In this document: positions 1 to 64,000 of the stretch, in pieces | Layout: each line of letters begins with the position of its first letter | Numbering within the stretch: the first letter of the stretch is position 1 | NCBI GenBank assembly: GCA_903893815.1 | Contig: CAITNS010000047.1 | Span: forward strand, 1-64,000 | Source: an uncultured Bacteroidota bacterium | GTDB taxonomy: Bacteria; Bacteroidota; Bacteroidia; B-17B0; Aurantibacillaceae | Length of the DNA: 64,000 nucleotides | Direction: 5' to 3' | Made by a program: the position numbers and the translations under genes | The notes under the pieces: generated by a model | Seen by the model: the letters and a program-made list of their open reading frames with translations, nothing else | Database searches by the model: none | Told to the model about the DNA's origin: nothing

Positions 1-299
1 CCACTAGCGGTTAAATTTGCTGAAGAACCAACACAGATAGCTGTTGGAGATGGGATTGCTGTTAATGTTGGATTATTATTTACAATTAAACTCAGTGTTT
101 TTGTGCTAACACAGCCCGCTGCACTGGTGCCTGTTACTGTATAAATAGTGGTGACAGTTGGATTCATACTTACCAATGTGCCTGTTAATGTACCAGGATT
201 CCAAGTATAAGTTGATGCACCACTAGCGGTTAAATTTGCTGAAGAACCAACACAGATTGCTGTTGGAGATGATGTTGCTGTTACGGTTGGATTATTATT
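1..299 (-). repeat. Near-identical direct repeat within the adhesin Ig-like units
   Basis: Bases 1-80 and 220-299 match at almost every position, an offset of 219 bp (73 codons). Identity then falls off. The repeat encodes the ICVGSSANLTASG segment of two neighbouring Ig-like units, so it reflects recent duplication or gene conversion of protein repeats rather than a mobile element. Confidence 0.8.
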
Positions 300-3014
300 T
301 ACCGTTACAGTGGATGTGTTTATTGCAGAACAACCATTAGTTGTACCAGTTATTGTATAAATCGTTGTGATGCTTGGGCTTGATGTAACGGATAATCCCG
401 TTGTTGCGCTTAAACTCGAACCAGGTGCCCATGAATAAGCTGCTGCTCCATTTGCAGTTAATGGAACTGTTGCACCTGCACAAATAGTTGCACTATTAAC
501 GCTAATTGTTGGTGTAGCATTCACCGTTATTGTTTGTGAAATAGTTGTTGCACAACCACTTGTTGTACCTGTTACAGTATATATTGCAGTAGAAGCTGGT
601 GAAACCGATATAGTGGATGTTGTGGCTCCTGTGCTCCAAGAGTAGTTTGCGGCGCCACTTGCTGTTAATACAGTTGAACTTCCTGAACAAATTGTTGCAC
701 TATTAACACTCACTGTTGGATATGCAAATACAGCAATTAAAATTACATTTGACGTTACAGAAGTACATAAACCGCTAGTGACCATTGCTCTGTAGTAAGT
801 TGTGGCTATTAATGAACCAATTTGTGCACTTGATAAAACACTTGACGTAGCACCAGAAATAGTTGTCCACGTGCTATTATTTAGAGATGATTGCCATTGT
901 ATTGCCCCCGTAAAACCTGTTAGTGTTATAGGCGAAGGAACTTGACCAATGCAAATTGATTGATTAACAGATGCAGATCCACCAATACTAACTGGATCAA
1001 CATTTACAGTTACCATTTGAGAATTTGAGCAACCCAATGTATTAGATACTGTAACTGTATGATTGGTTGTAATCGTTGGATTTACTGCGATTACAGGATT
1101 ACTTAATGCTCCAGGATTCCAAACATACGTATTCAAATCCATGTAGGTTTCAAAATTTAAATCATAAACAAATGAAGTTCCTCCTCTAAAAGCGTTACCA
1201 TTTGGATAGACATCACTCGAATTATATATCCAATCTACACCGCTACCTGCTGATAATTCAATATAATAAGTATTTCCTGAAATAAGATTAACGCCTGAAC
1301 CAGGCAGAATAATATCATCCCATGAATTTGTATTTGGTGGTTTAAAATAAGTCAAAGTTGTTAAAAGTGTGCCGCCTGATGGGGTACCAGATTTAATACT
1401 TATAGTAACATTCGCTGAACTTGCAAATGTTGCAGTTTGAATTCTTACTTTTCTAAGCAATCCACTAACTGATGGAATGAAAGTTTGCTGTTCCGCTAAA
1501 CTAGTCCAAAATGTAGTAAGACCTCCAGTAATGGAATATTGGTCTAAAGTAAGTGGACCAAAGGCAGTTAAGGTACTTGTAGAGCCAGCACAAATAGTAG
1601 TGAGTGATGCTGAAGCTGTTATAACTAAAGGACCAAGACTGGTAATCGTTTGTGTGTCAACAGCACTGCATCCCACAGCATCAGTAACGGTAACTGTATA
1701 TGCTCCTGCTACTAAATTGCTAATATCTTCCGTTACAGCTCCATTTGACCATAGATAGCTATATGGATTTAAAATCATATGTGTTTTAAAAACTCTATCA
1801 TCTGCGTTATTATTATTGTCTTGCCCACCACTATAATTATTAGGCGAGCACGTTACAAGCCAATCTGCTGAAAAATTTGTTAATCTGAACGTGCAAATCT
1901 GGCCAGCAGTTAATTGCGGTAATGATGGTATTGATATGTATTTATAACCTGCTGCTGCTGTTGCTGTATAAGTTCCAGAAGCTAATAATACCCCACCAAC
2001 TCCAGTGCCTTTGTAAAGGTACCAATTGCCATTATCAGGTCCGTCTAATTTAACTTCAAAAGCCGCTAACCTGGCAGTAAAAGTTGGAGTAAAAGATTGC
2101 CAAGAGTCAATATCGCCAGTAGAACAAATATCATCAACGGTTTGAACATCAAGTATTATATTGTTGTTATTTTGAATTCCTCCTGTGACAGTTAAATCAA
2201 TTATTCCATCATTGCCACCTGTACAACTTACATTAGTTTGGGTTGATGTTATAGACATTGCAGTGCAATAACTTAAAACAACTTTTCCCGCTCCGCCCGC
2301 TCCGCCCGCATTGTCAGTAGCACTTGAACCTCTTCTGCCACCAGAAGCACCACCACCGCCACTTAAACCAACATTTCCAACAGCCCCTGCTGCCAAAGTG
2401 CTTGCGGAAGTTCCTGCAGCACCGCCTGCTGGCGCAACTCCACCTATATATTGAATTGCATTATTTCCATTAATTGATGAACCCGCACTACTACCACCAC
2501 CGCCTCCGCCTGATGTAGTTCCACTTCCACCATTTCCGCCCGAATACTTAACGGTTCCTGTGCAGGAAGTTGCTGCACCTCCGATACCACCAGTTGCTCC
2601 ACCTCCAGAGCCAATACCGCCATTACCTCCAGCGGCCATAACAATAGTTGAATTAAAACTTGAATTACTTCCATTTCCACCTGTTGTGCCAAAACTTCCA
2701 CCACCTGCACCACCTGCACCAACAGTTATTGTATAAATATTTCCTGAAGCTACAGTAATGACAGAACTAGCATAAGCCCCACCGCCACCGCCACCGCCGG
2801 CAGCATTAAAAACAGCCCCACCGCCGCCGCCGCCGCCGCCAGCTCCCCAACATTCAACTGTAACAGAGGTTACACCAACCGGGCAAGTCCAACTTGTTAC
2901 TCCTGCTGTAGCAAATGTTTGGATGGTTTGAGAAGAAAGTTTAAACTGAAAAGAAACTAATCCCATAAAAAGAATTAATATGAACAATTTTTCTTTGAAC
3001 ATTTTATTTATCAT
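1..3014 (-). CDS. Giant secreted adhesin, 5' part: Gly-rich, SprB and Ig-like repeats
   Basis: I translated this strand codon by codon over most of its length: one frame stays open from an ATG at 3014 (alternative ATG at 3002) to the left edge, so at least 1004 codons are present and the C-terminus is missing. An N-terminal signal peptide (core LFILILFMGLVSF) is followed by a Gly-rich domain (about residues 40-240) opening with SWTCPVGVTSVTVECWGAG. Next comes a SprB-type repeat (SCTGGNDGIIDLTVTGG ... YSYLWSNG ... VTDAVGC) and then Ig-like units with ICxGSS...LTASG...Y.W.PG...YTVTGT..GC. Such proteins are typically T9SS cargo exposed at the surface for adhesion or gliding. Two of the repeats are split by inserted beta-rich modules. 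Family assignment is firm; the ligand is unknown. Confidence 0.88.
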   Translation of the reverse strand, partial: MINKMFKEKLFILILFMGLVSFQFKLSSQTIQTFATAGVTSWTCPVGVTSVTVECWGAGGGGGGGGAVFNAAGGGGGGGAYASSVITVASGNIYTITVGAGGAGGGSFGTTGGNGSNSSFNSTIVMAAGGNGGIGSGGGATGGIGGAATSCTGTVKYSGGNGGSGTTSGGGGGGSSAGSSINGNNAIQYIGGVAPAGGAAGTSASTLAAGAVGNVGLSGGGGASGGRRGSSATDNAGGAGGAGKVVLSYCTAMSITSTQTNVSCTGGNDGIIDLTVTGGIQNNNNIILDVQTVDDICSTGDIDSWQSFTPTFTARLAAFEVKLDGPDNGNWYLYKGTGVGGVLLASGTYTATAAAGYKYISIPSLPQLTAGQICTFRLTNFSADWLVTCSPNNYSGGQDNNNNADDRVFKTHMILNPYSYLWSNGAVTEDISNLVAGAYTVTVTDAVGCSAVDTQTITSLGPLVITASASLTTICAGSTSTLTAFGPLTLDQYSITGGLTTFWTSLAEQQTFIPSVSGLLRKVRIQTATFASSANVTISIKSGTPSGGTLLTTLTYFKPPNTNSWDDIILPGSGVNLISGNTYYIELSAGSGVDWIYNSSDVYPNGNAFRGGTSFVYDLNFETYMDLNTYVWNPGALSNPVIAVNPTITTNHTVTVSNTLGCSNSQMVTVNVDPVSIGGSASVNQSICIGQVPSPITLTGFTGAIQWQSSLNNSTWTTISGATSSVLSSAQIGSLIATTYYRAMVTSGLCTSVTSNVILIAVFAYPTVSVNSATICSGSSTVLTASGAANYSWSTGATTSTISVSPASTAIYTVTGTTSGCATTISQTITVNATPTISVNSATICAGATVPLTANGAAAYSWAPGSSLSATTGLSVTSSPSITTIYTITGTTNGCSAINTSTVTVNNNPTVTATSSPTAICVGSSANLTASGASTYTWNPGTLTGTLVSMNPTVTTIYTVTGTSAAGCVSTKTLSLIVNNNPTLTAIPSPTAICVGSSANLTAS
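2821..2840. repeat. CCG trinucleotide tract coding poly-glycine
   Basis: Six CCG units in tandem lie inside the adhesin gene and read as a glycine run on the minus strand. A second CCG/CCA-rich run lies at 2780-2800. Slippage here would change the number of glycines without shifting the frame. Confidence 0.75.
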
Positions 3015-3342
3015 TATATAATTTTTTTCTGTTAATTCTATCTAATCTTTTTCGTTTTTTTAATAAAACAATTGCACTTGGATGTCAATTAAAAAGTACG
3101 AATAAAAGTTTTTTCATTATGTTTTATCTTATAATTTCTTTCTTGATTAAAACCAATTAAATTTTGAATCAAAAAATAAATTAAATAGTGTTTTTTATCA
3201 TTTTCTTTTCGAAAAAATACTAATTATCAAATTTATAAAAAAAATAAGGAAAATCAATAGATTTAACAGCTAAATTGATTATTTAATTGTTAAAAAATAG
3301 CATTTTATCGATAAATCGAGTCTAAAACATAACAAATTTTAC
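3015..3342. other. AT-rich intergenic region upstream of the adhesin gene
   Basis: This stretch of about 330 bp lies between the adhesin start and the stop of the potassium-channel gene. It is almost entirely A/T with many short A and T runs. I see no ORF, tRNA or clear hairpin. The adhesin promoter is presumably here, but no unambiguous TAnnTTTG box stands out. Confidence 0.5.
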
Positions 3343-4356
3343 CTAACTCAAAATTTGTTTTAAAGCAGAAATTTGCTCTTGAGTGCCTAAAACAAATAAT
3401 TTTGAATCAGCAATAATTAGAGTATCAGCACTTGGATTTATTATATATTGCCCTTGAACAGTTTTATAGCCTATAATATTCGCACCTGAACGGTTTCTAA
3501 TTTCTAAATCTTTTAAAGTTTTGTTTTTTAATTCATCAGGAATTCGGTCAAAAGATATTTCCTCTAAACTGATATTATCTCCAGCTTCGGCTGTAATATG
3601 GTCAATAAATTCCATCACGTCGGGTTTCATAACCAAGGAAGCCATGTGAGCACCGCCAACTTTATCAGGCATAATAACATTATTAGCACCTGCTATTTTT
3701 AATTTTTTATCTGAATTATCTTCGCTTGCCCGAGAAATAATGGTTAAATTTTTATTAAGATTTCTTGCTGTTAATACAATAAATAAATTATCAGCATCTA
3801 CTGGTAAAGTTGTAATTAGTGCCTTTGCCTTTAATATACCAGCTTTTAATAATACTTCATCTTGCGTGCTATCTCCGGTAATAACCAACTCACTAAATTT
3901 ATGATTTAACGTTGAAGTAAGAGTTGCACTGTTTTCAATCACTACAAAACGTTTGTTGTGTTTTTTTAATACTTGAGCAGCTTGTCGTCCGTTACGACCA
4001 TAGCCACAAATAATAACATGATCAGATATTTTATCAATTGTTGCGTTCAATTTTCTATTTTTAAAAAACTCGTTAAACTCGCCGTCAATTACAAATTTAG
4101 TAATGGATGAAACGGCATAGGCAAATGTACCAAAACTTGTGATAATAAGAAATGCTGTGAATAATTTACCGATATGGCTTAACGGAGCAACTTCGCCATA
4201 ACCAACAGTTGCAACAGTAATGATAGTCATATAAAACGCATCAAACCACGAATAATTATCTATTAAAACATAACCAATAGTTCCTAATAACCATACTGAT
4301 AACATTATCAATAATGGAGCATAGAAACGATAATAAGACTTGAAAATGTTATTCAT
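3343..4356 (-). CDS. Kch-type potassium channel with RCK (TrkA-N/TrkA-C) domains
   Basis: The 337-aa protein has a two-TM channel core: TM1 around residues 13-31, a pore loop with the K+ selectivity filter TVGYGE at 50-55, and TM2 around 62-82. A cytoplasmic RCK domain follows, with the Rossmann motif GYGRNG at 118-123 that in this family binds NAD or nucleotide, and then a TrkA-C-like domain from about 255. It should form an inner-membrane K+ channel gated by ligand binding to the RCK ring. It is followed downstream by a separate PspC gene. Confidence 0.93.
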   Translation of the reverse strand: MNNIFKSYYRFYAPLLIMLSVWLLGTIGYVLIDNYSWFDAFYMTIITVATVGYGEVAPLSHIGKLFTAFLIITSFGTFAYAVSSITKFVIDGEFNEFFKNRKLNATIDKISDHVIICGYGRNGRQAAQVLKKHNKRFVVIENSATLTSTLNHKFSELVITGDSTQDEVLLKAGILKAKALITTLPVDADNLFIVLTARNLNKNLTIISRASEDNSDKKLKIAGANNVIMPDKVGGAHMASLVMKPDVMEFIDHITAEAGDNISLEEISFDRIPDELKNKTLKDLEIRNRSGANIIGYKTVQGQYIINPSADTLIIADSKLFVLGTQEQISALKQILS

Positions 4357-4417
4357 AACCTTGCCAAATTAATAAAAAAACTTGAATTTTAATCGAATAA
4401 AATTGATAAATAAATTA

Positions 4418-4651
4418 TTACAAATCCCAGATGCTTTTGCGACGGCGATATGTATTTGGCTTAAAACTTTCTTTATGTTCTAAAATAAAAGCCATAATAA
4501 AATAAATAATTATAGGAGAACCAAAAGTGAAAAATGATAAATAAATAAAGTAAATACGGATATGAGTGGTTCTAATACCAAGTTTTTTGCCCCACCATTC
4601 ACAAACACCAAAAGCGTGTTGTTCAAACCAATATCTTATTTTATCTATCAT
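4418..4651 (-). CDS. PspC-domain small membrane protein
   Basis: A 77-aa protein with one clear transmembrane helix in its middle (IYFIYLSFFTFGSPIIIYF) preceded by GVCEWWGKKLGIRTTHIRI, the hallmark of the PspC domain. In enterobacteria PspC takes part in phage-shock envelope stress signalling; in Bacteroidota stand-alone PspC proteins are common and their partners are not established. The C-terminus is short and basic (YRRRKS). It lies just downstream of the DUF2851 gene. Confidence 0.8.
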   Translation of the reverse strand: MIDKIRYWFEQHAFGVCEWWGKKLGIRTTHIRIYFIYLSFFTFGSPIIIYFIMAFILEHKESFKPNTYRRRKSIWDL

Positions 4652-4691
4652 TTATTACAAAGGTATAAAATTAAGGAAGCAAATTTTCGCG

Positions 4692-5969
4692 TTATCGAGA
4701 GTTTTTCAACAAAAATTCTGCTACATTACATTGAAGACATAATTTTTTTGTGCAAAGTGTATCAAACAGTTGGATTTGAGCCTGACTTTCTAAAGCACTC
4801 TCTGTTTTAACACCTAATTTCAAAAACTCCTTTGTCTTCGTATTTATTTCTGCAGGTAATTGAGAAAGTAAGTCTAACGCGTACTCTACATAATTGTCAT
4901 TTAGGCTATGTTTTGACATAAAAAACAAGTAAGGAACAATAGTATTAATAACTATCGAATGAAAAGCAGTTTCACCTAATGATTTAGAACTTTCTTCAGA
5001 TAAAACATCAAATTTAAAATGTGTTCTCCAATAGTCATTTGGTTCTATTTCAAAAAACAACTTAATAGATTTTAAATTTGGTTTTTCTTCGATCAAATGA
5101 TATAATGATTTTTGATTAACAATACAATTTGCTAATTGCGAAATTCGAATCGTAGGAAAATTAATGGGACGTGTTTTAGAAAACTTCCAGCTTTCTTTTT
5201 TAATTGGTAATAGTTGATGTTTATGTCTTAAAAACTCAAATTCATTTTGCAATTGTTTAGCGTATTTATCTTCAAACAACTCGTCTAAAAAACCAGCAAC
5301 ACCAAATAACAAGGCTTCAACTTGAATTGAATTATCCGCGTACTTTTTTAGTATGGAATAAGGCAACGTTTTTCCCAATAGTTCAAAAGCATCATTGTTT
5401 ATTTTAAAACCAAAGTTTCTACAAAGCAAAACATATAATGCATCTTCATGATTGTGTTTACCATATTCAAATAAATGTTCTATGTAAGCAGTTTTTTGCT
5501 CTATACGTTCAATTGCTAATCTATCTAACCATGATTTCCAAACGATATCAGAAATAGTAGTAATTGATTTACCGCAGGCAATAGATTGTTTAGAAAGTTG
5601 TAATTGATTGTATTGTTCTAACAAAGAAGGTTTAATGTATTCTTTTAATTCTAACACCGACACATTAAACTGTTCATTTTGTGGTAACTCTACATCATGT
5701 TCATACACCACATGCAATACAATGTTATCGTACGCTTTATTCTGTTGATGATTATGTTTTAGCCAATCGGATGTTTTGATATGAATTTCAACATTACCTG
5801 CTAATAAAATATCATTAATCTTAATTTTTGAATTAAAAAAATCAGGACCGGAGTCCTGATTATGCTCACCTATTGAAACAACTTCAATATGATCATGCTT
5901 AGAGCCTATAAATTGAGTTTGCCCTAATAACTTATATTTCCAAATGTTATGCAGTAATGCTTCGTTCAT
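4692..5969 (-). CDS. DUF2851 family protein
   Basis: A 425-aa soluble protein. The first ATG is at 5969; the frame can be opened three bases earlier only with TTG. Its N-terminus (NEALLHNIWKYKLL) and the segment HNQDSGPDFFNSKIKI followed by GNVEIHIKTSDWLKHNH match the DUF2851 family, widespread in Bacteroidota and without assigned function. The GNVEIHIK.SDW and DNIVLHVVYEHD strands recall a nuclease-like core, but that is inference. Four conserved-looking Cys residues lie near the C-terminus (LCTKKLCLQCNVAEFL). The gene begins seven bases after the cytochrome gene ends, so the two are probably co-transcribed. Confidence 0.85.
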   Translation of the reverse strand: MNEALLHNIWKYKLLGQTQFIGSKHDHIEVVSIGEHNQDSGPDFFNSKIKINDILLAGNVEIHIKTSDWLKHNHQQNKAYDNIVLHVVYEHDVELPQNEQFNVSVLELKEYIKPSLLEQYNQLQLSKQSIACGKSITTISDIVWKSWLDRLAIERIEQKTAYIEHLFEYGKHNHEDALYVLLCRNFGFKINNDAFELLGKTLPYSILKKYADNSIQVEALLFGVAGFLDELFEDKYAKQLQNEFEFLRHKHQLLPIKKESWKFSKTRPINFPTIRISQLANCIVNQKSLYHLIEEKPNLKSIKLFFEIEPNDYWRTHFKFDVLSEESSKSLGETAFHSIVINTIVPYLFFMSKHSLNDNYVEYALDLLSQLPAEINTKTKEFLKLGVKTESALESQAQIQLFDTLCTKKLCLQCNVAEFLLKNSR

Positions 5970-5976
5970 CAAATCA

Positions 5977-6408
5977 TTATTTTGCTGGAGCAGGTTGTGT
6001 TGCTTTTATTGCAAAAATGTATTTCGTTAAAGCCTCTTTTTGAGTAGCAGATAATTTTGCTTTTTCTCCCATATCATCAATAATATTTGGCCATTTAGCT
6101 TCTGCTATTCTATAAATACTTTTAGTTCCATGGCAGTTAGTGCAGCTGCCAGTATAAAGTTTGTACCCATCTGTTAAGTTAGCTAAAGTTGCTCCAGGAT
6201 GTTTCATTTGAACTGCTGTTACTTGTTCTTCCCCAGGTACAAAAACTCCGTTTTTAGATTTAACAGCCTCGCTTACTGGTGCGATATAGATTGGTTCTGA
6301 AGGAGATGGAAGTGCTGTCGGCGCAGATGTTTCAGTTTTTTTAGTCGTGTGGCAGGCTGCTGTAATAAGAACAGCTGCTACTAAAGAGGATAGTTTTAGA
6401 ATTTTCAT
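5977..6408 (-). CDS. Class I c-type cytochrome lipoprotein
   Basis: A 143-aa protein with a lipoprotein signal peptide (lipobox ITAAC near residue 19) and a single haem-binding motif CTNCH around residue 93. A distal Met in DDMGEKAKLS is a plausible sixth ligand, and the C-terminal helix LTKYIFAIK is typical of small cytochromes c. A low-complexity Pro/Ser/Thr linker follows the lipobox. It is probably a membrane-anchored periplasmic electron carrier; its redox partner cannot be told from the neighbours. Confidence 0.88.
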   Translation of the reverse strand: MKILKLSSLVAAVLITAACHTTKKTETSAPTALPSPSEPIYIAPVSEAVKSKNGVFVPGEEQVTAVQMKHPGATLANLTDGYKLYTGSCTNCHGTKSIYRIAEAKWPNIIDDMGEKAKLSATQKEALTKYIFAIKATQPAPAK

Positions 6409-6442
6409 AGGATAAATGTTTGTTTTTTTAGATTAGTAAATA

Positions 6443-7792
6443 TCAATTATCTTTTTCAATATCAGAAGCCGTAAACTTCTGTAAACTGTTAATTTTTGTT
6501 AGTTGATCAGCAACTTTTGATTCATCTCCTGATATTACTAACTTATATATGTTTGGTGTAAAGTATTTTTTAATCACTTTATTAATTTCATCTACAGTTA
6601 GAGTGTTTAAATCGTTGATCATGTTTTTTCGTTTATCAAAATTATAAATTAAGGGATTATAAAAATTGGAAACTTCCTCTGGGCTCTCCATTTTTTTAAT
6701 GGCAATAATTCTTTTATAAACCGTTTCTTTAAATTTTGCTTCGTCAATTAAGGTGGTATTGAAATTTGCTATAGTTTTATCAAACAACTCAATCGTATTC
6801 AATAATTCATTACTTCTTACCGAACAGGCAATTGAAAATAAGTTAGAGTACTTGCTACTTCTTTGTGAACTACTAATACCATATGTCTTTCCTCCTTTTT
6901 CACGAATTTCTTTAAATAACACTTCGTTAAAAATACTATTAGCTAAAGAAAATGCTAATTGATCTTTATCTGTAACCGCAGGAGCTACTTTATTCCATTG
7001 CAAAGCGCATTGTGTAGAACCTGTTCTGTTTACAAAACCTATCTCGCGTTTTTTAATTGAAGGTGATTCTAAATTCACGCCATTAGCAGCGCCAAATTCT
7101 GATTTCCACGAACCATAATATTTTTCGATAATTGGTTTAATGGCAGCTAAATCAAAACTTCCACAAATAATTAAGTTAGCATTTTTTGGGGTAAAGTTAA
7201 AATCATAATATTCTTTAATAATAACTGGAGTAATTTTTTGAATTTGTGTTTTATAAAAATATCTTCCTAATGGATTTGATAATCCAAAAATAGAATAGTT
7301 ACTAAATACCGAAGATAATTCAGCAATATCCATTTTAGTAGGGCTATTAAAATCAATATTTCTAGAAATCAGTAAATCAATTTTATCTTTTGGAAATGTA
7401 GGAGTTAAAACAGCTGCGGACATTAAATCCATCCCAGCATCTAAATCTTTGGTCAAAATATTCATCTCCACTGTTGTATTATCATTTGATGAAGATGCTG
7501 AAAGGACAGTGCCTAATGCAAATGCTTTGTTTGATTGAGATTCTGCATCATATTTTGCATTACCCATCAAAATAGCATTAGAAACAATATCACTGTAATT
7601 TTGTTGACCAGGAGTTTCGTTTACTTTGCCTGAGTTTAGAACCAGTTTCACATTGATAGCTGGAATATTACCGTACTGCAACAAATACACTTTTAGTCCA
7701 TTTTTTAAACTAAAAGTCTCGTAGGTAGGAATAACTTGAGCTTTTAAAGCCAAAGAAATCAACATCGAAAAAACAATCGCAATATTTTTCAT
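6443..7792 (-). CDS. M16 (insulinase-like) family protein lacking the zinc motif
   Basis: The frame is open to 7843, but an ATG at 7792 directly precedes a perfect signal peptide (MKNIAIVFSMLISLALKAQ), giving 449 aa and one base of spacing after the sigma-54 activator stop. The N-half has the M16 fold pattern (FSLKNGLKVYLLQYGNIPAI), but where HxxEH is expected the sequence is GQQNYSDIVSNAILMG, with no zinc ligands. The C-half contains the M16_C hallmark LFKEIREKGGKTYGISSS. In this family, inactive members pair with an active subunit, and no such partner is adjacent. It is likely a periplasmic, non-catalytic M16 subunit. Confidence 0.85.
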   Translation of the reverse strand: MKNIAIVFSMLISLALKAQVIPTYETFSLKNGLKVYLLQYGNIPAINVKLVLNSGKVNETPGQQNYSDIVSNAILMGNAKYDAESQSNKAFALGTVLSASSSNDNTTVEMNILTKDLDAGMDLMSAAVLTPTFPKDKIDLLISRNIDFNSPTKMDIAELSSVFSNYSIFGLSNPLGRYFYKTQIQKITPVIIKEYYDFNFTPKNANLIICGSFDLAAIKPIIEKYYGSWKSEFGAANGVNLESPSIKKREIGFVNRTGSTQCALQWNKVAPAVTDKDQLAFSLANSIFNEVLFKEIREKGGKTYGISSSQRSSKYSNLFSIACSVRSNELLNTIELFDKTIANFNTTLIDEAKFKETVYKRIIAIKKMESPEEVSNFYNPLIYNFDKRKNMINDLNTLTVDEINKVIKKYFTPNIYKLVISGDESKVADQLTKINSLQKFTASDIEKDN

Positions 7793-7793
7793 T

Positions 7794-9041
7794 TTACTCT
7801 TCAATATTATACTCATTGATTTTTCTATACAAGGTACGCTCACTAATTCCTAATTCTTGAGAGGCATATTTACGTTTACCTTTGTGTTTCTTAAGAGCTT
7901 TCTTAATCATATCAATTTCTTTGTCTTGGAGTGATAAAGATTCCTCCACAACAATAGGCTGATTAAATCCGTTGGTATCTTTTACAATGATGGGATTATG
8001 AATTTTCATTTCATTTGATACAACTGGAAAATTTCCTTCGTTGTTATATAATCTATCAGTTGTTTGTAAATCATCTGTTGGCAATGAACCTAAAGCACTT
8101 CCTCCAACCTGAACAATATCATGAACTACTTTTTTTAAATCGTTCAAATCTTTTTTCATGTCAAACAATACTTTGTACAATAAATCACGTTCATTCATAT
8201 CCGACGAACTAGAAGAATTAACGAAGTTATTACTTGAAACTGCAGGTAGTCTATTTGTATTATAATTTGGAAGATATTGCAAGATTCCTTCTAAATTAAT
8301 TTCTCTTTCTTTTTCAATGATAGAAATTTGTTCTGTAATATTTTTTAACTGACGGATATTTCCTGGCCAATAATAATTCACTAAAGCATGTTCAGCATCA
8401 GGAGTTAACTTCACTGCAGGCATTCTATATTTAGTAGCAAAGTCACTTGCAAACTTTCTGAACAATAAATAAATATCGTCTTTTCGCTCACGTAATGGCG
8501 GTAAATTAATAGGAACAGTATTTAAACGGTAATATAAATCTTCTCTGAATTTACCTTTTTCAATAGCAACATTAAAATTAATATTGGTGGCAGCAACTAC
8601 ACGTACGTTAGTCTTTTGCACTTTACTACTACCTACTCTAATATATTCTCCTGTTTCTAAAACACGCAACAAACGCGCTTGAGTGGTTAATGGCAACTCC
8701 CCTACTTCATCTAAAAAAATAGTTCCACCATCTGCTACTTCAAAGTAACCTTTACGAGCTTCGTGTGCGCCAGTAAAAGAACCTTTTTCGTGACCAAATA
8801 ATTCACTATCAATGGTTCCTTCGGGAATAGCTCCACAGTTTACAGCAATATATTGCCCGTGTTTACGAGAACTGTTTTGATGAATAATTTGAGGAAATAC
8901 TTCTTTACCAGTTCCGCTTTCCCCATTGATTAATACGTTCAGATCTGTTGGAGCCACCTGCCTTGCAACATCAATTGCTCGTTCCAATAAAGGGTTGTTA
9001 CCCATTATTCCGAAGCGCTGTTTTATATCTTGTAATGTCAT
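7794..9041 (-). CDS. Sigma-54-dependent Fis-family transcriptional activator
   Basis: A 415-aa bacterial enhancer-binding protein reduced to AAA+ plus DNA-binding domains: Walker A GESGTGKE at residues 40-47, the sigma-54 contact loop as GSFTGA at 87-92 (GAFTGA in the classic form), Walker B GTIFLDEVGE around 106-115, an R-finger region LREDLYYRLN-like, and a C-terminal Fis HTH (LGISERTLYRKINEY). No N-terminal receiver or sensor domain is present, so control must come from abundance or a partner protein. A low-complexity linker (about 280-360) precedes the HTH. It reads directly into the M16-like gene. Confidence 0.92.
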   Translation of the reverse strand: MTLQDIKQRFGIMGNNPLLERAIDVARQVAPTDLNVLINGESGTGKEVFPQIIHQNSSRKHGQYIAVNCGAIPEGTIDSELFGHEKGSFTGAHEARKGYFEVADGGTIFLDEVGELPLTTQARLLRVLETGEYIRVGSSKVQKTNVRVVAATNINFNVAIEKGKFREDLYYRLNTVPINLPPLRERKDDIYLLFRKFASDFATKYRMPAVKLTPDAEHALVNYYWPGNIRQLKNITEQISIIEKEREINLEGILQYLPNYNTNRLPAVSSNNFVNSSSSSDMNERDLLYKVLFDMKKDLNDLKKVVHDIVQVGGSALGSLPTDDLQTTDRLYNNEGNFPVVSNEMKIHNPIIVKDTNGFNQPIVVEESLSLQDKEIDMIKKALKKHKGKRKYASQELGISERTLYRKINEYNIEE

Positions 9042-9056
9042 AGTTTTTGACTTAAA

Positions 9057-9073
9057 AGACTGTTTGACTAAAG
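9057..9073 (+). repeat. Left arm of perfect 17-bp inverted repeat around four-helix-bundle gene
   Basis: AGACTGTTTGACTAAAG here is the exact reverse complement of 9472-9488. The arm is also half of a local hairpin: ACTGTTTGACT pairs with AGTCAAGACAGT across an AAAGGG loop (one bulge), spanning about 9058-9088. It ends only 15 bases before the start codon of the sigma-54 activator. Confidence 0.9.
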
Positions 9074-9088
9074 GGAGTCAAGACAGTT

Positions 9089-9454
9089 TTATTTATCATT
9101 CATGATTTTATCTCTGAAATTCGAGATTTGTTTTTGTAATACTTCTACTTTATTTAAAATACTTTTCAATTCAGTTTCATTACCATACTTTCTTCTTTCG
9201 CAAATCAACAATTGCGTTTCCATTTCGTACGAAGAAGTTAACGCTGTAGTTAAAAATTCAGCAAAATGAATATTTGTTCTTTTTCCTGAACCTTCAGATA
9301 TATTTGAAGGGATAGACACAGCACATTTTTCAAGTTGATTAATTAAATTATATTTTTCTTTATTGGGTAGAGTCTCTGTGTAAGTATAAACTAGATCACA
9401 CAAATCCATTGCATCAATCCAAACAGTCAACTTTTTAAAATTATGTTTAATCAT
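9089..9454 (-). CDS. Four-helix-bundle protein (23S intervening-sequence/Avd-like family)
   Basis: A 121-aa protein starting at the ATG at 9454. A TTG at 9481 would add nine residues coded by the flanking repeat and is less likely. Family hallmarks are FKKLTVWIDAMDLCDLVY near the N-terminus and SIPSNISEGSGKR around residue 60, then HFAEFLTTALTSSYEMETQL. Relatives occur in ORFs inside 23S rRNA intervening sequences and as Avd subunits of diversity-generating retroelements. No reverse transcriptase or rRNA is nearby. The gene lies between 17-bp inverted repeats and separates miaB from the sigma-54 activator. Confidence 0.9.
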   Translation of the reverse strand: MIKHNFKKLTVWIDAMDLCDLVYTYTETLPNKEKYNLINQLEKCAVSIPSNISEGSGKRTNIHFAEFLTTALTSSYEMETQLLICERRKYGNETELKSILNKVEVLQKQISNFRDKIMNDK

Positions 9455-9471
9455 TGTTAAAGTTTTTGTCT

Positions 9472-9488
9472 CTTTAGTCAAACAGTCT
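9472..9488 (-). repeat. Right arm of perfect 17-bp inverted repeat
   Basis: CTTTAGTCAAACAGTCT is the exact reverse complement of 9057-9073, so the two arms bracket the four-helix-bundle gene (total span 432 bp). The start codon of that gene lies 18 bases inside this arm. Confidence 0.9.
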
Positions 9489-9489
9489 A

Positions 9490-9528
9490 TTCAATCCCTA
9501 TTGTCCCTTTTAATCCCTTCTGTCCCCT
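9490..9528 (-). repeat. Short GGGA-containing tandem repeat next to the element
   Basis: On the minus strand, between the miaB stop and the inverted repeat, GGGA recurs about every 9-10 bases (GGGGACAGAA, GGGATTAAAA, GGGACAATA, GGGATTGAA). The 19-bp unit is present twice with three or four mismatches. The left hairpin loop also carries a GGG run. It may be part of the same element. Confidence 0.6.
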
Positions 9529-10952
9529 CAAACGCATTCTCCTATCAACGTTCCACTCGTACAGCTAGTAATCAACACATTCACATAATCACCTTTCTTT
9601 AAATTTCCTTTCGGGAAAACACAAACCGTGTTTTGGGAATTTCGTCCACTCATCATGTCTGCTGATTTTTTAGAAACGTTTTCTACTAATACTTTGTATA
9701 CTTTTCCTAGTCCTTCTTTCGTTCTAATTTCACTATGTCTGCGTTGTGCGTCAACAATTTCTGTTAATCGGCGGCTTTTTACTTCAGCCGGTACATCATC
9801 TTCATATTTACGTTCTGCTAATGTTTTAGGGCGTTCGCTGTATGAGAACATATAAGCAAATTCGTATTTCACTTCTTCCATTAAAGCCAACGTATCTTGA
9901 TGTTGTTCTTCTGTTTCACCACAAAATCCAGTGATGATATCCGCGCTAATAGCCGCATCTGGCATAATACGACGAATGGCTGCTATACGATCTAAATACC
10001 ATTCGCGCGTGTAACCACGATTCATTTTTTCTAATACATCGCTGTTTCCACTTTGTACTGGTAAGTGAACGTATTTACAGATATTTTCATATTTCGCCAT
10101 CATGTGTAATACATCATCACCCATATCTTTTGGATGTGAGGTTGAATAACGCACACGCAAATCTGGATTTATTAATGCTACCATTTCTAATAGCTCGGCA
10201 AAAGTGGTTGAGTTTGCTTTTTGCTCTTCTGTTAAAGTTTCTTTCTTCAATCCACCACCACTCCATAAATAAGAGTTTACATTTTGCCCCAATAAAGTTA
10301 CTTCTCTGTATCCTTTATCAAATGCTTCTTGGCATTCTTTTACAATGGTTTCTGGTTCACGACTTCTTTCTCTTCCTCTCGTAAATGGCACCACACAAAA
10401 GCTGCACATATTATCGCAGCCACGCATAATGCTCACAAATGCACTTACTCCATTATGATCTAATCGCACGGGGGAAATATCAGCATACGTTTCTTCTTTA
10501 CTTAAAATCACATTAATAGCTTGTTGTCCGCCTTCGGCTACAGCAATTAAGTTTGGTAAATCGCGGTAAGCATCAGGACCAACGACCATATCTACCAATT
10601 TTTCTTGCTCTAAAAATTGATGTTTTAAGCGTTCAGCCATGCAACCTAATACGCCAATTAATAAATTTTTATTGGTCTTTTTTACCTTTTTGTAATCGTA
10701 TAAACGCTGACGAACTCTTGATTCAGCATTTTCGCGAATAGCACAGGTATTTACAAAAATTAAATCTGCTTCCTTATAATCCGTTGTAGTCGTATATCCT
10801 TTATCAATCAAAATAGAAGCAACGATTTCGCTATCTGCAAAATTCATTTGGCAACCGTAGCTCTCTAAAAACATTTTCTTACCACCTTTATTCTCGGTTT
10901 CTCTAACTAATGCTTCTCCTTGTTTTGATTCGTCTATTATTTTGTTCTCCAT
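9528..10952 (-). CDS. miaB: tRNA-2-methylthio-N6-dimethylallyladenosine synthase MiaB
   Basis: Starting at the ATG at 10952 the protein is 474 aa, normal for MiaB. The N-terminal methylthiotransferase domain binds an auxiliary Fe-S cluster through Cys in [23 protein letters not shown] and LGCMAERL. The radical-SAM motif CxxxCxxC is in [19 protein letters not shown], and a C-terminal TRAM domain follows. MiaB adds the methylthio group to i6A37 of tRNAs reading UNN codons; MiaA, which makes i6A, is encoded at 35969-36877. A -7 box lies 18 bases upstream. Confidence 0.97.
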
Positions 10953-10969
10953 GTATATCAATAAAAGCG

Positions 10970-10977
10970 CAAAGATA
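10970..10977 (-). promoter_or_regulatory. Candidate -7 box of miaB
   Basis: TATCTTTG on the minus strand matches the Bacteroidetes -7 consensus TAnnTTTG and would place the transcript start about 12 bases before the miaB ATG. No good -33 TTG at the usual spacing was found. Confidence 0.5.
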
Positions 10978-11029
10978 AGGCTTTGTTCTGACAAAATGAC
11001 ACGTTAACCATTTTTCACAGTACTAAATC

Positions 11030-11265
11030 AATATTTTTTTTAAATATTTTAAATAACTAAAAATCAGTAATTTAAGTTCAAAAAAATAGCCGCTAAATGG
11101 ATAAAAAGTGTCTCCCGTAAAATAAAAATTAGGTTTATTCGGATTAAATTTTTTTCCTTTGCAAACTTTTAAGGCAAACAGAACTCAATTTTTCGGACTC
11201 AAAAACCATCAAATTTGTCAATTTTTAGCTTTAAAATGCGAACTTTTTAATATACATACATATAC
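11030..11265. other. Intergenic region between divergent miaB and topA
   Basis: About 235 bp, very AT-rich and without ORFs. The only promoter-like element on the plus strand is TCCTTTGC near 11155, which lacks the TA of the consensus. The 5' leader of topA may therefore be about 100 bases long. No riboswitch-like structure was recognised. Confidence 0.4.
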
Positions 11266-13920
11266 ATGGCAAAAAATTTAGTTATTGTCGAGTCCCCTGC
11301 AAAGGCAAAAACCATTGAAGGGTTTTTAGGTAAAGATTTTACTGTTAAATCTAGTTTTGGACATATTAGAGATTTAGTAAAAAAGGGATTCGGTGTAGAT
11401 ATAGAAAACAATTTTACTCCAACATACGAAGTACAGCCAGATAAGGAAAAAGTAATAGCTGAATTAAAAAAATTATCAAAGGGAGCCGACATGATTTGGT
11501 TGGCATCCGATGAAGATCGAGAGGGAGAAGCTATTAGCTGGCATTTATACGAAACATTAGGATTAACAAAAGCAAACACTAAACGTATTGTTTTTCACGA
11601 AATTACAAAGCCCGCTATTTTAAAGGCTATTGAAAATCCACGTGAAATCGACATCAATTTAGTAAATGCACAACAAGCGCGCAGAGTATTAGATAGATTA
11701 GTAGGTTTTGAATTATCCCCTATTTTATGGCGCAAAGTTCGTCCGAGTTTATCGGCTGGACGCGTACAATCTGTAGCTGTTCGTTTAATTGTTGAAAGAG
11801 AACGTGAAATTCAAAAATTTCAATCCACATCAGCTTATAAAGTCTCTGCTTTATTTAAAGTAGGAACTGGAATTTTAAAAGCAGAATTAGATAAACGTTA
11901 TACAACAGAAGCAGAAGCACAAGCATTTTTAGAAAAATGCAAATTAGCTTCTTACACGATTGAAAGTTTAGAAACAAAACCTGCAAAACGTTCGCCAGCT
12001 GCACCTTTTACAACATCTACCTTACAACAGGAAGCTGCTCGTAAATTAGGTTTTTCGGTTGCGCAAACCATGCAAGTGGCACAACGTTTATATGAAGCAG
12101 GTAAGATTACTTACATGAGAACTGACTCCGTAAATTTATCGGAAACAGCCATGGATCAAGCTAACAAAGCTATTAATCAAAATTACGGGGCTAAATATTA
12201 TAATCCTAAACAATACAAAAACAAGAGTAAAGGTGCGCAAGAGGCGCATGAGGCGATCCGTCCTACATACATTGATAGAACGGTAATTGACGGGGAGCGC
12301 AACGAACAACGTTTGTATGATTTAATTTGGAAACGCACCATTGCTTCTCAAATGAGCGATGCTGAATTAGAAAAAACAACAGCAAAAGTAAATGTGAGCG
12401 GTGCTTCTGAATTATTTGTAGCACAAGGTGAAGTGTTGAAATTTGATGGTTTCTTAAAAGTATATATGGAAGGAACGGATGATGAAGATTCTGACGAAGA
12501 AAATTCATCGATGCTACCTCCAATGAAAGTAGGCGAAAAATTAGAAAGTCAAGAAATTACAGCAACTCAACGATTTACGCATCACCCAGCACGTTATACA
12601 GAGGCAAGTTTAGTTAAGAAATTAGAAGAATTAGGAATTGGTCGTCCTTCCACTTACGCTCCAACTATTAGTACGGTTCAAAAACGTAATTACGTAGAGA
12701 AGACTGATAAAGAAGGTACACCAAGAGAATACGTGCAATTAACTTTAGTAAAACAAAATCTAACTAAAGTTACAAAAACTGAAAATACAGGTGCAGAGAA
12801 ATCAAAATTATTCCCAACGGATATTGGAATGGTAGTAAATGATTTCTTATTGAAATACTTCCCTACGATTTTAGATTTTAATTTCACGGCTAAAGTAGAA
12901 GAAGAATTCGATGAGATTGCTGATGGCAATTTGAACTGGCAAAAAATGTTGGAATCGTTTTATACACCTTTTCACAAAACCGTTGAAACAACATCAGAAA
13001 ATAGTGAGCGTGCTAGTGGCGAAAAAATATTAGGAGTAGATCCTGCAAGCGGGAAACCAGTATCGGTGCGTGTAGGGCGCTTTGGTCCTTTAGCACAAAT
13101 TGGTGAAACAATTGAAGGCTCTGAAGAAAAACCAAAATTTGCTAGCTTAAGAAGAACACAAAGTATTGAGACTATTACATTAGAAGAAGCCTTAGATTTA
13201 TTTAGACTTCCTTTAACTTTAGGAGAATACAATGGGTTGGAAGTTGTTGTTGCTGTGGGAAGATTTGGGCCATATATTAAATTAGGAGAAGCTTTTATTT
13301 CTATTCCACGTGCAATAGACCCATTAACGGTTGATATGGAAAAAGCGCTAGAAATTATTAAAGAGAAAGAAGAAGCGGATGCTCCAGTAGCTCACTACCA
13401 AGGTAAAGGTGTAACTAAAGGTAAAGGTCGTTTTGGACCATTTATTAAATATGATGGTATTTTTATTAATGTACCAAGAGCTTATGATTTTGATAATTTA
13501 TCTCAAAATGATATCAATGAATTAATTGAAAAGAAATTAGAAAAAGAAGCGAACCGTTATATTCAAAACTGGCCTGAAGAAAAAATTTCTGTTGAAAATG
13601 CACGTTGGGGTCCACAAATTAAATTTGGCAAACTGCAATTAAAACTGATTAAAAATGGTGGTGGTAAATTTACTCCTGATGAATTAGCTGCTTTAACTTT
13701 AGATGAAGTAAAAGCGATGATTATTGCGCAAGTACCAAAAGCATTTGATAAAAAAGGTGCTAAGAAAGCTGCTCCCAAAAAAGCAAAAGTTGTAAAACTA
13801 GCAGGAGAAACTTCGACCAAGAAGGCAGCAGTAAAAAAAGCCGCCAGTAAAAAAACAGCCCCTAAAAAAGTGGCTGCTAAAAAAGCTCCAGCAAAGAAAG
13901 CCGCTGCTAAAAAGAAATAA
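11266..13920 (+). CDS. topA: DNA topoisomerase I (type IA)
   Basis: An 884-aa type IA topoisomerase that relaxes negative supercoils. The Toprim domain spans about residues 1-140 (IVESPAKAKTIEGFLG; SDEDREGEAISWH), and the catalytic Tyr is residue 283 in YMRTDS. The C-terminal part carries repeated topo-C modules (VGRFGP, VGRFGPYIKLGE, KGRFGPFIKYDG, RWGPQIKFGK), with no four-Cys zinc fingers. The last 50 or so residues are a histone-H1-like Lys/Ala tail (KKAAPKK, KKAASKK repeats). It is divergent from miaB and followed by a strong terminator. Confidence 0.97.
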   Translation: MAKNLVIVESPAKAKTIEGFLGKDFTVKSSFGHIRDLVKKGFGVDIENNFTPTYEVQPDKEKVIAELKKLSKGADMIWLASDEDREGEAISWHLYETLGLTKANTKRIVFHEITKPAILKAIENPREIDINLVNAQQARRVLDRLVGFELSPILWRKVRPSLSAGRVQSVAVRLIVEREREIQKFQSTSAYKVSALFKVGTGILKAELDKRYTTEAEAQAFLEKCKLASYTIESLETKPAKRSPAAPFTTSTLQQEAARKLGFSVAQTMQVAQRLYEAGKITYMRTDSVNLSETAMDQANKAINQNYGAKYYNPKQYKNKSKGAQEAHEAIRPTYIDRTVIDGERNEQRLYDLIWKRTIASQMSDAELEKTTAKVNVSGASELFVAQGEVLKFDGFLKVYMEGTDDEDSDEENSSMLPPMKVGEKLESQEITATQRFTHHPARYTEASLVKKLEELGIGRPSTYAPTISTVQKRNYVEKTDKEGTPREYVQLTLVKQNLTKVTKTENTGAEKSKLFPTDIGMVVNDFLLKYFPTILDFNFTAKVEEEFDEIADGNLNWQKMLESFYTPFHKTVETTSENSERASGEKILGVDPASGKPVSVRVGRFGPLAQIGETIEGSEEKPKFASLRRTQSIETITLEEALDLFRLPLTLGEYNGLEVVVAVGRFGPYIKLGEAFISIPRAIDPLTVDMEKALEIIKEKEEADAPVAHYQGKGVTKGKGRFGPFIKYDGIFINVPRAYDFDNLSQNDINELIEKKLEKEANRYIQNWPEEKISVENARWGPQIKFGKLQLKLIKNGGGKFTPDELAALTLDEVKAMIIAQVPKAFDKKGAKKAAPKKAKVVKLAGETSTKKAAVKKAASKKTAPKKVAAKKAPAKKAAAKKK

Positions 13921-13938
13921 CATAATTAATTTATTTTG

Positions 13939-13969
13939 AAAGCCTCCGCTAAAAGTAGAGGCTTTTTTA
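13939..13969 (+). terminator. Rho-independent terminator of topA
   Basis: AAAGCCTC pairs with GAGGCTTT across an 11-base loop, followed by a T run. It lies about 20 bases after the topA stop. Confidence 0.85.
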
Positions 13970-14017
13970 TTTGTATTAACTAGATTATTGAATACATTTA
14001 TAAAAAAAACAAGACCT

Positions 14018-15586
14018 ATGAAAAAAGCCCTGCTATTATTAGCTTCCATTTCCTCTTCACTTTTTGCACAAACTATTTCTTATAGTTATAGCAATGAATT
14101 TGAAACCGTAAAAAAACACAGAGATAAAGGATTTTATAAATTTAGTAATGATGAATATGCAGAAGTGTATCTTCAAAAAGATGAAAAAGATTTAGTTTTT
14201 CAAATATTTGATAAAACCTTTCAAAATGTAACAAAAACGGTAACTGCTGAATTACCTGAATTCGAAAAACATCCAACAGACGAAGGTTTTTTTAGTGTAA
14301 AAAATGATTATTTCTGGTTCTATTCTACTTGGGACAGAAAATCTGAAACTGAACGTTTATTTGCTTTACCATTTGATAAAAAACAATTAAAATTTAATTC
14401 TAAAGAGATCAATCTAGTTGAAACTGGACGTTTAGATCCTTATTTAAAATATAGATTTAATTACTCAACAGACAGCACAAAAATGCTAGTTACTTATAGA
14501 ATTAAACCAACTGAAAGAAGAGATAAATTAAATAAAGATATTATTGGTTTTAATTTATTTGATAACAAAATGAATAAATTATATTCTGCAGAAATAGAAA
14601 TGCCGTACTCTGAATTTGATATGAATAATTTGGATTATGAAGTAGATTCAAGAGGAAATATTTACATGTTAACAGAAGTGAAAATAAATAATTCGATAGA
14701 TGGTGAGGTAGATAAAGAAAATAAAAAAGCCATGCGTTACGAGTTGATTAGAGTAAATCAAAAAAATAATTCGTTGCAAGCTATCAAAATAAATTTAGAA
14801 AATAAATATACGAATACCGTTATTTTATCAGAAGACTTAAACCATGATATTGTTATTGTTGGGTATTATTCTGATAAAAAAAATAGTAACGGCTCTGATG
14901 GCGCTTACATCATTCGTTTAGAATATGACGCGAATAATGCTGTAAAAAATTTAAAAACAACGTATAGCGAATTTCCTGCCGAAACGTTAAAAGCGTTTGA
15001 AAGTGAGAGAACAAAAAGAAAAATGGATAAAAAAAATAAAGATGGTAATTTGGAAGCGGCCAATCTTACTTTCCGAAAACTGTCATTTTATCCGGATGGC
15101 AGTGTGATGATTATTGGTGAAGAATATTATGTTGTTGAACACACTCATTATAATGGAAAAACTACAACTACAACTTATACTTACTACTACAACGACATTT
15201 TAGTTTTAAAAGCCGACAGAGATGGTAAAACAATATGGTGTAATAAAATCCCTAAACAACAATCTGGCAGTGGAACGGCCGATCTTTCATATCATCACCA
15301 TACCTTTAAAGGAGAAGATTTTTTCTTTTATTTAGATAATGCTAAAAACATTGACTTACCTTTAACAGAAGCTCCTGCAGCTCACAGATCAGGCGCAGGT
15401 GGATATTTAACTTGTGTGAAAATTGCCAAGGATGGTAAAATGACTAAGCGTTCAGTTTTTGATATCAGAGAAGAAAAAGTTCGCATCTTTCCAAGAAGCT
15501 TTGAATCGATTTCAGAAAACTTAATCTTAGACCGACTAAAAGCTGATAGAGATGAATCTAAAGTGTTTAAACTCGAAATAAAATAA
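14018..15586 (+). CDS. Secreted hypothetical protein, possible beta-propeller
   Basis: The ATG at 14018 opens a clean signal peptide (MKKALLLLASISSSLFAQ); an upstream start at 13988 would add ten residues before it. The mature protein (about 505 aa) is rich in beta strands, with recurring patterns such as YLQKDEKDLVFQIFD, SRGNIYMLTEVKINN and DGSVMIIGEEYY, consistent with a propeller-like fold. I recognise no catalytic motif or Pfam family. It is flanked by terminators on both sides and thus monocistronic. Function unknown; periplasmic or outer-membrane location inferred. Confidence 0.75.
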   Translation: MKKALLLLASISSSLFAQTISYSYSNEFETVKKHRDKGFYKFSNDEYAEVYLQKDEKDLVFQIFDKTFQNVTKTVTAELPEFEKHPTDEGFFSVKNDYFWFYSTWDRKSETERLFALPFDKKQLKFNSKEINLVETGRLDPYLKYRFNYSTDSTKMLVTYRIKPTERRDKLNKDIIGFNLFDNKMNKLYSAEIEMPYSEFDMNNLDYEVDSRGNIYMLTEVKINNSIDGEVDKENKKAMRYELIRVNQKNNSLQAIKINLENKYTNTVILSEDLNHDIVIVGYYSDKKNSNGSDGAYIIRLEYDANNAVKNLKTTYSEFPAETLKAFESERTKRKMDKKNKDGNLEAANLTFRKLSFYPDGSVMIIGEEYYVVEHTHYNGKTTTTTYTYYYNDILVLKADRDGKTIWCNKIPKQQSGSGTADLSYHHHTFKGEDFFFYLDNAKNIDLPLTEAPAAHRSGAGGYLTCVKIAKDGKMTKRSVFDIREEKVRIFPRSFESISENLILDRLKADRDESKVFKLEIK

Positions 15587-15593
15587 TTAACCA

Positions 15594-15625
15594 AAAAAAG
15601 CCAAAACGATTGTTTTGGCTTTTTT
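15594..15625 (+). terminator. Rho-independent terminator
   Basis: AAAAAAGCCAAAAC pairs perfectly with GTTTTGGCTTTTTT around a four-base loop (GATT). It begins eight bases after the preceding stop codon. Confidence 0.88.
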
Positions 15626-15640
15626 ATGATTTGTATTAAA

Positions 15641-16036
15641 ATGGCCTACAAAATATTTGAATACCCCATTACCATTCTTCCCATTGATATTGATGAGCAA
15701 AACCACGTTAATAATATTTCTTATTTAAAATGGGTGCAAGAAGTAGCCATTGCTCATTGGACCTCTGTAGCAACTAAAGAAATGAATGAACAATACATGT
15801 GGGTAGTAAGCCGCCATGAAATTGATTATTTAAAACAAGCTTTTATCAATACTAAATTATTGGCAAAAACATGGGTGGTAGAACCCGATGGTGCCAAATC
15901 ATTCAGATATGTTGATATTTATGATGTTGATACAAATACCATCATCGCTAAAATTAAAACTACCTGGTATTTATTAGATTCAAAAACTAAACGACCACGA
16001 CGTATTGATAGCGATTTAGTTAATATATTTGCATAA
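15641..16036 (+). CDS. Acyl-CoA thioesterase, hotdog fold (4HBT type)
   Basis: I start at the ATG at 15641 (131 aa), because the ATG at 15626 lies in the T tail of the upstream terminator. The 4HBT/FadM-type signature is visible: PIDIDEQNHVNNISYLKWVQ, where the Asp/Asn-His region forms the active site, then WVVSRHEIDYLKQAF and the FRYVDIYD strand. Members hydrolyse acyl-CoA thioesters; the substrate here is unknown. A GTG-started gene follows after ten bases. Confidence 0.88.
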   Translation: MAYKIFEYPITILPIDIDEQNHVNNISYLKWVQEVAIAHWTSVATKEMNEQYMWVVSRHEIDYLKQAFINTKLLAKTWVVEPDGAKSFRYVDIYDVDTNTIIAKIKTTWYLLDSKTKRPRRIDSDLVNIFA

Positions 16037-16046
16037 ACGATATTAA

Positions 16047-16523
16047 GTGAAAGTATCAAGCATTAGTGAACTAAAAAAAGAATTACACGAATTGCCACAA
16101 AAGCAATTAGTAGAACTTTGCCTAAGCTTAGCTAAATACAAAAAAGATAATAAAGAGTTTTTAGATTATTTACTATTTCAAGCGCATGATAAATCAGCAT
16201 TTATAACTGCAGTGAAAGCTGAAATAGATGAACACTTTACGGAATTAAAAACACAAGCCAACTTATATTACGTAAAAAAGAGTTTACGCAAACTCTTACG
16301 CATCATTACCAAATACTGTAAATACCTTGGCGATAAAGCTGCCGCTGCCGAATTACATATTTATTTTTGTCAGAAAATGAAAGCATCGGGTATTCCCTAT
16401 CAAAAAAGCCAGTTGCTAATAAATATGTACGAGCAGCAACTCAAAAAAATAAATACATTAATAAATGGATTACACGAAGATTTGCAGCAAGATTATTTAA
16501 ATGATTTAGAAAAAATTATTTAA
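16047..16523 (+). CDS. Conserved helical hypothetical protein
   Basis: A 158-aa protein from a GTG start at 16047, ten bases after the thioesterase. It is almost wholly alpha-helical and charged, beginning ISELKKELHELPQKQLVEL and continuing with KSLRKLLRIITKYCKYLGDK. No signal peptide or membrane segment. It resembles uncharacterised Bacteroidota proteins with helical-repeat character; no function can be assigned. Its stop overlaps the stop of the convergent lipoprotein gene at a shared TTAA. Confidence 0.65.
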   Translation: MKVSSISELKKELHELPQKQLVELCLSLAKYKKDNKEFLDYLLFQAHDKSAFITAVKAEIDEHFTELKTQANLYYVKKSLRKLLRIITKYCKYLGDKAAAAELHIYFCQKMKASGIPYQKSQLLINMYEQQLKKINTLINGLHEDLQQDYLNDLEKII

Positions 16524-16906
16524 TTACGCATGTACAACTTAGTTGGCAAATTAGTAAGTGCATAACCAACATTAGCGGCGCTATAAGGACTACCTTCTAT
16601 CCCAACATAAAAGGATTGATTTTTAAGTTTAGTAGTCGATTGAATACTGAAACGTCCATCGGCATCTGTGGTAGCACTTTCAACTTTATATAAATCTCCT
16701 AAACATTGAGAAGTACTTCCTGATTCTTTTCCGTTACAGGCTGATAATATAATAACAACCCCAGCAACTCCTTTTGGGTTTTTACTACTCAACGAATCAT
16801 ACACATAACCTTCATAAGAAATAGGTCGTGTTTTTTTACAATTTGTATTTAAACAAAATAAAGAAAGCAGAATAAAAACAGAAAATAACTTAACGAATGT
16901 TTTCAT
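16520..16906 (-). CDS. Small lipoprotein with carboxypeptidase-regulatory-like domain
   Basis: A 128-aa protein with a lipoprotein signal peptide (lipobox LNTNC, residue 23). The rest resembles a single CarboxypepD_reg-like beta sandwich: YEGYVYDSLSSKNPKGVAGV at the start, and TDADGRFSIQSTTKLKN in the middle. Such domains occur in Bacteroidota envelope proteins and bind other surface components. Probably anchored to the outer membrane; function unknown. Confidence 0.75.
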   Translation of the reverse strand: MKTFVKLFSVFILLSLFCLNTNCKKTRPISYEGYVYDSLSSKNPKGVAGVVIILSACNGKESGSTSQCLGDLYKVESATTDADGRFSIQSTTKLKNQSFYVGIEGSPYSAANVGYALTNLPTKLYMRN

Positions 16907-16932
16907 TTGATGGTTTGATTAATTTCTAATGA

Positions 16933-16940
16933 TAAAGATA
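16933..16940 (-). promoter_or_regulatory. Candidate -7 box of the lipoprotein gene
   Basis: TATCTTTA on the minus strand differs at the last base from TAnnTTTG. It lies 27 bases upstream of the ATG, with TTTTG further upstream. Confidence 0.35.
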
Positions 16941-17204
16941 AGACAAAATTGGACTATATTTTAATTGTATTTAGCATAACCTGCGTAAGCATACGAATAT
17001 TTAGATTAAACTTCGCGCTGGCGATGATGCCAGTTATAGGAAGATTTAAAGGCAATAGATTGAAAATTATTAATTAGAAAGTAACAATGGGTACAACTAT
17101 TATGTGAAAATTAAAAGGAAAATGGTTTTAACTAAGCCGCTCATAATGAATATTTTTTGAAGAAAAATGAAACGTTAAAATACAGGTTTTGTTTAATAAA
17201 ATGC
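16941..17204. other. Intergenic stretch without recognised gene
   Basis: AT-rich, no ORF of note on either strand. A short imperfect hairpin (CTGGC-GATGAT-GCCAG) lies near 17018-17033. I see no tRNA, riboswitch or repeat shared with other parts of the window. Confidence 0.4.
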
Positions 17205-17241
17205 CATAAAAAAAGCGCGAGTTATTTAACTCACGCTTTAA
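17205..17241 (-). terminator. Rho-independent terminator of mdh
   Basis: On the minus strand AAAGCGTGAGTT pairs with AACTCGCGCTTT (one mismatch) around a short A/T loop and is followed by seven T residues. It begins about 20 bases after the mdh stop. Confidence 0.85.
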
Positions 17242-17257
17242 TATATATAATTTAAAA

Positions 17258-18196
17258 TTAAGCTGTAACTGAAGATAACACAGAGTTCATGCTTCTAACT
17301 GCATCTGCACTCTTAGCAAATAATGCTTTTTCTTCGTCGTTTAATTTAAAGTCAACGATTTTTTCCCAACCGTTTTTACCAATAATTACAGGAACACCCA
17401 TGCAAATATCAGATTGACCATATTCTCCCTCTAACATAACGCTGCAAGGAATTAATTTTTTCTGATCGTTTAAGATAGCATCAACAATTGTTGCAACTGC
17501 TGCACCTGGAGCATACCAAGCAGACGTTCCTAACATACCTGTTAATGTAGCACCACCAACCATTGTGTCAGCAGCAATTTTTTTCAATGTATCAGCATCT
17601 AATGTTTGAGAAACTGGCACACCGTTATGAGTTGCTAAACGAGTTAAAGGAATCATGGTTGTATCACCATGTCCACCAATAACAACACCTTGTACATCAC
17701 TTGCTGGTGCATTTAATGCTTGAGATAAATAACAGTTGAAACGTGCGCTATCTAAAGCACCACCCATACCAATGATACGGTTTTTAGGTAAGTTACTTCC
17801 TTTTAATGCTAAGTAAGTCATTGTATCCATTGGATTAGATACGATGATGATAATTGCATTTGGAGAATGTTTTAAAACGTTTTCAGTTACTGTTTTTACA
17901 ATTCCTGCATTGATACCAATTAACTCTTCACGAGTCATACCTGGTTTACGAGGAATACCAGATGTTACAACTACTACATCAGAGTTAGCTGTTTTAGCAT
18001 AATCATTTGTACTTCCGCTAATGCGAGTGTTGAACCCATTTAAAGAAGCTGTTTGCGTTAAATCTAATGCTTTTCCTTCTGCAAAATTTTCTTTAATGTC
18101 TAAAATTACTACTTCACTAGCAATTCTTCTTTGTGCAATATATTCTGCACATGTTGCGCCAACATTTCCGGCACCGATAACTGATACTTTTGTCAT
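17258..18196 (-). CDS. mdh: Malate dehydrogenase (NAD-dependent)
   Basis: A 312-aa LDH/MDH-superfamily enzyme interconverting malate and oxaloacetate in the TCA cycle. The N-terminal Rossmann motif is GAGNVGATCAEYIA, with the NAD-specifying Asp in VVILDIKE. Substrate loop residues are in SGIPRKPGMTREELI (Arg pair), and the catalytic His is in GGHGDTTMIPL. Length is normal for the LDH-like MDH type of Bacteroidota. It is flanked by its own terminator and a REP-like repeat pair upstream. Confidence 0.97.
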   Translation of the reverse strand: MTKVSVIGAGNVGATCAEYIAQRRIASEVVILDIKENFAEGKALDLTQTASLNGFNTRISGSTNDYAKTANSDVVVVTSGIPRKPGMTREELIGINAGIVKTVTENVLKHSPNAIIIIVSNPMDTMTYLALKGSNLPKNRIIGMGGALDSARFNCYLSQALNAPASDVQGVVIGGHGDTTMIPLTRLATHNGVPVSQTLDADTLKKIAADTMVGGATLTGMLGTSAWYAPGAAVATIVDAILNDQKKLIPCSVMLEGEYGQSDICMGVPVIIGKNGWEKIVDFKLNDEEKALFAKSADAVRSMNSVLSSVTA

Positions 18197-18238
18197 TTTA
18201 ATTATGTTTTTTTATGTTTTTACTTTTTTTATTTTCAT

Positions 18239-18261
18239 TTGTCACACTGCGCGTAGGTGAA
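18239..18261 (-). repeat. REP-like family A copy 1 (degenerate)
   Basis: TGTCACACTGCGCGTAGGTG resembles the reverse of the family core CTTCGACTCCGCTCAG with several mismatches. It faces the intact copy 20 bases away, forming a decayed inverted pair between mdh and gyrB. Confidence 0.55.
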
Positions 18262-18280
18262 GTATTTTCGTTTTAGCCTG

Positions 18281-18305
18281 CCCTTCGACTCCGCTCAGGG
18301 TGACA
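18281..18305 (+). repeat. REP-like family A copy 2
   Basis: CCCTTCGACTCCGCTCAGGG followed by TGACA: an intact family A copy located just after the gyrB stop (minus strand). Confidence 0.9.
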
Positions 18306-18321
18306 AGCTAAATCTTATTAC

Positions 18322-20346
<2,025 letters not shown>

Positions 20347-20502
20347 TTATTTCGAGTATTTTACTAACAAATGTTAATAAAAAAGTCACTCAAATTCTTT
20401 AAAAAAATATCAAAAAATTTGCCGATTTGTAATTTCCTATTCCTAGAAAATGTGTGAATCATTTCACTGTTTTTATTCCTATTTTTATACTCTAAAAAAA
20501 TA

Positions 20503-21288
20503 ATGATGTCAGATATATTTTCTACCGAATCACTCCTTAGTTTAATACCATTAACCTTAATGGAAATATTATTAGGCATTGATAATGTCATATTTGTTTC
20601 TATTGTTTTAAGCCGATTAGATAAAAGTAAAACCAAACAAGCTGGATTGATTTGGATGGTTACTGGTATTATCATGCGTTTATTATTCCTATTTATTTTA
20701 GGTTATTTAATAAAAGGAGAACAAGAATTATTTGTCATATTTAATCACTCGGTTGCCTTAAAAGACTTGATTATGTTAGCAGGAGGCTTATTTTTATTAG
20801 TAAACTCAACCCTTGAAATACATAATAAATTAGAAGGAGAAGATCCTGACGAAGAATTAAAAGCACAAAAGAAAAAACCTGCCTCTTTTAAATCAATTAT
20901 CATTCAAATCATAATTATTGATATGGTATTTAGTATTGATGGCGTTGTTACCGCTATAGGTATGGCCAACAATATTGTGATTATGATGATTGCTGTGATC
21001 ATCAGCATGGCAGTGATGTTTTATTTTGCTCCTCGAATTTCTGCCTTTATTCATAAGCATCCAACCTTTAAAGTATTGGCTCTATCCTTCTTAGTATTAA
21101 TTGCTGTATTATTAGTGGTTGAAGGCGTTCATGTTGACAAAATAGAAATACCTAAAGGGTATATTTATTTTGCGATGGCATTCTCATTTGCAGTAGAGTT
21201 AATTAACTTAAAAGTGAGAAAACAACATAAGCCTGTCGAATTACGTTCGCCTACTTTAAACGAAGGGGAAACAATTGAGGGGAAATAA
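20503..21288 (+). CDS. TerC/Alx family integral membrane protein
   Basis: A 261-aa protein with about seven TM helices and the two TerC hallmark repeats, MEILLGIDNVIFVSIV near residue 20 and IDMVFSIDGVVTAIG near residue 145; the acidic Asp residues in these are thought to bind metal. Members are linked to tellurite resistance and to manganese export. A charged loop (EGEDPDEELKAQKKK) sits in the middle. Start is the first of two ATGs (20503 or 20506). No yybP-ykoY-like leader was recognised upstream. Confidence 0.9.
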   Translation: MMSDIFSTESLLSLIPLTLMEILLGIDNVIFVSIVLSRLDKSKTKQAGLIWMVTGIIMRLLFLFILGYLIKGEQELFVIFNHSVALKDLIMLAGGLFLLVNSTLEIHNKLEGEDPDEELKAQKKKPASFKSIIIQIIIIDMVFSIDGVVTAIGMANNIVIMMIAVIISMAVMFYFAPRISAFIHKHPTFKVLALSFLVLIAVLLVVEGVHVDKIEIPKGYIYFAMAFSFAVELINLKVRKQHKPVELRSPTLNEGETIEGK

Positions 21289-21312
21289 CTACAATATTGG
21301 TTTGTTTTTTGT

Positions 21313-21546
21313 CCCGCACAGCTCACGGATTAACGCATATTTTTAAATTCGAATTAATTTGTGGCAAATAATTTAGAGTTCTTGTTGTTATTATCACCAC
21401 CAAGAAAAAGTAGTTATAATATAGTCTCTGAAAATTTTTAAGGCATCAATATCCTGCTTAGATTATTTCTGATTGTACTAAATAACCGTAGGAGATAACA
21501 CCAACAGAGGGAGCTAAAATCTGTGATTATCTGCGAGATCTGCGGG
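21313..21546. mobile_element. MITE-like element with CCCGCA...TGCGGG ends (family B)
   Basis: The left end (CCCGCACAGCTCACGGATTA at 21313-21332) and the right end (ending TCTGCGAGATCTGCGGG at 21546) are imperfect inverted copies of one sequence, separated by about 170 bp with no intact ORF. A related pair forms a tight hairpin at 46224-46283. Size and structure fit a non-autonomous element or the remains of one that has lost its gene. Target duplications were not identified. Confidence 0.5.
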
Positions 21547-21559
21547 CTATTATTAAACC

Positions 21560-23338
21560 CTAAAAAGGAATAAATGTTAACCCAGCCATTAAATTAAAGC
21601 GTTGACTAGGATATTTCTCCCAACGGTAATAACGTGTATTGGCAATATTATTAAAGTTAACAAAGAAAGACAACATTTTACTATAACGGTATTCTGCACC
21701 TAAATTCACGTCCACAATGCCTTTTAATAATTTAGGCTCTGTGGTGTATTTAAAACTAGCGTCAGATACTTTGGTTAAAGCAAATTGATTCCCTATCACA
21801 AAAACATCTCCTTTTAAAATAATTTTACTCTTTAAATTGTACTGAGCCGAAAAAGTTAAATCAAAGTCTGGTTTATGATAGGCTCGAGTTAAGTTCTTCG
21901 TTTTATACATATAATAGTTCCCTTTTGCTATAAAATGTATTTTTTCTTTATACTGATACTTTACTTGTCCTGATACATTAAACAAGTTCGTGTTATCATA
22001 AATCACTTTATATTGGTTATCTAATGTCCCATTTTTAGTGTAGTCTATCACAAAAAAGTGCATACTATCTACCACACTATAACTTGCTTTTACATCATAA
22101 CTCGTCTTAGAGCTCAAATTACCTTTTAATCCACCAAATACATTGAATTTAGTATTTGAGTTTTTATAGTTTAATGTATTTGTAATAAAAGGATTTTCGT
22201 TAGACAAACTTCTTAATGAGTTTTTTTGTAAGCCTCCATTTACACCAGCATAAGGAATAATAATGCTTTCATACACGTCAAATTGAGCATTTAACTGTGG
22301 GTGAAAATAAAATTTAGTGCTGCTTTGATTTGTAAATACATCCATTGTAGCAGCAACTCCAATATCTAACATCCATTTTTTACCATGGGTTTCAAAATAA
22401 GGATTCAACTTAATAATAACATCATTAAATGTATCGTTAGGTAATTTATGATTGTAGTAATCCGCATCAAAAGCCACAAACAAACGTTCTTTATTAATAA
22501 ATGTATTGAAAACTGTATTTAATTTAATATTGTTTTCTGCTACGTTATATAAATCCTTTAAATTATAAAAACCTAATTTTATAGCGTGATTAATTTTGCT
22601 GCTGTCGGTATAATGACTTTGTAATTTCACAACAGGTTCAAATAACTGATAACGTTGCTTAGTATAATCCTTATCTAATTTATTTTCAGTAGTATCATAT
22701 CCGTAAAAGCGACTCACATTTCTTTTATAATTAAACTCACCAGACAAAGTATGTTTTTTATAAAATTTCTTTCCGTAAATCTCTCCTTCGTTATCGCTAA
22801 AGCCACTGTAACCTACATCTTTTAAATGCGAAGAAGAAGATAAATGCTTTAAATGCAATCCATAAGCTACATCTCTCGTTCTTAAACTGTTGATCCAAAA
22901 TTCACCATAAGGCGTTGTATATGTTCCCATTCCCACTTTTAATAAAGAATGGTACAATTTAGATAAAGGCTCATTTTGCATTTTTGCCGCATCAATAGGA
23001 ATCACTTCATATTTGGATACGAGCGGAGTTGAAACAATACCGTAATTAATATTAGCAATCTTTTTAACGGTGTCTTTAATCTCTGGTAAATCACCTAATT
23101 TTACCGCATCCTTAATAGTAGGTTCAAAAACACTTTCAGCATTTAAATTAATATCATTTAATCCTGTTTGTGCTAATGCTGCAGCAAAATAGCCTAAAAC
23201 CAAAAGCAATACAAAAAACCATTGCAGTTTTTTAATACGACGTTTTTGTACTTGTTGTTCTTGCTCGTACATAAACGAATTACCATACTTGCTTGAAGAA
23301 AGAATAGTTTCGCTGTTGAATAATTTTGTTTCTCTCAT
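21560..23338 (-). CDS. Outer-membrane beta-barrel protein, TonB-receptor-like
   Basis: Starting at the ATG at 23338 the protein is 592 aa. A membrane segment/uncleaved signal (LQWFFVLLLVLGYFAAALAQ) lies around residues 40-60, after an unusual 35-residue hydrophilic lead. The remainder shows alternating aromatic/hydrophobic strands (YHSLLKVGMGTYTTPYGEFW, LHLKHLSSSSHLKDVGYSG) ending in Phe (MAGLTFIPF), as in outer-membrane barrels. No plug domain or TonB box is visible, so it is barrel-only. It follows a long TPR-protein gene and probably works with it. Confidence 0.7.
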   Translation of the reverse strand: MRETKLFNSETILSSSKYGNSFMYEQEQQVQKRRIKKLQWFFVLLLVLGYFAAALAQTGLNDINLNAESVFEPTIKDAVKLGDLPEIKDTVKKIANINYGIVSTPLVSKYEVIPIDAAKMQNEPLSKLYHSLLKVGMGTYTTPYGEFWINSLRTRDVAYGLHLKHLSSSSHLKDVGYSGFSDNEGEIYGKKFYKKHTLSGEFNYKRNVSRFYGYDTTENKLDKDYTKQRYQLFEPVVKLQSHYTDSSKINHAIKLGFYNLKDLYNVAENNIKLNTVFNTFINKERLFVAFDADYYNHKLPNDTFNDVIIKLNPYFETHGKKWMLDIGVAATMDVFTNQSSTKFYFHPQLNAQFDVYESIIIPYAGVNGGLQKNSLRSLSNENPFITNTLNYKNSNTKFNVFGGLKGNLSSKTSYDVKASYSVVDSMHFFVIDYTKNGTLDNQYKVIYDNTNLFNVSGQVKYQYKEKIHFIAKGNYYMYKTKNLTRAYHKPDFDLTFSAQYNLKSKIILKGDVFVIGNQFALTKVSDASFKYTTEPKLLKGIVDVNLGAEYRYSKMLSFFVNFNNIANTRYYRWEKYPSQRFNLMAGLTFIPF

Positions 23339-23364
23339 AATATCTCTTTTTGTTCTCGACAACC

Positions 23365-23387
23365 ACTTCGACTCCGCTCAGTGTGAC
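23365..23387 (+). repeat. REP-like family A copy 3
   Basis: CACTTCGACTCCGCTCAGTG followed by TGACA, between the TPR gene stop and the barrel gene start. A short partner (CTCGAAGTGAC) follows, giving a partial hairpin within the putative operon. Confidence 0.88.
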
Positions 23388-23405
23388 AGCTCGAAGTGAC
23401 AAATT

Positions 23406-26400
23406 TTATTTATTATTTTTTAATGAATCTAGTTTAGCTTCATATAATTGATCAAATAAATCTTTATCACCTTTTGATTCTTTAAACTCCACTTTCATAT
23501 CATTACTTGGAGTTGTTTCTTGAATAGTTCTAGCAGCACGTTTAGCTTTTAATTCTTCCAACTTTTTAGTAGCCTCGTCAATATATTCCTGTCTTGGTTT
23601 ACCATCAATTACAGTTTGCAACATCAACTCAGCGTCTGAATCTTCTCCTTTAGCGATGTATGAATCCGCTAATAATAACAATCCTTTGTTATTCCAGTCA
23701 TCGTTAGAATATTCGTAACTAATTAAGCTACCAATTGTTTTTTCAACTGCTGTATAATCTTGTTTCGCTAATTGAATTTTAGCAATTAAATATAAAGCTT
23801 CAGCACCAGTCACATTTTTAGCCATTTTATGAATGGCTTTAAATTCAATTAAAGCATCATCAAAACGATTTAACTCATATAACGATTTTGCTTTATCATA
23901 CTTTGCTTCATTAATTTGTTGTGGTGTGATCTTTTCGGTATTTAAAACTTTACCTGCAAAATCTAATGCCACTTCATAATTCTTTAAGTAAAAAGCACTA
24001 CGCATCGCTCCTATTCTACCAGTTAATTTATTAGCTGGTGCTTCGGCATACTCATCTAATTTTTGATAATAAGGCAATACCTCTTCATACTTTTTATCCT
24101 TATACAACATATATGACAACTTCAATAAAGACGTTTCTGTATTAATTCCTCTTGCTCTACTAACAATGTATTTGTATGAAGGAATTGCTTTTTCAAATAA
24201 ATCCTTACTATAAGCACATTCAGCAAAACAGAAATGAGCTTCCGCAATATATTTTCCTTCAGGATATTTAGAAATATAGCTTTCAAATTTAGGCATGGCT
24301 ACATCACAATTCTTTTGATTATAATAAGCTTCTTTAGCCGCGTCATATAAAGATGACTCCAATTCCGTTGTACTTAAAGGATTTCCAATAGAAGCAAAAT
24401 ACTTTTCTTTACCGTCAACATCACCTTTAGCATCAAAAATCTTTTTAATGGTTTCTAATACTTCTTTTGACTCAGTGCTTTTTGGATCTTTTTTAACGAT
24501 TTGATCAAAATAACCAAATGCTTTGTCATCTTCTTTCTTATTAAAATACATTAATCCAATACCAGCTAATGCAGAGTTAACATAAGATGATTGAGGATAA
24601 TCATCTAATACTTTTTGATAATAGACAATCGCATTATCTGGATCATTTAAATCTTTACTATATGTCTCAGCTGTTTCAAACACAGAAGCTGCGATGTAAT
24701 TAGATTTAGGATATTTGATCGCTAGCAATTTTAAATCGTTGATTTTTTCGTTATTGTTTTTTAATAAGCCACTACATAATGCTTTTTGATAAATACAATA
24801 ATCTACGTCTATTTGATTTAAAGCAATCGCTGTTTCATAATAATCAGCCGCTTGAGGATATACATTATTCATAAAATAACTATCAGCAGTTCTAACATTG
24901 GCATCTGCTATCTTCTTTGCATCATATTGATTTTTAGTCAGTAAAAATTTACGGAAAGCAATGTTGGCATTCTCGTAATCTTTTTTATTTTTTTGCTGAA
25001 AATAAGCGTAACCAATATTATAGTTAGATAAATCATATTCCTTTAAACTAAAAGAACCTTCGTTTAATTGAAAGATTTTCCATGTTTGAATAGCTGTAGC
25101 ATAATCCTTTTTAATATAAGAAATCTCTCCTAACCAATATTGAGATAAGGCATTGTATGTTTTGTCAAAATTAACAGAAATAGATTTATTAAAATACTTA
25201 CTAGCGCTATCTAAATCAATATTATTAAAATACTCAACCGCTTTAAAATAAATTAGTTTTTGATAAGTAATTTTCAAAATTGGATCTAAAGGCTGAATCT
25301 TTTCAATGGAGGCAATAGCTTGCGAATAATTTTTAGTAGTAGAATACACATTTACTAAATAATTATAAGCATCCGCTTTTCTTGGCGAATCTGGATATTG
25401 CTTGATGTATTTTTGAAAGGCTATCACCGCATCATTATATGGAGCAAATGATAATTCGTAACACAATTTAGCGTAACTAAATAAAGCATCTTCTGTAATT
25501 TTTTGGTCATAATTCATATTACTTGCGGCCGAAAATGCACTACGTGCTTTTATTTTATTGCCAAGCTGCACATGGCAATCTGCTAAATGATACCAAGCGT
25601 TTTGAACTAAGCTATCATCACCATAAGTTACTTTTTCGAACTTAAGTGCTGCATTTTTATAATCCTTAATTTGGTAATAACAATATCCAATTTCATAATT
25701 TCCTTTTTCATTAAAACCACCACCTGTTGTTTCTGATTTTTTAAAGTAGGTTAACGCATTAGCAAAATCTTTTAAATTAAAATAAGACTCGCCAATCATT
25801 CTGTTAATCTCACTTTCTTTTTGAATTTTAGATGAATCGTTTAGTAATACTGGAGCATTTTTCACAACCTCAGAATATTTACCTTGAATAAAATAAATTT
25901 GAGTAATATAATATGGCACAACAGCACTAAATGTTTCATCATTCAGTAAGCGATTAAAGCCTTGTAAAGCCGTTTCGTAATTTTTTTCTTGGTAAGAAAT
26001 GTGCGAATAATAATAATTTGCAGGATGAGCATATTTATTATCTACATCTTTAATTTCAAATAAATCTAATTTTGCTTTTTCGTTGTTATTAGTTACGAAG
26101 TAACTGTAACCTCTTTTAAAATATAACTCTGCTAAATTATCTTTGGTTAATTCATAGATATCAACCTTCTCTAAAAATTTAATCGCATCTTCATATTTCT
26201 TTTTTCTAAAATTTGATTTCCCTAAATAAAAATAACCCCATTTAACTTTATTACTTTCTGGGTGACGTTCAATAAATTCTTTCATGCGCCATTCGCCATC
26301 CTTATGAAAAAGCTCTATACCACAAGCAGCGGCATAATACTCCGCATCTATTTTCAGTAAGGTGTTTCCTTTTACCGAATTCATATAATCTGTAAACGTT

Positions 26401-26552
26401 TTTTGAGCTGCAGTATATTGTTTTTTATCAAACAATTCTAGTCCCATTTTATAGCTAGCATCTTTATCTAAATAAAATTGTGTTTTTTGAGAAACCAACA
26501 ATCCTGAGAACGTTAGAAACAAAAGACTTATGAAATATTTTTTAATCATCAT
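23406..26552 (-). CDS. Large periplasmic TPR-repeat protein
   Basis: A 1048-aa protein with a signal peptide (KKYFISLLFLTFSGLLVSQ). It contains many TPR-like helical pairs over nearly its whole length, for example YEDAIKFLEKVDIYEL, YETALQGFNRLLND, YPDSPRKADAYNYLV and YPQSSYVNSALAGIGLMYF, ending in a charged coiled segment rich in EELKAKRAAR. Long TPR solenoids of this type scaffold protein complexes. It is co-oriented with, and 67 bases upstream of, the barrel gene, a pairing I infer to be functional. Start is either of two adjacent ATGs. Confidence 0.88.
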   Translation of the reverse strand: MMIKKYFISLLFLTFSGLLVSQKTQFYLDKDASYKMGLELFDKKQYTAAQKTFTDYMNSVKGNTLLKIDAEYYAAACGIELFHKDGEWRMKEFIERHPESNKVKWGYFYLGKSNFRKKKYEDAIKFLEKVDIYELTKDNLAELYFKRGYSYFVTNNNEKAKLDLFEIKDVDNKYAHPANYYYSHISYQEKNYETALQGFNRLLNDETFSAVVPYYITQIYFIQGKYSEVVKNAPVLLNDSSKIQKESEINRMIGESYFNLKDFANALTYFKKSETTGGGFNEKGNYEIGYCYYQIKDYKNAALKFEKVTYGDDSLVQNAWYHLADCHVQLGNKIKARSAFSAASNMNYDQKITEDALFSYAKLCYELSFAPYNDAVIAFQKYIKQYPDSPRKADAYNYLVNVYSTTKNYSQAIASIEKIQPLDPILKITYQKLIYFKAVEYFNNIDLDSASKYFNKSISVNFDKTYNALSQYWLGEISYIKKDYATAIQTWKIFQLNEGSFSLKEYDLSNYNIGYAYFQQKNKKDYENANIAFRKFLLTKNQYDAKKIADANVRTADSYFMNNVYPQAADYYETAIALNQIDVDYCIYQKALCSGLLKNNNEKINDLKLLAIKYPKSNYIAASVFETAETYSKDLNDPDNAIVYYQKVLDDYPQSSYVNSALAGIGLMYFNKKEDDKAFGYFDQIVKKDPKSTESKEVLETIKKIFDAKGDVDGKEKYFASIGNPLSTTELESSLYDAAKEAYYNQKNCDVAMPKFESYISKYPEGKYIAEAHFCFAECAYSKDLFEKAIPSYKYIVSRARGINTETSLLKLSYMLYKDKKYEEVLPYYQKLDEYAEAPANKLTGRIGAMRSAFYLKNYEVALDFAGKVLNTEKITPQQINEAKYDKAKSLYELNRFDDALIEFKAIHKMAKNVTGAEALYLIAKIQLAKQDYTAVEKTIGSLISYEYSNDDWNNKGLLLLADSYIAKGEDSDAELMLQTVIDGKPRQEYIDEATKKLEELKAKRAARTIQETTPSNDMKVEFKESKGDKDLFDQLYEAKLDSLKNNK

Positions 26553-26774
26553 GTAGTATATAATCGTATATAAATAATTTGGTCACAAAAAATTTCATAA
26601 AAAATTTAAAGCGACTTTTTTGTACAATAATTTTCGTTCTTAAAAATAACAGTCAAATAAGCTCCCTTAACACGCTGATTATGTAGTTATTAACCCAAGC
26701 ATGTTAAAACTTGAAGTCAACCATTGCCGAATGAAGCTAATTACTTTCTAATTTCACATCACAATTATTTTGCT

Positions 26775-27458
26775 ATGATTAACGATTCGGTTATTGAATT
26801 TAAAGACGCTACGATTTACCAAGGCGATGTACCTGTGATTACTAATTTAAACCTTAACCTAAATAAGGGTGAGTTTGTATATTTATTGGGAAAAACAGGA
26901 AGTGGAAAGAGTAGTTTACTGAAAACTATTTATGGGGATATTGAGCTAAAGCACGGCGCTGGAGAAGTAGCAGGATTTAAATTGCATAATCTAAAACGTA
27001 AGGAAATTCCTTTTTTACGTCGTAAATTGGGCATTGTATTTCAAGATTTTCAGTTATTAAGCGATAGAAATGTATTTGAAAACCTACGTTTCGTAATGAA
27101 AGCAACTGGCTGGACAGATGAAGCCAAAATAAAAAGTCGAGTAAAAGACGTTTTAGCTAAAGTTGGTTTAGAAAGCAAGGAACAAGTGATGTCTTTTCAA
27201 TTATCAGGCGGAGAACAGCAGCGTATTAGTATTGCTCGTGCCTTAATTAACGAACCAGAAATTATTTTAGCCGATGAGCCAACGGGGAATTTGGATCCAG
27301 AAACCTCGGAAGGCATTATGAAAATATTATTAGATATTAGCAAACAAGGACGTTGCGTGTTATTTGCAACTCACGATTTATTACTATACAGTAAATTCCC
27401 AGCTCGTACTTTGTTATGCGAAAACAATAAAATTGCCGATAGTGTTTCATTAAAATAA
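26775..27458 (+). CDS. ftsE: FtsE-like ABC transporter ATPase
   Basis: The ATG at 26775 gives 227 aa; a TTG at 26724 would add an unlikely leader. Motifs are Walker [11 protein letters not shown]-loop [16 protein letters not shown], signature LSGGEQQR and Walker B with D-loop [17 protein letters not shown], the form typical of FtsE/LolD-type ATPases. FtsE with FtsX controls cell-wall hydrolases at division. No ftsX is adjacent, so FtsE is the best but not the only assignment. Divergent from the TPR gene. Confidence 0.85.
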
Positions 27459-27953
27459 ATGAACGACTCCTTTGATATATCTTATTACGAATCGCCAATA
27501 GGATTGATTCAAATAAAAAGTGTGAATCAAAAAATATGTTCAGTTTTATTTGTAGAAAAAGAAACAGAACCATTTACGATTGATACGCCTTTAAACAAAG
27601 AGTGTATCAGACAACTAAAAGAATATTTTACTGGTACCCGTTTGCAGTTTGATTTGCCTATTTTTCAAATCGGCACCGACTTTCAACAAAAAGTATGGGA
27701 CGAAGTACACAAAATTGTTTACGGCGATACTTGCACCTACTCTTTACTAGCACATAAAATTGGAGATATAAAAAGTATTAGAGCTGTTGGCACCACCAAT
27801 GGCAAAAATAAAATCGCCATTATTGTTCCCTGTCACCGTGTTATTGGCTCCGACGGCAGTTTAACTGGTTACGCCTGGGGACTTGATAAAAAAGAATGGT
27901 TATTAAAGCATGAAATAGAACATTCGGGACCTGTTGAAGGGAGATTGTTTTAA
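27459..27953 (+). CDS. ogt: Methylated-DNA-[protein]-cysteine S-methyltransferase
   Basis: A 164-aa suicide repair protein that removes alkyl groups from O6-alkylguanine. The alkyl-accepting Cys is in the hallmark IVPCHRVIG near residue 125, preceded by the helix-turn-helix VGTTNGKNKIA. The N-terminal ribonuclease-like domain is present, so it is a complete Ogt/MGMT type. The ATG follows the ftsE stop with no gap, indicating co-transcription. Its stop overlaps the stop of the convergent lipoprotein gene. Confidence 0.95.
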   Translation: MNDSFDISYYESPIGLIQIKSVNQKICSVLFVEKETEPFTIDTPLNKECIRQLKEYFTGTRLQFDLPIFQIGTDFQQKVWDEVHKIVYGDTCTYSLLAHKIGDIKSIRAVGTTNGKNKIAIIVPCHRVIGSDGSLTGYAWGLDKKEWLLKHEIEHSGPVEGRLF

Positions 27954-28624
27954 TTTAAGTGGTAACGAATTAACTGGTGATTATACCTGCAATTTTTCAA
28001 ACAACCAAAATAACTATAATAAGAGTTAACAATACCAATTTTATCAACAAACATCTGAGTACAGAAAGTATCAAGCGCCATCATTTGAGGATGATTTCTA
28101 ATATAAATGCAATTCATACTTATTCCTGAATAATTTCCAATTAAAAACTGTTTTTGGGTAAAATTGTCGGGAACAGTGCATGAATAATCATAATTAGAAT
28201 GCACATTCCTTTCTATTGTATCATGCATGTGAACATTATCTAATAATATTTTATGATTAGATGTTACAAGAAAACCAGAAGAATCTCGGATAAATACTGA
28301 CCCATAAAAATTAGGGAAAAAATAATAAAAATTAAAAAATGTACTGTTACTGTGACTAAATTTAAAATATTGCTCTCCAAATATAAAAGTATCCTTTTCA
28401 ATATACACACTATCAAAACTATTCTGTAAACTTATATTACTGAGGCTGTCATTATCACTTCTTTGATAAATCCAATAATTCCCAACAGCTAAAGGAAGCA
28501 TTGTATCTTGACCAGTTGCCATATTATTAGGAGAATTAATTGCTGGCAAAATAATAGCTGCATCTTTTTTACAAGAAAAAAACAAAACCAATAAGCAAAC
28601 TATTATAAAACTATTTTTTATCAT
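27950..28624 (-). CDS. Lipoprotein of unknown function
   Basis: A 224-aa protein with a lipobox (LFFSCKKD, Cys at residue 17). After a short linker it has LPLAVGNYWIYQRSDND, a pattern common to uncharacterised Bacteroidota lipoproteins. The rest is beta-rich with several Cys near the C-terminus (YSYFGCLKNCRYNHQLI). No enzymatic motif. Likely anchored in the outer membrane. It overlaps ogt by three bases at the stops. Confidence 0.75.
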   Translation of the reverse strand: MIKNSFIIVCLLVLFFSCKKDAAIILPAINSPNNMATGQDTMLPLAVGNYWIYQRSDNDSLSNISLQNSFDSVYIEKDTFIFGEQYFKFSHSNSTFFNFYYFFPNFYGSVFIRDSSGFLVTSNHKILLDNVHMHDTIERNVHSNYDYSCTVPDNFTQKQFLIGNYSGISMNCIYIRNHPQMMALDTFCTQMFVDKIGIVNSYYSYFGCLKNCRYNHQLIRYHLN

Positions 28625-28661
28625 GTACTTAATACGTAAGTATTTAAAATTTATTGCGCAG

Positions 28662-28694
28662 AGACCTTTCGGGTTTTAAAAATCCGAAAGGTCT
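28662..28694. repeat. Perfect 11-bp-stem hairpin, possible dispersed repeat
   Basis: AGACCTTTCGG and CCGAAAGGTCT are exact reverse complements around an 11-base A/T loop. There is no T run on the minus side, so terminator function for the M1 gene at 28704 is uncertain. From memory, similar hairpins recur in other Bacteroidota genomes; only this copy is in the window. Confidence 0.6.
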
Positions 28695-28703
28695 ATGACT
28701 CAT

Positions 28704-30338
28704 TTACTTTTCTAACTCCACATACACATTTCTATTTAACGTAATAAATTTATGATCTTTATCTAATGATATCGTTTGCCATTGTGTAGTGGGTGAAATC
28801 CAAAATTCTTTATCCGTTTTAATTTTTACTGGCATATTAAATCCACCGATGCAATTCGTATATCTAAATTGAAGCTTCTTCTTAGTGAGTTTATATTCTA
28901 AACGCGGAATTTGAGTGGTTCGTAAATACTGATTAAAAAAGGGTTTTAGATCTTTGCCAGTTTTTAAAATTAAATACTCTTCAAACTCTTGAGTAGAAAT
29001 AATTTTATGGTAGAAGTGTTTAGACACATCTCTTAATAACAATCTAAATTTCTCATCATCATCTACTAACTGCCTAATCATGTGAATCACCTGGCTACCT
29101 TTATTGTATATATCACCGCTTCCTTCTTTCTTTACTCCATATTGTCCAATTAAAGGAATATCATTATCAATAAATTTTTTAACGCCAGCGCAATAATCAT
29201 TCCCTGCTTCTTTACCGAACTCACATTCGGTAAACAACGCTTCAGCATAAGAAGCAAAACCTTCATGAATCCAATTATCAGCAACATCTTTGGCTGTAAC
29301 GCTATTCCCAAACCATTCGTGGGCTGTTTCATGCACCACAATAAAATCCCATTTTAACCCCCAACCTGTTTTTGATCTATCCATTCCTGCATAACCATTC
29401 AAATAGGAATTACCATAAGCTACATTACTTTGGTGCTCCATTCCTAAATAAGGCGCTTCCACAATTTTATAACTGTCCTCATAAAAAGGATAATGCCCAA
29501 ACCAATGCTCTAGGCATTGAAGTGTTTTAATCACATTTGACTTTAAATGTGATTTTGCTTTCGCGACGTGGTAATTCAATACCCAATAATCGGTTATCAA
29601 TTTCCCATTCTCTCCTTGCACGGAATCATGAAGTAATGTGTATTTCCCAATATATGGAATGATATCATAACTATTAATTGGATTAGTCACTTCCCATTCA
29701 TAGGTGGTAAAATTATTTTGCGTTAACGTTTTATACTTCTTTATTAATTTTCCATTTCCTATACCTACTAAACTATCAGGAACAGTAATATTTAAAGTAC
29801 AACTTTCTGGTTCATCACTCTGAATATCTTTACAAGGGAACCAAACGCTTGCTCCTGCGCCCTGACAAGCAACGCTCATCCATGGATTTCCTAGCGAATC
29901 TTTTTTCCAAACCCAACCGCCATCCCAAGGTGGATTTTTTGCCACTTTTGGTTTTCCAGAAAAAAATGTGGAAATATAATGAACCGATTTTTTTTCTTGT
30001 TTAGGTAAGGTTAATAGCCATCTATTTTTTTCCTTTTTAAAATTTGAAAATGAGACTCCATCAAGATATACGCTATCTATTTGCATGGGTTCTTGTAAAT
30101 CTAATTGCAAAACAAATGGTAATGAATCGGCAACCACCTTGTATCCAATAATATTGATACCAACAATCGTTTTTGTTTCAAAATCAGGTTTAACGCTTAA
30201 CATGTAGGTTTTAACATCCCACCATGCTCTGTGTGATGTATTACTTCCTATTAACGTGTCTTCTTTCGTTAGCACATTCGATTGAGAAAATACAATTTCT
30301 GAAATAAATAAAACAACTATAACAAGTAAAATTCTCAT
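28704..30338 (-). CDS. M1-family metallopeptidase (aminopeptidase N-like)
   Basis: A 544-aa secreted peptidase (signal RILLVIVVLFISEIVFSQ). The zinc site is complete: HETAHEWFGNS (HExxH) followed 18 residues later by the third ligand Glu in NWIHEGFASYAEA. The substrate-binding region is GMEHQSNVAYG in place of the usual GxMEN, as in many Bacteroidota members. The C-terminal helical domain is short. Its ATG overlaps the stop of the ABC ATPase gene by four bases, so the three genes 31928 to 28704 form one operon. Confidence 0.93.
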   Translation of the reverse strand: MRILLVIVVLFISEIVFSQSNVLTKEDTLIGSNTSHRAWWDVKTYMLSVKPDFETKTIVGINIIGYKVVADSLPFVLQLDLQEPMQIDSVYLDGVSFSNFKKEKNRWLLTLPKQEKKSVHYISTFFSGKPKVAKNPPWDGGWVWKKDSLGNPWMSVACQGAGASVWFPCKDIQSDEPESCTLNITVPDSLVGIGNGKLIKKYKTLTQNNFTTYEWEVTNPINSYDIIPYIGKYTLLHDSVQGENGKLITDYWVLNYHVAKAKSHLKSNVIKTLQCLEHWFGHYPFYEDSYKIVEAPYLGMEHQSNVAYGNSYLNGYAGMDRSKTGWGLKWDFIVVHETAHEWFGNSVTAKDVADNWIHEGFASYAEALFTECEFGKEAGNDYCAGVKKFIDNDIPLIGQYGVKKEGSGDIYNKGSQVIHMIRQLVDDDEKFRLLLRDVSKHFYHKIISTQEFEEYLILKTGKDLKPFFNQYLRTTQIPRLEYKLTKKKLQFRYTNCIGGFNMPVKIKTDKEFWISPTTQWQTISLDKDHKFITLNRNVYVELEK

Positions 30339-31021
30339 AATGATTTGCTTAAGGTGTTTTTTAAATTCTCATTAAAGTCGCCAAAAACCTCAGCATCCAG
30401 CTGATTAAACTCATTAGAAGAATAGCTTTTCGTAAAGTGCTTATTTTTCAAATGATGTATCTTTTGGCAAATGGTGTATAATGGTTCAATAATATGCGAA
30501 GCTATAAAAATAGTTTTCTGCTTTTTATTTAAGAGTTCAATGATCATTTGTAATGTTTTGTTGGACTCCATATCCAATCCATTAAAAGGTTCATCTAAGA
30601 TAAATATTTTTTTATCTTGTTTTAACTGAGAGATAATTAATAGTTTTTTCTTCATTCCTGTCGAATAACTATCAATAAACTCATCCAAAGGTAAATCAAA
30701 TATATTAGCCAACTCCACTTCATTATAATTCAAATTTGTTTTGGGAAACACTGATAAAAACTCCAGAGCAGTTAATTTCGGATAAAAAAAGGATTCTGCG
30801 TCTATGTAAGCAATATCGTTCTTCTTTATAGTAACTCCATTTAAAGTGATGCTTCCTTCGTCAGCGGTTAAAAAGCCTGATAAAATATTAAAGAAAGTTG
30901 TTTTGCCGCTTCCGTTCAATCCAACAATGCCGTGCGTTAGATGCTCTTCAAAACTAATATTGACATTTTGTAAAACAGGTTTTTCGTTATAACTAAACGA
31001 TAAATTATGAATGGCGATCAT
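30335..31021 (-). CDS. ABC transporter ATP-binding protein
   Basis: A 228-aa ATPase with Walker A GLNGSGKTT near residue 35, the less common signature DSYSTGMKKKL and Walker B FILDEPFNGLD. The degenerate signature is typical of ATPases paired with small export permeases in Bacteroidota. It overlaps the permease gene upstream by 17 bases and the M1 peptidase downstream by four bases, indicating translational coupling. Confidence 0.92.
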   Translation of the reverse strand: MIAIHNLSFSYNEKPVLQNVNISFEEHLTHGIVGLNGSGKTTFFNILSGFLTADEGSITLNGVTIKKNDIAYIDAESFFYPKLTALEFLSVFPKTNLNYNEVELANIFDLPLDEFIDSYSTGMKKKLLIISQLKQDKKIFILDEPFNGLDMESNKTLQMIIELLNKKQKTIFIASHIIEPLYTICQKIHHLKNKHFTKSYSSNEFNQLDAEVFGDFNENLKNTLSKSL

Positions 31022-31928
31022 CTAAATAATTATTTAAATTTTTAATGGCTTCTGCTCTTGATTGAACATAAAAAATAAGCGTTAAAGGCGATAAATAAGG
31101 AATAAACAACCCTAAAATCATGATGATTAATTTTATCTGAATACTGTTACCTTGTTTTTTGTATTGATAATCGGCATACTTTAAAACAATAACCGTTGCC
31201 AACATCAATAAATTATAAATTAAAAAATAAAAGTTAAATAAAAATAAATCGAAATTAAATGCAGTGTTTATAATTAATACGGGGGCATTTACAATTGCTA
31301 ATTTAACGGCAGCCGAGCTTAACAAACTAGATATAAATTGCTTTGGGGTTTTATTGGAAGCTTGTATCATTTGCACACTTTCGTTGACTTCGTAAAACGA
31401 AAACACAACGGCGTTAAAAATAAATAAGGCAACTAAAGGAAAAAGTTTTAAAGGACTCAAAGCCAATGCGATTAATATTAAAGGAACTAACACGAACAGA
31501 TTTTTTCTGATTCCTGAAATAAAAATATAATCGTTTCTAAAACACTTGGTAATAAACAAAAACTTAAATTGAATTTTGCGAGTGGTATCTGCAAATGGGA
31601 TTAAAAAAACAAGCGCATGCAAAGCAAAAAAACTGTACCAATATTCTGTAAACAAAACTGGAACTGAAAATGGTAACAAAAACAATTGATATTCTGTTAT
31701 TATTTGAGCTTTAGCGGAATTAAAATGCTTGTATGTAAAGGCTAAATCTCCTCTATTTTTATGAAAACTATAAAACAAATAGGTAATAATAGCAACTACA
31801 TAAAGCCCAACTTTCTCTGGATGATTAAAAGCAAAAAAAGAAATACAAGAAGCTAAAGCTAAAATGGGGAAAAATAAAATTCCTAAATCTCGTTTAAGCT
31901 GATAGAATCTTATTTTAAGGAGTTGCAT
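31005..31928 (-). CDS. Multi-pass membrane protein, likely permease of the adjacent ABC ATPase
   Basis: A 307-aa protein with about seven or eight hydrophobic helices (for example LFFPILALASCISFFAF, LFVLVPLILIALALSPL, LIIMILGLFIPYLSPL). No family motif is obvious. Location immediately before, and overlapping, the ATPase gene argues that it is the transmembrane half of this exporter. The substrate is unknown. Confidence 0.75.
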   Translation of the reverse strand: MQLLKIRFYQLKRDLGILFFPILALASCISFFAFNHPEKVGLYVVAIITYLFYSFHKNRGDLAFTYKHFNSAKAQIITEYQLFLLPFSVPVLFTEYWYSFFALHALVFLIPFADTTRKIQFKFLFITKCFRNDYIFISGIRKNLFVLVPLILIALALSPLKLFPLVALFIFNAVVFSFYEVNESVQMIQASNKTPKQFISSLLSSAAVKLAIVNAPVLIINTAFNFDLFLFNFYFLIYNLLMLATVIVLKYADYQYKKQGNSIQIKLIIMILGLFIPYLSPLTLIFYVQSRAEAIKNLNNYLDDRHS

Positions 31929-31994
31929 GAATTAGATTGAGATTATTATTGTTTCAACGTTTATAGGGCTTCGATATTGGTTCGAATTTAGTTA

Positions 31995-32354
31995 TTATGT
32001 TTTGTCACCCTGAGCGGAGTCGAAGGGCGTTCTATTTTTTCTATAATTTGTATGCGAAGACTCATTAATACAAACTGCTAATTCTTTTATCTTATCCCAA
32101 TTCTTTTCAATCAATGCTTCTTTCTTTTTCCTTGTCCAACCTTTTACTTGCTTTTCAAAAGCAATTGCTTGTTTTACATCTTGAAACGGTTGATAAAAAA
32201 CTAATTCAACTGGTCTTTTGTCAAAAGTATAGGCTGAATCATCTAATGAGTTATTATGCTCATAAACCCTTCTTTCAACATTATTTGTTACTCCTGTATA
32301 GTATGATTTATCAGAGCATTTAACAATGTACACGAAGTAATTAAATATTCTCAT
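31995..32354 (-). CDS. GIY-YIG nuclease-domain protein with repeat-encoded tail
   Basis: The ATG at 32354 gives 119 aa. The single GIY-YIG domain occupies residues 1-90: YFVYIVKCSDKSYYTGVTNN, then VERRVYEHNN and the Glu-bearing AIAFEKQVKGWTRKKKEAL. These are stand-alone UPF0213-type proteins of unknown target. Residues after about 92 are not part of the family: the end (PFDSAQGDKT) is encoded by the REP-like repeat at 32004-32029. A second copy of the repeat, inverted, lies 11 bases upstream of the ATG, so the gene is enclosed by an inverted repeat pair. Confidence 0.93.
   Translation of the reverse strand: MRIFNYFVYIVKCSDKSYYTGVTNNVERRVYEHNNSLDDSAYTFDKRPVELVFYQPFQDVKQAIAFEKQVKGWTRKKKEALIEKNWDKIKELAVCINESSHTNYRKNRTPFDSAQGDKT
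32004..32029 (-). repeat. REP-like family A copy 4 (downstream of GIY-YIG gene)
   Basis: The core CTGAGCGGAGTCGAAG flanked by GTCACC. It encodes the last residues (FDSAQGD) of the GIY-YIG protein and is inverted relative to copy 5. Confidence 0.95.
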
Positions 32355-32364
32355 TTTACACAAA

Positions 32365-32389
32365 GGCTTCGACTCCGCTCAGCCTGACA
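32365..32389 (+). repeat. REP-like family A copy 5 (upstream of GIY-YIG gene)
   Basis: GGCTTCGACTCCGCTCAGCC followed by TGACA. It is inverted relative to copy 4 with the GIY-YIG gene between them. Confidence 0.95.
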
Positions 32390-32435
32390 AACTTCGATAA
32401 TTACACTCTCTACTAGAATGAACTACAATTAATTC

Positions 32436-34793
32436 CTACTTCGCTTCCTTAGCCTTTTGCATAGGATTACCGCCCGTGCTTTGTCCGCGACCAACCGATT
32501 TCCCTTTAAATATATCGAAGCGATTAGGTGCTTCTTTTATATTCCAAGTGTTATTTTTTTCGTCTATATCACATGTTTCTTTATAAGGGTCTAACAAAAC
32601 AGAAGCTACTTCTTTATTTTTAGAATACGTTTTTACAACATTCTTTTCATTCTTACGCCATACATAAGCATTAACTCTATCAATCTCAGAAGTTCCATCT
32701 TTAAAGTTCCATTGAATAATTAATGGTGTTACGCAACCGCCTTTATTAGTAAAATAAATTTCGTAGTTATATTTTCCTTTTAAACTTTCAAAAGAGGAAT
32801 CACTCACGGCCTCTAAATTTTCATAACGGTTAATCGCTTTTTTCTCAACCGCTGTTTTTACTTCTGGTTTGTAGTGGAAGTAAAAATCGCGTAAGGTTGT
32901 ATCTACATCTACTAAGAACTTCAATCCCTCTTGCTTATTTCTAATTTTAGAAATTGGTTCAAATGTATCTTTTGCTTTAGGGTAAATTCTAATGGTATCA
33001 TTCTTTACTGGCACTTCTTTATTATTAATAAAAGTATAAGCCTTCACAGAATCAACTGATACATCTACTGGTTCAATATCGTAAAACCATGCTCTCCAGT
33101 ACCAATCTAAATCAACGCCACTTGCATCTTCCATTGTTCTAAAAAAATCAGCGGGTGTTGGGTGTTTAAAAGCCCAACGTGTAGCATATTGTTTAAAAGC
33201 AAAATCAAATAACTCTCGACCCATAACTGTTTCACGCAAAATATTTAAAGCCGTACAAGGTTTACCATAGGCGTTAGCACCAAAGTTATTAATGTTCTCG
33301 CTATTGGTCATAATGGGTTCTAATTGATCTTTTGGTAAACGCATGTAATCCACCATTTTATGAGCAGGTCCACGATTTGATGGATAATTATTATCAAACT
33401 CTTGTTCTGTTAAAAATTGAGTAAATGTATTTAAACCTTCATCTAACCAACTCCACTGACGCTCATCGCTATTGATAATCATTGGAAAGAAATTATGTCC
33501 TACTTCGTGAATAATAACTCCAAGCATTCCGTACTTCGTTCCTTCTGTATAGGTTCCATCTTTTTCGGTACGACCAAAATTGAAACAAATCATTGGATAC
33601 TCCATTCCGTTAGAAGCTTCAATACTTTGAGCAACTGGATAAGTATACGGAATTGTGAATTTTGAATAGGTTTTAATAGTATGCGCTACTGTTTTAGTTG
33701 AATACTTTCTGTATAAACCAGCAGCTTCTTTTCCATAAAAACTCATGCACATTACTTTTTTGCCTTCTACTTTAATCGGCATCGCATCCCACATAAATTT
33801 ACGAGAAGAGCCCCAAGCAAAATCTCTTACGCTATCAGCCTTAAATATCCATGTTTTAGTTGTAGTAGCTTTATTTTTTTCGGCAGCTGTACATTCGTCT
33901 AATGTTACAATTTCTGTTACATCGCTGTAGTTTGTTGATGCTTTTGTCCAACGCGCCATTTGTTTTGGATTTAAAATTTGAGCATAGTTTTGACACTCAC
34001 CAGTTGAACAAACAATATGATCTGCAGGTACAGTCATTTTTACTGCATAATCTCCAAATGCTAAAGCAAATTCTCCACGACCTGTAAACTGTTTATTTTG
34101 CCATCCCTGAAAATCGCTATACACACACATACGAGGATACCATTGAGTCATGGTAAATAAATAATTACCATCTTCTTTAAAAAATTCGTAACCACCACGT
34201 CCACCAATTTCCATACGATTTCCCATTTTATATTGCCACTTCACAATAAATTTCACTTTACTATTTGGCATTAATGTTTTTGGCAAATCAATACGCATCA
34301 TGGTTTGATTAACTGTATATTTAATCGGCTTTCCTAATTCATCCGTTACAGATAAAATTTGATCGCCTAAGCCTTTCAATCTCTCCTCAGTATTCATAGC
34401 CTTAGCAGTGCCTTCATCATAAGGAGCATTCATTTTATTGTTATCAAAAAAATTAACATCATTAGTTGGATTATGCTGATTTTCATCTAACTGCAACCAT
34501 AAATAAGTTAATTTATCTGGCGAATTGTTATGGTAAGTCACCACTTCTTTTCCAATTAACATCAGATTTTTTTCATCCAAAGTAGCCTCAATATTGTAAT
34601 CGGCTTTTTGTTGCCAATATTTAGCGCCAGGTGCGCCAGAAGCTGTTCTTTGTTCATTAGGAGTTGGCAAAATAGTTCCTAATTGTTCAAATTTATTCCC
34701 ATGATTTGACATAGGATTATTTTTAGTATTTTGAGCTAAAGCAACTGAAGCTACTAAACATAATGAGGTAGTAAGTGTAAAAAAACGAGTCAT
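32436..34793 (-). CDS. M1-family metallopeptidase, large
   Basis: A 785-aa secreted protein (signal FTLTTSLCLVASVALAQ). The zinc motif HEVGHNFFP around residues 430-438 is followed by the third ligand in SWLDEGLNTFTQF, and an upstream NGMEYPMICF takes the place of GAMEN. The last 200 residues are beta-rich and end in a Gly/Gln/Lys-rich tail. It is distinct from the 544-aa M1 gene at 28704 and likely cleaves periplasmic peptides. The hupE-like gene is two bases upstream, so the two are co-transcribed. Confidence 0.93.
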   Translation of the reverse strand: MTRFFTLTTSLCLVASVALAQNTKNNPMSNHGNKFEQLGTILPTPNEQRTASGAPGAKYWQQKADYNIEATLDEKNLMLIGKEVVTYHNNSPDKLTYLWLQLDENQHNPTNDVNFFDNNKMNAPYDEGTAKAMNTEERLKGLGDQILSVTDELGKPIKYTVNQTMMRIDLPKTLMPNSKVKFIVKWQYKMGNRMEIGGRGGYEFFKEDGNYLFTMTQWYPRMCVYSDFQGWQNKQFTGRGEFALAFGDYAVKMTVPADHIVCSTGECQNYAQILNPKQMARWTKASTNYSDVTEIVTLDECTAAEKNKATTTKTWIFKADSVRDFAWGSSRKFMWDAMPIKVEGKKVMCMSFYGKEAAGLYRKYSTKTVAHTIKTYSKFTIPYTYPVAQSIEASNGMEYPMICFNFGRTEKDGTYTEGTKYGMLGVIIHEVGHNFFPMIINSDERQWSWLDEGLNTFTQFLTEQEFDNNYPSNRGPAHKMVDYMRLPKDQLEPIMTNSENINNFGANAYGKPCTALNILRETVMGRELFDFAFKQYATRWAFKHPTPADFFRTMEDASGVDLDWYWRAWFYDIEPVDVSVDSVKAYTFINNKEVPVKNDTIRIYPKAKDTFEPISKIRNKQEGLKFLVDVDTTLRDFYFHYKPEVKTAVEKKAINRYENLEAVSDSSFESLKGKYNYEIYFTNKGGCVTPLIIQWNFKDGTSEIDRVNAYVWRKNEKNVVKTYSKNKEVASVLLDPYKETCDIDEKNNTWNIKEAPNRFDIFKGKSVGRGQSTGGNPMQKAKEAK

Positions 34794-34794
34794 A

Positions 34795-35400
34795 TTATAA
34801 ATCTTTTAATCGTTGTACAAATAATAAAAATGCAATTCCAAAAACTGCGGAGGATATAAAAAACACATAATCTCCTTTTTTTATTCTGGTAAATCTAGTT
34901 AAAAAAATAGAAAATAAAAGCATTACAGCAACGATTATTAACTGTCCTAATTCTAAGCCTAAATTGAAGGATAATAAAGGAAAAATAACGCTTTCTTCCT
35001 TCCCCAACATCGACCTTAACAAATAAGAAAAGCCCATGCCATGAATAAAGCCAAATAATAGAGCTAAAGCATAATTAAATGTATAGTTTTTGGGATTACG
35101 ATTGTCTCGCTGAACAGAGTTCAATCGTTTATAATAAAGGTTAACAATACAGGTAAATAAAATAGTAATTGGGATTAATACTTCTATTATCCCTTGTTTC
35201 ATTGTAAATATATTCAAGGCGCTTACAGCTAAGGTTAAAGAATGACCAATAGTAAAAGCTGTTACTAATATTAACAGTTTTTTCCATTCTTTAACAGAAA
35301 ACAAAACGCATAAAGCCATTACATATAAAATATGATCGTAACCATTCCAATCTAAAATATGTTCGGTACCGGTATTAAACCACAACCAAAATTCATTCAT
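34795..35400 (-). CDS. HupE/UreJ-family membrane protein
   Basis: A 201-aa protein with about six TM helices and family motifs: an N-terminal amphipathic GTEHILDWNGYDHILYVMAL, then AFTIGHSLTLAVSAL and FGFIHGMGFSYLLRSM. The conserved His residues are likely metal ligands; HupE/UreJ relatives carry nickel or cobalt, but the Bacteroidota branch is uncharacterised. It forms a cluster with the large M1 peptidase and the divergent DUF6702 gene, an arrangement I recall as recurrent in the phylum. Confidence 0.88.
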   Translation of the reverse strand: MNEFWLWFNTGTEHILDWNGYDHILYVMALCVLFSVKEWKKLLILVTAFTIGHSLTLAVSALNIFTMKQGIIEVLIPITILFTCIVNLYYKRLNSVQRDNRNPKNYTFNYALALLFGFIHGMGFSYLLRSMLGKEESVIFPLLSFNLGLELGQLIIVAVMLLFSIFLTRFTRIKKGDYVFFISSAVFGIAFLLFVQRLKDL

Positions 35401-35409
35401 ATAATTTGT

Positions 35410-35417
35410 TACTTTTG
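35410..35417 (+). promoter_or_regulatory. Candidate -7 box for a near-leaderless transcript
   Basis: TACTTTTG matches TAnnTTTG and lies three bases before the DUF6702 ATG at 35421, predicting a start at or next to the first codon. It sits within the 20-bp gap to the divergent hupE-like gene. Confidence 0.5.
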
Positions 35418-35420
35418 CGT

Positions 35421-35969
35421 ATGCTAAAATTAAAAAATATAGCCACTTTTAAGCAATTTATTACAGCAACGGTAAAATCCTTGTTTTTTGGGCTATTCAT
35501 TATTTTAGCATTTGGTTTTCATCCCCTAAAACACCCGTTTTACATCAGTGTAATTGACATAAAGCATGATGTTAAACAACACACTTTAAATATTAGTGTT
35601 AAATTATTTACCAACGATATTGAAGATGCTCTTAAAAAAACAACGACCAAATCTATTGATTTGTTGAATCCAAAAAACAAAGCTGAAATGGAAACCGAAT
35701 TGATGAATTACACCAAAAAACGACTATCCATTGCCCTCAACAATAAAACTACTACACTTGATTTTATTGGTTACGAAAAAGAAGAAGATGCTATCTGGAC
35801 TTATTTACAAATTAAAAAAGTAGCTACCCCAAAAAACATAAAAATTGACACTAAACTTCTATATGATTTTTTACCACAACAATCTTGCATTATTCATGCA
35901 GAGATAAACGGGGTAAAAAAAAGCAGCAAAGTCAATAATCCAGATAGCAAAGTAGAATTTAACTTTTAA
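35421..35969 (+). CDS. DUF6702 family protein
   Basis: The ATG at 35421 gives 182 aa. The N-terminus has one hydrophobic segment (LFFGLFIILAFGFHPL) serving as signal or anchor. The mature part begins HPFYISVIDIKHDVKQHTLN, the DUF6702 hallmark, and continues with VKLFTNDIEDALKKT and the acidic AIWTYLQIKKV strand. The family co-occurs with HupE-like and M1 peptidase genes. The stop overlaps the miaA start (TAATG). Confidence 0.8.
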   Translation: MLKLKNIATFKQFITATVKSLFFGLFIILAFGFHPLKHPFYISVIDIKHDVKQHTLNISVKLFTNDIEDALKKTTTKSIDLLNPKNKAEMETELMNYTKKRLSIALNNKTTTLDFIGYEKEEDAIWTYLQIKKVATPKNIKIDTKLLYDFLPQQSCIIHAEINGVKKSSKVNNPDSKVEFNF

Positions 35970-36877
35970 TGGCTAGAACTTTAATAATTATTGCAGGTCC
36001 AACAGCAGTCGGTAAAACAGCCTTATCTATTGAGCTAGCTAAAGTTTATGCTTGCCCTGTTATTTCTGCTGATTCTCGCCAGTTTTATAAGGAAATGAGT
36101 ATTGGTACAGCAAAGCCTAGCAGTGAAGAAATGCAAGGTGTAAAGCATTATTTTATTGACAATATTAGTATTCATGATACTTTTAATGTTGGTCAGTATG
36201 AGCGAGAGGCCTTAGAACTTATTGAATCTTTATTTAAAGAACATGAAACCTTAATTTTAGTGGGCGGTTCAGGTTTATACATCAATGCTATTTTAAATGG
36301 CGTAGATGAATTTGAAGAAATTCCTGCTGAATTAAGAAAACAATTAATTAAAGAGTATAACGAAAAAGGCTTAACTTATTTACAAGAAGAATTAAAGAAA
36401 CGAGACGAAGTTTATTACAACCAAGTAGATTTAAATAATCCGCAACGTATCATGCGAGCTTTAGAAGTTTGCATTCATAATAACAAGCCCTACTCTAGTT
36501 TCAGAAAAAAAGAAAAAAAAGAACGCTCTTTCGATACCATTAGTTTATTAATTAATACCGAACGTGAAGTTCTATATCAACGTATTAATAATCGTGTTGA
36601 TTTAATGATGGAACAAGGTTTATTAGACGAAGTGAAAGCCTTATTACCATACAAACATTTGAATGCATTAAATACAGTTGGCTACAAAGAATTATTTGAT
36701 TTTATAGATGGTAAATGCACTCTAGAAGAAGCTGTTAATATGGTTAAACAAAACTCTCGTCGTTATGCAAAGCGTCAATTAACTTGGTTTAATCATCAAG
36801 GAGAATTTGAAACCTTTGCTCCAACCGATTTAGAGAAAATAAAAGCATATATCGATATCGTTAATCAGTACTTGTAA
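35969..36877 (+). CDS. miaA: tRNA dimethylallyltransferase MiaA
   Basis: A 302-aa enzyme that adds the dimethylallyl group to A37 of tRNAs, the substrate later used by MiaB. Motifs: P-loop AGPTAVGKTALS near residue 8, the DSRQFYKEMSIGTAKPS catalytic region, GGSGLYINAIL, and RRYAKRQLTWF near the C-terminus. Normal length. Start overlaps the DUF6702 stop by one base. Confidence 0.97.
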   Translation: MARTLIIIAGPTAVGKTALSIELAKVYACPVISADSRQFYKEMSIGTAKPSSEEMQGVKHYFIDNISIHDTFNVGQYEREALELIESLFKEHETLILVGGSGLYINAILNGVDEFEEIPAELRKQLIKEYNEKGLTYLQEELKKRDEVYYNQVDLNNPQRIMRALEVCIHNNKPYSSFRKKEKKERSFDTISLLINTEREVLYQRINNRVDLMMEQGLLDEVKALLPYKHLNALNTVGYKELFDFIDGKCTLEEAVNMVKQNSRRYAKRQLTWFNHQGEFETFAPTDLEKIKAYIDIVNQYL

Positions 36878-36880
36878 TTT

Positions 36881-38131
36881 ATGTTTGCTTTCATCAAAGA
36901 CTATAAAAAATTAAAACCCGCCATTATCAATGTAATTATTACCGAGTTTTTTATTCAATTAGTCAACGCAACATTTATGTTAATTCTTCCATTGTATATG
37001 GATAGAAAAGGTTTTAGCGAAGAGCAAATCGCTCTATTTATTACCTTTCGTTTTTTAGGCGTTTTTGCCTTGGCTCTTCCTATTGGTAATATCATTAAAG
37101 GTCGCGTGATGAAACCTTTCTTTTATTTATCTTCTATTCTAGTTCCTTTATTTGGTTTATGCATTGTATTATGCGTAAATCTTCAATTAACAACTTGGAT
37201 ATACGTTTCGCTTTTGTTATGGGGCGCGTCTTTTACTTTTATGCAAATTCCCATTACACCATACATTTTAAGAAATGAACACAAAGAACATCACACATCT
37301 GGAATTGCTTTAAGCTACAGCACTTGGAGCTTTGCGGGTATTTTTAGCGGAATTATTATTTGGTTATTAGACATGCTTAATCCTACTTTTTTTAATGAAG
37401 AATGTATTCTAATTTTATTTTCTATACTAGGATTTGGAGGTGTTTACTTTATGAGTAAAGTAAATTTAAAAGAAGAAATGGACGACGCAAAAACATCTGT
37501 AAAAAAAGCTAAAACATATAAAAATGATTGGTTCTTAATTTTTAAAGGATTAATTCCAACCTTAATTATTGCTACAGGAGCGGGGTTAACCATTCCTTTC
37601 ATTAGTTTATTTTTCGACAAAGTGCATCACATGAGTAAAGGTGACTTTAGTTTTGTAAGTGCTATTGCTGCCGTATTAGTAGTTTGGGGTGCATTAATGG
37701 TTCCTCGCATCAAAGAAAACATTGGATATAAAATTGCAATTCCTACTACACAATCTTTAGCTGTTATTTCATTAGTAGCTTTAGCAACTACACAATTTTA
37801 CAGTCAGTATAGTATTGCCGTTTACATTGCTATTGTGTGCTATTTATTACGCCAACCATTAATGAATATGGCTGGACCAATGACATCAGAATTGGTAATG
37901 AATTATGTTGGAGAAAAAAACAGAGAAATTACGAGTGCTTTAACAGCGGCTATTTGGAGCGGCAGTTGGGTTATTAGTGGTTATATGGTAAAGATTATGT
38001 TTCACGAAGGTTTTCCTTATGTGAATATATTTTTAATCACCGCAGCCTTATATGCTTTTGGTGTAGTAATGTATTATTTCTTAATTGTAGATTACGGAAA
38101 ACGAGAAAAACAAGGTTTGATAAAACCTTAA
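36881..38131 (+). CDS. MFS-family transporter
   Basis: A 416-aa integral membrane protein with about 12 TM helices in two halves. Characteristic pieces are LPLYMDRKGFSEEQIALFI, the loop motif FALALPIGNIIKGRVMKP (MFS motif A-like), and a basic central loop (DDAKTSVKKAKTYKND). It starts three bases after miaA. Substrate not predictable. Confidence 0.88.
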   Translation: MFAFIKDYKKLKPAIINVIITEFFIQLVNATFMLILPLYMDRKGFSEEQIALFITFRFLGVFALALPIGNIIKGRVMKPFFYLSSILVPLFGLCIVLCVNLQLTTWIYVSLLLWGASFTFMQIPITPYILRNEHKEHHTSGIALSYSTWSFAGIFSGIIIWLLDMLNPTFFNEECILILFSILGFGGVYFMSKVNLKEEMDDAKTSVKKAKTYKNDWFLIFKGLIPTLIIATGAGLTIPFISLFFDKVHHMSKGDFSFVSAIAAVLVVWGALMVPRIKENIGYKIAIPTTQSLAVISLVALATTQFYSQYSIAVYIAIVCYLLRQPLMNMAGPMTSELVMNYVGEKNREITSALTAAIWSGSWVISGYMVKIMFHEGFPYVNIFLITAALYAFGVVMYYFLIVDYGKREKQGLIKP

Positions 38132-39360
38132 AATGATAAAATAAAATCAACCTTTGAAGAAACTTTTTTACCATCTTCTACTGCCGGATTCCATTTAATC
38201 ATAGCATTTAGCGCTTCTTTAATTTGCTCAATACAATAACAATTTTCGCTACTGATTTGATTAATTGTAACTACATTCAACTCACCTTTAGCACTCACAT
38301 TACCAGTTATTTTGTACTTCCCCGTAATTATTACTGAACCTGATTTTTTTGCTAAAAATTCTAATACATAATCTCTAATTGCTAATTCGGTCCCTAAATA
38401 ATAAGCGTTTGAAGATGGATTTCCAACAACTGCAGCAGACGAAGGCACAGCTGTTGTTTTTCCTGAGGCAGTTTTAGTAACAGCATTAGAATTATCATAC
38501 GAAGATGAAACTGGTTTTGCAGCCTTTTCCTTTTCCACACTTTTTTTGGCTACAGCTAATCTATCTGCATCTGCTTTATAATAAGAATCTTCCTCTTTGG
38601 TACCATTGGTATTCTCAGCTAATTCTGAAGAAGAAAATGTTACTGCATTTTGTTTAACTTGTAAATCACTATTGGTTTGCTCTTGCTCTAAGCTATTTTT
38701 TTCTTTTTTCTTAGCACCTACTTTGTCCGCTAATTCTTCTGATAATTTTTCTTGATCTCTATCATCTCTTTCACTTCTTGCTTTTGATTCATCTTTAGCA
38801 AGAATATCTATGGTATTAACTTTTGTTTCTCCTCCTGAAGCAGAGCCCGACGCACTTTCACTTGTAATTTTTCTGCTAACTATTGTTTCTTGTAGCTTTA
38901 ATTGATTTTGAGCAGCATTTTTATTTTCATCAGCAACAGTAGCTGCATTTTCATTAATTGTTTCTAGCGGTTTAGATTCTTCTAACAAAGGCGCCGCAAC
39001 TGTTTCATCTTTATTTAATTCGTTTAGTGCAATATTGGCTGCTGAATCTTCTTTAGATTGATTTAAAAAGAAAATAGAAACTATGAAAATTAAAACAATT
39101 GATGCTGCCGCGCTAAACCAAATAACTTTATTTTTAGTTCCGCCCTTACCTGATTCAGAAGCTTTTTTAGAAATAACTAAATTCAATTCATCCGTTAAAG
39201 CTTTTGCTTTTTGAACATCGCTATGAGCAGAAAAACCTTCTAATGCTTCTTTTTCAAAATCATCCATTTCATCAAAATCATTCAACTTGTTAGATGTGTT
39301 ATCTAACAACTTAAATAATTCTTCAGCAGATAATGGTTTATGTTTATCGGGGTTGCTCAC
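38128..39360 (-). CDS. Membrane anti-sigma-like protein with TonB-type C-terminal domain
   Basis: A 410-aa protein. The cytoplasmic N-terminus (residues 1-80, DDFEKEALEGFSAHSDVQ) is acidic and likely binds the sigma factor. One TM helix follows (VIWFSAAASIVLIFIVSIFF, about 82-102), then a 210-residue low-complexity charged periplasmic stalk (for example KEKNSLEQEQ). The end contains QIKEALNAMIKWNPAVEDGK and VDFILSF, which match the TonB C-terminal pattern (W-x-PA..GK...F.L.F). It overlaps the ECF sigma gene by 17 bases. Anti-sigma role is inferred from position. Confidence 0.78.
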   Translation of the reverse strand: MSNPDKHKPLSAEELFKLLDNTSNKLNDFDEMDDFEKEALEGFSAHSDVQKAKALTDELNLVISKKASESGKGGTKNKVIWFSAAASIVLIFIVSIFFLNQSKEDSAANIALNELNKDETVAAPLLEESKPLETINENAATVADENKNAAQNQLKLQETIVSRKITSESASGSASGGETKVNTIDILAKDESKARSERDDRDQEKLSEELADKVGAKKKEKNSLEQEQTNSDLQVKQNAVTFSSSELAENTNGTKEEDSYYKADADRLAVAKKSVEKEKAAKPVSSSYDNSNAVTKTASGKTTAVPSSAAVVGNPSSNAYYLGTELAIRDYVLEFLAKKSGSVIITGKYKITGNVSAKGELNVVTINQISSENCYCIEQIKEALNAMIKWNPAVEDGKKVSSKVDFILSF

Positions 39361-39934
39361 TGTTTTTATCTAATTTAATTTTCAAATTTCGTTTTCCGTT
39401 TTGTATAAAGCTTTTTACTTCGTTCATCGTATAACCTGTTAGGTCAACAATGTCGTTATACGATTTCTCTTTCAAGTAAAATAATTCAATACACTTTCTC
39501 TGATCTTCGTTTAATTCTTCAATCGCTTTTTCAAGCTGAGTATATTGCACTTCTTTTTCCTCTGCCTTATTTTGATGCATTCCGCTGTCCGTTTCCATAA
39601 ACGAATCAGCATGTATCTGTATATCAATCTCTTTCTTTAGCTTAGATTGTTTTCCCCTCAATATCATTAAACAATGATTTTTTGAAAAGGTATATAACCA
39701 ACTCTTAAAATACTCGATATTAAATTTTAACAAATCTGCTAGTAGTTTTTCGAAGATTTGCATGACTGCATCTTTGGCCTCATCCTCATCTTTTAAATAC
39801 TTAAAAGACAAACCCAAAACCAAATGAGAATAACGTTTATATAATATCCCAACAAACACATTGTTTTTTGTATTTTTATACTCTGTAATCAATTCGTTAT
39901 CAGAGAAATGGTTGTATTTTTCGTTGTAAATCAC
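39344..39934 (-). CDS. ECF-type RNA polymerase sigma factor
   Basis: I choose the GTG at 39934 (196 aa, normal for ECF sigma); the frame continues to 40120 but the extra sequence (NINKVLNKVNFNILFLAKNQ) is unlike any sigma domain. Sigma2 is in LYKRYSHLVLGLSFKYLKDE followed by AKDAVMQIFEKLLADL; sigma4 is in LNEDQRKCIELFYLKEKSYN followed by the HTH NEVKSFIQNGKRNLKIKL. It should direct polymerase to its own regulon under control of the overlapping anti-sigma gene. Divergent from the YfiR operon. Confidence 0.9.
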   Translation of the reverse strand: MIYNEKYNHFSDNELITEYKNTKNNVFVGILYKRYSHLVLGLSFKYLKDEDEAKDAVMQIFEKLLADLLKFNIEYFKSWLYTFSKNHCLMILRGKQSKLKKEIDIQIHADSFMETDSGMHQNKAEEKEVQYTQLEKAIEELNEDQRKCIELFYLKEKSYNDIVDLTGYTMNEVKSFIQNGKRNLKIKLDKNSEQPR

Positions 39935-40071
39935 ACGTTTTTTGGTAGCATAAATGTATTGATTTTTGGCGAGGAATAATATGTTAAAATTAACTTTGTT
40001 TAATACTTTGTTAATGTTATATTTGTTGGTTGATGAATATTGGCAAACTATTTGTATAATTGACACATTAA

Positions 40072-40602
40072 TTGAAATTTTTATTAAAATATAGCTTATT
40101 ACTACTTTTGGCTTTTTCAAGTCTGAGTTTTCAGCAACAGCAAAGTTTTGATCCAGCAGCTAAAGTTAAAGCTGCATTTCTTTATAATTTTACCAAATAT
40201 TTTGAGTGGCCAGATAAAATGAAATCGGGTAATTTTATTATTCAAATTATTGGAACAAATACTAATCTTAATCAGGAACTCAACAAAATGGCTTCTTCCA
40301 AGCAAGTTGGGAACCAAAAACTTGAAATTAAAACGTCAACAAGCATAGATGCATCAACTCAGCCTCATATCATTTTTCTTTTAAGTGAATCTTCTGATAT
40401 GTTAAAGGAAATTAATTCAAAATATAAAGGCAAAGGTTCATTAGTTGTTACTGAAAAAAATGGTTTAGCAAAAGCAGGATCAGCCATTAATTTTGTAGTT
40501 ATGGATAATAAACAAAAATTTGAGTATAATAAAAATAATGCCGTTAAAGCTGGTTTAAAAACGGGTGACGGACTAAATAGTTTAGCTATTGTAATTGATT
40601 AA
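40072..40602 (+). CDS. YfiR-family (DUF4154) periplasmic protein
   Basis: A 176-aa protein from a TTG start; the signal peptide MKFLLKYSLLLLLAFSSLSF begins right there and no better start exists. The mature part matches YfiR: DPAAKVKAAFLYNFTKYFEW, then a central IIFLLSESSDMLKEI and the terminal GDGLNSLAIVID. YfiR in gamma-proteobacteria represses the diguanylate cyclase YfiN from the periplasm. Here no GGDEF gene is present; the operon instead encodes a HAMP-SpoIIE phosphatase, so its target is probably that protein. Confidence 0.9.
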   Translation: MKFLLKYSLLLLLAFSSLSFQQQQSFDPAAKVKAAFLYNFTKYFEWPDKMKSGNFIIQIIGTNTNLNQELNKMASSKQVGNQKLEIKTSTSIDASTQPHIIFLLSESSDMLKEINSKYKGKGSLVVTEKNGLAKAGSAINFVVMDNKQKFEYNKNNAVKAGLKTGDGLNSLAIVID

Positions 40603-40611
40603 ATAATTTTT

Positions 40612-40619
40612 TAAATTTG
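40612..40619 (+). promoter_or_regulatory. Candidate -7 box with -33 TTG for the TPR gene
   Basis: TAAATTTG matches TAnnTTTG exactly. A TTG lies 20 bases upstream (40589-40591). The box ends five bases before the GTG at 40625, so a transcript starting here would be leaderless or nearly so. It could uncouple the phosphatase genes from yfiR. Confidence 0.5.
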
Positions 40620-40624
40620 TACAC

Positions 40625-41533
40625 GTGTTATCATTTTCAAAATCATATCATTATCTAAAAAGTTGTATTTGCTTTTTATTAATATTTGTTTGGCATAATC
40701 AATATGCACAAACTGATTTGTTTTTTGATGCACAAAGACTTTGTAATGAAAAGAAATTTGATGAAGCTTTACCTATCATTGAAAAAATAATTATTCATCC
40801 TGAAACAAAAAATGATCCTGCATCCTGGCACATTCGTTCATTTGCTTATATTCAAACTTTCAAACAATCTTTACTTTCTGCAACTGATAAAATCTATTTA
40901 TTAGATACCGCCATGTATTCCGCATTAAGATCAATGAAATTGGATACTGCAAAGGCATACATTGAAAACAACAATTCATTTATTAAAAATGGAGCCAGCT
41001 CTTACTATAAATTAAGTATAATTCTTTTACAAGATTCATTAAATTCTGTAAAATCGGAGCAATACTACTTAAATTATAAAAAATACACTTCAATTTTTGA
41101 CCCTTCTTTCGATTTTAAACAAAAAGACATTAATTATTTTAATACTACTGGTAGTACTTTTGAGGACTTGTATATGAGAAATAACTTTAATCAAAAATAT
41201 GGAGATATTGCAAAATATGCATTATTAAAAGTTCTAGATATAGATAGCCAAAATATTAGTGCTAATATTAATCTGGGTATATTATATTACAATCAAGGGG
41301 CAACATTGATGCGTATGATGGACTATGATGTTGATTTAGCTCAATTAGATGTTATTCAAGAAAATGCAAAAAAATTATTTAAACAGTCTTTACCATTTAT
41401 GATTAAGGTATACCAGTTAGACCCTAAAGCAGAGAAGGCATTGGAGAGTTTGCAAGGCATTTATTCAGCATTACTGGATGATGAAAAAGCAAATGAGTTC
41501 AAACAAAAGAAGGAAGCCTTAAACAAAAAATAA
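40625..41533 (+). CDS. Secreted TPR-like protein
   Basis: A 302-aa protein from a GTG start with a signal peptide (LKSCICFLLIFVWHNQYAQ). The N-terminal DAQRLCNEKKFDEALPIIEK and later NISANINLGILYYNQGATLM are TPR-like; a final helix pair follows (QLDPKAEKALESLQGIYSAL). The gene lies between yfiR and the SpoIIE phosphatase gene, suggesting a periplasmic partner in the same signalling route. No enzymatic motif seen. Confidence 0.75.
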   Translation: MLSFSKSYHYLKSCICFLLIFVWHNQYAQTDLFFDAQRLCNEKKFDEALPIIEKIIIHPETKNDPASWHIRSFAYIQTFKQSLLSATDKIYLLDTAMYSALRSMKLDTAKAYIENNNSFIKNGASSYYKLSIILLQDSLNSVKSEQYYLNYKKYTSIFDPSFDFKQKDINYFNTTGSTFEDLYMRNNFNQKYGDIAKYALLKVLDIDSQNISANINLGILYYNQGATLMRMMDYDVDLAQLDVIQENAKKLFKQSLPFMIKVYQLDPKAEKALESLQGIYSALLDDEKANEFKQKKEALNKK

Positions 41534-41544
41534 GAGGCTGTTAT

Positions 41545-43329
41545 ATGAAATTTAGATTCACCATTGGTAGAAAAATAGGAACAGGTTTTGGAGCTCTGCT
41601 TTTTTTAACGCTAATTGCCTTCATTTTTACAATTGTAATTGTTACAAAAAGCAAACAATCAACAGAATCTGTGGTTGGACAAGTAACACCTTCAGTATCT
41701 GCATTAAAAGAATTCAATTTTATTTTACAAAAATCACAAACATTAATTTCTAAATGGAATTACAATCAATCTGGAAATGACGATCCTTCAAAAACAGAGT
41801 TAAGAAATTTGATTAACAAAGATTATCCCCACATAAAAAAAGAAATAAATTCATTATCAAATAATTGGACAAAAGAAGAAATAGAGAAAGCTAAAACTAT
41901 CATTCAATTTAGTGATGGTTTATTTAGATTATACCAGGAAGAAATTATGACACCTCTTAATTCATGGGAGAGCTATGACGATGCAAACGTTAAATTTTTA
42001 GTGACTTCGCCTTTCGAAGATAGTCAGGAAAAAATAAAAATACTTTATGTTCAATTAAATGATTTGATTACTCAAAAAGAATTGAATGCTGAAACTACTA
42101 AAGAACAAATGTTTAGTTCATTTAATTTTTTAGATAGATTTGTTAAATTATTAGGTATTGGTTTATTTATAGGAGGTATATTAATTGCCGTTTTTACAAC
42201 AAGCTCAATTACAAGACCGATTCAACAACTAAAAAAAATGTTGTTGTCAATGGGCCTTGGCATTTTACCAAAAGAGCGCATTAACTATCGCACAGATGAA
42301 ATTGGTGAAATGGGAATTGCATTAAATAGTTTAGTTGAGTCAATGGAAAGTACGACTGAGTTTGCTAAACAAACAGGAAAAGGAAATTTTGACGCTTATT
42401 ATAAACCTCTAAGTAAAGATGATACATTAGGTCATGCTTTATTAAAAATGCGTGACGGCTTATCTGAAAACGAAAGAGTACTAGAGCAAAAAGTAGTAGA
42501 AAGAACCGAAGAAGTTGTAAAACAAAAAGAAGAGATTGAATTAAAAACAAAAGAACTTGAAATACTTTTTAAACAAGTTACAGATAGTATACACTATGCA
42601 AAAAGAATTCAAGAAGCCATCTTGCCCCCAAACAATTTAGTAAAACAAATTTTACCAGAATCATTTGTATTATATAAACCAAAAGATATTGTAAGTGGAG
42701 ATTTTTATTGGATTGATAAAAAGAAGGAGTGGTGTTATTTTGCTGCAGTTGATTGCACTGGGCATGGCGTGCCAGGTGCATTTATGAGTATTGTAGGTTA
42801 CAACTTGTTAAAAGATATTTTAAAAAACACAGATAGCATGCAACCATCTATTATCATGGATAAAATGAATGATGGTGTTGCAAATACATTACATACAAAT
42901 ACAACATCTGGTAAACAAACCAAAGATGGTATGGATATGACATTATGTGCATTAAACTATGACACTTTAGAGTTGCAATTCTCTGGTGCCTTTAATCCAT
43001 TATATATTATTCGTGGGAATGAATTAATACAATATAAAGCAGATAAATTCCCTGTGGGTATGTTTATTGGAGAAAAACAAAATTTCACCAATCATAGTAT
43101 CCAATTACAAAAAGGGGATAGTATTTATATTTTCTCTGACGGATACGCTGATCAGTTTGGTGGGCCGAAAGGTAAAAAATTCATGGCAGGAAACTTCCGT
43201 CAGTTATTATCTGATGTAAGTAAACTACCAATAGAAAAGCAAAAAACAATGCTAAATCAAACCATTGAGGAATGGAGAGGAAATTTAGAGCAAGTAGATG
43301 ATATTTTAATTATCGGTGTTAAAGTATAA
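41545..43329 (+). CDS. HAMP-domain sensor with SpoIIE (PP2C-type) phosphatase
   Basis: A 594-aa membrane protein. TM1 is near residues 11-33, then about 165 residues of mostly helical periplasmic domain (MCP-like four-helix sensor), TM2 near 201-222, HAMP to about 275, a coiled coil (EEVVKQKEEIELKTKELEIL), and the SpoIIE domain from about 370. Phosphatase metal sites are visible in DIVSGDFYWID, DCTGHGVPGAF and FSDGYADQFGG. Such proteins dephosphorylate anti-sigma-antagonist-like (STAS) partners. No STAS or kinase gene is adjacent, so the substrate is unknown. Confidence 0.92.
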   Translation: MKFRFTIGRKIGTGFGALLFLTLIAFIFTIVIVTKSKQSTESVVGQVTPSVSALKEFNFILQKSQTLISKWNYNQSGNDDPSKTELRNLINKDYPHIKKEINSLSNNWTKEEIEKAKTIIQFSDGLFRLYQEEIMTPLNSWESYDDANVKFLVTSPFEDSQEKIKILYVQLNDLITQKELNAETTKEQMFSSFNFLDRFVKLLGIGLFIGGILIAVFTTSSITRPIQQLKKMLLSMGLGILPKERINYRTDEIGEMGIALNSLVESMESTTEFAKQTGKGNFDAYYKPLSKDDTLGHALLKMRDGLSENERVLEQKVVERTEEVVKQKEEIELKTKELEILFKQVTDSIHYAKRIQEAILPPNNLVKQILPESFVLYKPKDIVSGDFYWIDKKKEWCYFAAVDCTGHGVPGAFMSIVGYNLLKDILKNTDSMQPSIIMDKMNDGVANTLHTNTTSGKQTKDGMDMTLCALNYDTLELQFSGAFNPLYIIRGNELIQYKADKFPVGMFIGEKQNFTNHSIQLQKGDSIYIFSDGYADQFGGPKGKKFMAGNFRQLLSDVSKLPIEKQKTMLNQTIEEWRGNLEQVDDILIIGVKV

Positions 43330-43361
43330 AAAAGGCTTTAAAATAATTGAAATCCTTTTTT
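43328..43361. terminator. Bidirectional terminator between convergent genes
   Basis: AAAAAAGG and CCTTTTTT, extended by TTT/AAA, form a hairpin with A and T runs on both sides. It serves the SpoIIE gene (plus) and possibly the small lipoprotein gene (minus). Confidence 0.6.
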
Positions 43362-43366
43362 GAGTT

Positions 43367-43612
43367 TTATTGAATTTGACAGTTGATACTGTAGTCTCCA
43401 AAAAAATCAGTTCCTGAATCTGTATTTTCATTGCATCTATCTTCAGCTCTTTTTCTTGTATCCTTATAAGTGTATTGAGAATAATCACCTGTTGCACTGC
43501 CAGAAACACTAGTGTATGTTTTAGAACATTTACATACATAGTCCTTTTTGCAAGAAGTCATTGATGTTCCTGCTGCTAATAAAACTACTGCTAATAAAAT
43601 TGTTTTTTTCAT
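43367..43612 (-). CDS. Small Cys-rich lipoprotein
   Basis: An 81-aa protein with a lipoprotein signal (lipobox SMTSCKKD, Cys at residue 20). The mature part has Cys in YVCKCSKTY, EDRCNENTD and YSINCQIQ, so disulfides are likely. This is a common but unassigned Bacteroidota type. The opposite frame at 43306-43539 lacks such features and is a shadow. Confidence 0.72.
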   Translation of the reverse strand: MKKTILLAVVLLAAGTSMTSCKKDYVCKCSKTYTSVSGSATGDYSQYTYKDTRKRAEDRCNENTDSGTDFFGDYSINCQIQ

Positions 43613-43750
43613 TATGTTTTTTTAATTGTATAATTTATGTTACAAAGGTGCTAGAATAACAATGAAACATATTACATAAATTCTAATAATACTTACATCA
43701 TTCACACTTATAAATATGTAACAAAATGATTACTGAAAAAGAAAAACTTT

Positions 43751-43758
43751 TACCTTTG
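43751..43758 (+). promoter_or_regulatory. Candidate -7 box of the DUF5808 gene
   Basis: TACCTTTG matches TAnnTTTG and ends eight bases before the ATG at 43767, predicting a leader of only about five bases. Confidence 0.5.
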
Positions 43759-43766
43759 TAAATATC

Positions 43767-43997
43767 ATGACTGATAAAGACAATAAACCAAGTAAAGAAA
43801 CTCTAGAAGAATGGAGTAAAAATCCAGATAATTGGATTTTAGGTGTTTTTTATTTCAACAGAAAAGACAAACGTATTTTTCCACCTAAACGAATCGCTCA
43901 GTTTGGATGGACCGTGAACTTCGCTAATCCTATTTCTGTATTAGCTATTTTGGCAATTATAGTAGCTACTATATTAATTACAAAACAAAGAAAGTAA
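43767..43997 (+). CDS. DUF5808 small membrane protein
   Basis: A 76-aa protein. The soluble N-half has the DUF5808 pattern NPDNWILGVFYFNRKDKRIF followed by PKRIAQFGWTVNFANP; a single TM helix (ISVLAILAIIVATILI) ends the protein. The family is widespread and of unknown function, possibly sensing or packing against the membrane. Confidence 0.85.
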   Translation: MTDKDNKPSKETLEEWSKNPDNWILGVFYFNRKDKRIFPPKRIAQFGWTVNFANPISVLAILAIIVATILITKQRK

Positions 43998-44019
43998 GCT
44001 GTTAAATTTAAAATAAGAA

Positions 44020-44145
44020 AAATCTGTTATACTTTTTGATTATCAAATTCAAGCTCAGCAAATTTTAGCAGCTCATCCTATTTGCGTTGAGCAATTAATT
44101 CTTTTGCATGCTATTAAACAAAAAAAAATATCTTTAATAAGTTAA
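44020..44145 (+). pseudogene. Short reading-frame remnant
   Basis: A frame without start codon encodes about 40 residues containing DYQIQAQQILAAHPICVEQL and ends in TAA at about 44145. It looks like the C-terminal piece of a lost gene; I recognise no family. Confidence 0.35.
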
Positions 44146-44148
44146 GAG

Positions 44149-44400
44149 ATGAAAAACAAAAGCACATTAGACTTTTTAACTGTGAGCATTGTATTAACAC
44201 TAATTGGTTTAATAGTCATAATAGCAGGAATGTACTATAAAACAACTGGAGAAATAACCTCTGGAGTTACAATGAATAAGCATGGAAGTCCATACGGTAC
44301 TGGCACTTTAGATGGTAATGGTATGATATTTTGCGGCGTATTATTTTTAGGATTTGGTTATGCAATGCGAGATAAAGATGAAGATAAACCAGAAAAATAA
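44149..44400 (+). CDS. Small two-TM membrane protein
   Basis: An 83-aa protein with TM segments around residues 10-28 (LTVSIVLTLIGLIVIIAGMY) and 58-73 (GMIFCGVLFLGFGYAM) joined by a Gly-rich loop (KHGSPYGTGTLDGNG), and an acidic tail. No known domain. It starts four bases after the preceding remnant. Confidence 0.6.
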   Translation: MKNKSTLDFLTVSIVLTLIGLIVIIAGMYYKTTGEITSGVTMNKHGSPYGTGTLDGNGMIFCGVLFLGFGYAMRDKDEDKPEK

Positions 44401-44439
44401 ATCAACAACCAAAAACATTAGTTTTATTTCATTTTACTA

Positions 44440-44713
44440 TTTGTTATTACATATAATCCTTCTCTGGAACAAACCATTAAATTAGACACAATGCTATTAA
44501 AAGGTGATTTATTTCGAAAAAGATTTATAATTGCAAAATACACAAATCATCGTTGGAAAAGACACTATTTATAAGACTCAACAAGTATTGGTAAATGACA
44601 GTTTGGTATTAAACTACATGCAATTACAAAAAAGTGCATTTGCTATTCCTTTAACTAAACTGAATTTAAAAGAAAGTACTCCTATTACTATTAAAATTAT
44701 ACAATCGTTTTAA
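44440..44713 (+). pseudogene. Probable frameshifted C-terminal gene fragment
   Basis: Two consecutive plus frames carry protein-like sequence without an ATG start: about 44448-44572 (TYNPSLEQTIKLDTMLLKGD) and 44534-44713 (IVGKDTIYKTQQVLVNDSLV, ending IKIIQSF). A frameshift near 44530-44570 would join them. The product family was not recognised. It lies directly upstream of the universal stress protein gene. Confidence 0.4.
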
Positions 44714-44808
44714 ATACTGAGCATAATCATATCAATAACTAACCATTCTCATTTTTGGGCAACACTAGATTGTTGAACTTCGTTATATAAACCAAAGAAA
44801 CAATCCAC

Positions 44809-45642
44809 ATGCGAAAAATATTAGTTACAACAGATTACTCTACTAACTCAAAAGCTGGCGTGCGTTTCGCCATTCAATTTGCTTCTAAATCTTCCGGAGA
44901 AATAATTTTTTATCATGTACACGAAGGTCTAGCAGACAATAATTGGAACCAAAAAAAGAAAAACGAAAATCCTGACCACGATTTAAGACTAGAGAAACTT
45001 CATAAGTTTATAAATTCTATTTACACTTCTAGTGAGTTACCATTAGTGAAGTATCGTTGTGCAGTTGAAGTTGGGTTCGACACAAATAATATGATTTTAA
45101 ATTTCGCAAAACAATGTAAAGCAGATTATATATGCATTAGCACAAGAGGTGGAGGCACATTAAAAAAATTACTTGGAACTACTACTTCCGCTTTAATTGA
45201 AAAATCAACAACTCCAATTTTAGTTGTGCCAAAAACATACCGCATAAAACCAATAAACGAAATATGGTATTCATCTGATTTAGCTAATTTAAAAAGTGAA
45301 TTAATTAAGGTGCAAAAATTTGCTTTACCATTTAAAGCAAATATCCATGTGTATTATTATGATTTTATGATTGAGGTAGATGAAATCATGAATAAACTAA
45401 ATAAAATCGCAGCTAAATATACTACCAAAGACACTTATTTTCATTTTAAGAAAATGAAAATAGACCACACCATTTCTCATCACTTACAAAATGATATGAC
45501 TAAACACAAACCTTCTTTGGTTGTATTGTTTACTAAACAAAACCGTAGTTGGATAGACCGATTATTTTATCGAAACAATACCAAAGAAGTGACTTTTGAT
45601 ACCAAAACTCCTTTACTCATTCTAAAAAAGATAAGCAAATAA
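44809..45642 (+). CDS. Universal stress protein, tandem UspA domains
   Basis: A 277-aa protein with two Usp folds. The first starts KILVTTDYSTNSKAGVRFAI and ends with the ATP-binding consensus G-2x-G-9x-G(S/T) region LGTTTSALIEKSTTPILVVP near residue 125-145. The second (EIWYSSDLANLKSELIKV to TPLLILKKI) lacks a clear nucleotide loop. Typical Bacteroidota arrangement; induced by stress in other species. Confidence 0.9.
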   Translation: MRKILVTTDYSTNSKAGVRFAIQFASKSSGEIIFYHVHEGLADNNWNQKKKNENPDHDLRLEKLHKFINSIYTSSELPLVKYRCAVEVGFDTNNMILNFAKQCKADYICISTRGGGTLKKLLGTTTSALIEKSTTPILVVPKTYRIKPINEIWYSSDLANLKSELIKVQKFALPFKANIHVYYYDFMIEVDEIMNKLNKIAAKYTTKDTYFHFKKMKIDHTISHHLQNDMTKHKPSLVVLFTKQNRSWIDRLFYRNNTKEVTFDTKTPLLILKKISK

Positions 45643-45660
45643 TTTGATTATTCCTAATGA

Positions 45661-45700
45661 AATAGGCTTTAGTATGACTAAAGCCTATTTTTGTTTTTTT
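45661..45700 (+). terminator. Rho-independent terminator of the usp gene
   Basis: AATAGGCTTTAGT and ACTAAAGCCTATT form a perfect 13-bp stem around a three-base loop, followed by a T-rich tract. Also lies at the end of the convergent thioesterase gene. Confidence 0.9.
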
Positions 45701-46160
45701 AATTCAATTTATGCGTTTCTTTTTCCATATCTGTTTCTTCGGCAGATAATAAACCTTTCCCAAAACGCTTAAAACGCTCGTAGTAACGAATCTTTACTCG
45801 TTCCGAAATAGGAATAGCATTTCCTTCTTCATCAATACGGACAAATTTCACATTAGTATGTGTCACAATTTCTTGTTCACCTGTATACACGTTATGCTTA
45901 CGAATTTCCATATAAAGCTCTAAGGAAGTAGATCCAAATTTAATGACCTTGCCATAAATTTTCAAAATGCCACCAACCTTAACTGGTTTCTTAAACATTA
46001 ATTCATCAAATTTAATAGTTACCATGCGGGGGGTGTCGCACAATTGTGCAGCATAAGAACCAGACGCATCATCAATCAAAGAAATTAAGCGTCCTCCAAA
46101 CATATTATTATGGATGCCGATATCAAATTCTTTGCAAATGTATGTGGTAATTAATTCCAT
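45699..46160 (-). CDS. Acyl-CoA thioesterase (hotdog, cytosolic type)
   Basis: A 153-aa hotdog-fold protein. NNMFGGRLISLIDDASGSYA contains the N/D catalytic pair typical of YciA/BACH-type thioesterases, followed by MVTIKFDELMFKKPVKVGGI and a YMEIRKHN strand. It hydrolyses acyl-CoAs to free acids; substrate range unknown. It is distinct from the 4HBT protein at 15641. Confidence 0.9.
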   Translation of the reverse strand: MELITTYICKEFDIGIHNNMFGGRLISLIDDASGSYAAQLCDTPRMVTIKFDELMFKKPVKVGGILKIYGKVIKFGSTSLELYMEIRKHNVYTGEQEIVTHTNVKFVRIDEEGNAIPISERVKIRYYERFKRFGKGLLSAEETDMEKETHKLN

Positions 46161-46223
46161 TGTATTTAGATATGAGTTATGAATGATGATTTATGAGTTT
46201 TGGATTACAATATTAAATATTTT

Positions 46224-46283
46224 CCCGCTAATCTCGCATATAACGCAAATAAAAAATCAGCGAATATTAGGGAAATCTGCAGG
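46224..46283. repeat. Family B inverted pair (hairpin)
   Basis: CCCGCTAATCTCGCATATAA (left) and the segment ending GGGAAATCTGCAGGA (right) are imperfect inverted copies related to the ends of the element at 21313-21546. Only a few A residues separate them. It lies between the thioesterase start and the cysN stop. Confidence 0.45.
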
Positions 46284-46289
46284 ACATTG

Positions 46290-47537
46290 TTAATCAATTG
46301 TCCCAGCTGCTATCGTATTATTGGTATTCTCATTAATTAAAATAAAAGAACCCGAATTTCTGTTATCAGCATAACTATCAAAACTAATAGGTTCGGCAGT
46401 TTTAATTAACACTTTACAAATATCATTGAGCTTCATCGCTCCATCGCTCTCTAATTGAGAAAATGAATGAATATCAATTTTACTAATTACTTCTTTTACT
46501 ACCGCTTTAGTTCTAAACGAATTTTGTTGCAATAAAATCTTTTGTCCAGGTATATATGTCGCATTATCCATCCAGCAAATCGTAGCTGTCACTTCTTTTT
46601 CTGTTTTAGGCAAATGCTCCGTAGGTACAATTGAATTTCCTCTGCTAATATCTACATCGTCTTTTAAGTGTAATACTACTGGTGTATTAGTTTCAGCTAA
46701 ATCTACTTCTTGTTGATTCACTTCTATTTTATCAATCGTTGTCTCAATACCAGAAGGTAGTACCGTTACTTTTTGTCCTTTTTGATAAGAGCCACTTACT
46801 ACCCTACCTGCAAAGCCCCGGTAATCATGCAAGTCATCCGTTTGCGGACGAATGACATATTGCACTTGAAAACGAGAAACATCTGTTTGTTTTGCTTCTA
46901 CAATTTCAATGGTTTCTAAAAACTCTAATAAAGGTTTTCCTTTGTACCAAGACATTTTATCAGACTTAGTCACTACGTTATCTCCAGCCAATGCACTTGC
47001 AGGAATAAAAGAAATATCTTTTAAATTCAATTGTTTAGCAAACGTTAAATAATCACTTTCAATTTGTTTGTACTTCTCTTCTGAGTAATCCACCAAATCC
47101 ATTTTATTAATGCACACCAATACATGAGGCATTCCCAAAATGGCAGAGATAATACTGTGACGTTTAGTTTGATCAGTAATACCATTACGAGCATCTACCA
47201 ATATAATTGCTAGATTAGCATTAGATGCGCCAGTAAACATATTACGTGTATATTGAATATGCCCTGGAGTATCAGCAATAATAAACTTGCGTTTATCTGT
47301 ACTAAAATATTTATAAGCCACATCAATCGTAATACCCTGCTCCCGCTCCGCTCTAAGACCATCCGTTAATAAGGCCAAATCAATTTCTGTATTCGTTCCT
47401 GTTGTTTTACTCTGGCGAGTTAAGGTTTCAATAATATCTGTTGAGATAGAATTGCTATCGTATAACAAACGACCAATCAATGTGCTTTTGCCATCATCGA
47501 CGTTACCTGCTGTAAAAAATCTTAGTAATTGCATCAT
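46290..47537 (-). CDS. cysN: Sulfate adenylyltransferase subunit 1 (GTPase)
   Basis: A 415-aa EF-Tu-like GTPase that drives APS synthesis by CysD. G motifs: G1 GNVDDGKSTLIGRLLYDS, G2 EREQGITIDVAYKYFS, G3 DTPGHIQYTRNM, G4 NKMDLV. Two beta-barrel domains follow, as in EF-Tu. There is no APS-kinase (CysC) fusion. It starts at the second of two ATGs or directly after the cysD stop, so the two are coupled. Confidence 0.96.
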   Translation of the reverse strand: MMQLLRFFTAGNVDDGKSTLIGRLLYDSNSISTDIIETLTRQSKTTGTNTEIDLALLTDGLRAEREQGITIDVAYKYFSTDKRKFIIADTPGHIQYTRNMFTGASNANLAIILVDARNGITDQTKRHSIISAILGMPHVLVCINKMDLVDYSEEKYKQIESDYLTFAKQLNLKDISFIPASALAGDNVVTKSDKMSWYKGKPLLEFLETIEIVEAKQTDVSRFQVQYVIRPQTDDLHDYRGFAGRVVSGSYQKGQKVTVLPSGIETTIDKIEVNQQEVDLAETNTPVVLHLKDDVDISRGNSIVPTEHLPKTEKEVTATICWMDNATYIPGQKILLQQNSFRTKAVVKEVISKIDIHSFSQLESDGAMKLNDICKVLIKTAEPISFDSYADNRNSGSFILINENTNNTIAAGTID

Positions 47538-48446
47538 CTAAAAATACCCCCCTTTCTTTCTATCCTCCATTGCCGCTTCGCTTATTCTATCATCCATTCG
47601 AGTAGCACCACGTTCACTAATTTTAGTTTCTAATAATTCTTTAATAATATCATCAACGGTATAAGCTTCGCTTTCAATAGCAGCAGTACAAGTCATATCT
47701 CCAACAGTTCGGTATCTTACATTTTTTTGAACTATCACATCTTTCTCTTCACGTTGAACAAACTCATTGGTATTCATTAACTGACCATTTTCAGTTAAAA
47801 TACACTCTCGAGAATGAGTGAAATAAATAGAAGGTAATTGAATGTTTTCTCTTTTAATATAATTCCAAACATCTAACTCAGTCCAATTACTAATAGGAAA
47901 CACTCTAATATTTTCTCCCTTATTAATTTTACCATTATAGATGTTCCATAATTCGGGGCGTTGCATCTTTGGATCCCATTGTCCAAATTCATCTCTTACT
48001 GAAAAAATTCTTTCCTTAGCCCTAGCCTTTTCCTCATCTCTTCGCGCACCTCCTATACAAGCATCAAACTCAAACTCTTCAATCACATCTAACAAGGTAT
48101 ATGTTTGTAAAGAATTTCTGGTAGGAAATTTCCCTTTACCATCTTGCAATTTCTTTTTTTCAATAGTATCAAGCACATATCGAACAACTAATTTTTCGTT
48201 AATGCTTTTCACTAAATTATCTCTATAAATAATAGTTTCAGGAAAGTTATGACCTGTATCAATATGTACTAATGGAAAAGGAAACTTACAAGGTCGAAAC
48301 GCTTTTAAAGCTAAATGCACTAAACAAATACTATCTTTTCCGCCACTAAAGAGTAATGCTGGTCTTTCAAACTGACCCGCTACCTCTCTCAGAATATAAA
48401 TTGCTTCTGATTCTAATTCATCAAGGTAATCTAGTGACTTACTCAT
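47538..48446 (-). CDS. cysD: Sulfate adenylyltransferase subunit 2
   Basis: A 302-aa PP-loop ATP sulfurylase subunit producing APS from sulfate and ATP. The P-loop is in LLFSGGKDSICLVHLALKAF near residue 30, with family motifs VHIDTGHNFPETI, FDACIGGARRDEEKARAKER and the C-terminal RMDDRISEAAMEDRKKGGYF. It directly precedes cysN. It follows by one base the end of a truncated metY-like gene, which normally would consume the sulfide produced. Confidence 0.97.
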   Translation of the reverse strand: MSKSLDYLDELESEAIYILREVAGQFERPALLFSGGKDSICLVHLALKAFRPCKFPFPLVHIDTGHNFPETIIYRDNLVKSINEKLVVRYVLDTIEKKKLQDGKGKFPTRNSLQTYTLLDVIEEFEFDACIGGARRDEEKARAKERIFSVRDEFGQWDPKMQRPELWNIYNGKINKGENIRVFPISNWTELDVWNYIKRENIQLPSIYFTHSRECILTENGQLMNTNEFVQREEKDVIVQKNVRYRTVGDMTCTAAIESEAYTVDDIIKELLETKISERGATRMDDRISEAAMEDRKKGGYF

Positions 48447-48447
48447 T

Positions 48448-48742
48448 TTAGTTTTCCAGTGCTTGTAACAAATCTTTTAAAATATCATCTTTATTTTCTA
48501 GTCCTATCGATACTCTTATTAATCCTGGAGTTATTCCAACACTTAATCGTTCTGCTTCACTTAACTTACAATGTGTAGAAGAAGCAGGATGAGTAACAAT
48601 ACTTCTAGCATCCCCTAAGTTAGGAGATATTTTTATCATTTTTAATGAATCTAAAAACTTTTTTGCTGCTTCGTAACCGCCTTTAACCGCCACTGTAATA
48701 ATACCTCCTCCAGCTTTCCTTTGCTTTTTAGCAATAGCATGA
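48448..48742 (-). pseudogene. C-terminal fragment of a PLP-dependent sulfhydrylase (MetY/MetZ-like)
   Basis: About 97 codons match the C-terminus of O-acetyl/O-succinylhomoserine sulfhydrylases: HAIAKKQRKAGGGIITVAVK, then LGDARSIVTHPASSTHCKL and GVTPGLIR-like ITPGLIRVSIG, ending in ALEN. The N-terminal 300 residues, including the PLP lysine, are missing. Upstream of residue D in GDHAIAK the frame continues only as antisense of a T9SS fragment. A frame start at 48759 exists but the product could not be an enzyme. Confidence 0.85.
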
Positions 48743-48964
48743 TCTCCAAACCCAACCAATGATGAATTTACTATTACAACTTCTCAGAGCATGAACATCA
48801 TTAATTATATGCTTTCATCAATTGATGGTAAGATTATTCAGCAAAAAAATAATGTAACTGGAAAAACTATTAAAGTTGATTTAAGTAATGAAAGTCAAGG
48901 AATCTATTTTTTGAAAATAGAAAGTGAAGCTACTTTTAAAACATTTAAAATTATTCAGCAGTAA
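48743..48964 (+). pseudogene. C-terminal fragment of a T9SS cargo protein (type A sorting domain)
   Basis: The plus frame beginning SPNPTNDEFTI and continuing SSIDGKIIQQKNNVTGKTIK, GIYFLKIESEATFKTFKII and a stop at 48964 is a textbook Por-secretion C-terminal sorting domain (about 73 residues). A stop codon lies immediately before it, so the passenger part is gone. It joins head-to-head with the sulfhydrylase fragment at about 48742. Confidence 0.85.
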
Positions 48965-48988
48965 CTGACGATAACAAAATGGAGATAT

Positions 48989-48996
48989 TAGCTTTG
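48989..48996 (+). promoter_or_regulatory. Candidate -7 box of the EamA gene
   Basis: TAGCTTTG matches TAnnTTTG and lies 29 bases before the GTG start at 49026, just after the stop of the T9SS fragment. Confidence 0.45.
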
Positions 48997-49025
48997 TATT
49001 CAAATTACAAACCTTACATTTACGC

Positions 49026-49919
49026 GTGCTTAAAAACGTTAGTAAACATCATTTTTTATTACACTTTATTGTGTTTATTTGGGGCTGGTCGCCCATACTT
49101 GGTAAAGGTATCAGTGCAGATGCTTTGCAATTAGTTTGGTTTAGAATTGCAATTACTATTTTTTTAATGACGTTTTACCTCATCTATATCAAAGCCAATT
49201 TATTAGTTTCCTTAAAAAAACTGTGGCAACTCACTGCCATTGGACTTATTATTTGTGTGCATTGGTTGTGTTTTTATGGCGCTATCAAAGTTTCTAATGT
49301 ATCTGTAACCATGGCTGCTTTTAGCACAGGAACTTTATTTACAGCCATTACCGAGCCTTTAATTTATAAACGTAAATTTATTTGGTACGAATTAGTGATT
49401 GGCTTAATTATCATTGTTGCTATTGGTCTTATTTTTTCGGTAGAGATAAAATACGGTATGGGTATTTTATTAGGAATTTTAGCAGCTTTTACCGCTTCCG
49501 TATTTAGTGTATTGAATGGCGTTTTAATTCAAGATCAAAAACAACCCATTTCCTCTCCTGTGTTATCATTTATAGAGTTAACGATGGCTTTGGTTGGTTT
49601 AAGTATTTTCCTATTATTTAACGGAAGTTTCTCCACCGAGTTTTTTGCCATTAACAATCAAGATATTTTATTGATTACCATTTTAGCAGGCGTTTGTACA
49701 GTTTATCCATTTATTGCCTCTGTTAATTTAATGAAGCATCTTTCGCCATATACGATTAACCTTACTGTAAATTTAGAAGGAGTATATGGTATTATCCTTG
49801 CTGGGATTTTATTTCATGAAAACAAGGATTTGTCTGTTACCTTTTATGTAGGTTTTGGAATTATCCTTACAGTGATATTTTTAAATGCTTTATTGAAGCA
49901 GAAGTTTCATAAGGGATAA
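49026..49919 (+). CDS. EamA/DMT-superfamily transporter
   Basis: A 297-aa protein with about ten TM helices in two homologous EamA halves, starting at GTG 49026. The first half contains FIWGWSPILGKGISADALQL and VTMAAFSTGTLFTAITEPLI; the second contains YTINLTVNLEGVYGIILAG. These exporters or importers carry metabolites, and the substrate is unknown. A GC-rich structured repeat follows it. Confidence 0.92.
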   Translation: MLKNVSKHHFLLHFIVFIWGWSPILGKGISADALQLVWFRIAITIFLMTFYLIYIKANLLVSLKKLWQLTAIGLIICVHWLCFYGAIKVSNVSVTMAAFSTGTLFTAITEPLIYKRKFIWYELVIGLIIIVAIGLIFSVEIKYGMGILLGILAAFTASVFSVLNGVLIQDQKQPISSPVLSFIELTMALVGLSIFLLFNGSFSTEFFAINNQDILLITILAGVCTVYPFIASVNLMKHLSPYTINLTVNLEGVYGIILAGILFHENKDLSVTFYVGFGIILTVIFLNALLKQKFHKG

Positions 49920-49934
49920 TTCATGGCTACGAAG

Positions 49935-50036
49935 TCGCGTTAGGGATGCAAGCGAAAATCCTTTTGGCTGCCTTTTTTGCCAAAAGATTGCAGTGGGCCA
50001 GCCCGACGGCGCCGCCTCTTCTGCGTCGGAACGCCC
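49935..50036. repeat. GC-rich structured repeat-like element
   Basis: This roughly 100-bp stretch is markedly GC-rich against AT-rich neighbours and folds into two hairpins: AATCCTTTTGGC with GCCAAAAGATT, and CGACG with CGTCG around a GCGCCGCC core. It carries no ORF. From memory, similar sequences with TTAGGGATGCAAGCGAAAAT recur in Bacteroidota genomes. Single copy in the window. Confidence 0.55.
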
Positions 50037-50124
50037 AAAATACATAAACTTATTGCTTAACAAATTCAAAAGTATCAGAAGATATTTTCACTAAGGAAAA
50101 AAGGAAAAAGAAAGATAAAAACCT

Positions 50125-50132
50125 TACTTTAG
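50125..50132 (+). promoter_or_regulatory. Weak -7-like box of mgtE
   Basis: TACTTTAG differs in one base from TAnnTTTG and lies 19 bases before the mgtE ATG. No magnesium-responsive leader structure was recognised. Confidence 0.3.
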
Positions 50133-50151
50133 CGCATCTAAAAATTAAGAC

Positions 50152-51507
50152 ATGCAATTTGAGTTAAACTCAGAGTACCTCGACCAGTTAAAAACAGCCA
50201 TCGCTGAGCAAAACGATGCGTTTTTAAAAGCACAACTCAGCGAGTTGTATGCGGTTGATATTGCCTTAATTTTAAACCAATTAGATTTAGAGGATTCCAT
50301 TTATTTATACGACCAAATTGATGAAGAATTATCATCTGACGTGTTACTGGAAATGGAAGAGGAAAAGCGTGAAGCTTTATTAGCTACCTTTTCTACTAAA
50401 GAAATTGCCGAGCAGTTAGATAACATGGATTCGGATGATGCGGCTGACGTTATCAACGAATTACCTGAAGAAATTCAGGATGAAGTACTATCCCACATTG
50501 AAGATATTGATCAAGCCAGCGATATTGCTGATTTGATGAGCTTTGAAGAAGGTACTGCAGGTTCATTAATGGCAAAGGAGTTAGTAAGCGTATATGCTCA
50601 CGAAACGGTAAGTGCTTGTATTGACGAAATTAGAAAACAAACCGATAATGTAGACGTGCTTTATGCGGTTTATGTTGTAGATGATAATGAGAAGTTGATA
50701 GGAATGTTATCTCTAAAAAAATTAATTGTCTCTCATCCTTTAGCAAAAGTTGAAGAAATTTATGATGGCGATGTCATCTCTGTGAAGACATCTGAATCGA
50801 GTGAAGAAGTAGCAGAGTTAATTAGAAAATATGACTTAGTTGTATTACCTGTTGTTGACCAACTTGGAAGATTAGTTGGACGAATTACCATTGACGACGT
50901 GGTGGATGTAATGCGCGAAGAAGCTGAAAAAGACATTCAGTTAATGAGTGGTATTACCGACGACGTTGATAGTAATGATAGTTTATGGCGTTTATCAAGA
51001 GCCCGTATTCCTTGGTTACTAGTTGGTATGTGTGGTGGAATTGTAGGGTCTAGAATTATTGGCGGCTATGAAGATCAAATTCAAATTCGTCCTGAGATGG
51101 CATTTTTTATTCCGTTAATTGGTGCAACAGGTGGTAATGTGGGGGTACAATCATCTGCTATTATTGTGCAAGGATTAGCAAATAATACTTTAATCGTAGA
51201 TAAAATTGCTCCTAAATTATTTAAAGAACTAGGTGTTGGTTTGATTAATGGATTAATTTGTTCGGGATTAATTTTAGGATATAATTTATTAATCAGCGAA
51301 TCGTGGGCATTAGCAGCGACTGTAAGTGTAGCTTTATTTACCGTGATTTTATGCGCTTCATTTTTAGGAACCTTTGTGCCTTTGATGATGAATCGTTTTA
51401 AAGTAAATCCAGCCTTAGCAACTGGACCATTTGTAACAACCTTAAACGACATCATTGGTATTTCAATTTACTTTTTAGTAGGTCGTATCTTGTATAGCTT
51501 TTTGTAA
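50152..51507 (+). CDS. mgtE: Magnesium transporter MgtE
   Basis: A 451-aa Mg2+ channel. The acidic cytoplasmic N-domain (LSSDVLLEMEEEKREALLAT; DSDDAADVINELPEEIQDEV) and two CBS domains (about residues 130-250) sense internal Mg2+, followed by five TM helices with the pore motif PLIGATGGNVGVQSSAI. Complete and of normal length. Its stop overlaps the start of an LRR-kinase gene (TAATG). Confidence 0.96.
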   Translation: MQFELNSEYLDQLKTAIAEQNDAFLKAQLSELYAVDIALILNQLDLEDSIYLYDQIDEELSSDVLLEMEEEKREALLATFSTKEIAEQLDNMDSDDAADVINELPEEIQDEVLSHIEDIDQASDIADLMSFEEGTAGSLMAKELVSVYAHETVSACIDEIRKQTDNVDVLYAVYVVDDNEKLIGMLSLKKLIVSHPLAKVEEIYDGDVISVKTSESSEEVAELIRKYDLVVLPVVDQLGRLVGRITIDDVVDVMREEAEKDIQLMSGITDDVDSNDSLWRLSRARIPWLLVGMCGGIVGSRIIGGYEDQIQIRPEMAFFIPLIGATGGNVGVQSSAIIVQGLANNTLIVDKIAPKLFKELGVGLINGLICSGLILGYNLLISESWALAATVSVALFTVILCASFLGTFVPLMMNRFKVNPALATGPFVTTLNDIIGISIYFLVGRILYSFL

Positions 51508-52814
51508 TGCAAACCATTCAACAATTACGTTCGGGAGAATTAAGAGGAAGTAAAATCTTGAAATTATCTTGTGAATTAACGGAGTTTCCAAAAGAAATTT
51601 TTGAATTAAAAGATACTTTAGAGATTTTAGATTTATCAAACAATCACTTATCTTCTTTACCAAATAATTTTAGTGATTTCAAAAAGCTAAAGATTGCTTT
51701 TTTCTCAGATAATGATTTTGTAAGCTTTCCAGAGGTTTTAGCGAAATGTCCGAGTTTAACGATGATTGGTTTTAAATCCAATAAAATTAACCACATTCCC
51801 GAAAATGCGTTTCCAGTTGATTTGCAATGGCTCATCTTAACAAATAACCGCATTACAGAAATTCCAAAAAGTATTGGCAAAGCTCATAAATTACAAAAAG
51901 TAGCTTTTGCAGGAAATCAAATAAAAGCGTTGCCAGTTGAAATGGCTAATTGCAAGAACTTAGAATTATTGCGCATTGCAGCCAATCAATTAACTGAGTT
52001 TCCTCAATGGCTATTATCGCTTCCTCGTTTATCTTGGTTGGCTTATGCGGGAAATCCTTTCAGTAAAACAGAGTATCTTAAAGATGAGTTACCATTAATT
52101 GAATGGAAGGATTTATCGCTTAAAGAAATTTTGGGACAAGGCGCTTCTGGTGTTATATCAAAAGCAACATGGCAGACTTCATTAACACAAAAAGAAATTG
52201 CAGTTAAAGTATTTAAAGGAGAAGTAACCAGTGATGGATTTCCTGAAGAAGAAATGAATGCATGCATAGCCGCAGGAAATCATAATAACTTAGTAACCGT
52301 TATTGGCAAACTGAAAAATCATCCTGAACAAAAAATGGGATTGGTTTTAGAATTAATTCCTCCTTCATTCAAAAATCTTGCTGGTCCACCAAGCTTTGAT
52401 ACTTGTACACGAGATACCTTTAAAGAAGGGACTCAATTTTCGAGTGAAACCATTTTAAAAATTTCTCAATCCATTGCCGATGCGTCAAAGCATTTGCATT
52501 CAAAAGGAATTATGCATGGAGATTTGTATGCTCACAATACGTTATTTGATGATAAGGCTAATACTATTTTCGGAGATTTTGGTGCCGCAACACTATATGA
52601 TTTGAATGATAAAAATGCTGCCTATAAGGAAAAGCTCGACGTAAGAGCTTTTGGTTGTTTAATGGAGGATTTGTTAAATTGCCCTGCTAAAGATAATGAT
52701 TCTGTCATTTTAAGAAACCTATTAACTGAATTAAAAGACAAGTGTATGCATGAAGAAATATTATCACGTCCGAATTTTTCAGATATTATAAATTACCTGA
52801 ATACTTTTTGTTAA
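51507..52814 (+). CDS. Leucine-rich-repeat protein with eukaryote-like kinase domain
   Basis: A 435-aa cytoplasmic protein. Residues about 15-190 hold LRRs (LEILDLSNNHLSSLPNNFSD, LQWLILTNNRITEIPKSIG, LELLRIAANQLTEFPQWLLS). Residues about 205-435 hold a protein-kinase-like domain: Gly loop ILGQGASGVISKA, VAIK-like Lys in IAVKVFKG, catalytic loop HGDLYAHN and DFGAA. The loop departs from HRDLKPEN but keeps Asp and Asn. Activity is likely but unproven. Start overlaps the mgtE stop, a link that suggests transport or Mg2+-related control. Confidence 0.9.
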   Translation: MQTIQQLRSGELRGSKILKLSCELTEFPKEIFELKDTLEILDLSNNHLSSLPNNFSDFKKLKIAFFSDNDFVSFPEVLAKCPSLTMIGFKSNKINHIPENAFPVDLQWLILTNNRITEIPKSIGKAHKLQKVAFAGNQIKALPVEMANCKNLELLRIAANQLTEFPQWLLSLPRLSWLAYAGNPFSKTEYLKDELPLIEWKDLSLKEILGQGASGVISKATWQTSLTQKEIAVKVFKGEVTSDGFPEEEMNACIAAGNHNNLVTVIGKLKNHPEQKMGLVLELIPPSFKNLAGPPSFDTCTRDTFKEGTQFSSETILKISQSIADASKHLHSKGIMHGDLYAHNTLFDDKANTIFGDFGAATLYDLNDKNAAYKEKLDVRAFGCLMEDLLNCPAKDNDSVILRNLLTELKDKCMHEEILSRPNFSDIINYLNTFC

Positions 52815-52873
52815 AACATTTAACTTAATAGTTATATAACACTTTTCTTAATCAAAGTCATTATATTTATTAG

Positions 52874-53773
52874 ATGAAAAACTTTTATCTATTATTTTCG
52901 GTTATATTATTACATGCTTTTTTTATTAATTCAGTAAAAGCTCAAAGCTCCTTGGATATTCAAGGACACAGAGGCTGCAGAGGTTTGTGCCCCGAAAATA
53001 CTATTCCTGGTTTTATCAAAGCAATAGATTTAGGTGCCACTACTTTAGAAATGGATGTAGTTATTACAAAAGATAATCAAGTTGTATTATCTCATGATCC
53101 CTTTTTAAATCATGAAATTTGCGAAGGTCCTCATAAAGAAATCATTACAGAAAAAAACGAAAAAGAGTTCAATATTTATAGAATGAGCTACAACGAATTA
53201 CAAAAATGTGATTGTGGAAGCAAAATCCACAATCGTTTTTTAACTCAAGCAAAATTCGTTTCTTATAAACCTTTGCTTGAAACAGTTATAGATACTGTGG
53301 AAAAATACATTTCATATAAAAAATTAAAACCCATACAGTATAATATTGAAACAAAGTGTTTACGAGAAACAGATACACTATTTCATCCAACTCCCGATAA
53401 ATTTACAGAATTAGTGTATGCAATTATAAAAAACAAGAGCGTCTCTTCTCGAACCACTTTACAATCGTTTGATATTCGAACATTACAATATGCTCATGCG
53501 AATAATTACACAATAAAGTTAGCCCTACTAATTGAAAATGAAAATGGATTTGAAAAAAACGTATCTTCATTGGGCTTTAATCCTGATGTTTACAGCCCCA
53601 ATTATGAATTAGTGTCAAAAGAATTAGTCAAACAATGTCACGATAAAAAAATTAAAATTATACCATGGACTATTAACGAAATAGCAGATATAAAAAAAAC
53701 GATTGATTTACAGGTAGACGGTATTATTAGTGATTATCCAAATAGAGTTATAGAACTAATTCAAAAAAAATAA
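52874..53773 (+). CDS. Glycerophosphodiester phosphodiesterase (GDPD), secreted
   Basis: A 299-aa TIM-barrel enzyme cleaving glycerophosphodiesters. The signal peptide (LLFSVILLHAFFINSVKAQ) is followed by active-site motifs GHRGCRGLCPENTIPGF (HR, EN), MDVVITKDNQVVLSHDP (ExD-like and HD) and the C-terminal VDGIISDYPNR. Periplasmic. It abuts the convergent DUF5103 gene without a gap. Confidence 0.94.
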   Translation: MKNFYLLFSVILLHAFFINSVKAQSSLDIQGHRGCRGLCPENTIPGFIKAIDLGATTLEMDVVITKDNQVVLSHDPFLNHEICEGPHKEIITEKNEKEFNIYRMSYNELQKCDCGSKIHNRFLTQAKFVSYKPLLETVIDTVEKYISYKKLKPIQYNIETKCLRETDTLFHPTPDKFTELVYAIIKNKSVSSRTTLQSFDIRTLQYAHANNYTIKLALLIENENGFEKNVSSLGFNPDVYSPNYELVSKELVKQCHDKKIKIIPWTINEIADIKKTIDLQVDGIISDYPNRVIELIQKK

Positions 53774-55069
53774 CTATCTTCTAAACGAATTAAATCGTTT
53801 AATCGCAACAAGTTGATCGTAGTAGGTGCCTCGTTGGCGATGATACACATAAATGGTATAATCATTTTCTGTTTCCCAATGATTACCTTCTGATAAAGTT
53901 TCATCTGCCGCTTTCTTCTCATCAGCTAAAAACACATACGTGTAATTATAATAACCTTGTTTCACAAACAAGTCGCATTCGTAACCCATTTTCTTATAGT
54001 TATATGTCATACGATTACTTTTATTTAAACGCCACTCAGTTAGTTTTCCTAACACATAAAAATTACCCGAGGTTTGTGTATCATAGGGAAGAAAAAAATG
54101 TATCCAAGCGTAATCAGCTTCTAAGTCAGGGTTCGTAGCTAAATCTTGATTTTTAATTAAGAAACCACCATTCAAATCATTATAAAAACTATAACTTTTA
54201 AACGTTCTTAATTCATCTGTTTTTAATTCAATATGATATGTGTACGAACTATCTCGGGTAATATTGGCAACTCGTTCGGTATAAGTTCTTAAAGAACGAC
54301 TATCAAAAAATCTGAATTCATTTCCTCCATTAAACGTTGATTTGTCATCTAAAGAGTAAGTTAACTGACGTGGCTCTGTAAAAGTTGGTTTAATATTATT
54401 AACGGCATTATCCCAACGGTTATTTTGCGTAATAATTACTTTCATATCCGTGAAAGGATTCGTTAATTCATATTGACTATTAATGATATTAAAATCGATG
54501 TGTTGTTTTTCATACTGCTCATCATTACCAATTGCTTGACGAACATTAGCAACAACCGTTACCTTATCTTCGTAAATCATAAAACGCTTGGTTATAATAA
54601 TTTTCTCTTTATCATTATCTTGATATACAAATACCATATAATTTCCAGTTTTAGAAAACTGCATATTACTTTGTGGAAATAAAATAGAATAGTGTGTATA
54701 TTTCTGAATAGTGTTAGTTGAGAAATTAAAATTTAAAATATTAGCCTCATAAAACCCATTCATAAATTCAGAACTCATCAAATTAGAAGGCTCCCAATTA
54801 GCATCACAATGAACAAAAGCGATAGAGTAATCTTTTTTATCGGCTTCTAAATCATCAAAACTTAATTCCAATTGTTCAGTTCCATTAAATCTAAGAATAG
54901 CAGGATTAGCATCAAAGGTTGATTCGTGCAGCTGTGCTGTTTTGATATAAGGCTTATAGGTCCAATCTTCATAACGCATTTGATTATCATTTACATAATC
55001 ATCTTGCGATACTAACCGAAAGGTTAATAGTAAAAATAAAAAATTGAAATATATTCTATTGAAATTCAT
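53774..55069 (-). CDS. Type IX secretion plug-domain protein (DUF5103)
   Basis: A 431-aa protein with a signal peptide (YFNFLFLLLTFRLVSQ). DUF5103 hallmarks: an N-terminal RFNGTEQLELSFDDLE, then YSIAFVHCDANWEPSNLMSS, FSTNTIQKYTHYSILFP and GNYMVFVYQDND. Members include the Plug subunit of the SprA translocon in flavobacteria, so this protein probably closes or supports the T9SS pore. It fits the T9SS-type adhesin at 1-3014. Confidence 0.88.
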   Translation of the reverse strand: MNFNRIYFNFLFLLLTFRLVSQDDYVNDNQMRYEDWTYKPYIKTAQLHESTFDANPAILRFNGTEQLELSFDDLEADKKDYSIAFVHCDANWEPSNLMSSEFMNGFYEANILNFNFSTNTIQKYTHYSILFPQSNMQFSKTGNYMVFVYQDNDKEKIIITKRFMIYEDKVTVVANVRQAIGNDEQYEKQHIDFNIINSQYELTNPFTDMKVIITQNNRWDNAVNNIKPTFTEPRQLTYSLDDKSTFNGGNEFRFFDSRSLRTYTERVANITRDSSYTYHIELKTDELRTFKSYSFYNDLNGGFLIKNQDLATNPDLEADYAWIHFFLPYDTQTSGNFYVLGKLTEWRLNKSNRMTYNYKKMGYECDLFVKQGYYNYTYVFLADEKKAADETLSEGNHWETENDYTIYVYHRQRGTYYDQLVAIKRFNSFRR

Positions 55070-55082
55070 TTAACTTGCAACG

Positions 55083-55090
55083 TAAATGTA
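55083..55090 (-). promoter_or_regulatory. Candidate -7 box of the DUF5103 gene
   Basis: TACATTTA on the minus strand lies 13 bases before the ATG at 55069. It differs from TAnnTTTG at the last position. Confidence 0.35.
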
Positions 55091-55141
55091 CTATTTTTAG
55101 TGCTGACCCTAAAGTTAAAATTTGTTGAAAGTATGAGAGGA

Positions 55142-55879
55142 TTACTGATGAATGAGACTCCCTTTACCAGTGCCGGTTAAATTAATTTTGTTTGGATTGC
55201 CAGTGTAATAAATATTTCCTGCTTTATCAATAACAATATCCATTAATCCACCTTCTGGAGCATTAATATATGTATGGCCAATGGTTACACTATGTAAATA
55301 CACATAATTTCTAATGGTAAGTTGGGATGCGTATATGTAATTTGTTCCTGTATAATCACTTTCCAATCTATCTGTAACTCCTGTTAAATATAAATCACCA
55401 TTGCCATGTGCACTTCCAACAAAACGTCCAGTATTTAAATCCAATTTTACATCTCCTGAATTATCTGTTCTCACAGAAATTTCGTCTTGAGTAATTACAC
55501 CAACGCTTTGAATTGTGCCTAATCCTGCATGTCTAATATGTTTATAATAAGGTGCTGTTATGTATACAATTATTTTTCCCTTATAACCTCTTACCCAATT
55601 ACAACGGTTGTTATTAAAGACTTTTAATGTTTCTCCATCTAATTCCGTTTTAATTAACTTCTGTAAATTCCGCCCTGCCTCAACTCGCACTTCAAAAGTA
55701 GGTCCTTGCGTAATAAATAAATCCATTTTATCTCTTAAATAAATGCAATTAAAATCAGCCACATCATGATAAATTGTATTTGTTGGTCCTGACGATTTAA
55801 CACAATCGCACATGCTTTCTTTTTTACAAGAAACAAATGTCAAAAGGCAAACTATTGATATGATTAATTTATATGGCAT
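55142..55879 (-). CDS. DUF2807 lipoprotein (head-GIN-like adhesin domain)
   Basis: A 245-aa lipoprotein (lipobox LTFVSCKKE, Cys at 18). The mature region opens with VADFNCIYLRDKMDLFITQG and has beta-helix-like repeats (GLGTIQSVGVITQDEISVRT, NSGDVKLDLNTGRFVGSAHG), the DUF2807 pattern. Members are putative surface or adhesin-like proteins with no known ligand. It overlaps the PagL-like gene by 11 bases, so the two are translationally coupled. Confidence 0.88.
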   Translation of the reverse strand: MPYKLIISIVCLLTFVSCKKESMCDCVKSSGPTNTIYHDVADFNCIYLRDKMDLFITQGPTFEVRVEAGRNLQKLIKTELDGETLKVFNNNRCNWVRGYKGKIIVYITAPYYKHIRHAGLGTIQSVGVITQDEISVRTDNSGDVKLDLNTGRFVGSAHGNGDLYLTGVTDRLESDYTGTNYIYASQLTIRNYVYLHSVTIGHTYINAPEGGLMDIVIDKAGNIYYTGNPNKINLTGTGKGSLIHQ

Positions 55880-56996
55880 TTATTTTCTTCTTTTTCAAAC
55901 TAAATCTATAACCTAAACCATAATCAAAATGCGCAGCAACTGCCCAATGTGATTTCATAGTAAAGTTAACCATTAATCCATTCTTACAATAATATCTGAT
56001 ACCAATTCGGTGAAAAATTGGACCATCCTCTTTTGGTTTAGAAACGGCATAATAGCCCATTTCGATAGGAAAACTAATTTGTCCTACATTATAGGCGTAA
56101 CAAGCTTTTACACCTAACTGCAAAATATCTGTCCAACCATTCGCAGGATTTCCTGAAGTTCTTAAATGGTATTCGTTTTGCGTATCATAACACACATCAA
56201 AACCTGCGCCCCATTTATGTGTATTTCTAACATTATAATAATAGTTAGCACCAAAAGTATTTGAAAAATATTTAGGTCCTCCCGGAGGCTCATGTTCATT
56301 AAATCCTGCAGCATCCCAAACCAAAATTTCATGTTTACACTTCCAAACAGAAACAGAATCTATTAAATCTGATTTAACTACCTCTCCATTAATTTTATAA
56401 GTTAATCCCATATTTAAAGACACTACATTTAATCCCAAATTAGGCACTTGTGAACGTCCATTAGAAGCGTGCGCAAAAGACAACCCTGGTTCTAATCTAA
56501 ATTTATTACTTAAATTCAAGTGCCATAATACTTTCCATTGAACAAATGTGTTCCAATGGCTAGCAATCGCAATATTCTTAGGGTTATTATCAATATCAAA
56601 TTTTTTAGTGAGATAAGAAACTCCCCAACATAGGCGTAAAACAGGACGGCTAGCTCTTATTTTTTTATTTAAAGGAATTTCGATATAAGGAGATAATGCA
56701 TAACAATAACCTAATTGTTTGGGATTAGCAAAATCAATAAAGTTAAACGACAATCCTACTTCAGGGAAATTATTTTCTCGGTGCCAACGCTTACTTCCAG
56801 TAGTTGGTTTTACAAAATCTACCTCAATACCTGGAATATAGCCCTTCACCAGATTACCTATAGTACTTTTATGTTCAAAAATAAAACCATAAGTAGGTGC
56901 TACTTTTATATAAAAGTCTTTAGTCCCAGTCATACGCTCTTGAGCATGAACGAAACATGTAACAATTAAAAATAGATATGTAAGGTTTTTTAGCAA
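55869..56996 (-). CDS. Acyloxyacyl hydrolase / PagL-like outer-membrane protein
   Basis: A 375-aa protein from a TTG start at 56996 with signal peptide LTYLFLIVTCFVHAQ. The PagL active-site motif is in SFAHASNGRSQVPNLGLN (His-x-Ser-Asn), within an eight-strand barrel; the sequence ends KKKKINAI rather than in Phe. PagL enzymes remove the 3-O acyl chain of lipid A, so the protein may remodel LPS. Divergent from the amino-acid dehydrogenase gene. Confidence 0.8.
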   Translation of the reverse strand: MLKNLTYLFLIVTCFVHAQERMTGTKDFYIKVAPTYGFIFEHKSTIGNLVKGYIPGIEVDFVKPTTGSKRWHRENNFPEVGLSFNFIDFANPKQLGYCYALSPYIEIPLNKKIRASRPVLRLCWGVSYLTKKFDIDNNPKNIAIASHWNTFVQWKVLWHLNLSNKFRLEPGLSFAHASNGRSQVPNLGLNVVSLNMGLTYKINGEVVKSDLIDSVSVWKCKHEILVWDAAGFNEHEPPGGPKYFSNTFGANYYYNVRNTHKWGAGFDVCYDTQNEYHLRTSGNPANGWTDILQLGVKACYAYNVGQISFPIEMGYYAVSKPKEDGPIFHRIGIRYYCKNGLMVNFTMKSHWAVAAHFDYGLGYRFSLKKKKINAI

Positions 56997-57013
56997 AATA
57001 AGTCCCGAATTTA

Positions 57014-58183
57014 ATGATAGATTTTGACATTTCTATACAAATAAACCCTAAATTAGCCGCGAATTTAAACGACTCCATTATGGAAGTAAAAGATCTTAAA
57101 GATACAAGTTTAGCTCAAAATCCGGTTATTGGACAAATGATGTTGCATAACCACGAGCAAATATTATTTTGTAATGATAATGCAACTGGCTTAAAAGCTA
57201 TTATTGCAGTTCACAACACAGTTCTTGGGCCATCGTTAGGTGGTACACGTATGTGGAATTATAATAACGAAATGGAAGCCTTGACAGATGTTTTACGTTT
57301 ATCAAGAGGGATGACCTATAAATCTTCTGTTGCTGGTATTAACTTAGGTGGCGGAAAAGCCGTAATTATTGGTGATGCTAAAAAACTAAAATCAGAAGCT
57401 TTATTACGTCGTTTTGGAAAGTTTGTAAACAGCCTTGGCGGTAAATACATTACTGCGGAAGATGTTGCGATGAGCAGCCGCGATATGGAAATTATTAAAA
57501 TGGAAACTGACTATGTAAGTGGTTTACCTGTAAATATGGGTGGAAGTGGAGATCCTTCTCCAGTTACCGCTTATGGCGTTTATGTTAGTATTAAAGCTTC
57601 TGCTAAAGAAGTTTTTGGCACTGATAATTTAGCCGGTAAAAAAGTATTAGTACAAGGCATTGGAAATGTAGGGATGCACTTAGTTGAACATTTAACAAAA
57701 GAAGGTGCTAAAGTTTATATTTACGATATTACTGAAGAACGCATTAAAATGGCGGTAGATACTTACAAAGCTGAATTTGTAGCTGCTGATAAAATGTTTG
57801 ATTTGGATATTGACATTTATGCTCCATGTGCTTTAGGTGCTACGGTAAATGATGAAACTTTAGCTAAATTAAAATGTAAAATTATTTGCGGTGCAGCGAA
57901 CAATCAATTAGCTGATGAAAAAAAACATGGCGAATTAGTAATGAGCAAAGGCATTTTATATGCACCTGATTTTGTAGTAAACGCTGGTGGTATTATCAAC
58001 GTGTATTATGAACTAGATGGATATAACAGAGAACGCGCTTTAGCTCATGCTGAAAAAATTTACGATACAACTTGGAATATTATTCAAACAGCAAAAGCTC
58101 AAAACATACCAACTTACGCGGCTGCAAATAAAATAGCAGAACAACGTATAGAAAGTATTGCTAGAATTAATGCAGTAATGTAA
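57014..58183 (+). CDS. Glu/Leu/Phe/Val dehydrogenase family (leucine dehydrogenase-like)
   Basis: A 389-aa enzyme from ATG 57014; a second ATG at 57080 (367 aa) fits the family length better and follows a TAAATTAG box. Motifs: GPSLGGTRMWNY, catalytic Lys in GINLGGGKAVIIGD, Asp in YITAEDVAMSS, and the NAD-binding QGIGNVGMHLVEHL. It oxidatively deaminates branched-chain amino acids. REP-like hairpin follows the stop. Confidence 0.92.
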   Translation: MIDFDISIQINPKLAANLNDSIMEVKDLKDTSLAQNPVIGQMMLHNHEQILFCNDNATGLKAIIAVHNTVLGPSLGGTRMWNYNNEMEALTDVLRLSRGMTYKSSVAGINLGGGKAVIIGDAKKLKSEALLRRFGKFVNSLGGKYITAEDVAMSSRDMEIIKMETDYVSGLPVNMGGSGDPSPVTAYGVYVSIKASAKEVFGTDNLAGKKVLVQGIGNVGMHLVEHLTKEGAKVYIYDITEERIKMAVDTYKAEFVAADKMFDLDIDIYAPCALGATVNDETLAKLKCKIICGAANNQLADEKKHGELVMSKGILYAPDFVVNAGGIINVYYELDGYNRERALAHAEKIYDTTWNIIQTAKAQNIPTYAAANKIAEQRIESIARINAVM

Positions 58184-58192
58184 GAAAAACAC

Positions 58193-58250
58193 TGTCACGC
58201 TGAGCGGAGTCGAAGCGACTTATTTGCCTTCGACTCCGCTCAGGCTGACA
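58193..58250. repeat. REP-like family A copies 6 and 7 as a tight inverted pair
   Basis: TGTCACGCTGAGCGGAGTCG (58193-58212, continuing AAG) and CCTTCGACTCCGCTCAGGCT (58227-58246, continuing GACA) are inverted copies separated by 11 bases, forming a long imperfect hairpin just after the dehydrogenase stop. Flanks carry A runs on the plus strand, so it is not a standard terminator for that gene. Confidence 0.95.
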
Positions 58251-58326
58251 AAAAAATAATTTAAAGTAAAATAAAACATTGCCTCATTTTCAAATTAACA
58301 AATTATCTCATTAACCTTCGTTCTTT

Positions 58327-59268
58327 ATGCTAAACAGACGTTACCTTCGAATTAAAACCATGCAAAGCTTGTATTCTTTCTTTCAACACGAGAAAGCAGA
58401 TATTGGATTTCATGAAAAAGAATTATTTAAGAGTTTAGATAAAATTTACGACCTATACATTTATGTTTTAGTATTGTTTACCGATATGCATCATACTGCA
58501 TTATTAGTAACGGAAGAAAACAAGAACAAGCGTCTCCCAACCAAAGAAGATTTAGAACCCAACTTACGTTTTATTGAGAACATTGTATTAGTTAATTTGA
58601 CTAATAGTTCTGAATTAAAAAAAGAAGTATTGAACCGTAAAATTTCGTGGCAAAGTGATTTTGATTTGGTGCGTAAATTATATGCCGAGTTAAGAACGAC
58701 TGATTTATATAAAAACTATATGGCATCTCCAACGCCATCTGCTAAAGAAGACAAACAATTTTTAATTTCAGTAGCAACTGAGTTTTTATACGAGCACGAA
58801 TTACTGAACCATTTATTTGAAGAAAAAAATATCCATTGGGCTGATGATACCTTTGGAGCTTTCTCTATGGTATCGAGAACCTTTGAAAATTTTACTGGAA
58901 CATTAAGTTTAGTTCCATTATTTAAAGACAAAGAAGATGATACTAATTTCATCTCTACATTATTCCGTAAAACTATTGCAGGCGATAAAGAGTATGATAA
59001 ATTAATTGACGAGAAAACAAAAAACTGGGAATTAGAACGCATTGCATCGATGGATGTATTATTAATGAAAATGGCTTTAGCAGAATTCATGCACGTGAGT
59101 AATGTACCTGTAAAAGTATCGTTAAACGAATACATCGATATCTCTAAAGAATATAGCACACCAAACAGCAAGACCTTTATTAACGGGGTTTTGGATAAAA
59201 TTATTGCTGATTTAAAACGCGATAATAAAATCCAAAAAACAGGAAGAGGTTTAATGGAAGGGAATTAA
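58327..59268 (+). CDS. nusB: Transcription antitermination factor NusB
   Basis: A 313-aa NusB of the long Bacteroidota type. The N-terminus (NRRYLRIKTMQSLYSFFQHE) and the C-terminal core (ELERIASMDVLLMKMALAEF, then VPVKVSLNEYIDISKEYSTP and FINGVLDKI) are the NusB RNA-binding fold; a large helical insert lies between. It acts with NusE in rRNA antitermination. It heads the conserved pabA-DUF1573-yajC-ybbR-coaE cluster. Confidence 0.95.
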   Translation: MLNRRYLRIKTMQSLYSFFQHEKADIGFHEKELFKSLDKIYDLYIYVLVLFTDMHHTALLVTEENKNKRLPTKEDLEPNLRFIENIVLVNLTNSSELKKEVLNRKISWQSDFDLVRKLYAELRTTDLYKNYMASPTPSAKEDKQFLISVATEFLYEHELLNHLFEEKNIHWADDTFGAFSMVSRTFENFTGTLSLVPLFKDKEDDTNFISTLFRKTIAGDKEYDKLIDEKTKNWELERIASMDVLLMKMALAEFMHVSNVPVKVSLNEYIDISKEYSTPNSKTFINGVLDKIIADLKRDNKIQKTGRGLMEGN

Positions 59269-59282
59269 TAAAAAAACAGCTA

Positions 59283-59849
59283 GTGAAACTATTAGTACTA
59301 GATAATTACGACAGTTTTACTTACAACTTGGTTCACTTAATTGAAAAAGTAAGTGAGATAGATTTTGATGTCATAAGAAATGATAAAATTTCTATTGATG
59401 CAGTAAAAGCTTATGATAAGATTTTATTATCTCCTGGTCCCGGTTTACCAAAGGATGCTGGCATCATGCCTGAACTGATAAAACAATATGGTTCTTCAAA
59501 AAGTATTTTAGGAGTGTGTTTGGGATTACAATCCATAGGCGAAGCGTATGGCGGAAGTCTTAAAAACTTAGAAACAGTATTTCATGGCATAGCCACTCCA
59601 ATTACAATTATTGAGGAAGATGTCATATTTAAGCATTGTAATAAAACCTTTACTGTTGGGCGATATCACTCGTGGATTATAAACAACCAAAACTTACCGA
59701 ACCAATTAATAATTACTGCTGTAGATTCTAATGGAAACATTATGGCTTTAAAACATCAAAGTCATGATGTGAAGGGTGTACAATTTCATCCAGAGTCAAT
59801 TCTTTCTGAATATGGCGAATTAATTATTAAAAATTGGCTTCAATCTTAA
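59283..59849 (+). CDS. pabA: Glutamine amidotransferase (PabA/TrpG)
   Basis: A 188-aa class I amidotransferase from a GTG start. The catalytic Cys is in ILGVCLGLQSIGEAYGG, the His/Glu pair is in VQFHPESIL, and LDNYDSFTYNLVHLIE opens the fold. GRYHSWII is typical of anthranilate/aminodeoxychorismate synthase component II. Without a trpE or pabB neighbour the choice between tryptophan and folate synthesis is open; one subunit often serves both. Confidence 0.9.
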   Translation: MKLLVLDNYDSFTYNLVHLIEKVSEIDFDVIRNDKISIDAVKAYDKILLSPGPGLPKDAGIMPELIKQYGSSKSILGVCLGLQSIGEAYGGSLKNLETVFHGIATPITIIEEDVIFKHCNKTFTVGRYHSWIINNQNLPNQLIITAVDSNGNIMALKHQSHDVKGVQFHPESILSEYGELIIKNWLQS

Positions 59850-59918
59850 ATTCAAAATTAGCCTAGATTTTATCTTATAAAAAATCATAAATTATATCAC
59901 AAAAACGCTATAAAATCC

Positions 59919-59926
59919 TAAATTTG
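59919..59926 (+). promoter_or_regulatory. Candidate -7 box of the DUF1573 gene
   Basis: TAAATTTG matches TAnnTTTG and lies 20 bases before the ATG at 59946. Confidence 0.5.
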
Positions 59927-59945
59927 CTATCAATTAAATCAAAAA

Positions 59946-60425
59946 ATGAAGACAATTTATATATTAGTTACATCTTTTCTAATTTTCGCAAGTTCATGCA
60001 AAGAACATAGTACGGAAGTTACTACAAATGATGTAATGAATACAAAATCCGCAGACGGAAGCAGTAATACCGAATTGCCAGATATGAAGTTTGAAGAAGA
60101 AACGCATGACTTTGGTCGCATTACTCAAGGTGAAAAAGTGGCATTTGCTTTCAGATTTAAAAACACAGGGAGTTCCAACTTAATTGTATCTTCTGCTCAC
60201 GGTAGCTGCGGATGTACAATTCCTGAATATCCTAAAAAACCTATTTTACCTGGTGAAGAAGGTGTAATTGACGTAGTGTTTGCAAGTGAAGGGAAATCAG
60301 GTATTGTAGAAAAATCAGTAACGATTGTTACAAACTGTGAACCAAGCACAAAAATTATTTATATCAAAGCAAATATTATTGTGCCAACGAGTGCTAATGC
60401 TAGTGAATTACCAACAGCACATTAA
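59946..60425 (+). CDS. DUF1573 lipoprotein
   Basis: A 159-aa lipoprotein (lipobox IFASSCKEH). The DUF1573 domain shows FEEETHDFGRITQGEKVAFA, then FKNTGSSNLIVSSAHGSCGC and PILPGEEGVIDVVFASEGK, an Ig-like fold with a conserved GCT/GC Cys pair. Common in Bacteroidota envelopes; function unknown. It sits between pabA and yajC. Confidence 0.93.
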   Translation: MKTIYILVTSFLIFASSCKEHSTEVTTNDVMNTKSADGSSNTELPDMKFEEETHDFGRITQGEKVAFAFRFKNTGSSNLIVSSAHGSCGCTIPEYPKKPILPGEEGVIDVVFASEGKSGIVEKSVTIVTNCEPSTKIIYIKANIIVPTSANASELPTAH

Positions 60426-60464
60426 AAATAAACCAATAATAAATCACATAAAACAAAAACAAAC

Positions 60465-60788
60465 ATGAACAACTTAGTAATTTTAATGGGTGGCGGTGCA
60501 GCTGGAGGAAATCCAATAACTCAAATAGTACCTTTAGTATTAATCGTAGTCGTATTTTATTTTTTTATGATTCGTCCTCAACAAAAAAAAGCAAAAGAAA
60601 CAAAAAAATATATTGAGGCATTAAAAGTGAATGACAAAATTTTAACGATTGGTGGTATCTACGGAACAATCAATAAAATGAATGATGATGGTACAATTAT
60701 CATTGCTGTTGAAGATGGTTCTAAAATGAAAATAGCAAAAAGTGCTATTTCTCAAGATGCAACTTCTACTTTAAATCAAACTACATAA
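60465..60788 (+). CDS. yajC: Preprotein translocase subunit YajC
   Basis: A 107-aa protein with a single TM helix (IVPLVLIVVVFYFFMIRPQQ) and the YajC cytoplasmic domain (IEALKVNDKILTIGGIYGTI). It associates with SecDF in the Sec translocon. It follows DUF1573 and precedes ybbR. Confidence 0.95.
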   Translation: MNNLVILMGGGAAGGNPITQIVPLVLIVVVFYFFMIRPQQKKAKETKKYIEALKVNDKILTIGGIYGTINKMNDDGTIIIAVEDGSKMKIAKSAISQDATSTLNQTT

Positions 60789-60791
60789 ACC

Positions 60792-61757
60792 ATGAATTCG
60801 TCAAATGCCATAACTCGCATTCGGCGATTACTCCTTGGTAAAAAAGTTGGTACTTTTTTAATTTGTTTAGGCATTGCATCACTCCTTTGGGTGGTGCATG
60901 CTTTAAACAGAAATTATACCTACACGCTAAAGGTTCCAGTTAAATTTTTAAATCTCCCTAGTAACAAATTAATTGTTGGAGAATTACCTGAAAAATTAGA
61001 CGTTGAGATTAAAACAAGCGGGTTAAAATTGCTGTTTATTTCTCTTAAAAAAAATTACAACGAAGTTATTGTTGATTTTAACTTAATGAAGAATAATGCT
61101 AAATCTCAAGCATACTCTATCAATAACGTTTATTTCAATTTAAAAAACTCCATCAACTTTGATGTTGAGTTAATCAAAATTCGCCCTGATACTTTATTTT
61201 TCTCCATTAATAAAAGTAACTCTAAATTATTACCAGTTAAAGCTAATTTAAAAGTGAATTGCCTACCAGGTTATTCCATTATATCTAAGCCAACTATTAC
61301 TCCAGCTTATGTGACTGTAAGTGGAGATAGCATTTCTCTTCAAAAAATGGATACCGTGTACACTTACTTTTTAAATTTAAAAGATGTACATCAAAACTTC
61401 ACGTCACCAGTTCAATTAAAAAAACCTTACACATCTATCAACTATAATGTAAAAGATGTACAGTTGAGTTTTAATGTAGATAAATTAATAGAATCAAGTA
61501 TCAAAATTCCCGTTCAAATTATGAATAATACAGGAAACGAAACTATCAAATTACTTCCAAATTTTATTACTATTAAGTATTTGGTAGCGATGAAGGATTA
61601 CGAAAATATTAACGAGAATTCATTTAAAGCGGTTGTGAATTTTGAACACATTAAAGAGAAACAAAAAAACTTACAGGTAGAAATTATTAGAGCACCATCT
61701 GAAGCAAAAATCATAAAAACAACTCCAAGTACTATTTCATATTTAATTTACAAATAA
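60792..61757 (+). CDS. YbbR-domain protein
   Basis: A 321-aa protein with an N-terminal TM helix (TFLICLGIASLLWVVHAL) and two or three YbbR-like beta domains (TYTLKVPVKFLNLPSNKLIV; PITPAYVTVSGD-like). In Firmicutes the homologue CdaR regulates the c-di-AMP cyclase; Bacteroidota proteins of this context have unknown roles. Three bases after yajC; its stop overlaps the coaE start. Confidence 0.88.
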   Translation: MNSSNAITRIRRLLLGKKVGTFLICLGIASLLWVVHALNRNYTYTLKVPVKFLNLPSNKLIVGELPEKLDVEIKTSGLKLLFISLKKNYNEVIVDFNLMKNNAKSQAYSINNVYFNLKNSINFDVELIKIRPDTLFFSINKSNSKLLPVKANLKVNCLPGYSIISKPTITPAYVTVSGDSISLQKMDTVYTYFLNLKDVHQNFTSPVQLKKPYTSINYNVKDVQLSFNVDKLIESSIKIPVQIMNNTGNETIKLLPNFITIKYLVAMKDYENINENSFKAVVNFEHIKEKQKNLQVEIIRAPSEAKIIKTTPSTISYLIYK

Positions 61758-62341
61758 TGATTGTAGGTTTAACAGGCGGCATAGGAAGCGGTAAAACAAC
61801 CGTTGCTCATCTTTTTGAAACAATGGGTTGTGTTATTTACAACTCTGATGATAAAGCTAAAGAAGTCTACTTTCAATCTGAAGTAAAAGGCCGAGTAATT
61901 GAATTACTTGGAAAAGGAGCATACTTGGATGAATATGAAATCAATAAAGAATATATTTCAAAAAAAGTATTTTCAAATACAGAACTACTTCATCAATTAA
62001 ATCAGATTATTCATCCAGCAGTAAAATCAGATTTCATTCTTTTTAAATCAAAGCTGCCATTAGGTGCCATTATCATTAAAGAAAGTGCTATTTTATTTGA
62101 AACGGGTATTTATAAAGACTTAGAGAAAACTATTTTAGTGACTGCTCCGTTAGAAGTAAAAATTGACCGGGTTAAAAAACGGAATTCAACTTCGGAGGAA
62201 GATATTAAAAAACGAATGTCAGCTCAATGGACTGATGAACAAAAAGCGCCCTTAGCTAATTTTGTTATTGTTAATGATGGGATAAAAGCATTGATTCCAC
62301 AGGTAGTTAAAATTATTCAACAACTAAAATCAAATGCATAA
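61757..62341 (+). CDS. coaE: Dephospho-CoA kinase
   Basis: A 194-aa P-loop kinase catalysing the last step of CoA synthesis. Walker A is GLTGGIGSGKTTVAHLFE at the N-terminus; the substrate region is VIYNSDDKAKEVYFQSEVKG, and LLHQLNQIIHPAVKSDFI, KESAILFETGIYKDL and RVKKRNSTSEEDIKKRM are family hallmarks. Complete. Confidence 0.97.
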   Translation: MIVGLTGGIGSGKTTVAHLFETMGCVIYNSDDKAKEVYFQSEVKGRVIELLGKGAYLDEYEINKEYISKKVFSNTELLHQLNQIIHPAVKSDFILFKSKLPLGAIIIKESAILFETGIYKDLEKTILVTAPLEVKIDRVKKRNSTSEEDIKKRMSAQWTDEQKAPLANFVIVNDGIKALIPQVVKIIQQLKSNA

Positions 62342-62744
62342 GCGAGATTATTTAGTAAAGCAGTTTGAAGAGTTTGGTAAAGTAATGGCTGTTTTATTAG
62401 GATTAAAAAAAGATGGCAACTTTCCTGAATATTTAGATTTAATGAATGAATTTGTAAAAAAATATACCCAAACAGAATTAGAGTTTGTTGAATCGATTGA
62501 TGATGATCAACTAATTACTATTCTAACTGATGAGAAAAAATTAAATGATGAGCAATTAAAAATGCTAGCTGATTTGATGTATGAAAAAGCAGAATATTAC
62601 TTAAATAAATCTCAAGAATTAGAAGCAACTCATTGCTATAAAAAAGCATATTCAATATACCTCTTCCTTAAAGAAAATGCTACGCTCACCTACTCCTTAG
62701 ATATGCATTACAAAATTGAGGTATTGAGTAAAATGGTGAAATAG
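62334..62744 (+). CDS. Small helical TPR-like hypothetical protein
   Basis: A 136-aa all-helical protein overlapping coaE by eight bases. The end (ADLMYEKAEYYLNKSQELEA, HCYKKAYSIYLFLKE) resembles one or two TPRs; the start (EFGKVMAVLLGLKKDGNFPE) has no known domain. I recall genes of this kind after coaE elsewhere in the phylum. Function unknown. Confidence 0.7.
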   Translation: MHKRDYLVKQFEEFGKVMAVLLGLKKDGNFPEYLDLMNEFVKKYTQTELEFVESIDDDQLITILTDEKKLNDEQLKMLADLMYEKAEYYLNKSQELEATHCYKKAYSIYLFLKENATLTYSLDMHYKIEVLSKMVK

Positions 62745-62746
62745 TT

Positions 62747-63290
62747 AGGTCAAAATAACCACATAGATAAATTGAATGCACTGTTCAATAACAGCATAAT
62801 ACAATTTAGCATCTGTAGGAAACGTCATGTCTTTTTCCTGAACTGTTGTATCTACTAATACTTGACTCTCGTCATAGCAATATTTACCATGTAATTGAAC
62901 GCTTAGTTTTAAAAGAAACTCACTTCCTTATTTTCCAATACGTTTTCTGAAATGAACTAAATCATTTAGGTCGCATGGTGCAGTATCTCTAAAATATTGT
63001 TCGCCACAAAAGTACTGCCAATAAGGATTTTGTATCCATTTAGGAATTTAAACTTCATCGGCTACACTAAACATACTTTTTTAAAGTAGCAAGCCAATCA
63101 TAGTTCGCTTAGGCACACTCTGTCTGCCTTGAAGTGAATAAAAGGGTCCGTAATAGATTTCAACTTCGTTCCAGTCAATCTTTTTTGTCAGCAATACTAA
63201 ATCTATTTTATCAGAAACAATATCACTCAGTTCTATCTTAAATAAATTTGATTGGGCATTATAGGGTAATTTTCCTTTAGCTTTTTAATC
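62747..63290 (-). pseudogene. IS5-type transposase remnant
   Basis: On the minus strand one frame encodes an IS5-type transposase N-half: KGKLPYNAQSNLFKIELSDI, YGPFYSLQGRQSVPKRTMIG, IPKWIQNPYWQYFCGEQYF, LNDLVHFRKRIGK and VDTTVQEKDMTFPTDAKLYY. Three in-frame TAA codons interrupt it (after GLLL, after ADEV and after RIGK), without frameshifts, and the frame ends abruptly near 62747 next to the preceding gene stop. The catalytic C-half and terminal repeats are missing, so it is a dead fragment. Confidence 0.9.
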
Positions 63291-63404
63291 CTTTTAAAGA
63301 AAACAAATGGAATCAGCTCTAGCAATATCATTCAAATCCTTTTAAAACCTAAAGGTTTTTAACAAGTTTCCATAGTTCACGCTCTCTTTCTGTTTCCATA
63401 AAAC
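63291..63404. other. Debris between IS remnant and TPR gene
   Basis: About 110 bp without an intact gene. A short palindrome (AAAACCTAAAGGTTTT, near 63343) and a minus-strand fragment reading METERERELWKLVKNL are present; the latter may be the tail of a lost gene. Confidence 0.35.
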
Positions 63405-64000
63405 TTATTTTTTAGAAGTACTATTTATTTTTTTTAGTTCTTTTTCTGTTTCTTCTTTTCCCCAAGATGGGGATAAAGACGACTCTAGTTTATAGGTTTT
63501 TAATTTTTCTAAAACTAATTCAAAAACGGGCTTTGCTTTTTTTTCACCTCCACCTAAAGCAGGTGGTGTATTTAAAATAGCTTTAGCTTTTACAAAATGT
63601 GCTCTTGGATTTGCCTCATTTAACTTCACCGCTTCCATTGCAAATTTAGTGGCCATCGCTCCGTATTTTTGTCCGCGTTGAACTTTATTTACATTAATGC
63701 GAGCAGCTGCAATCATCGATTTTAAAACAAAAATTTCTGAATTATTTTTACTTAAGGAATCTGCTTTTCTAAAGAACGCTTCTGCTTTATCACACCATTT
63801 ATCAATTTCATCCTGAGGTTTTTCAAATGCAGCTAACGCATTACATAAGCCTGCATAATAAAAGGCTAACCACTCTTTTTTTTCAGTTATTGCTAATTTC
63901 TCAAAACAAGTAGCCGCATATATAAAGTCACTGGCTGTTTTAGCAGATTCAAATAAAGACACATCTTTTTTAAATGATTCTTTATAAGCCGCACTTTGTG
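63405..64000 (-). CDS. Periplasmic TPR-family protein, 3' part
   Basis: The minus-strand frame is open through the right edge (residues QSAAYKESFKKD precede the GTG at 63962), so the start and signal peptide lie outside. The 198 residues visible match a conserved Bacteroidota TPR-like family: SAKTASDFIYAATCFEKLA, EWLAFYYAGLCNALAAFEK, GQKYGAMATKFAMEAVKLNE and the end motif LNTPPALGGGEKKAKPVFEL. Function unknown. Confidence 0.85.
   Translation of the reverse strand, partial: QSAAYKESFKKDVSLFESAKTASDFIYAATCFEKLAITEKKEWLAFYYAGLCNALAAFEKPQDEIDKWCDKAEAFFRKADSLSKNNSEIFVLKSMIAAARINVNKVQRGQKYGAMATKFAMEAVKLNEANPRAHFVKAKAILNTPPALGGGEKKAKPVFELVLEKLKTYKLESSLSPSWGKEETEKELKKINSTSKK

Follow-up and report, generated by a model that had tools for sequence, protein, structure and literature searches.

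Small GIY-YIG nuclease genes flanked by clade-specific hairpin repeats: a probable counterpart of RAYT/REP systems

A gene for a small GIY-YIG nuclease was found within an inverted pair of REP-like repeats in a 64,000-nucleotide stretch of DNA from an uncultured Bacteroidota bacterium (the whole stretch is hereafter called the window). Homologous genes are associated with such paired repeats, the repeat type follows the nuclease clade, the repeat stems covary as hairpins, REP units are inserted within other REP units, and the gene is present at different loci in related genomes. Altogether, the data suggest that small GIY-YIG enzymes spread hairpin repeats around bacterial chromosomes. They are best read as describing a GIY-YIG counterpart of RAYT/REP systems, in which association and specificity are observed directly, whereas an enzyme that cuts and mobilises the repeats is inferred. 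Together with the hairpin on either side, the gene probably constitutes an autonomous mobile unit, a 'GIY-YIG REPtron', whose nuclease would cut and spread its REPs.

The nuclease gene occupies positions 31995-32354 on the minus strand, encodes 119 aa from an ATG (122 aa from an upstream TTG) and matches the Pfam GIY-YIG family PF01541 (5.2e-19). Downstream, a REP unit of the form CC-CTTCGACTCCGCTCAG-GG-TGACA, read on the minus strand at 32003-32027, overlaps the 3' end of the gene; upstream, its inverted counterpart GG-CTTCGACTCCGCTCAG-CC-TGACA lies on the plus strand at 32365-32389, and the tags point outward. The 16-mer CTTCGACTCCGCTCAG itself brackets the gene as exact copies at 32010-32025 (minus strand) and 32367-32382 (plus strand), and these copies, together with the Pfam match, bear out an earlier note on this DNA that had placed a GIY-YIG gene inside an inverted repeat pair. 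The C-terminus had been said there to be encoded by the repeat, and indeed the protein ends in RTPFDSAQGDKT, of which the PFDSAQGD part is translated through the flanking repeat copy. Repeat-encoded tails, a point raised for the homologues as well, were found in 35 of the 105 distinct genes that have a repeat core downstream. In an AlphaFold2 model of mean pLDDT 83.5, the repeat-encoded tail scores mostly below 50; because it is predicted to be disordered and differs by repeat type, we take it to be a by-product of tight packing.

The same 16-mer recurs elsewhere in the window, where all 6 matches at up to 3 mismatches are exact (0.08 expected). The earlier note had counted five gene-less copies: four are exact (18283, 23366, 58200 and 58228), and the fifth proved to be a degenerate partner, TGTCACACTGCGCGTAGGTGAAG. 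A gene-less, REPIN-like inverted pair spans 58193-58250 (units 58193-58217 and 58226-58250), another REP pair spans 18239-18305 (the degenerate arm at 18239-18261 and an intact unit at 18281-18305), and at 23353-23401 on the plus strand a B-type REP (23353-23363 and 23389-23401) holds an A-type REP (23364-23388) in its loop. The source genome (G000, 3.69 Mb) carries 40 exact copies of CTTCGACTCCGCTCAG and 61 at up to one mismatch, and none of a reversed control pattern. It contains six Pfam GIY-YIG matches, four of which are short GIY-YIG genes. The window gene, on contig C47, and the gene on C69 are flanked by the window repeat core, the gene on C53 is flanked by a different repeat (TTCTCGATAC...TACTCGAACTGACA), and the gene on C40 lies among tRNA-like fragments. 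The palindromes surrounding the C69 gene (L032, 1310-1900) are of the GGTGGCTGAGCGGAGTCGAAGCCACC kind and share the window repeat core without the TGACA foot. The C40 gene (L033, 1250-2000; G000:C40 near 166939-167151) adjoins a tRNA-Met gene, with tRNA-like fragments repeated on both sides, and looks as though it were linked to a tRNA-derived repeat.

Reading 30 exact-copy contexts showed that the full window-type unit is longer than the 16-mer, comprising 25 nt of the form NN-CTTCGAC-nnn-GCTCAG-N'N'-TGACA. Most contexts read NN-CTTCGACTCCGCTCAG-N'N'-TGACA; 8 of the 30 have a CCACC/CTACC-like outer stem instead, so that the genome-wide 16-mer count mixes two families. Among distinct A-type sites (TGACA; middle three bases free), the flanking dinucleotides are Watson-Crick paired at 112/115 and 98/115 (shuffled maxima 50 and 59), and among B-type sites (TCTCGAC...GCTCGA) at 69/69 and 63/69 (shuffled maxima 39 and 34), with orthologous copies included in both sets, so that the sites are not independent. 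The middle triplet of the A-type sites is TNC in 104/115. The two types differ at the same stem position, which reads CT/AG in A and TC/GA in B. Since the stem bases vary and still pair, the unit behaves as a hairpin with the fixed foot TGACA. As single-stranded DNA, individual units of the A and B types show no folding advantage over shuffled sequences (z -0.70, -0.27 and 0.20), and the structural case for the window repeat family therefore rests on covariation; the inverted repeat pair folds strongly (z -8.0), and E-type and CGTC-type units fold well (z -4.2 and -4.9). The repeats read are mostly intergenic. Gene-less pairs in the loci examined follow no single arrangement, with tags outside in 36 and inside in 54. 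None of the 36 tag-outside pairs shares its outer dinucleotide, but shuffling gives only 1.3, and gene-flanking pairs with matching dinucleotides exist (e.g., L167, L168, L182 and L196); hence, no rule restricting pairs to non-identical arms is claimed.

At the protein level, the residues of the GIY-YIG motif are conserved in the alignments together with an arginine, a histidine and a glutamate; the glutamate, which is invariant, is E67 of the 119-aa form, within AIAFEKQ. Alignment A1 comprised 20 of 22 rows (without L101 and L106) and alignment A3 15 of 27 rows, stop codons being among the reasons for exclusion. A single GIY-YIG domain of about 100 aa with conserved motif residues is characteristic of the UPF0213 type, and this is what the window protein has. 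NCBIfam returned no family for it. A profile search against the PDB recovered UPF0213 structures (1zg2, 9.3e-21; 1ywl, 1.7e-16) and, weakly, SLX1 (3.7e-4). Foldseek, run with the predicted model, likewise pointed to UPF0213 (1.9e-5 and 3.0e-3) and then to Slx1 chains (0.007-0.03). The UPF0213/YhbQ/YazA single-domain proteins share the fold and have a similar length; they differ in that the members from E. coli and B. subtilis have no flanking repeats. SLX1, which is not known to be mobile, shares the GIY-YIG fold and comes next after UPF0213 in these model-based matches. According to the titles of its PDB entries, it is a eukaryotic (yeast) structure-specific endonuclease that acts on branched DNA and works with SLX4.

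The association of this family with paired repeats extends well beyond the window. With a limit of 300 bp to each side and a score of at least 14, paired repeats flank 118 of 143 distinct homologous genes and 13 of the 189 small ORFs taken from the same loci as controls; most of the homologous genes examined thus have adjacent repeats, the opposite of what the earlier note had named as a refutation. Before duplicates were removed, the counts were 120/145 and 13/189; L038 (identical to L037) and L231 (same locus as L081) were dropped to reach the final 143, and genes without 300 bp on both sides were left out throughout. In the bacterial family to which the window belongs, homologues at E<=1e-8 are present in 60 of 87 genomes, a patchy distribution. 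The 87 genomes gave 132 matches, of which the stronger part was analysed as 75 gene entries from 76 loci, four of them reached through the Pfam search of G000; weaker relatives may be flanked less often. Two loci, L035 and L036, were left out, as tblastn showed no homologue there. In the 72 entries with full 300-bp flanks, among which one gene was counted twice (L031 and L038, dropped later), inverted arms scoring at least 16 were found in 34, compared with 0 of 1600 random positions, and arms scoring at least 14 in 42, compared with 7 of 1600. Furthermore, in a set of named loci consisting of the best 80 of 577 confirmed stretches from one contig scan, paired repeats, inverted or direct, reached a score of at least 14 in 60 of the 74 with full flanks, compared with 17 of 1600 control positions. 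These loci are mostly from Bacteroidota, with others from Ignavibacteria, Nitrospinaceae, Nitrospirae, Phyllobacterium and another Proteobacterium, labels that need care because many are metagenome bins. The flank counts leave out 30 loci from the phylum-wide search.

Orientation favours outward tags. When the nearest canonical unit was scored for 154 genes, tags pointed outward on both sides in 52 and inward on both in 6; in a further 54 a canonical unit was missing from both sides, and 42 were mixed or one-sided. Taken by side, the tag of the nearest canonical unit points outward in 68/84 cases upstream and 72/89 downstream. Five Bacteroidota genomes (G234, G152, G140, G229 and G237) have 10 to 14 matches each to the nuclease family, numbers in keeping with a multiplying element.

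The repeat variant tracks the nuclease clade, not the genome. Along the tree order, read by eye, the repeat type switches with the nuclease clade. In a direct comparison (n=47), the repeat was more similar to that of the nearest nuclease relative in another genome in 41 cases and to that of a paralogue in the same genome in 2, with 4 ties. This sample was derived from 74 genes, of which 62 had comparable arms and 48 a same-genome paralogue among the genes analysed, one of these being set aside for having no nearer relative in another genome. Removal of 8 cases with a nearly identical relative (distance <0.1) left 33, 2 and 4. Between genomes, protein distance and repeat similarity gave a Spearman coefficient of -0.297, compared with 0.002 (sd 0.032) after permutation. 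Several duos may occur in one genome: G000 has three nucleases with three different repeat types.

Repeat copy number was in turn higher where a gene is flanked by the corresponding core, in line with the link to nuclease presence that had been proposed. A-core copies have a median of 20.5 in the 10 genomes where this core flanks a gene vs 0 in the other 77, and B-core copies a median of 10 in 13 genomes vs 0 in 74, a contrast that is partly circular because the flanked gene adds its own copies, and in which core-flanked genes were assigned by eye. With respect to the presence of any homologue, the difference is modest (p=0.0093 for both A and B). Many A cores occur without a detected cognate gene in G071 (44), G008 (29), G069 (17), G075 (15), G031 (15), G012 (13) and G001 (13), as do many B cores in G073 (54), G076 (37), G072 (22), G048 (22) and others; G076 holds a short, stop-containing remnant of a homologue.

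Signs of mobility were seen both for the repeats and for the gene. For instance, at locus L002 of G000 an A unit lies within a B unit, and the orthologous place in G073 (L296) holds the B unit uninterrupted; in G072 (L297) a different unit occupies the same B loop. A clean placement in a B loop is seen in G080 (L078), where TTCTCGACTGC and GCTCGAACTGAC border an A unit of 25 nt. Five nested A-in-B cases were recognised, four by pattern (L002, L013, L078 and L018, the case at 23353-23401 of the window) and one by eye (L030), and relatives of the L013 locus are without a B-REP at the corresponding place. The units nested in apical loops (L078, L002, L013, L018, L030 and L297) lie at about the same position each time. 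The REP apical loop is suggested to be a preferred landing site.

The clade-A gene is found at one locus in G000, G070 and G073 and at two further loci in G068 and G080. In relatives, the sequences neighbouring the G000 locus are joined within 53 bp (G069) and 135 bp (G071), and no nuclease match was found at that locus in G075 and G080; conversely, the neighbour of the clade-A gene in G080 is also present in G000, there without the nuclease gene. The downstream arm is the same in the five clade-A genomes through TGACA, and the DNA beyond it differs among the three loci. As regards the gene-less pairs, the place of 58193-58250 carries an A-type pair in G072, a B-type pair in G076, a decayed pair in G071 and G069 and none in G080, where the position orthologous to 18239-18305 likewise has no repeat. 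Neither a target-site duplication nor an exact rule for the junctions could be made out at the orthologous places of the window pairs or at the nested loci. In Azospirillum lipoferum 4B, a nuclease gene with its REPs lies between sufB and sufC; neither is found between these genes in A. ramasamyi, A. oryzae and Azospirillum sp. B510, and the intergenic sequences differ among these relatives, so that no exact junction can be given for the insertion. In Shinella PSBB067, a GIY-YIG gene also lies within the span matched by sufB-sufC. Sphingomonas parapaucimobilis has a DUF559 gene between sufB and sufC (L283, 1363-1773), in the same place as the GIY-YIG unit of A. lipoferum.

Homologues from a plasmid collection, hand-picked for breadth from two sets of records (14/52 and 10/33), have paired repeats at a score of at least 14 in 16 of 24 loci, compared with 16 of 507 control positions. 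Flanked genes occur in Methylobacterium (2), Planktothrix, Sphingomonas, Sphingobium (2), Sinorhizobium sp., S. meliloti, Shinella (2), Novosphingobium, Rhizobium CIAT894, Neorhizobium, N. gonorrhoeae, Azospirillum and Aeromonas caviae; unflanked are B. subtilis yazA, E. coli yhbQ and the homologues from Spirosoma, Cupriavidus, Salinivibrio, Acetoanaerobium, R. tumorigenes and Photobacterium. Given these 8 of 24, and the 25 of 143 distinct genes without paired repeats at a score of at least 14, not every member of the nuclease family belongs to such a system. In the 3.7-Mb S. meliloti record, all 4 repeat matches (up to 3 mismatches) lie around the gene, within the 805 bp of 1704967-1705771; of the 12 matches in a 788-kb Shinella record, 4 are found around the gene. 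The same repeat spelling had no match in five other records, because the repeats there are spelled differently.

Several of these repeats fit the CGTC-tagged REPs, which, in the available excerpts of Di Nocera et al. (2013), 'apparently lack a dedicated transposase' and for which no transposase gene flanked by them is described there (PMC3733652). The superfamily's terminal motif is CGTC, TGTC or CCTC. The flanking repeats read CGTCAT... in Shinella, Rhizobium, S. meliloti, Azospirillum, Aeromonas and Neisseria, and the window repeat carries TGTC. Stems of 8-9 bp, as in the excerpted description (PMC3733652), occur in the alphaproteobacterial cases; in the Shinella and S. meliloti repeats (CGTCATCC...GGATCCA), such stems were read directly together with AT first pairs and a CCA-like tail. 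In addition, GIY-YIG genes with such repeats around them were found in species or genera named in those excerpts, namely N. aromaticivorans, A. lipoferum, S. meliloti and Neisseria (PMC3733652). The window repeat shares the TGTC tag but has a bulged stem and variable, not AT, first pairs, and therefore seems related to the CGTC superfamily without being a strict member of it. In other phyla, a nuclease/repeat duo of this kind probably stands behind the CGTC-tagged REPs.

The closest known parallel is the REPtron, that is, RAYT/TnpAREP with its GTAG REPs and REPINs. Both systems consist of a small enzyme gene flanked by short tagged palindromes, with inverted pairs, an imperfect palindrome beside a conserved tag, and gene-less copies genome-wide. 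In both, the enzyme gene is flanked by its cognate REPs, and the repeat type co-evolves with the enzyme; TnpAREP and REP are described as co-evolved duos in the available excerpts of PMC8266576. The resemblance to REPIN/RAYT that the earlier note had seen thus extends to architecture, specificity and repeat shape, while the enzyme is unrelated and its mobilising role is putative. The REPtron enzyme is an HUH transposase, whereas a GIY-YIG nuclease is present here, and the tag is GTAG there and TGACA/TGTCA or CGTC here. No covalent strand-transfer chemistry is expected of the GIY-YIG enzyme, and none is known among GIY-YIG enzymes. The only Pfam match of the gene is GIY-YIG, with no HUH or tyrosine transposase, which excludes RAYT membership. 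Intron homing was discarded, as the window has no Rfam match at gathering scores; a GIY-YIG homing endonuclease in an intron or a conserved coding target was likewise set aside, the gene being intergenic, between REPs. The earlier note knew of no established description of a nuclease-repeat link, and none connecting GIY-YIG genes to REPs was found among the open-access papers listed, with preprints outside the search. The term GIY-YIG is absent from the available excerpts of the 2025 RepRanger paper (PMC12306157) and of the 2018 HUH endonuclease survey (PMC6006769).

In the proposed mechanism, the nuclease would recognise its own REP hairpin by the TGACA/TGTCA foot and the clade-specific stem pairs and would cut the hairpin when exposed, the presumed substrate being folded single-stranded DNA. 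Cutting would help both single 25-nt REPs and inverted REP pairs to spread, the loops of other REPs being one kind of insertion target, and the nuclease gene would ride in the spacer of an inverted REP pair. Since no ligating activity is known for GIY-YIG nucleases, host replication or repair would join the product at the new site. Several nuclease/repeat duos could work side by side in one genome.

Three other explanations were weighed against this one. The GIY-YIG gene might be a homing-type parasite that cuts REPs and copies itself into REP pairs, the REPs spreading by other means. GIY-YIG is a classic homing nuclease class, other REPs do sit in REP loops, and the same intergenic place carries different REP types in different species. 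This explanation is nonetheless unlikely: the gene lies between complete inverted units and not inside a split one, the repeat type tracks the nuclease clade, one S. meliloti record has the repeat only around the gene, and the excerpted 2013 survey gives no transposase gene flanked by CGTC REPs (PMC3733652).

More doubtful still is a host enzyme for hairpin processing or repair that stays near its targets for regulation or genome care and moves nothing. The closest folds, UPF0213 and the structure-specific nuclease Slx1, would suit such a role, as would the E. coli record, which names YhbQ a DNA damage response exodeoxyribonuclease; yet the occurrence of several paralogues in one genome (up to 14 matches), whose repeat types often differ, a patchy presence in 60/87 genomes and a changing genomic position are hard to reconcile with it, and the E. 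coli and B. subtilis members have ordinary gene neighbourhoods without such repeats. That chance, or intergenic hot spots shared by repeats and small genes, brought the two together is scarcely credible. The mostly intergenic location of the repeats and the pairing around 13/189 small ORFs in the same loci are what such an account can draw on; against it stand the 118/143 flanked nuclease genes, the clade-specific repeat types and the outward orientation, and the three controls (random positions 7/1600 and 17/1600, small ORFs 13/189) exclude it.

An autonomous unit whose nuclease cuts and spreads its REPs therefore remains the preferred reading. With somewhat less assurance, we favour the broader view that GIY-YIG/REP duos form a phylum-spanning class of mobile elements, parallel to RAYT/REP systems and chemically different from them, in which a nuclease of some 100 aa, capable of neither ligation nor strand transfer, would move hairpins of 25-30 nt, each clade reading its own stem pairs and other REP loops being among the landing sites. 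If true, such a class would explain the CGTC-tagged REPs as well as many of the palindromes that are common between genes in Bacteroidota, and a GIY-YIG nuclease in the role of RAYT would mean that selfish hairpins of the REP type have emerged together with unrelated enzymes. Small proteins whose only annotation is 'GIY-YIG nuclease family protein' or 'excinuclease ABC subunit C' would thereby gain a suggested function. These findings provide a candidate enzyme for CGTC-tagged REPs as well as for several palindromes of Bacteroidota, and the matched pairs of nuclease and hairpin lend themselves to tests in vitro.
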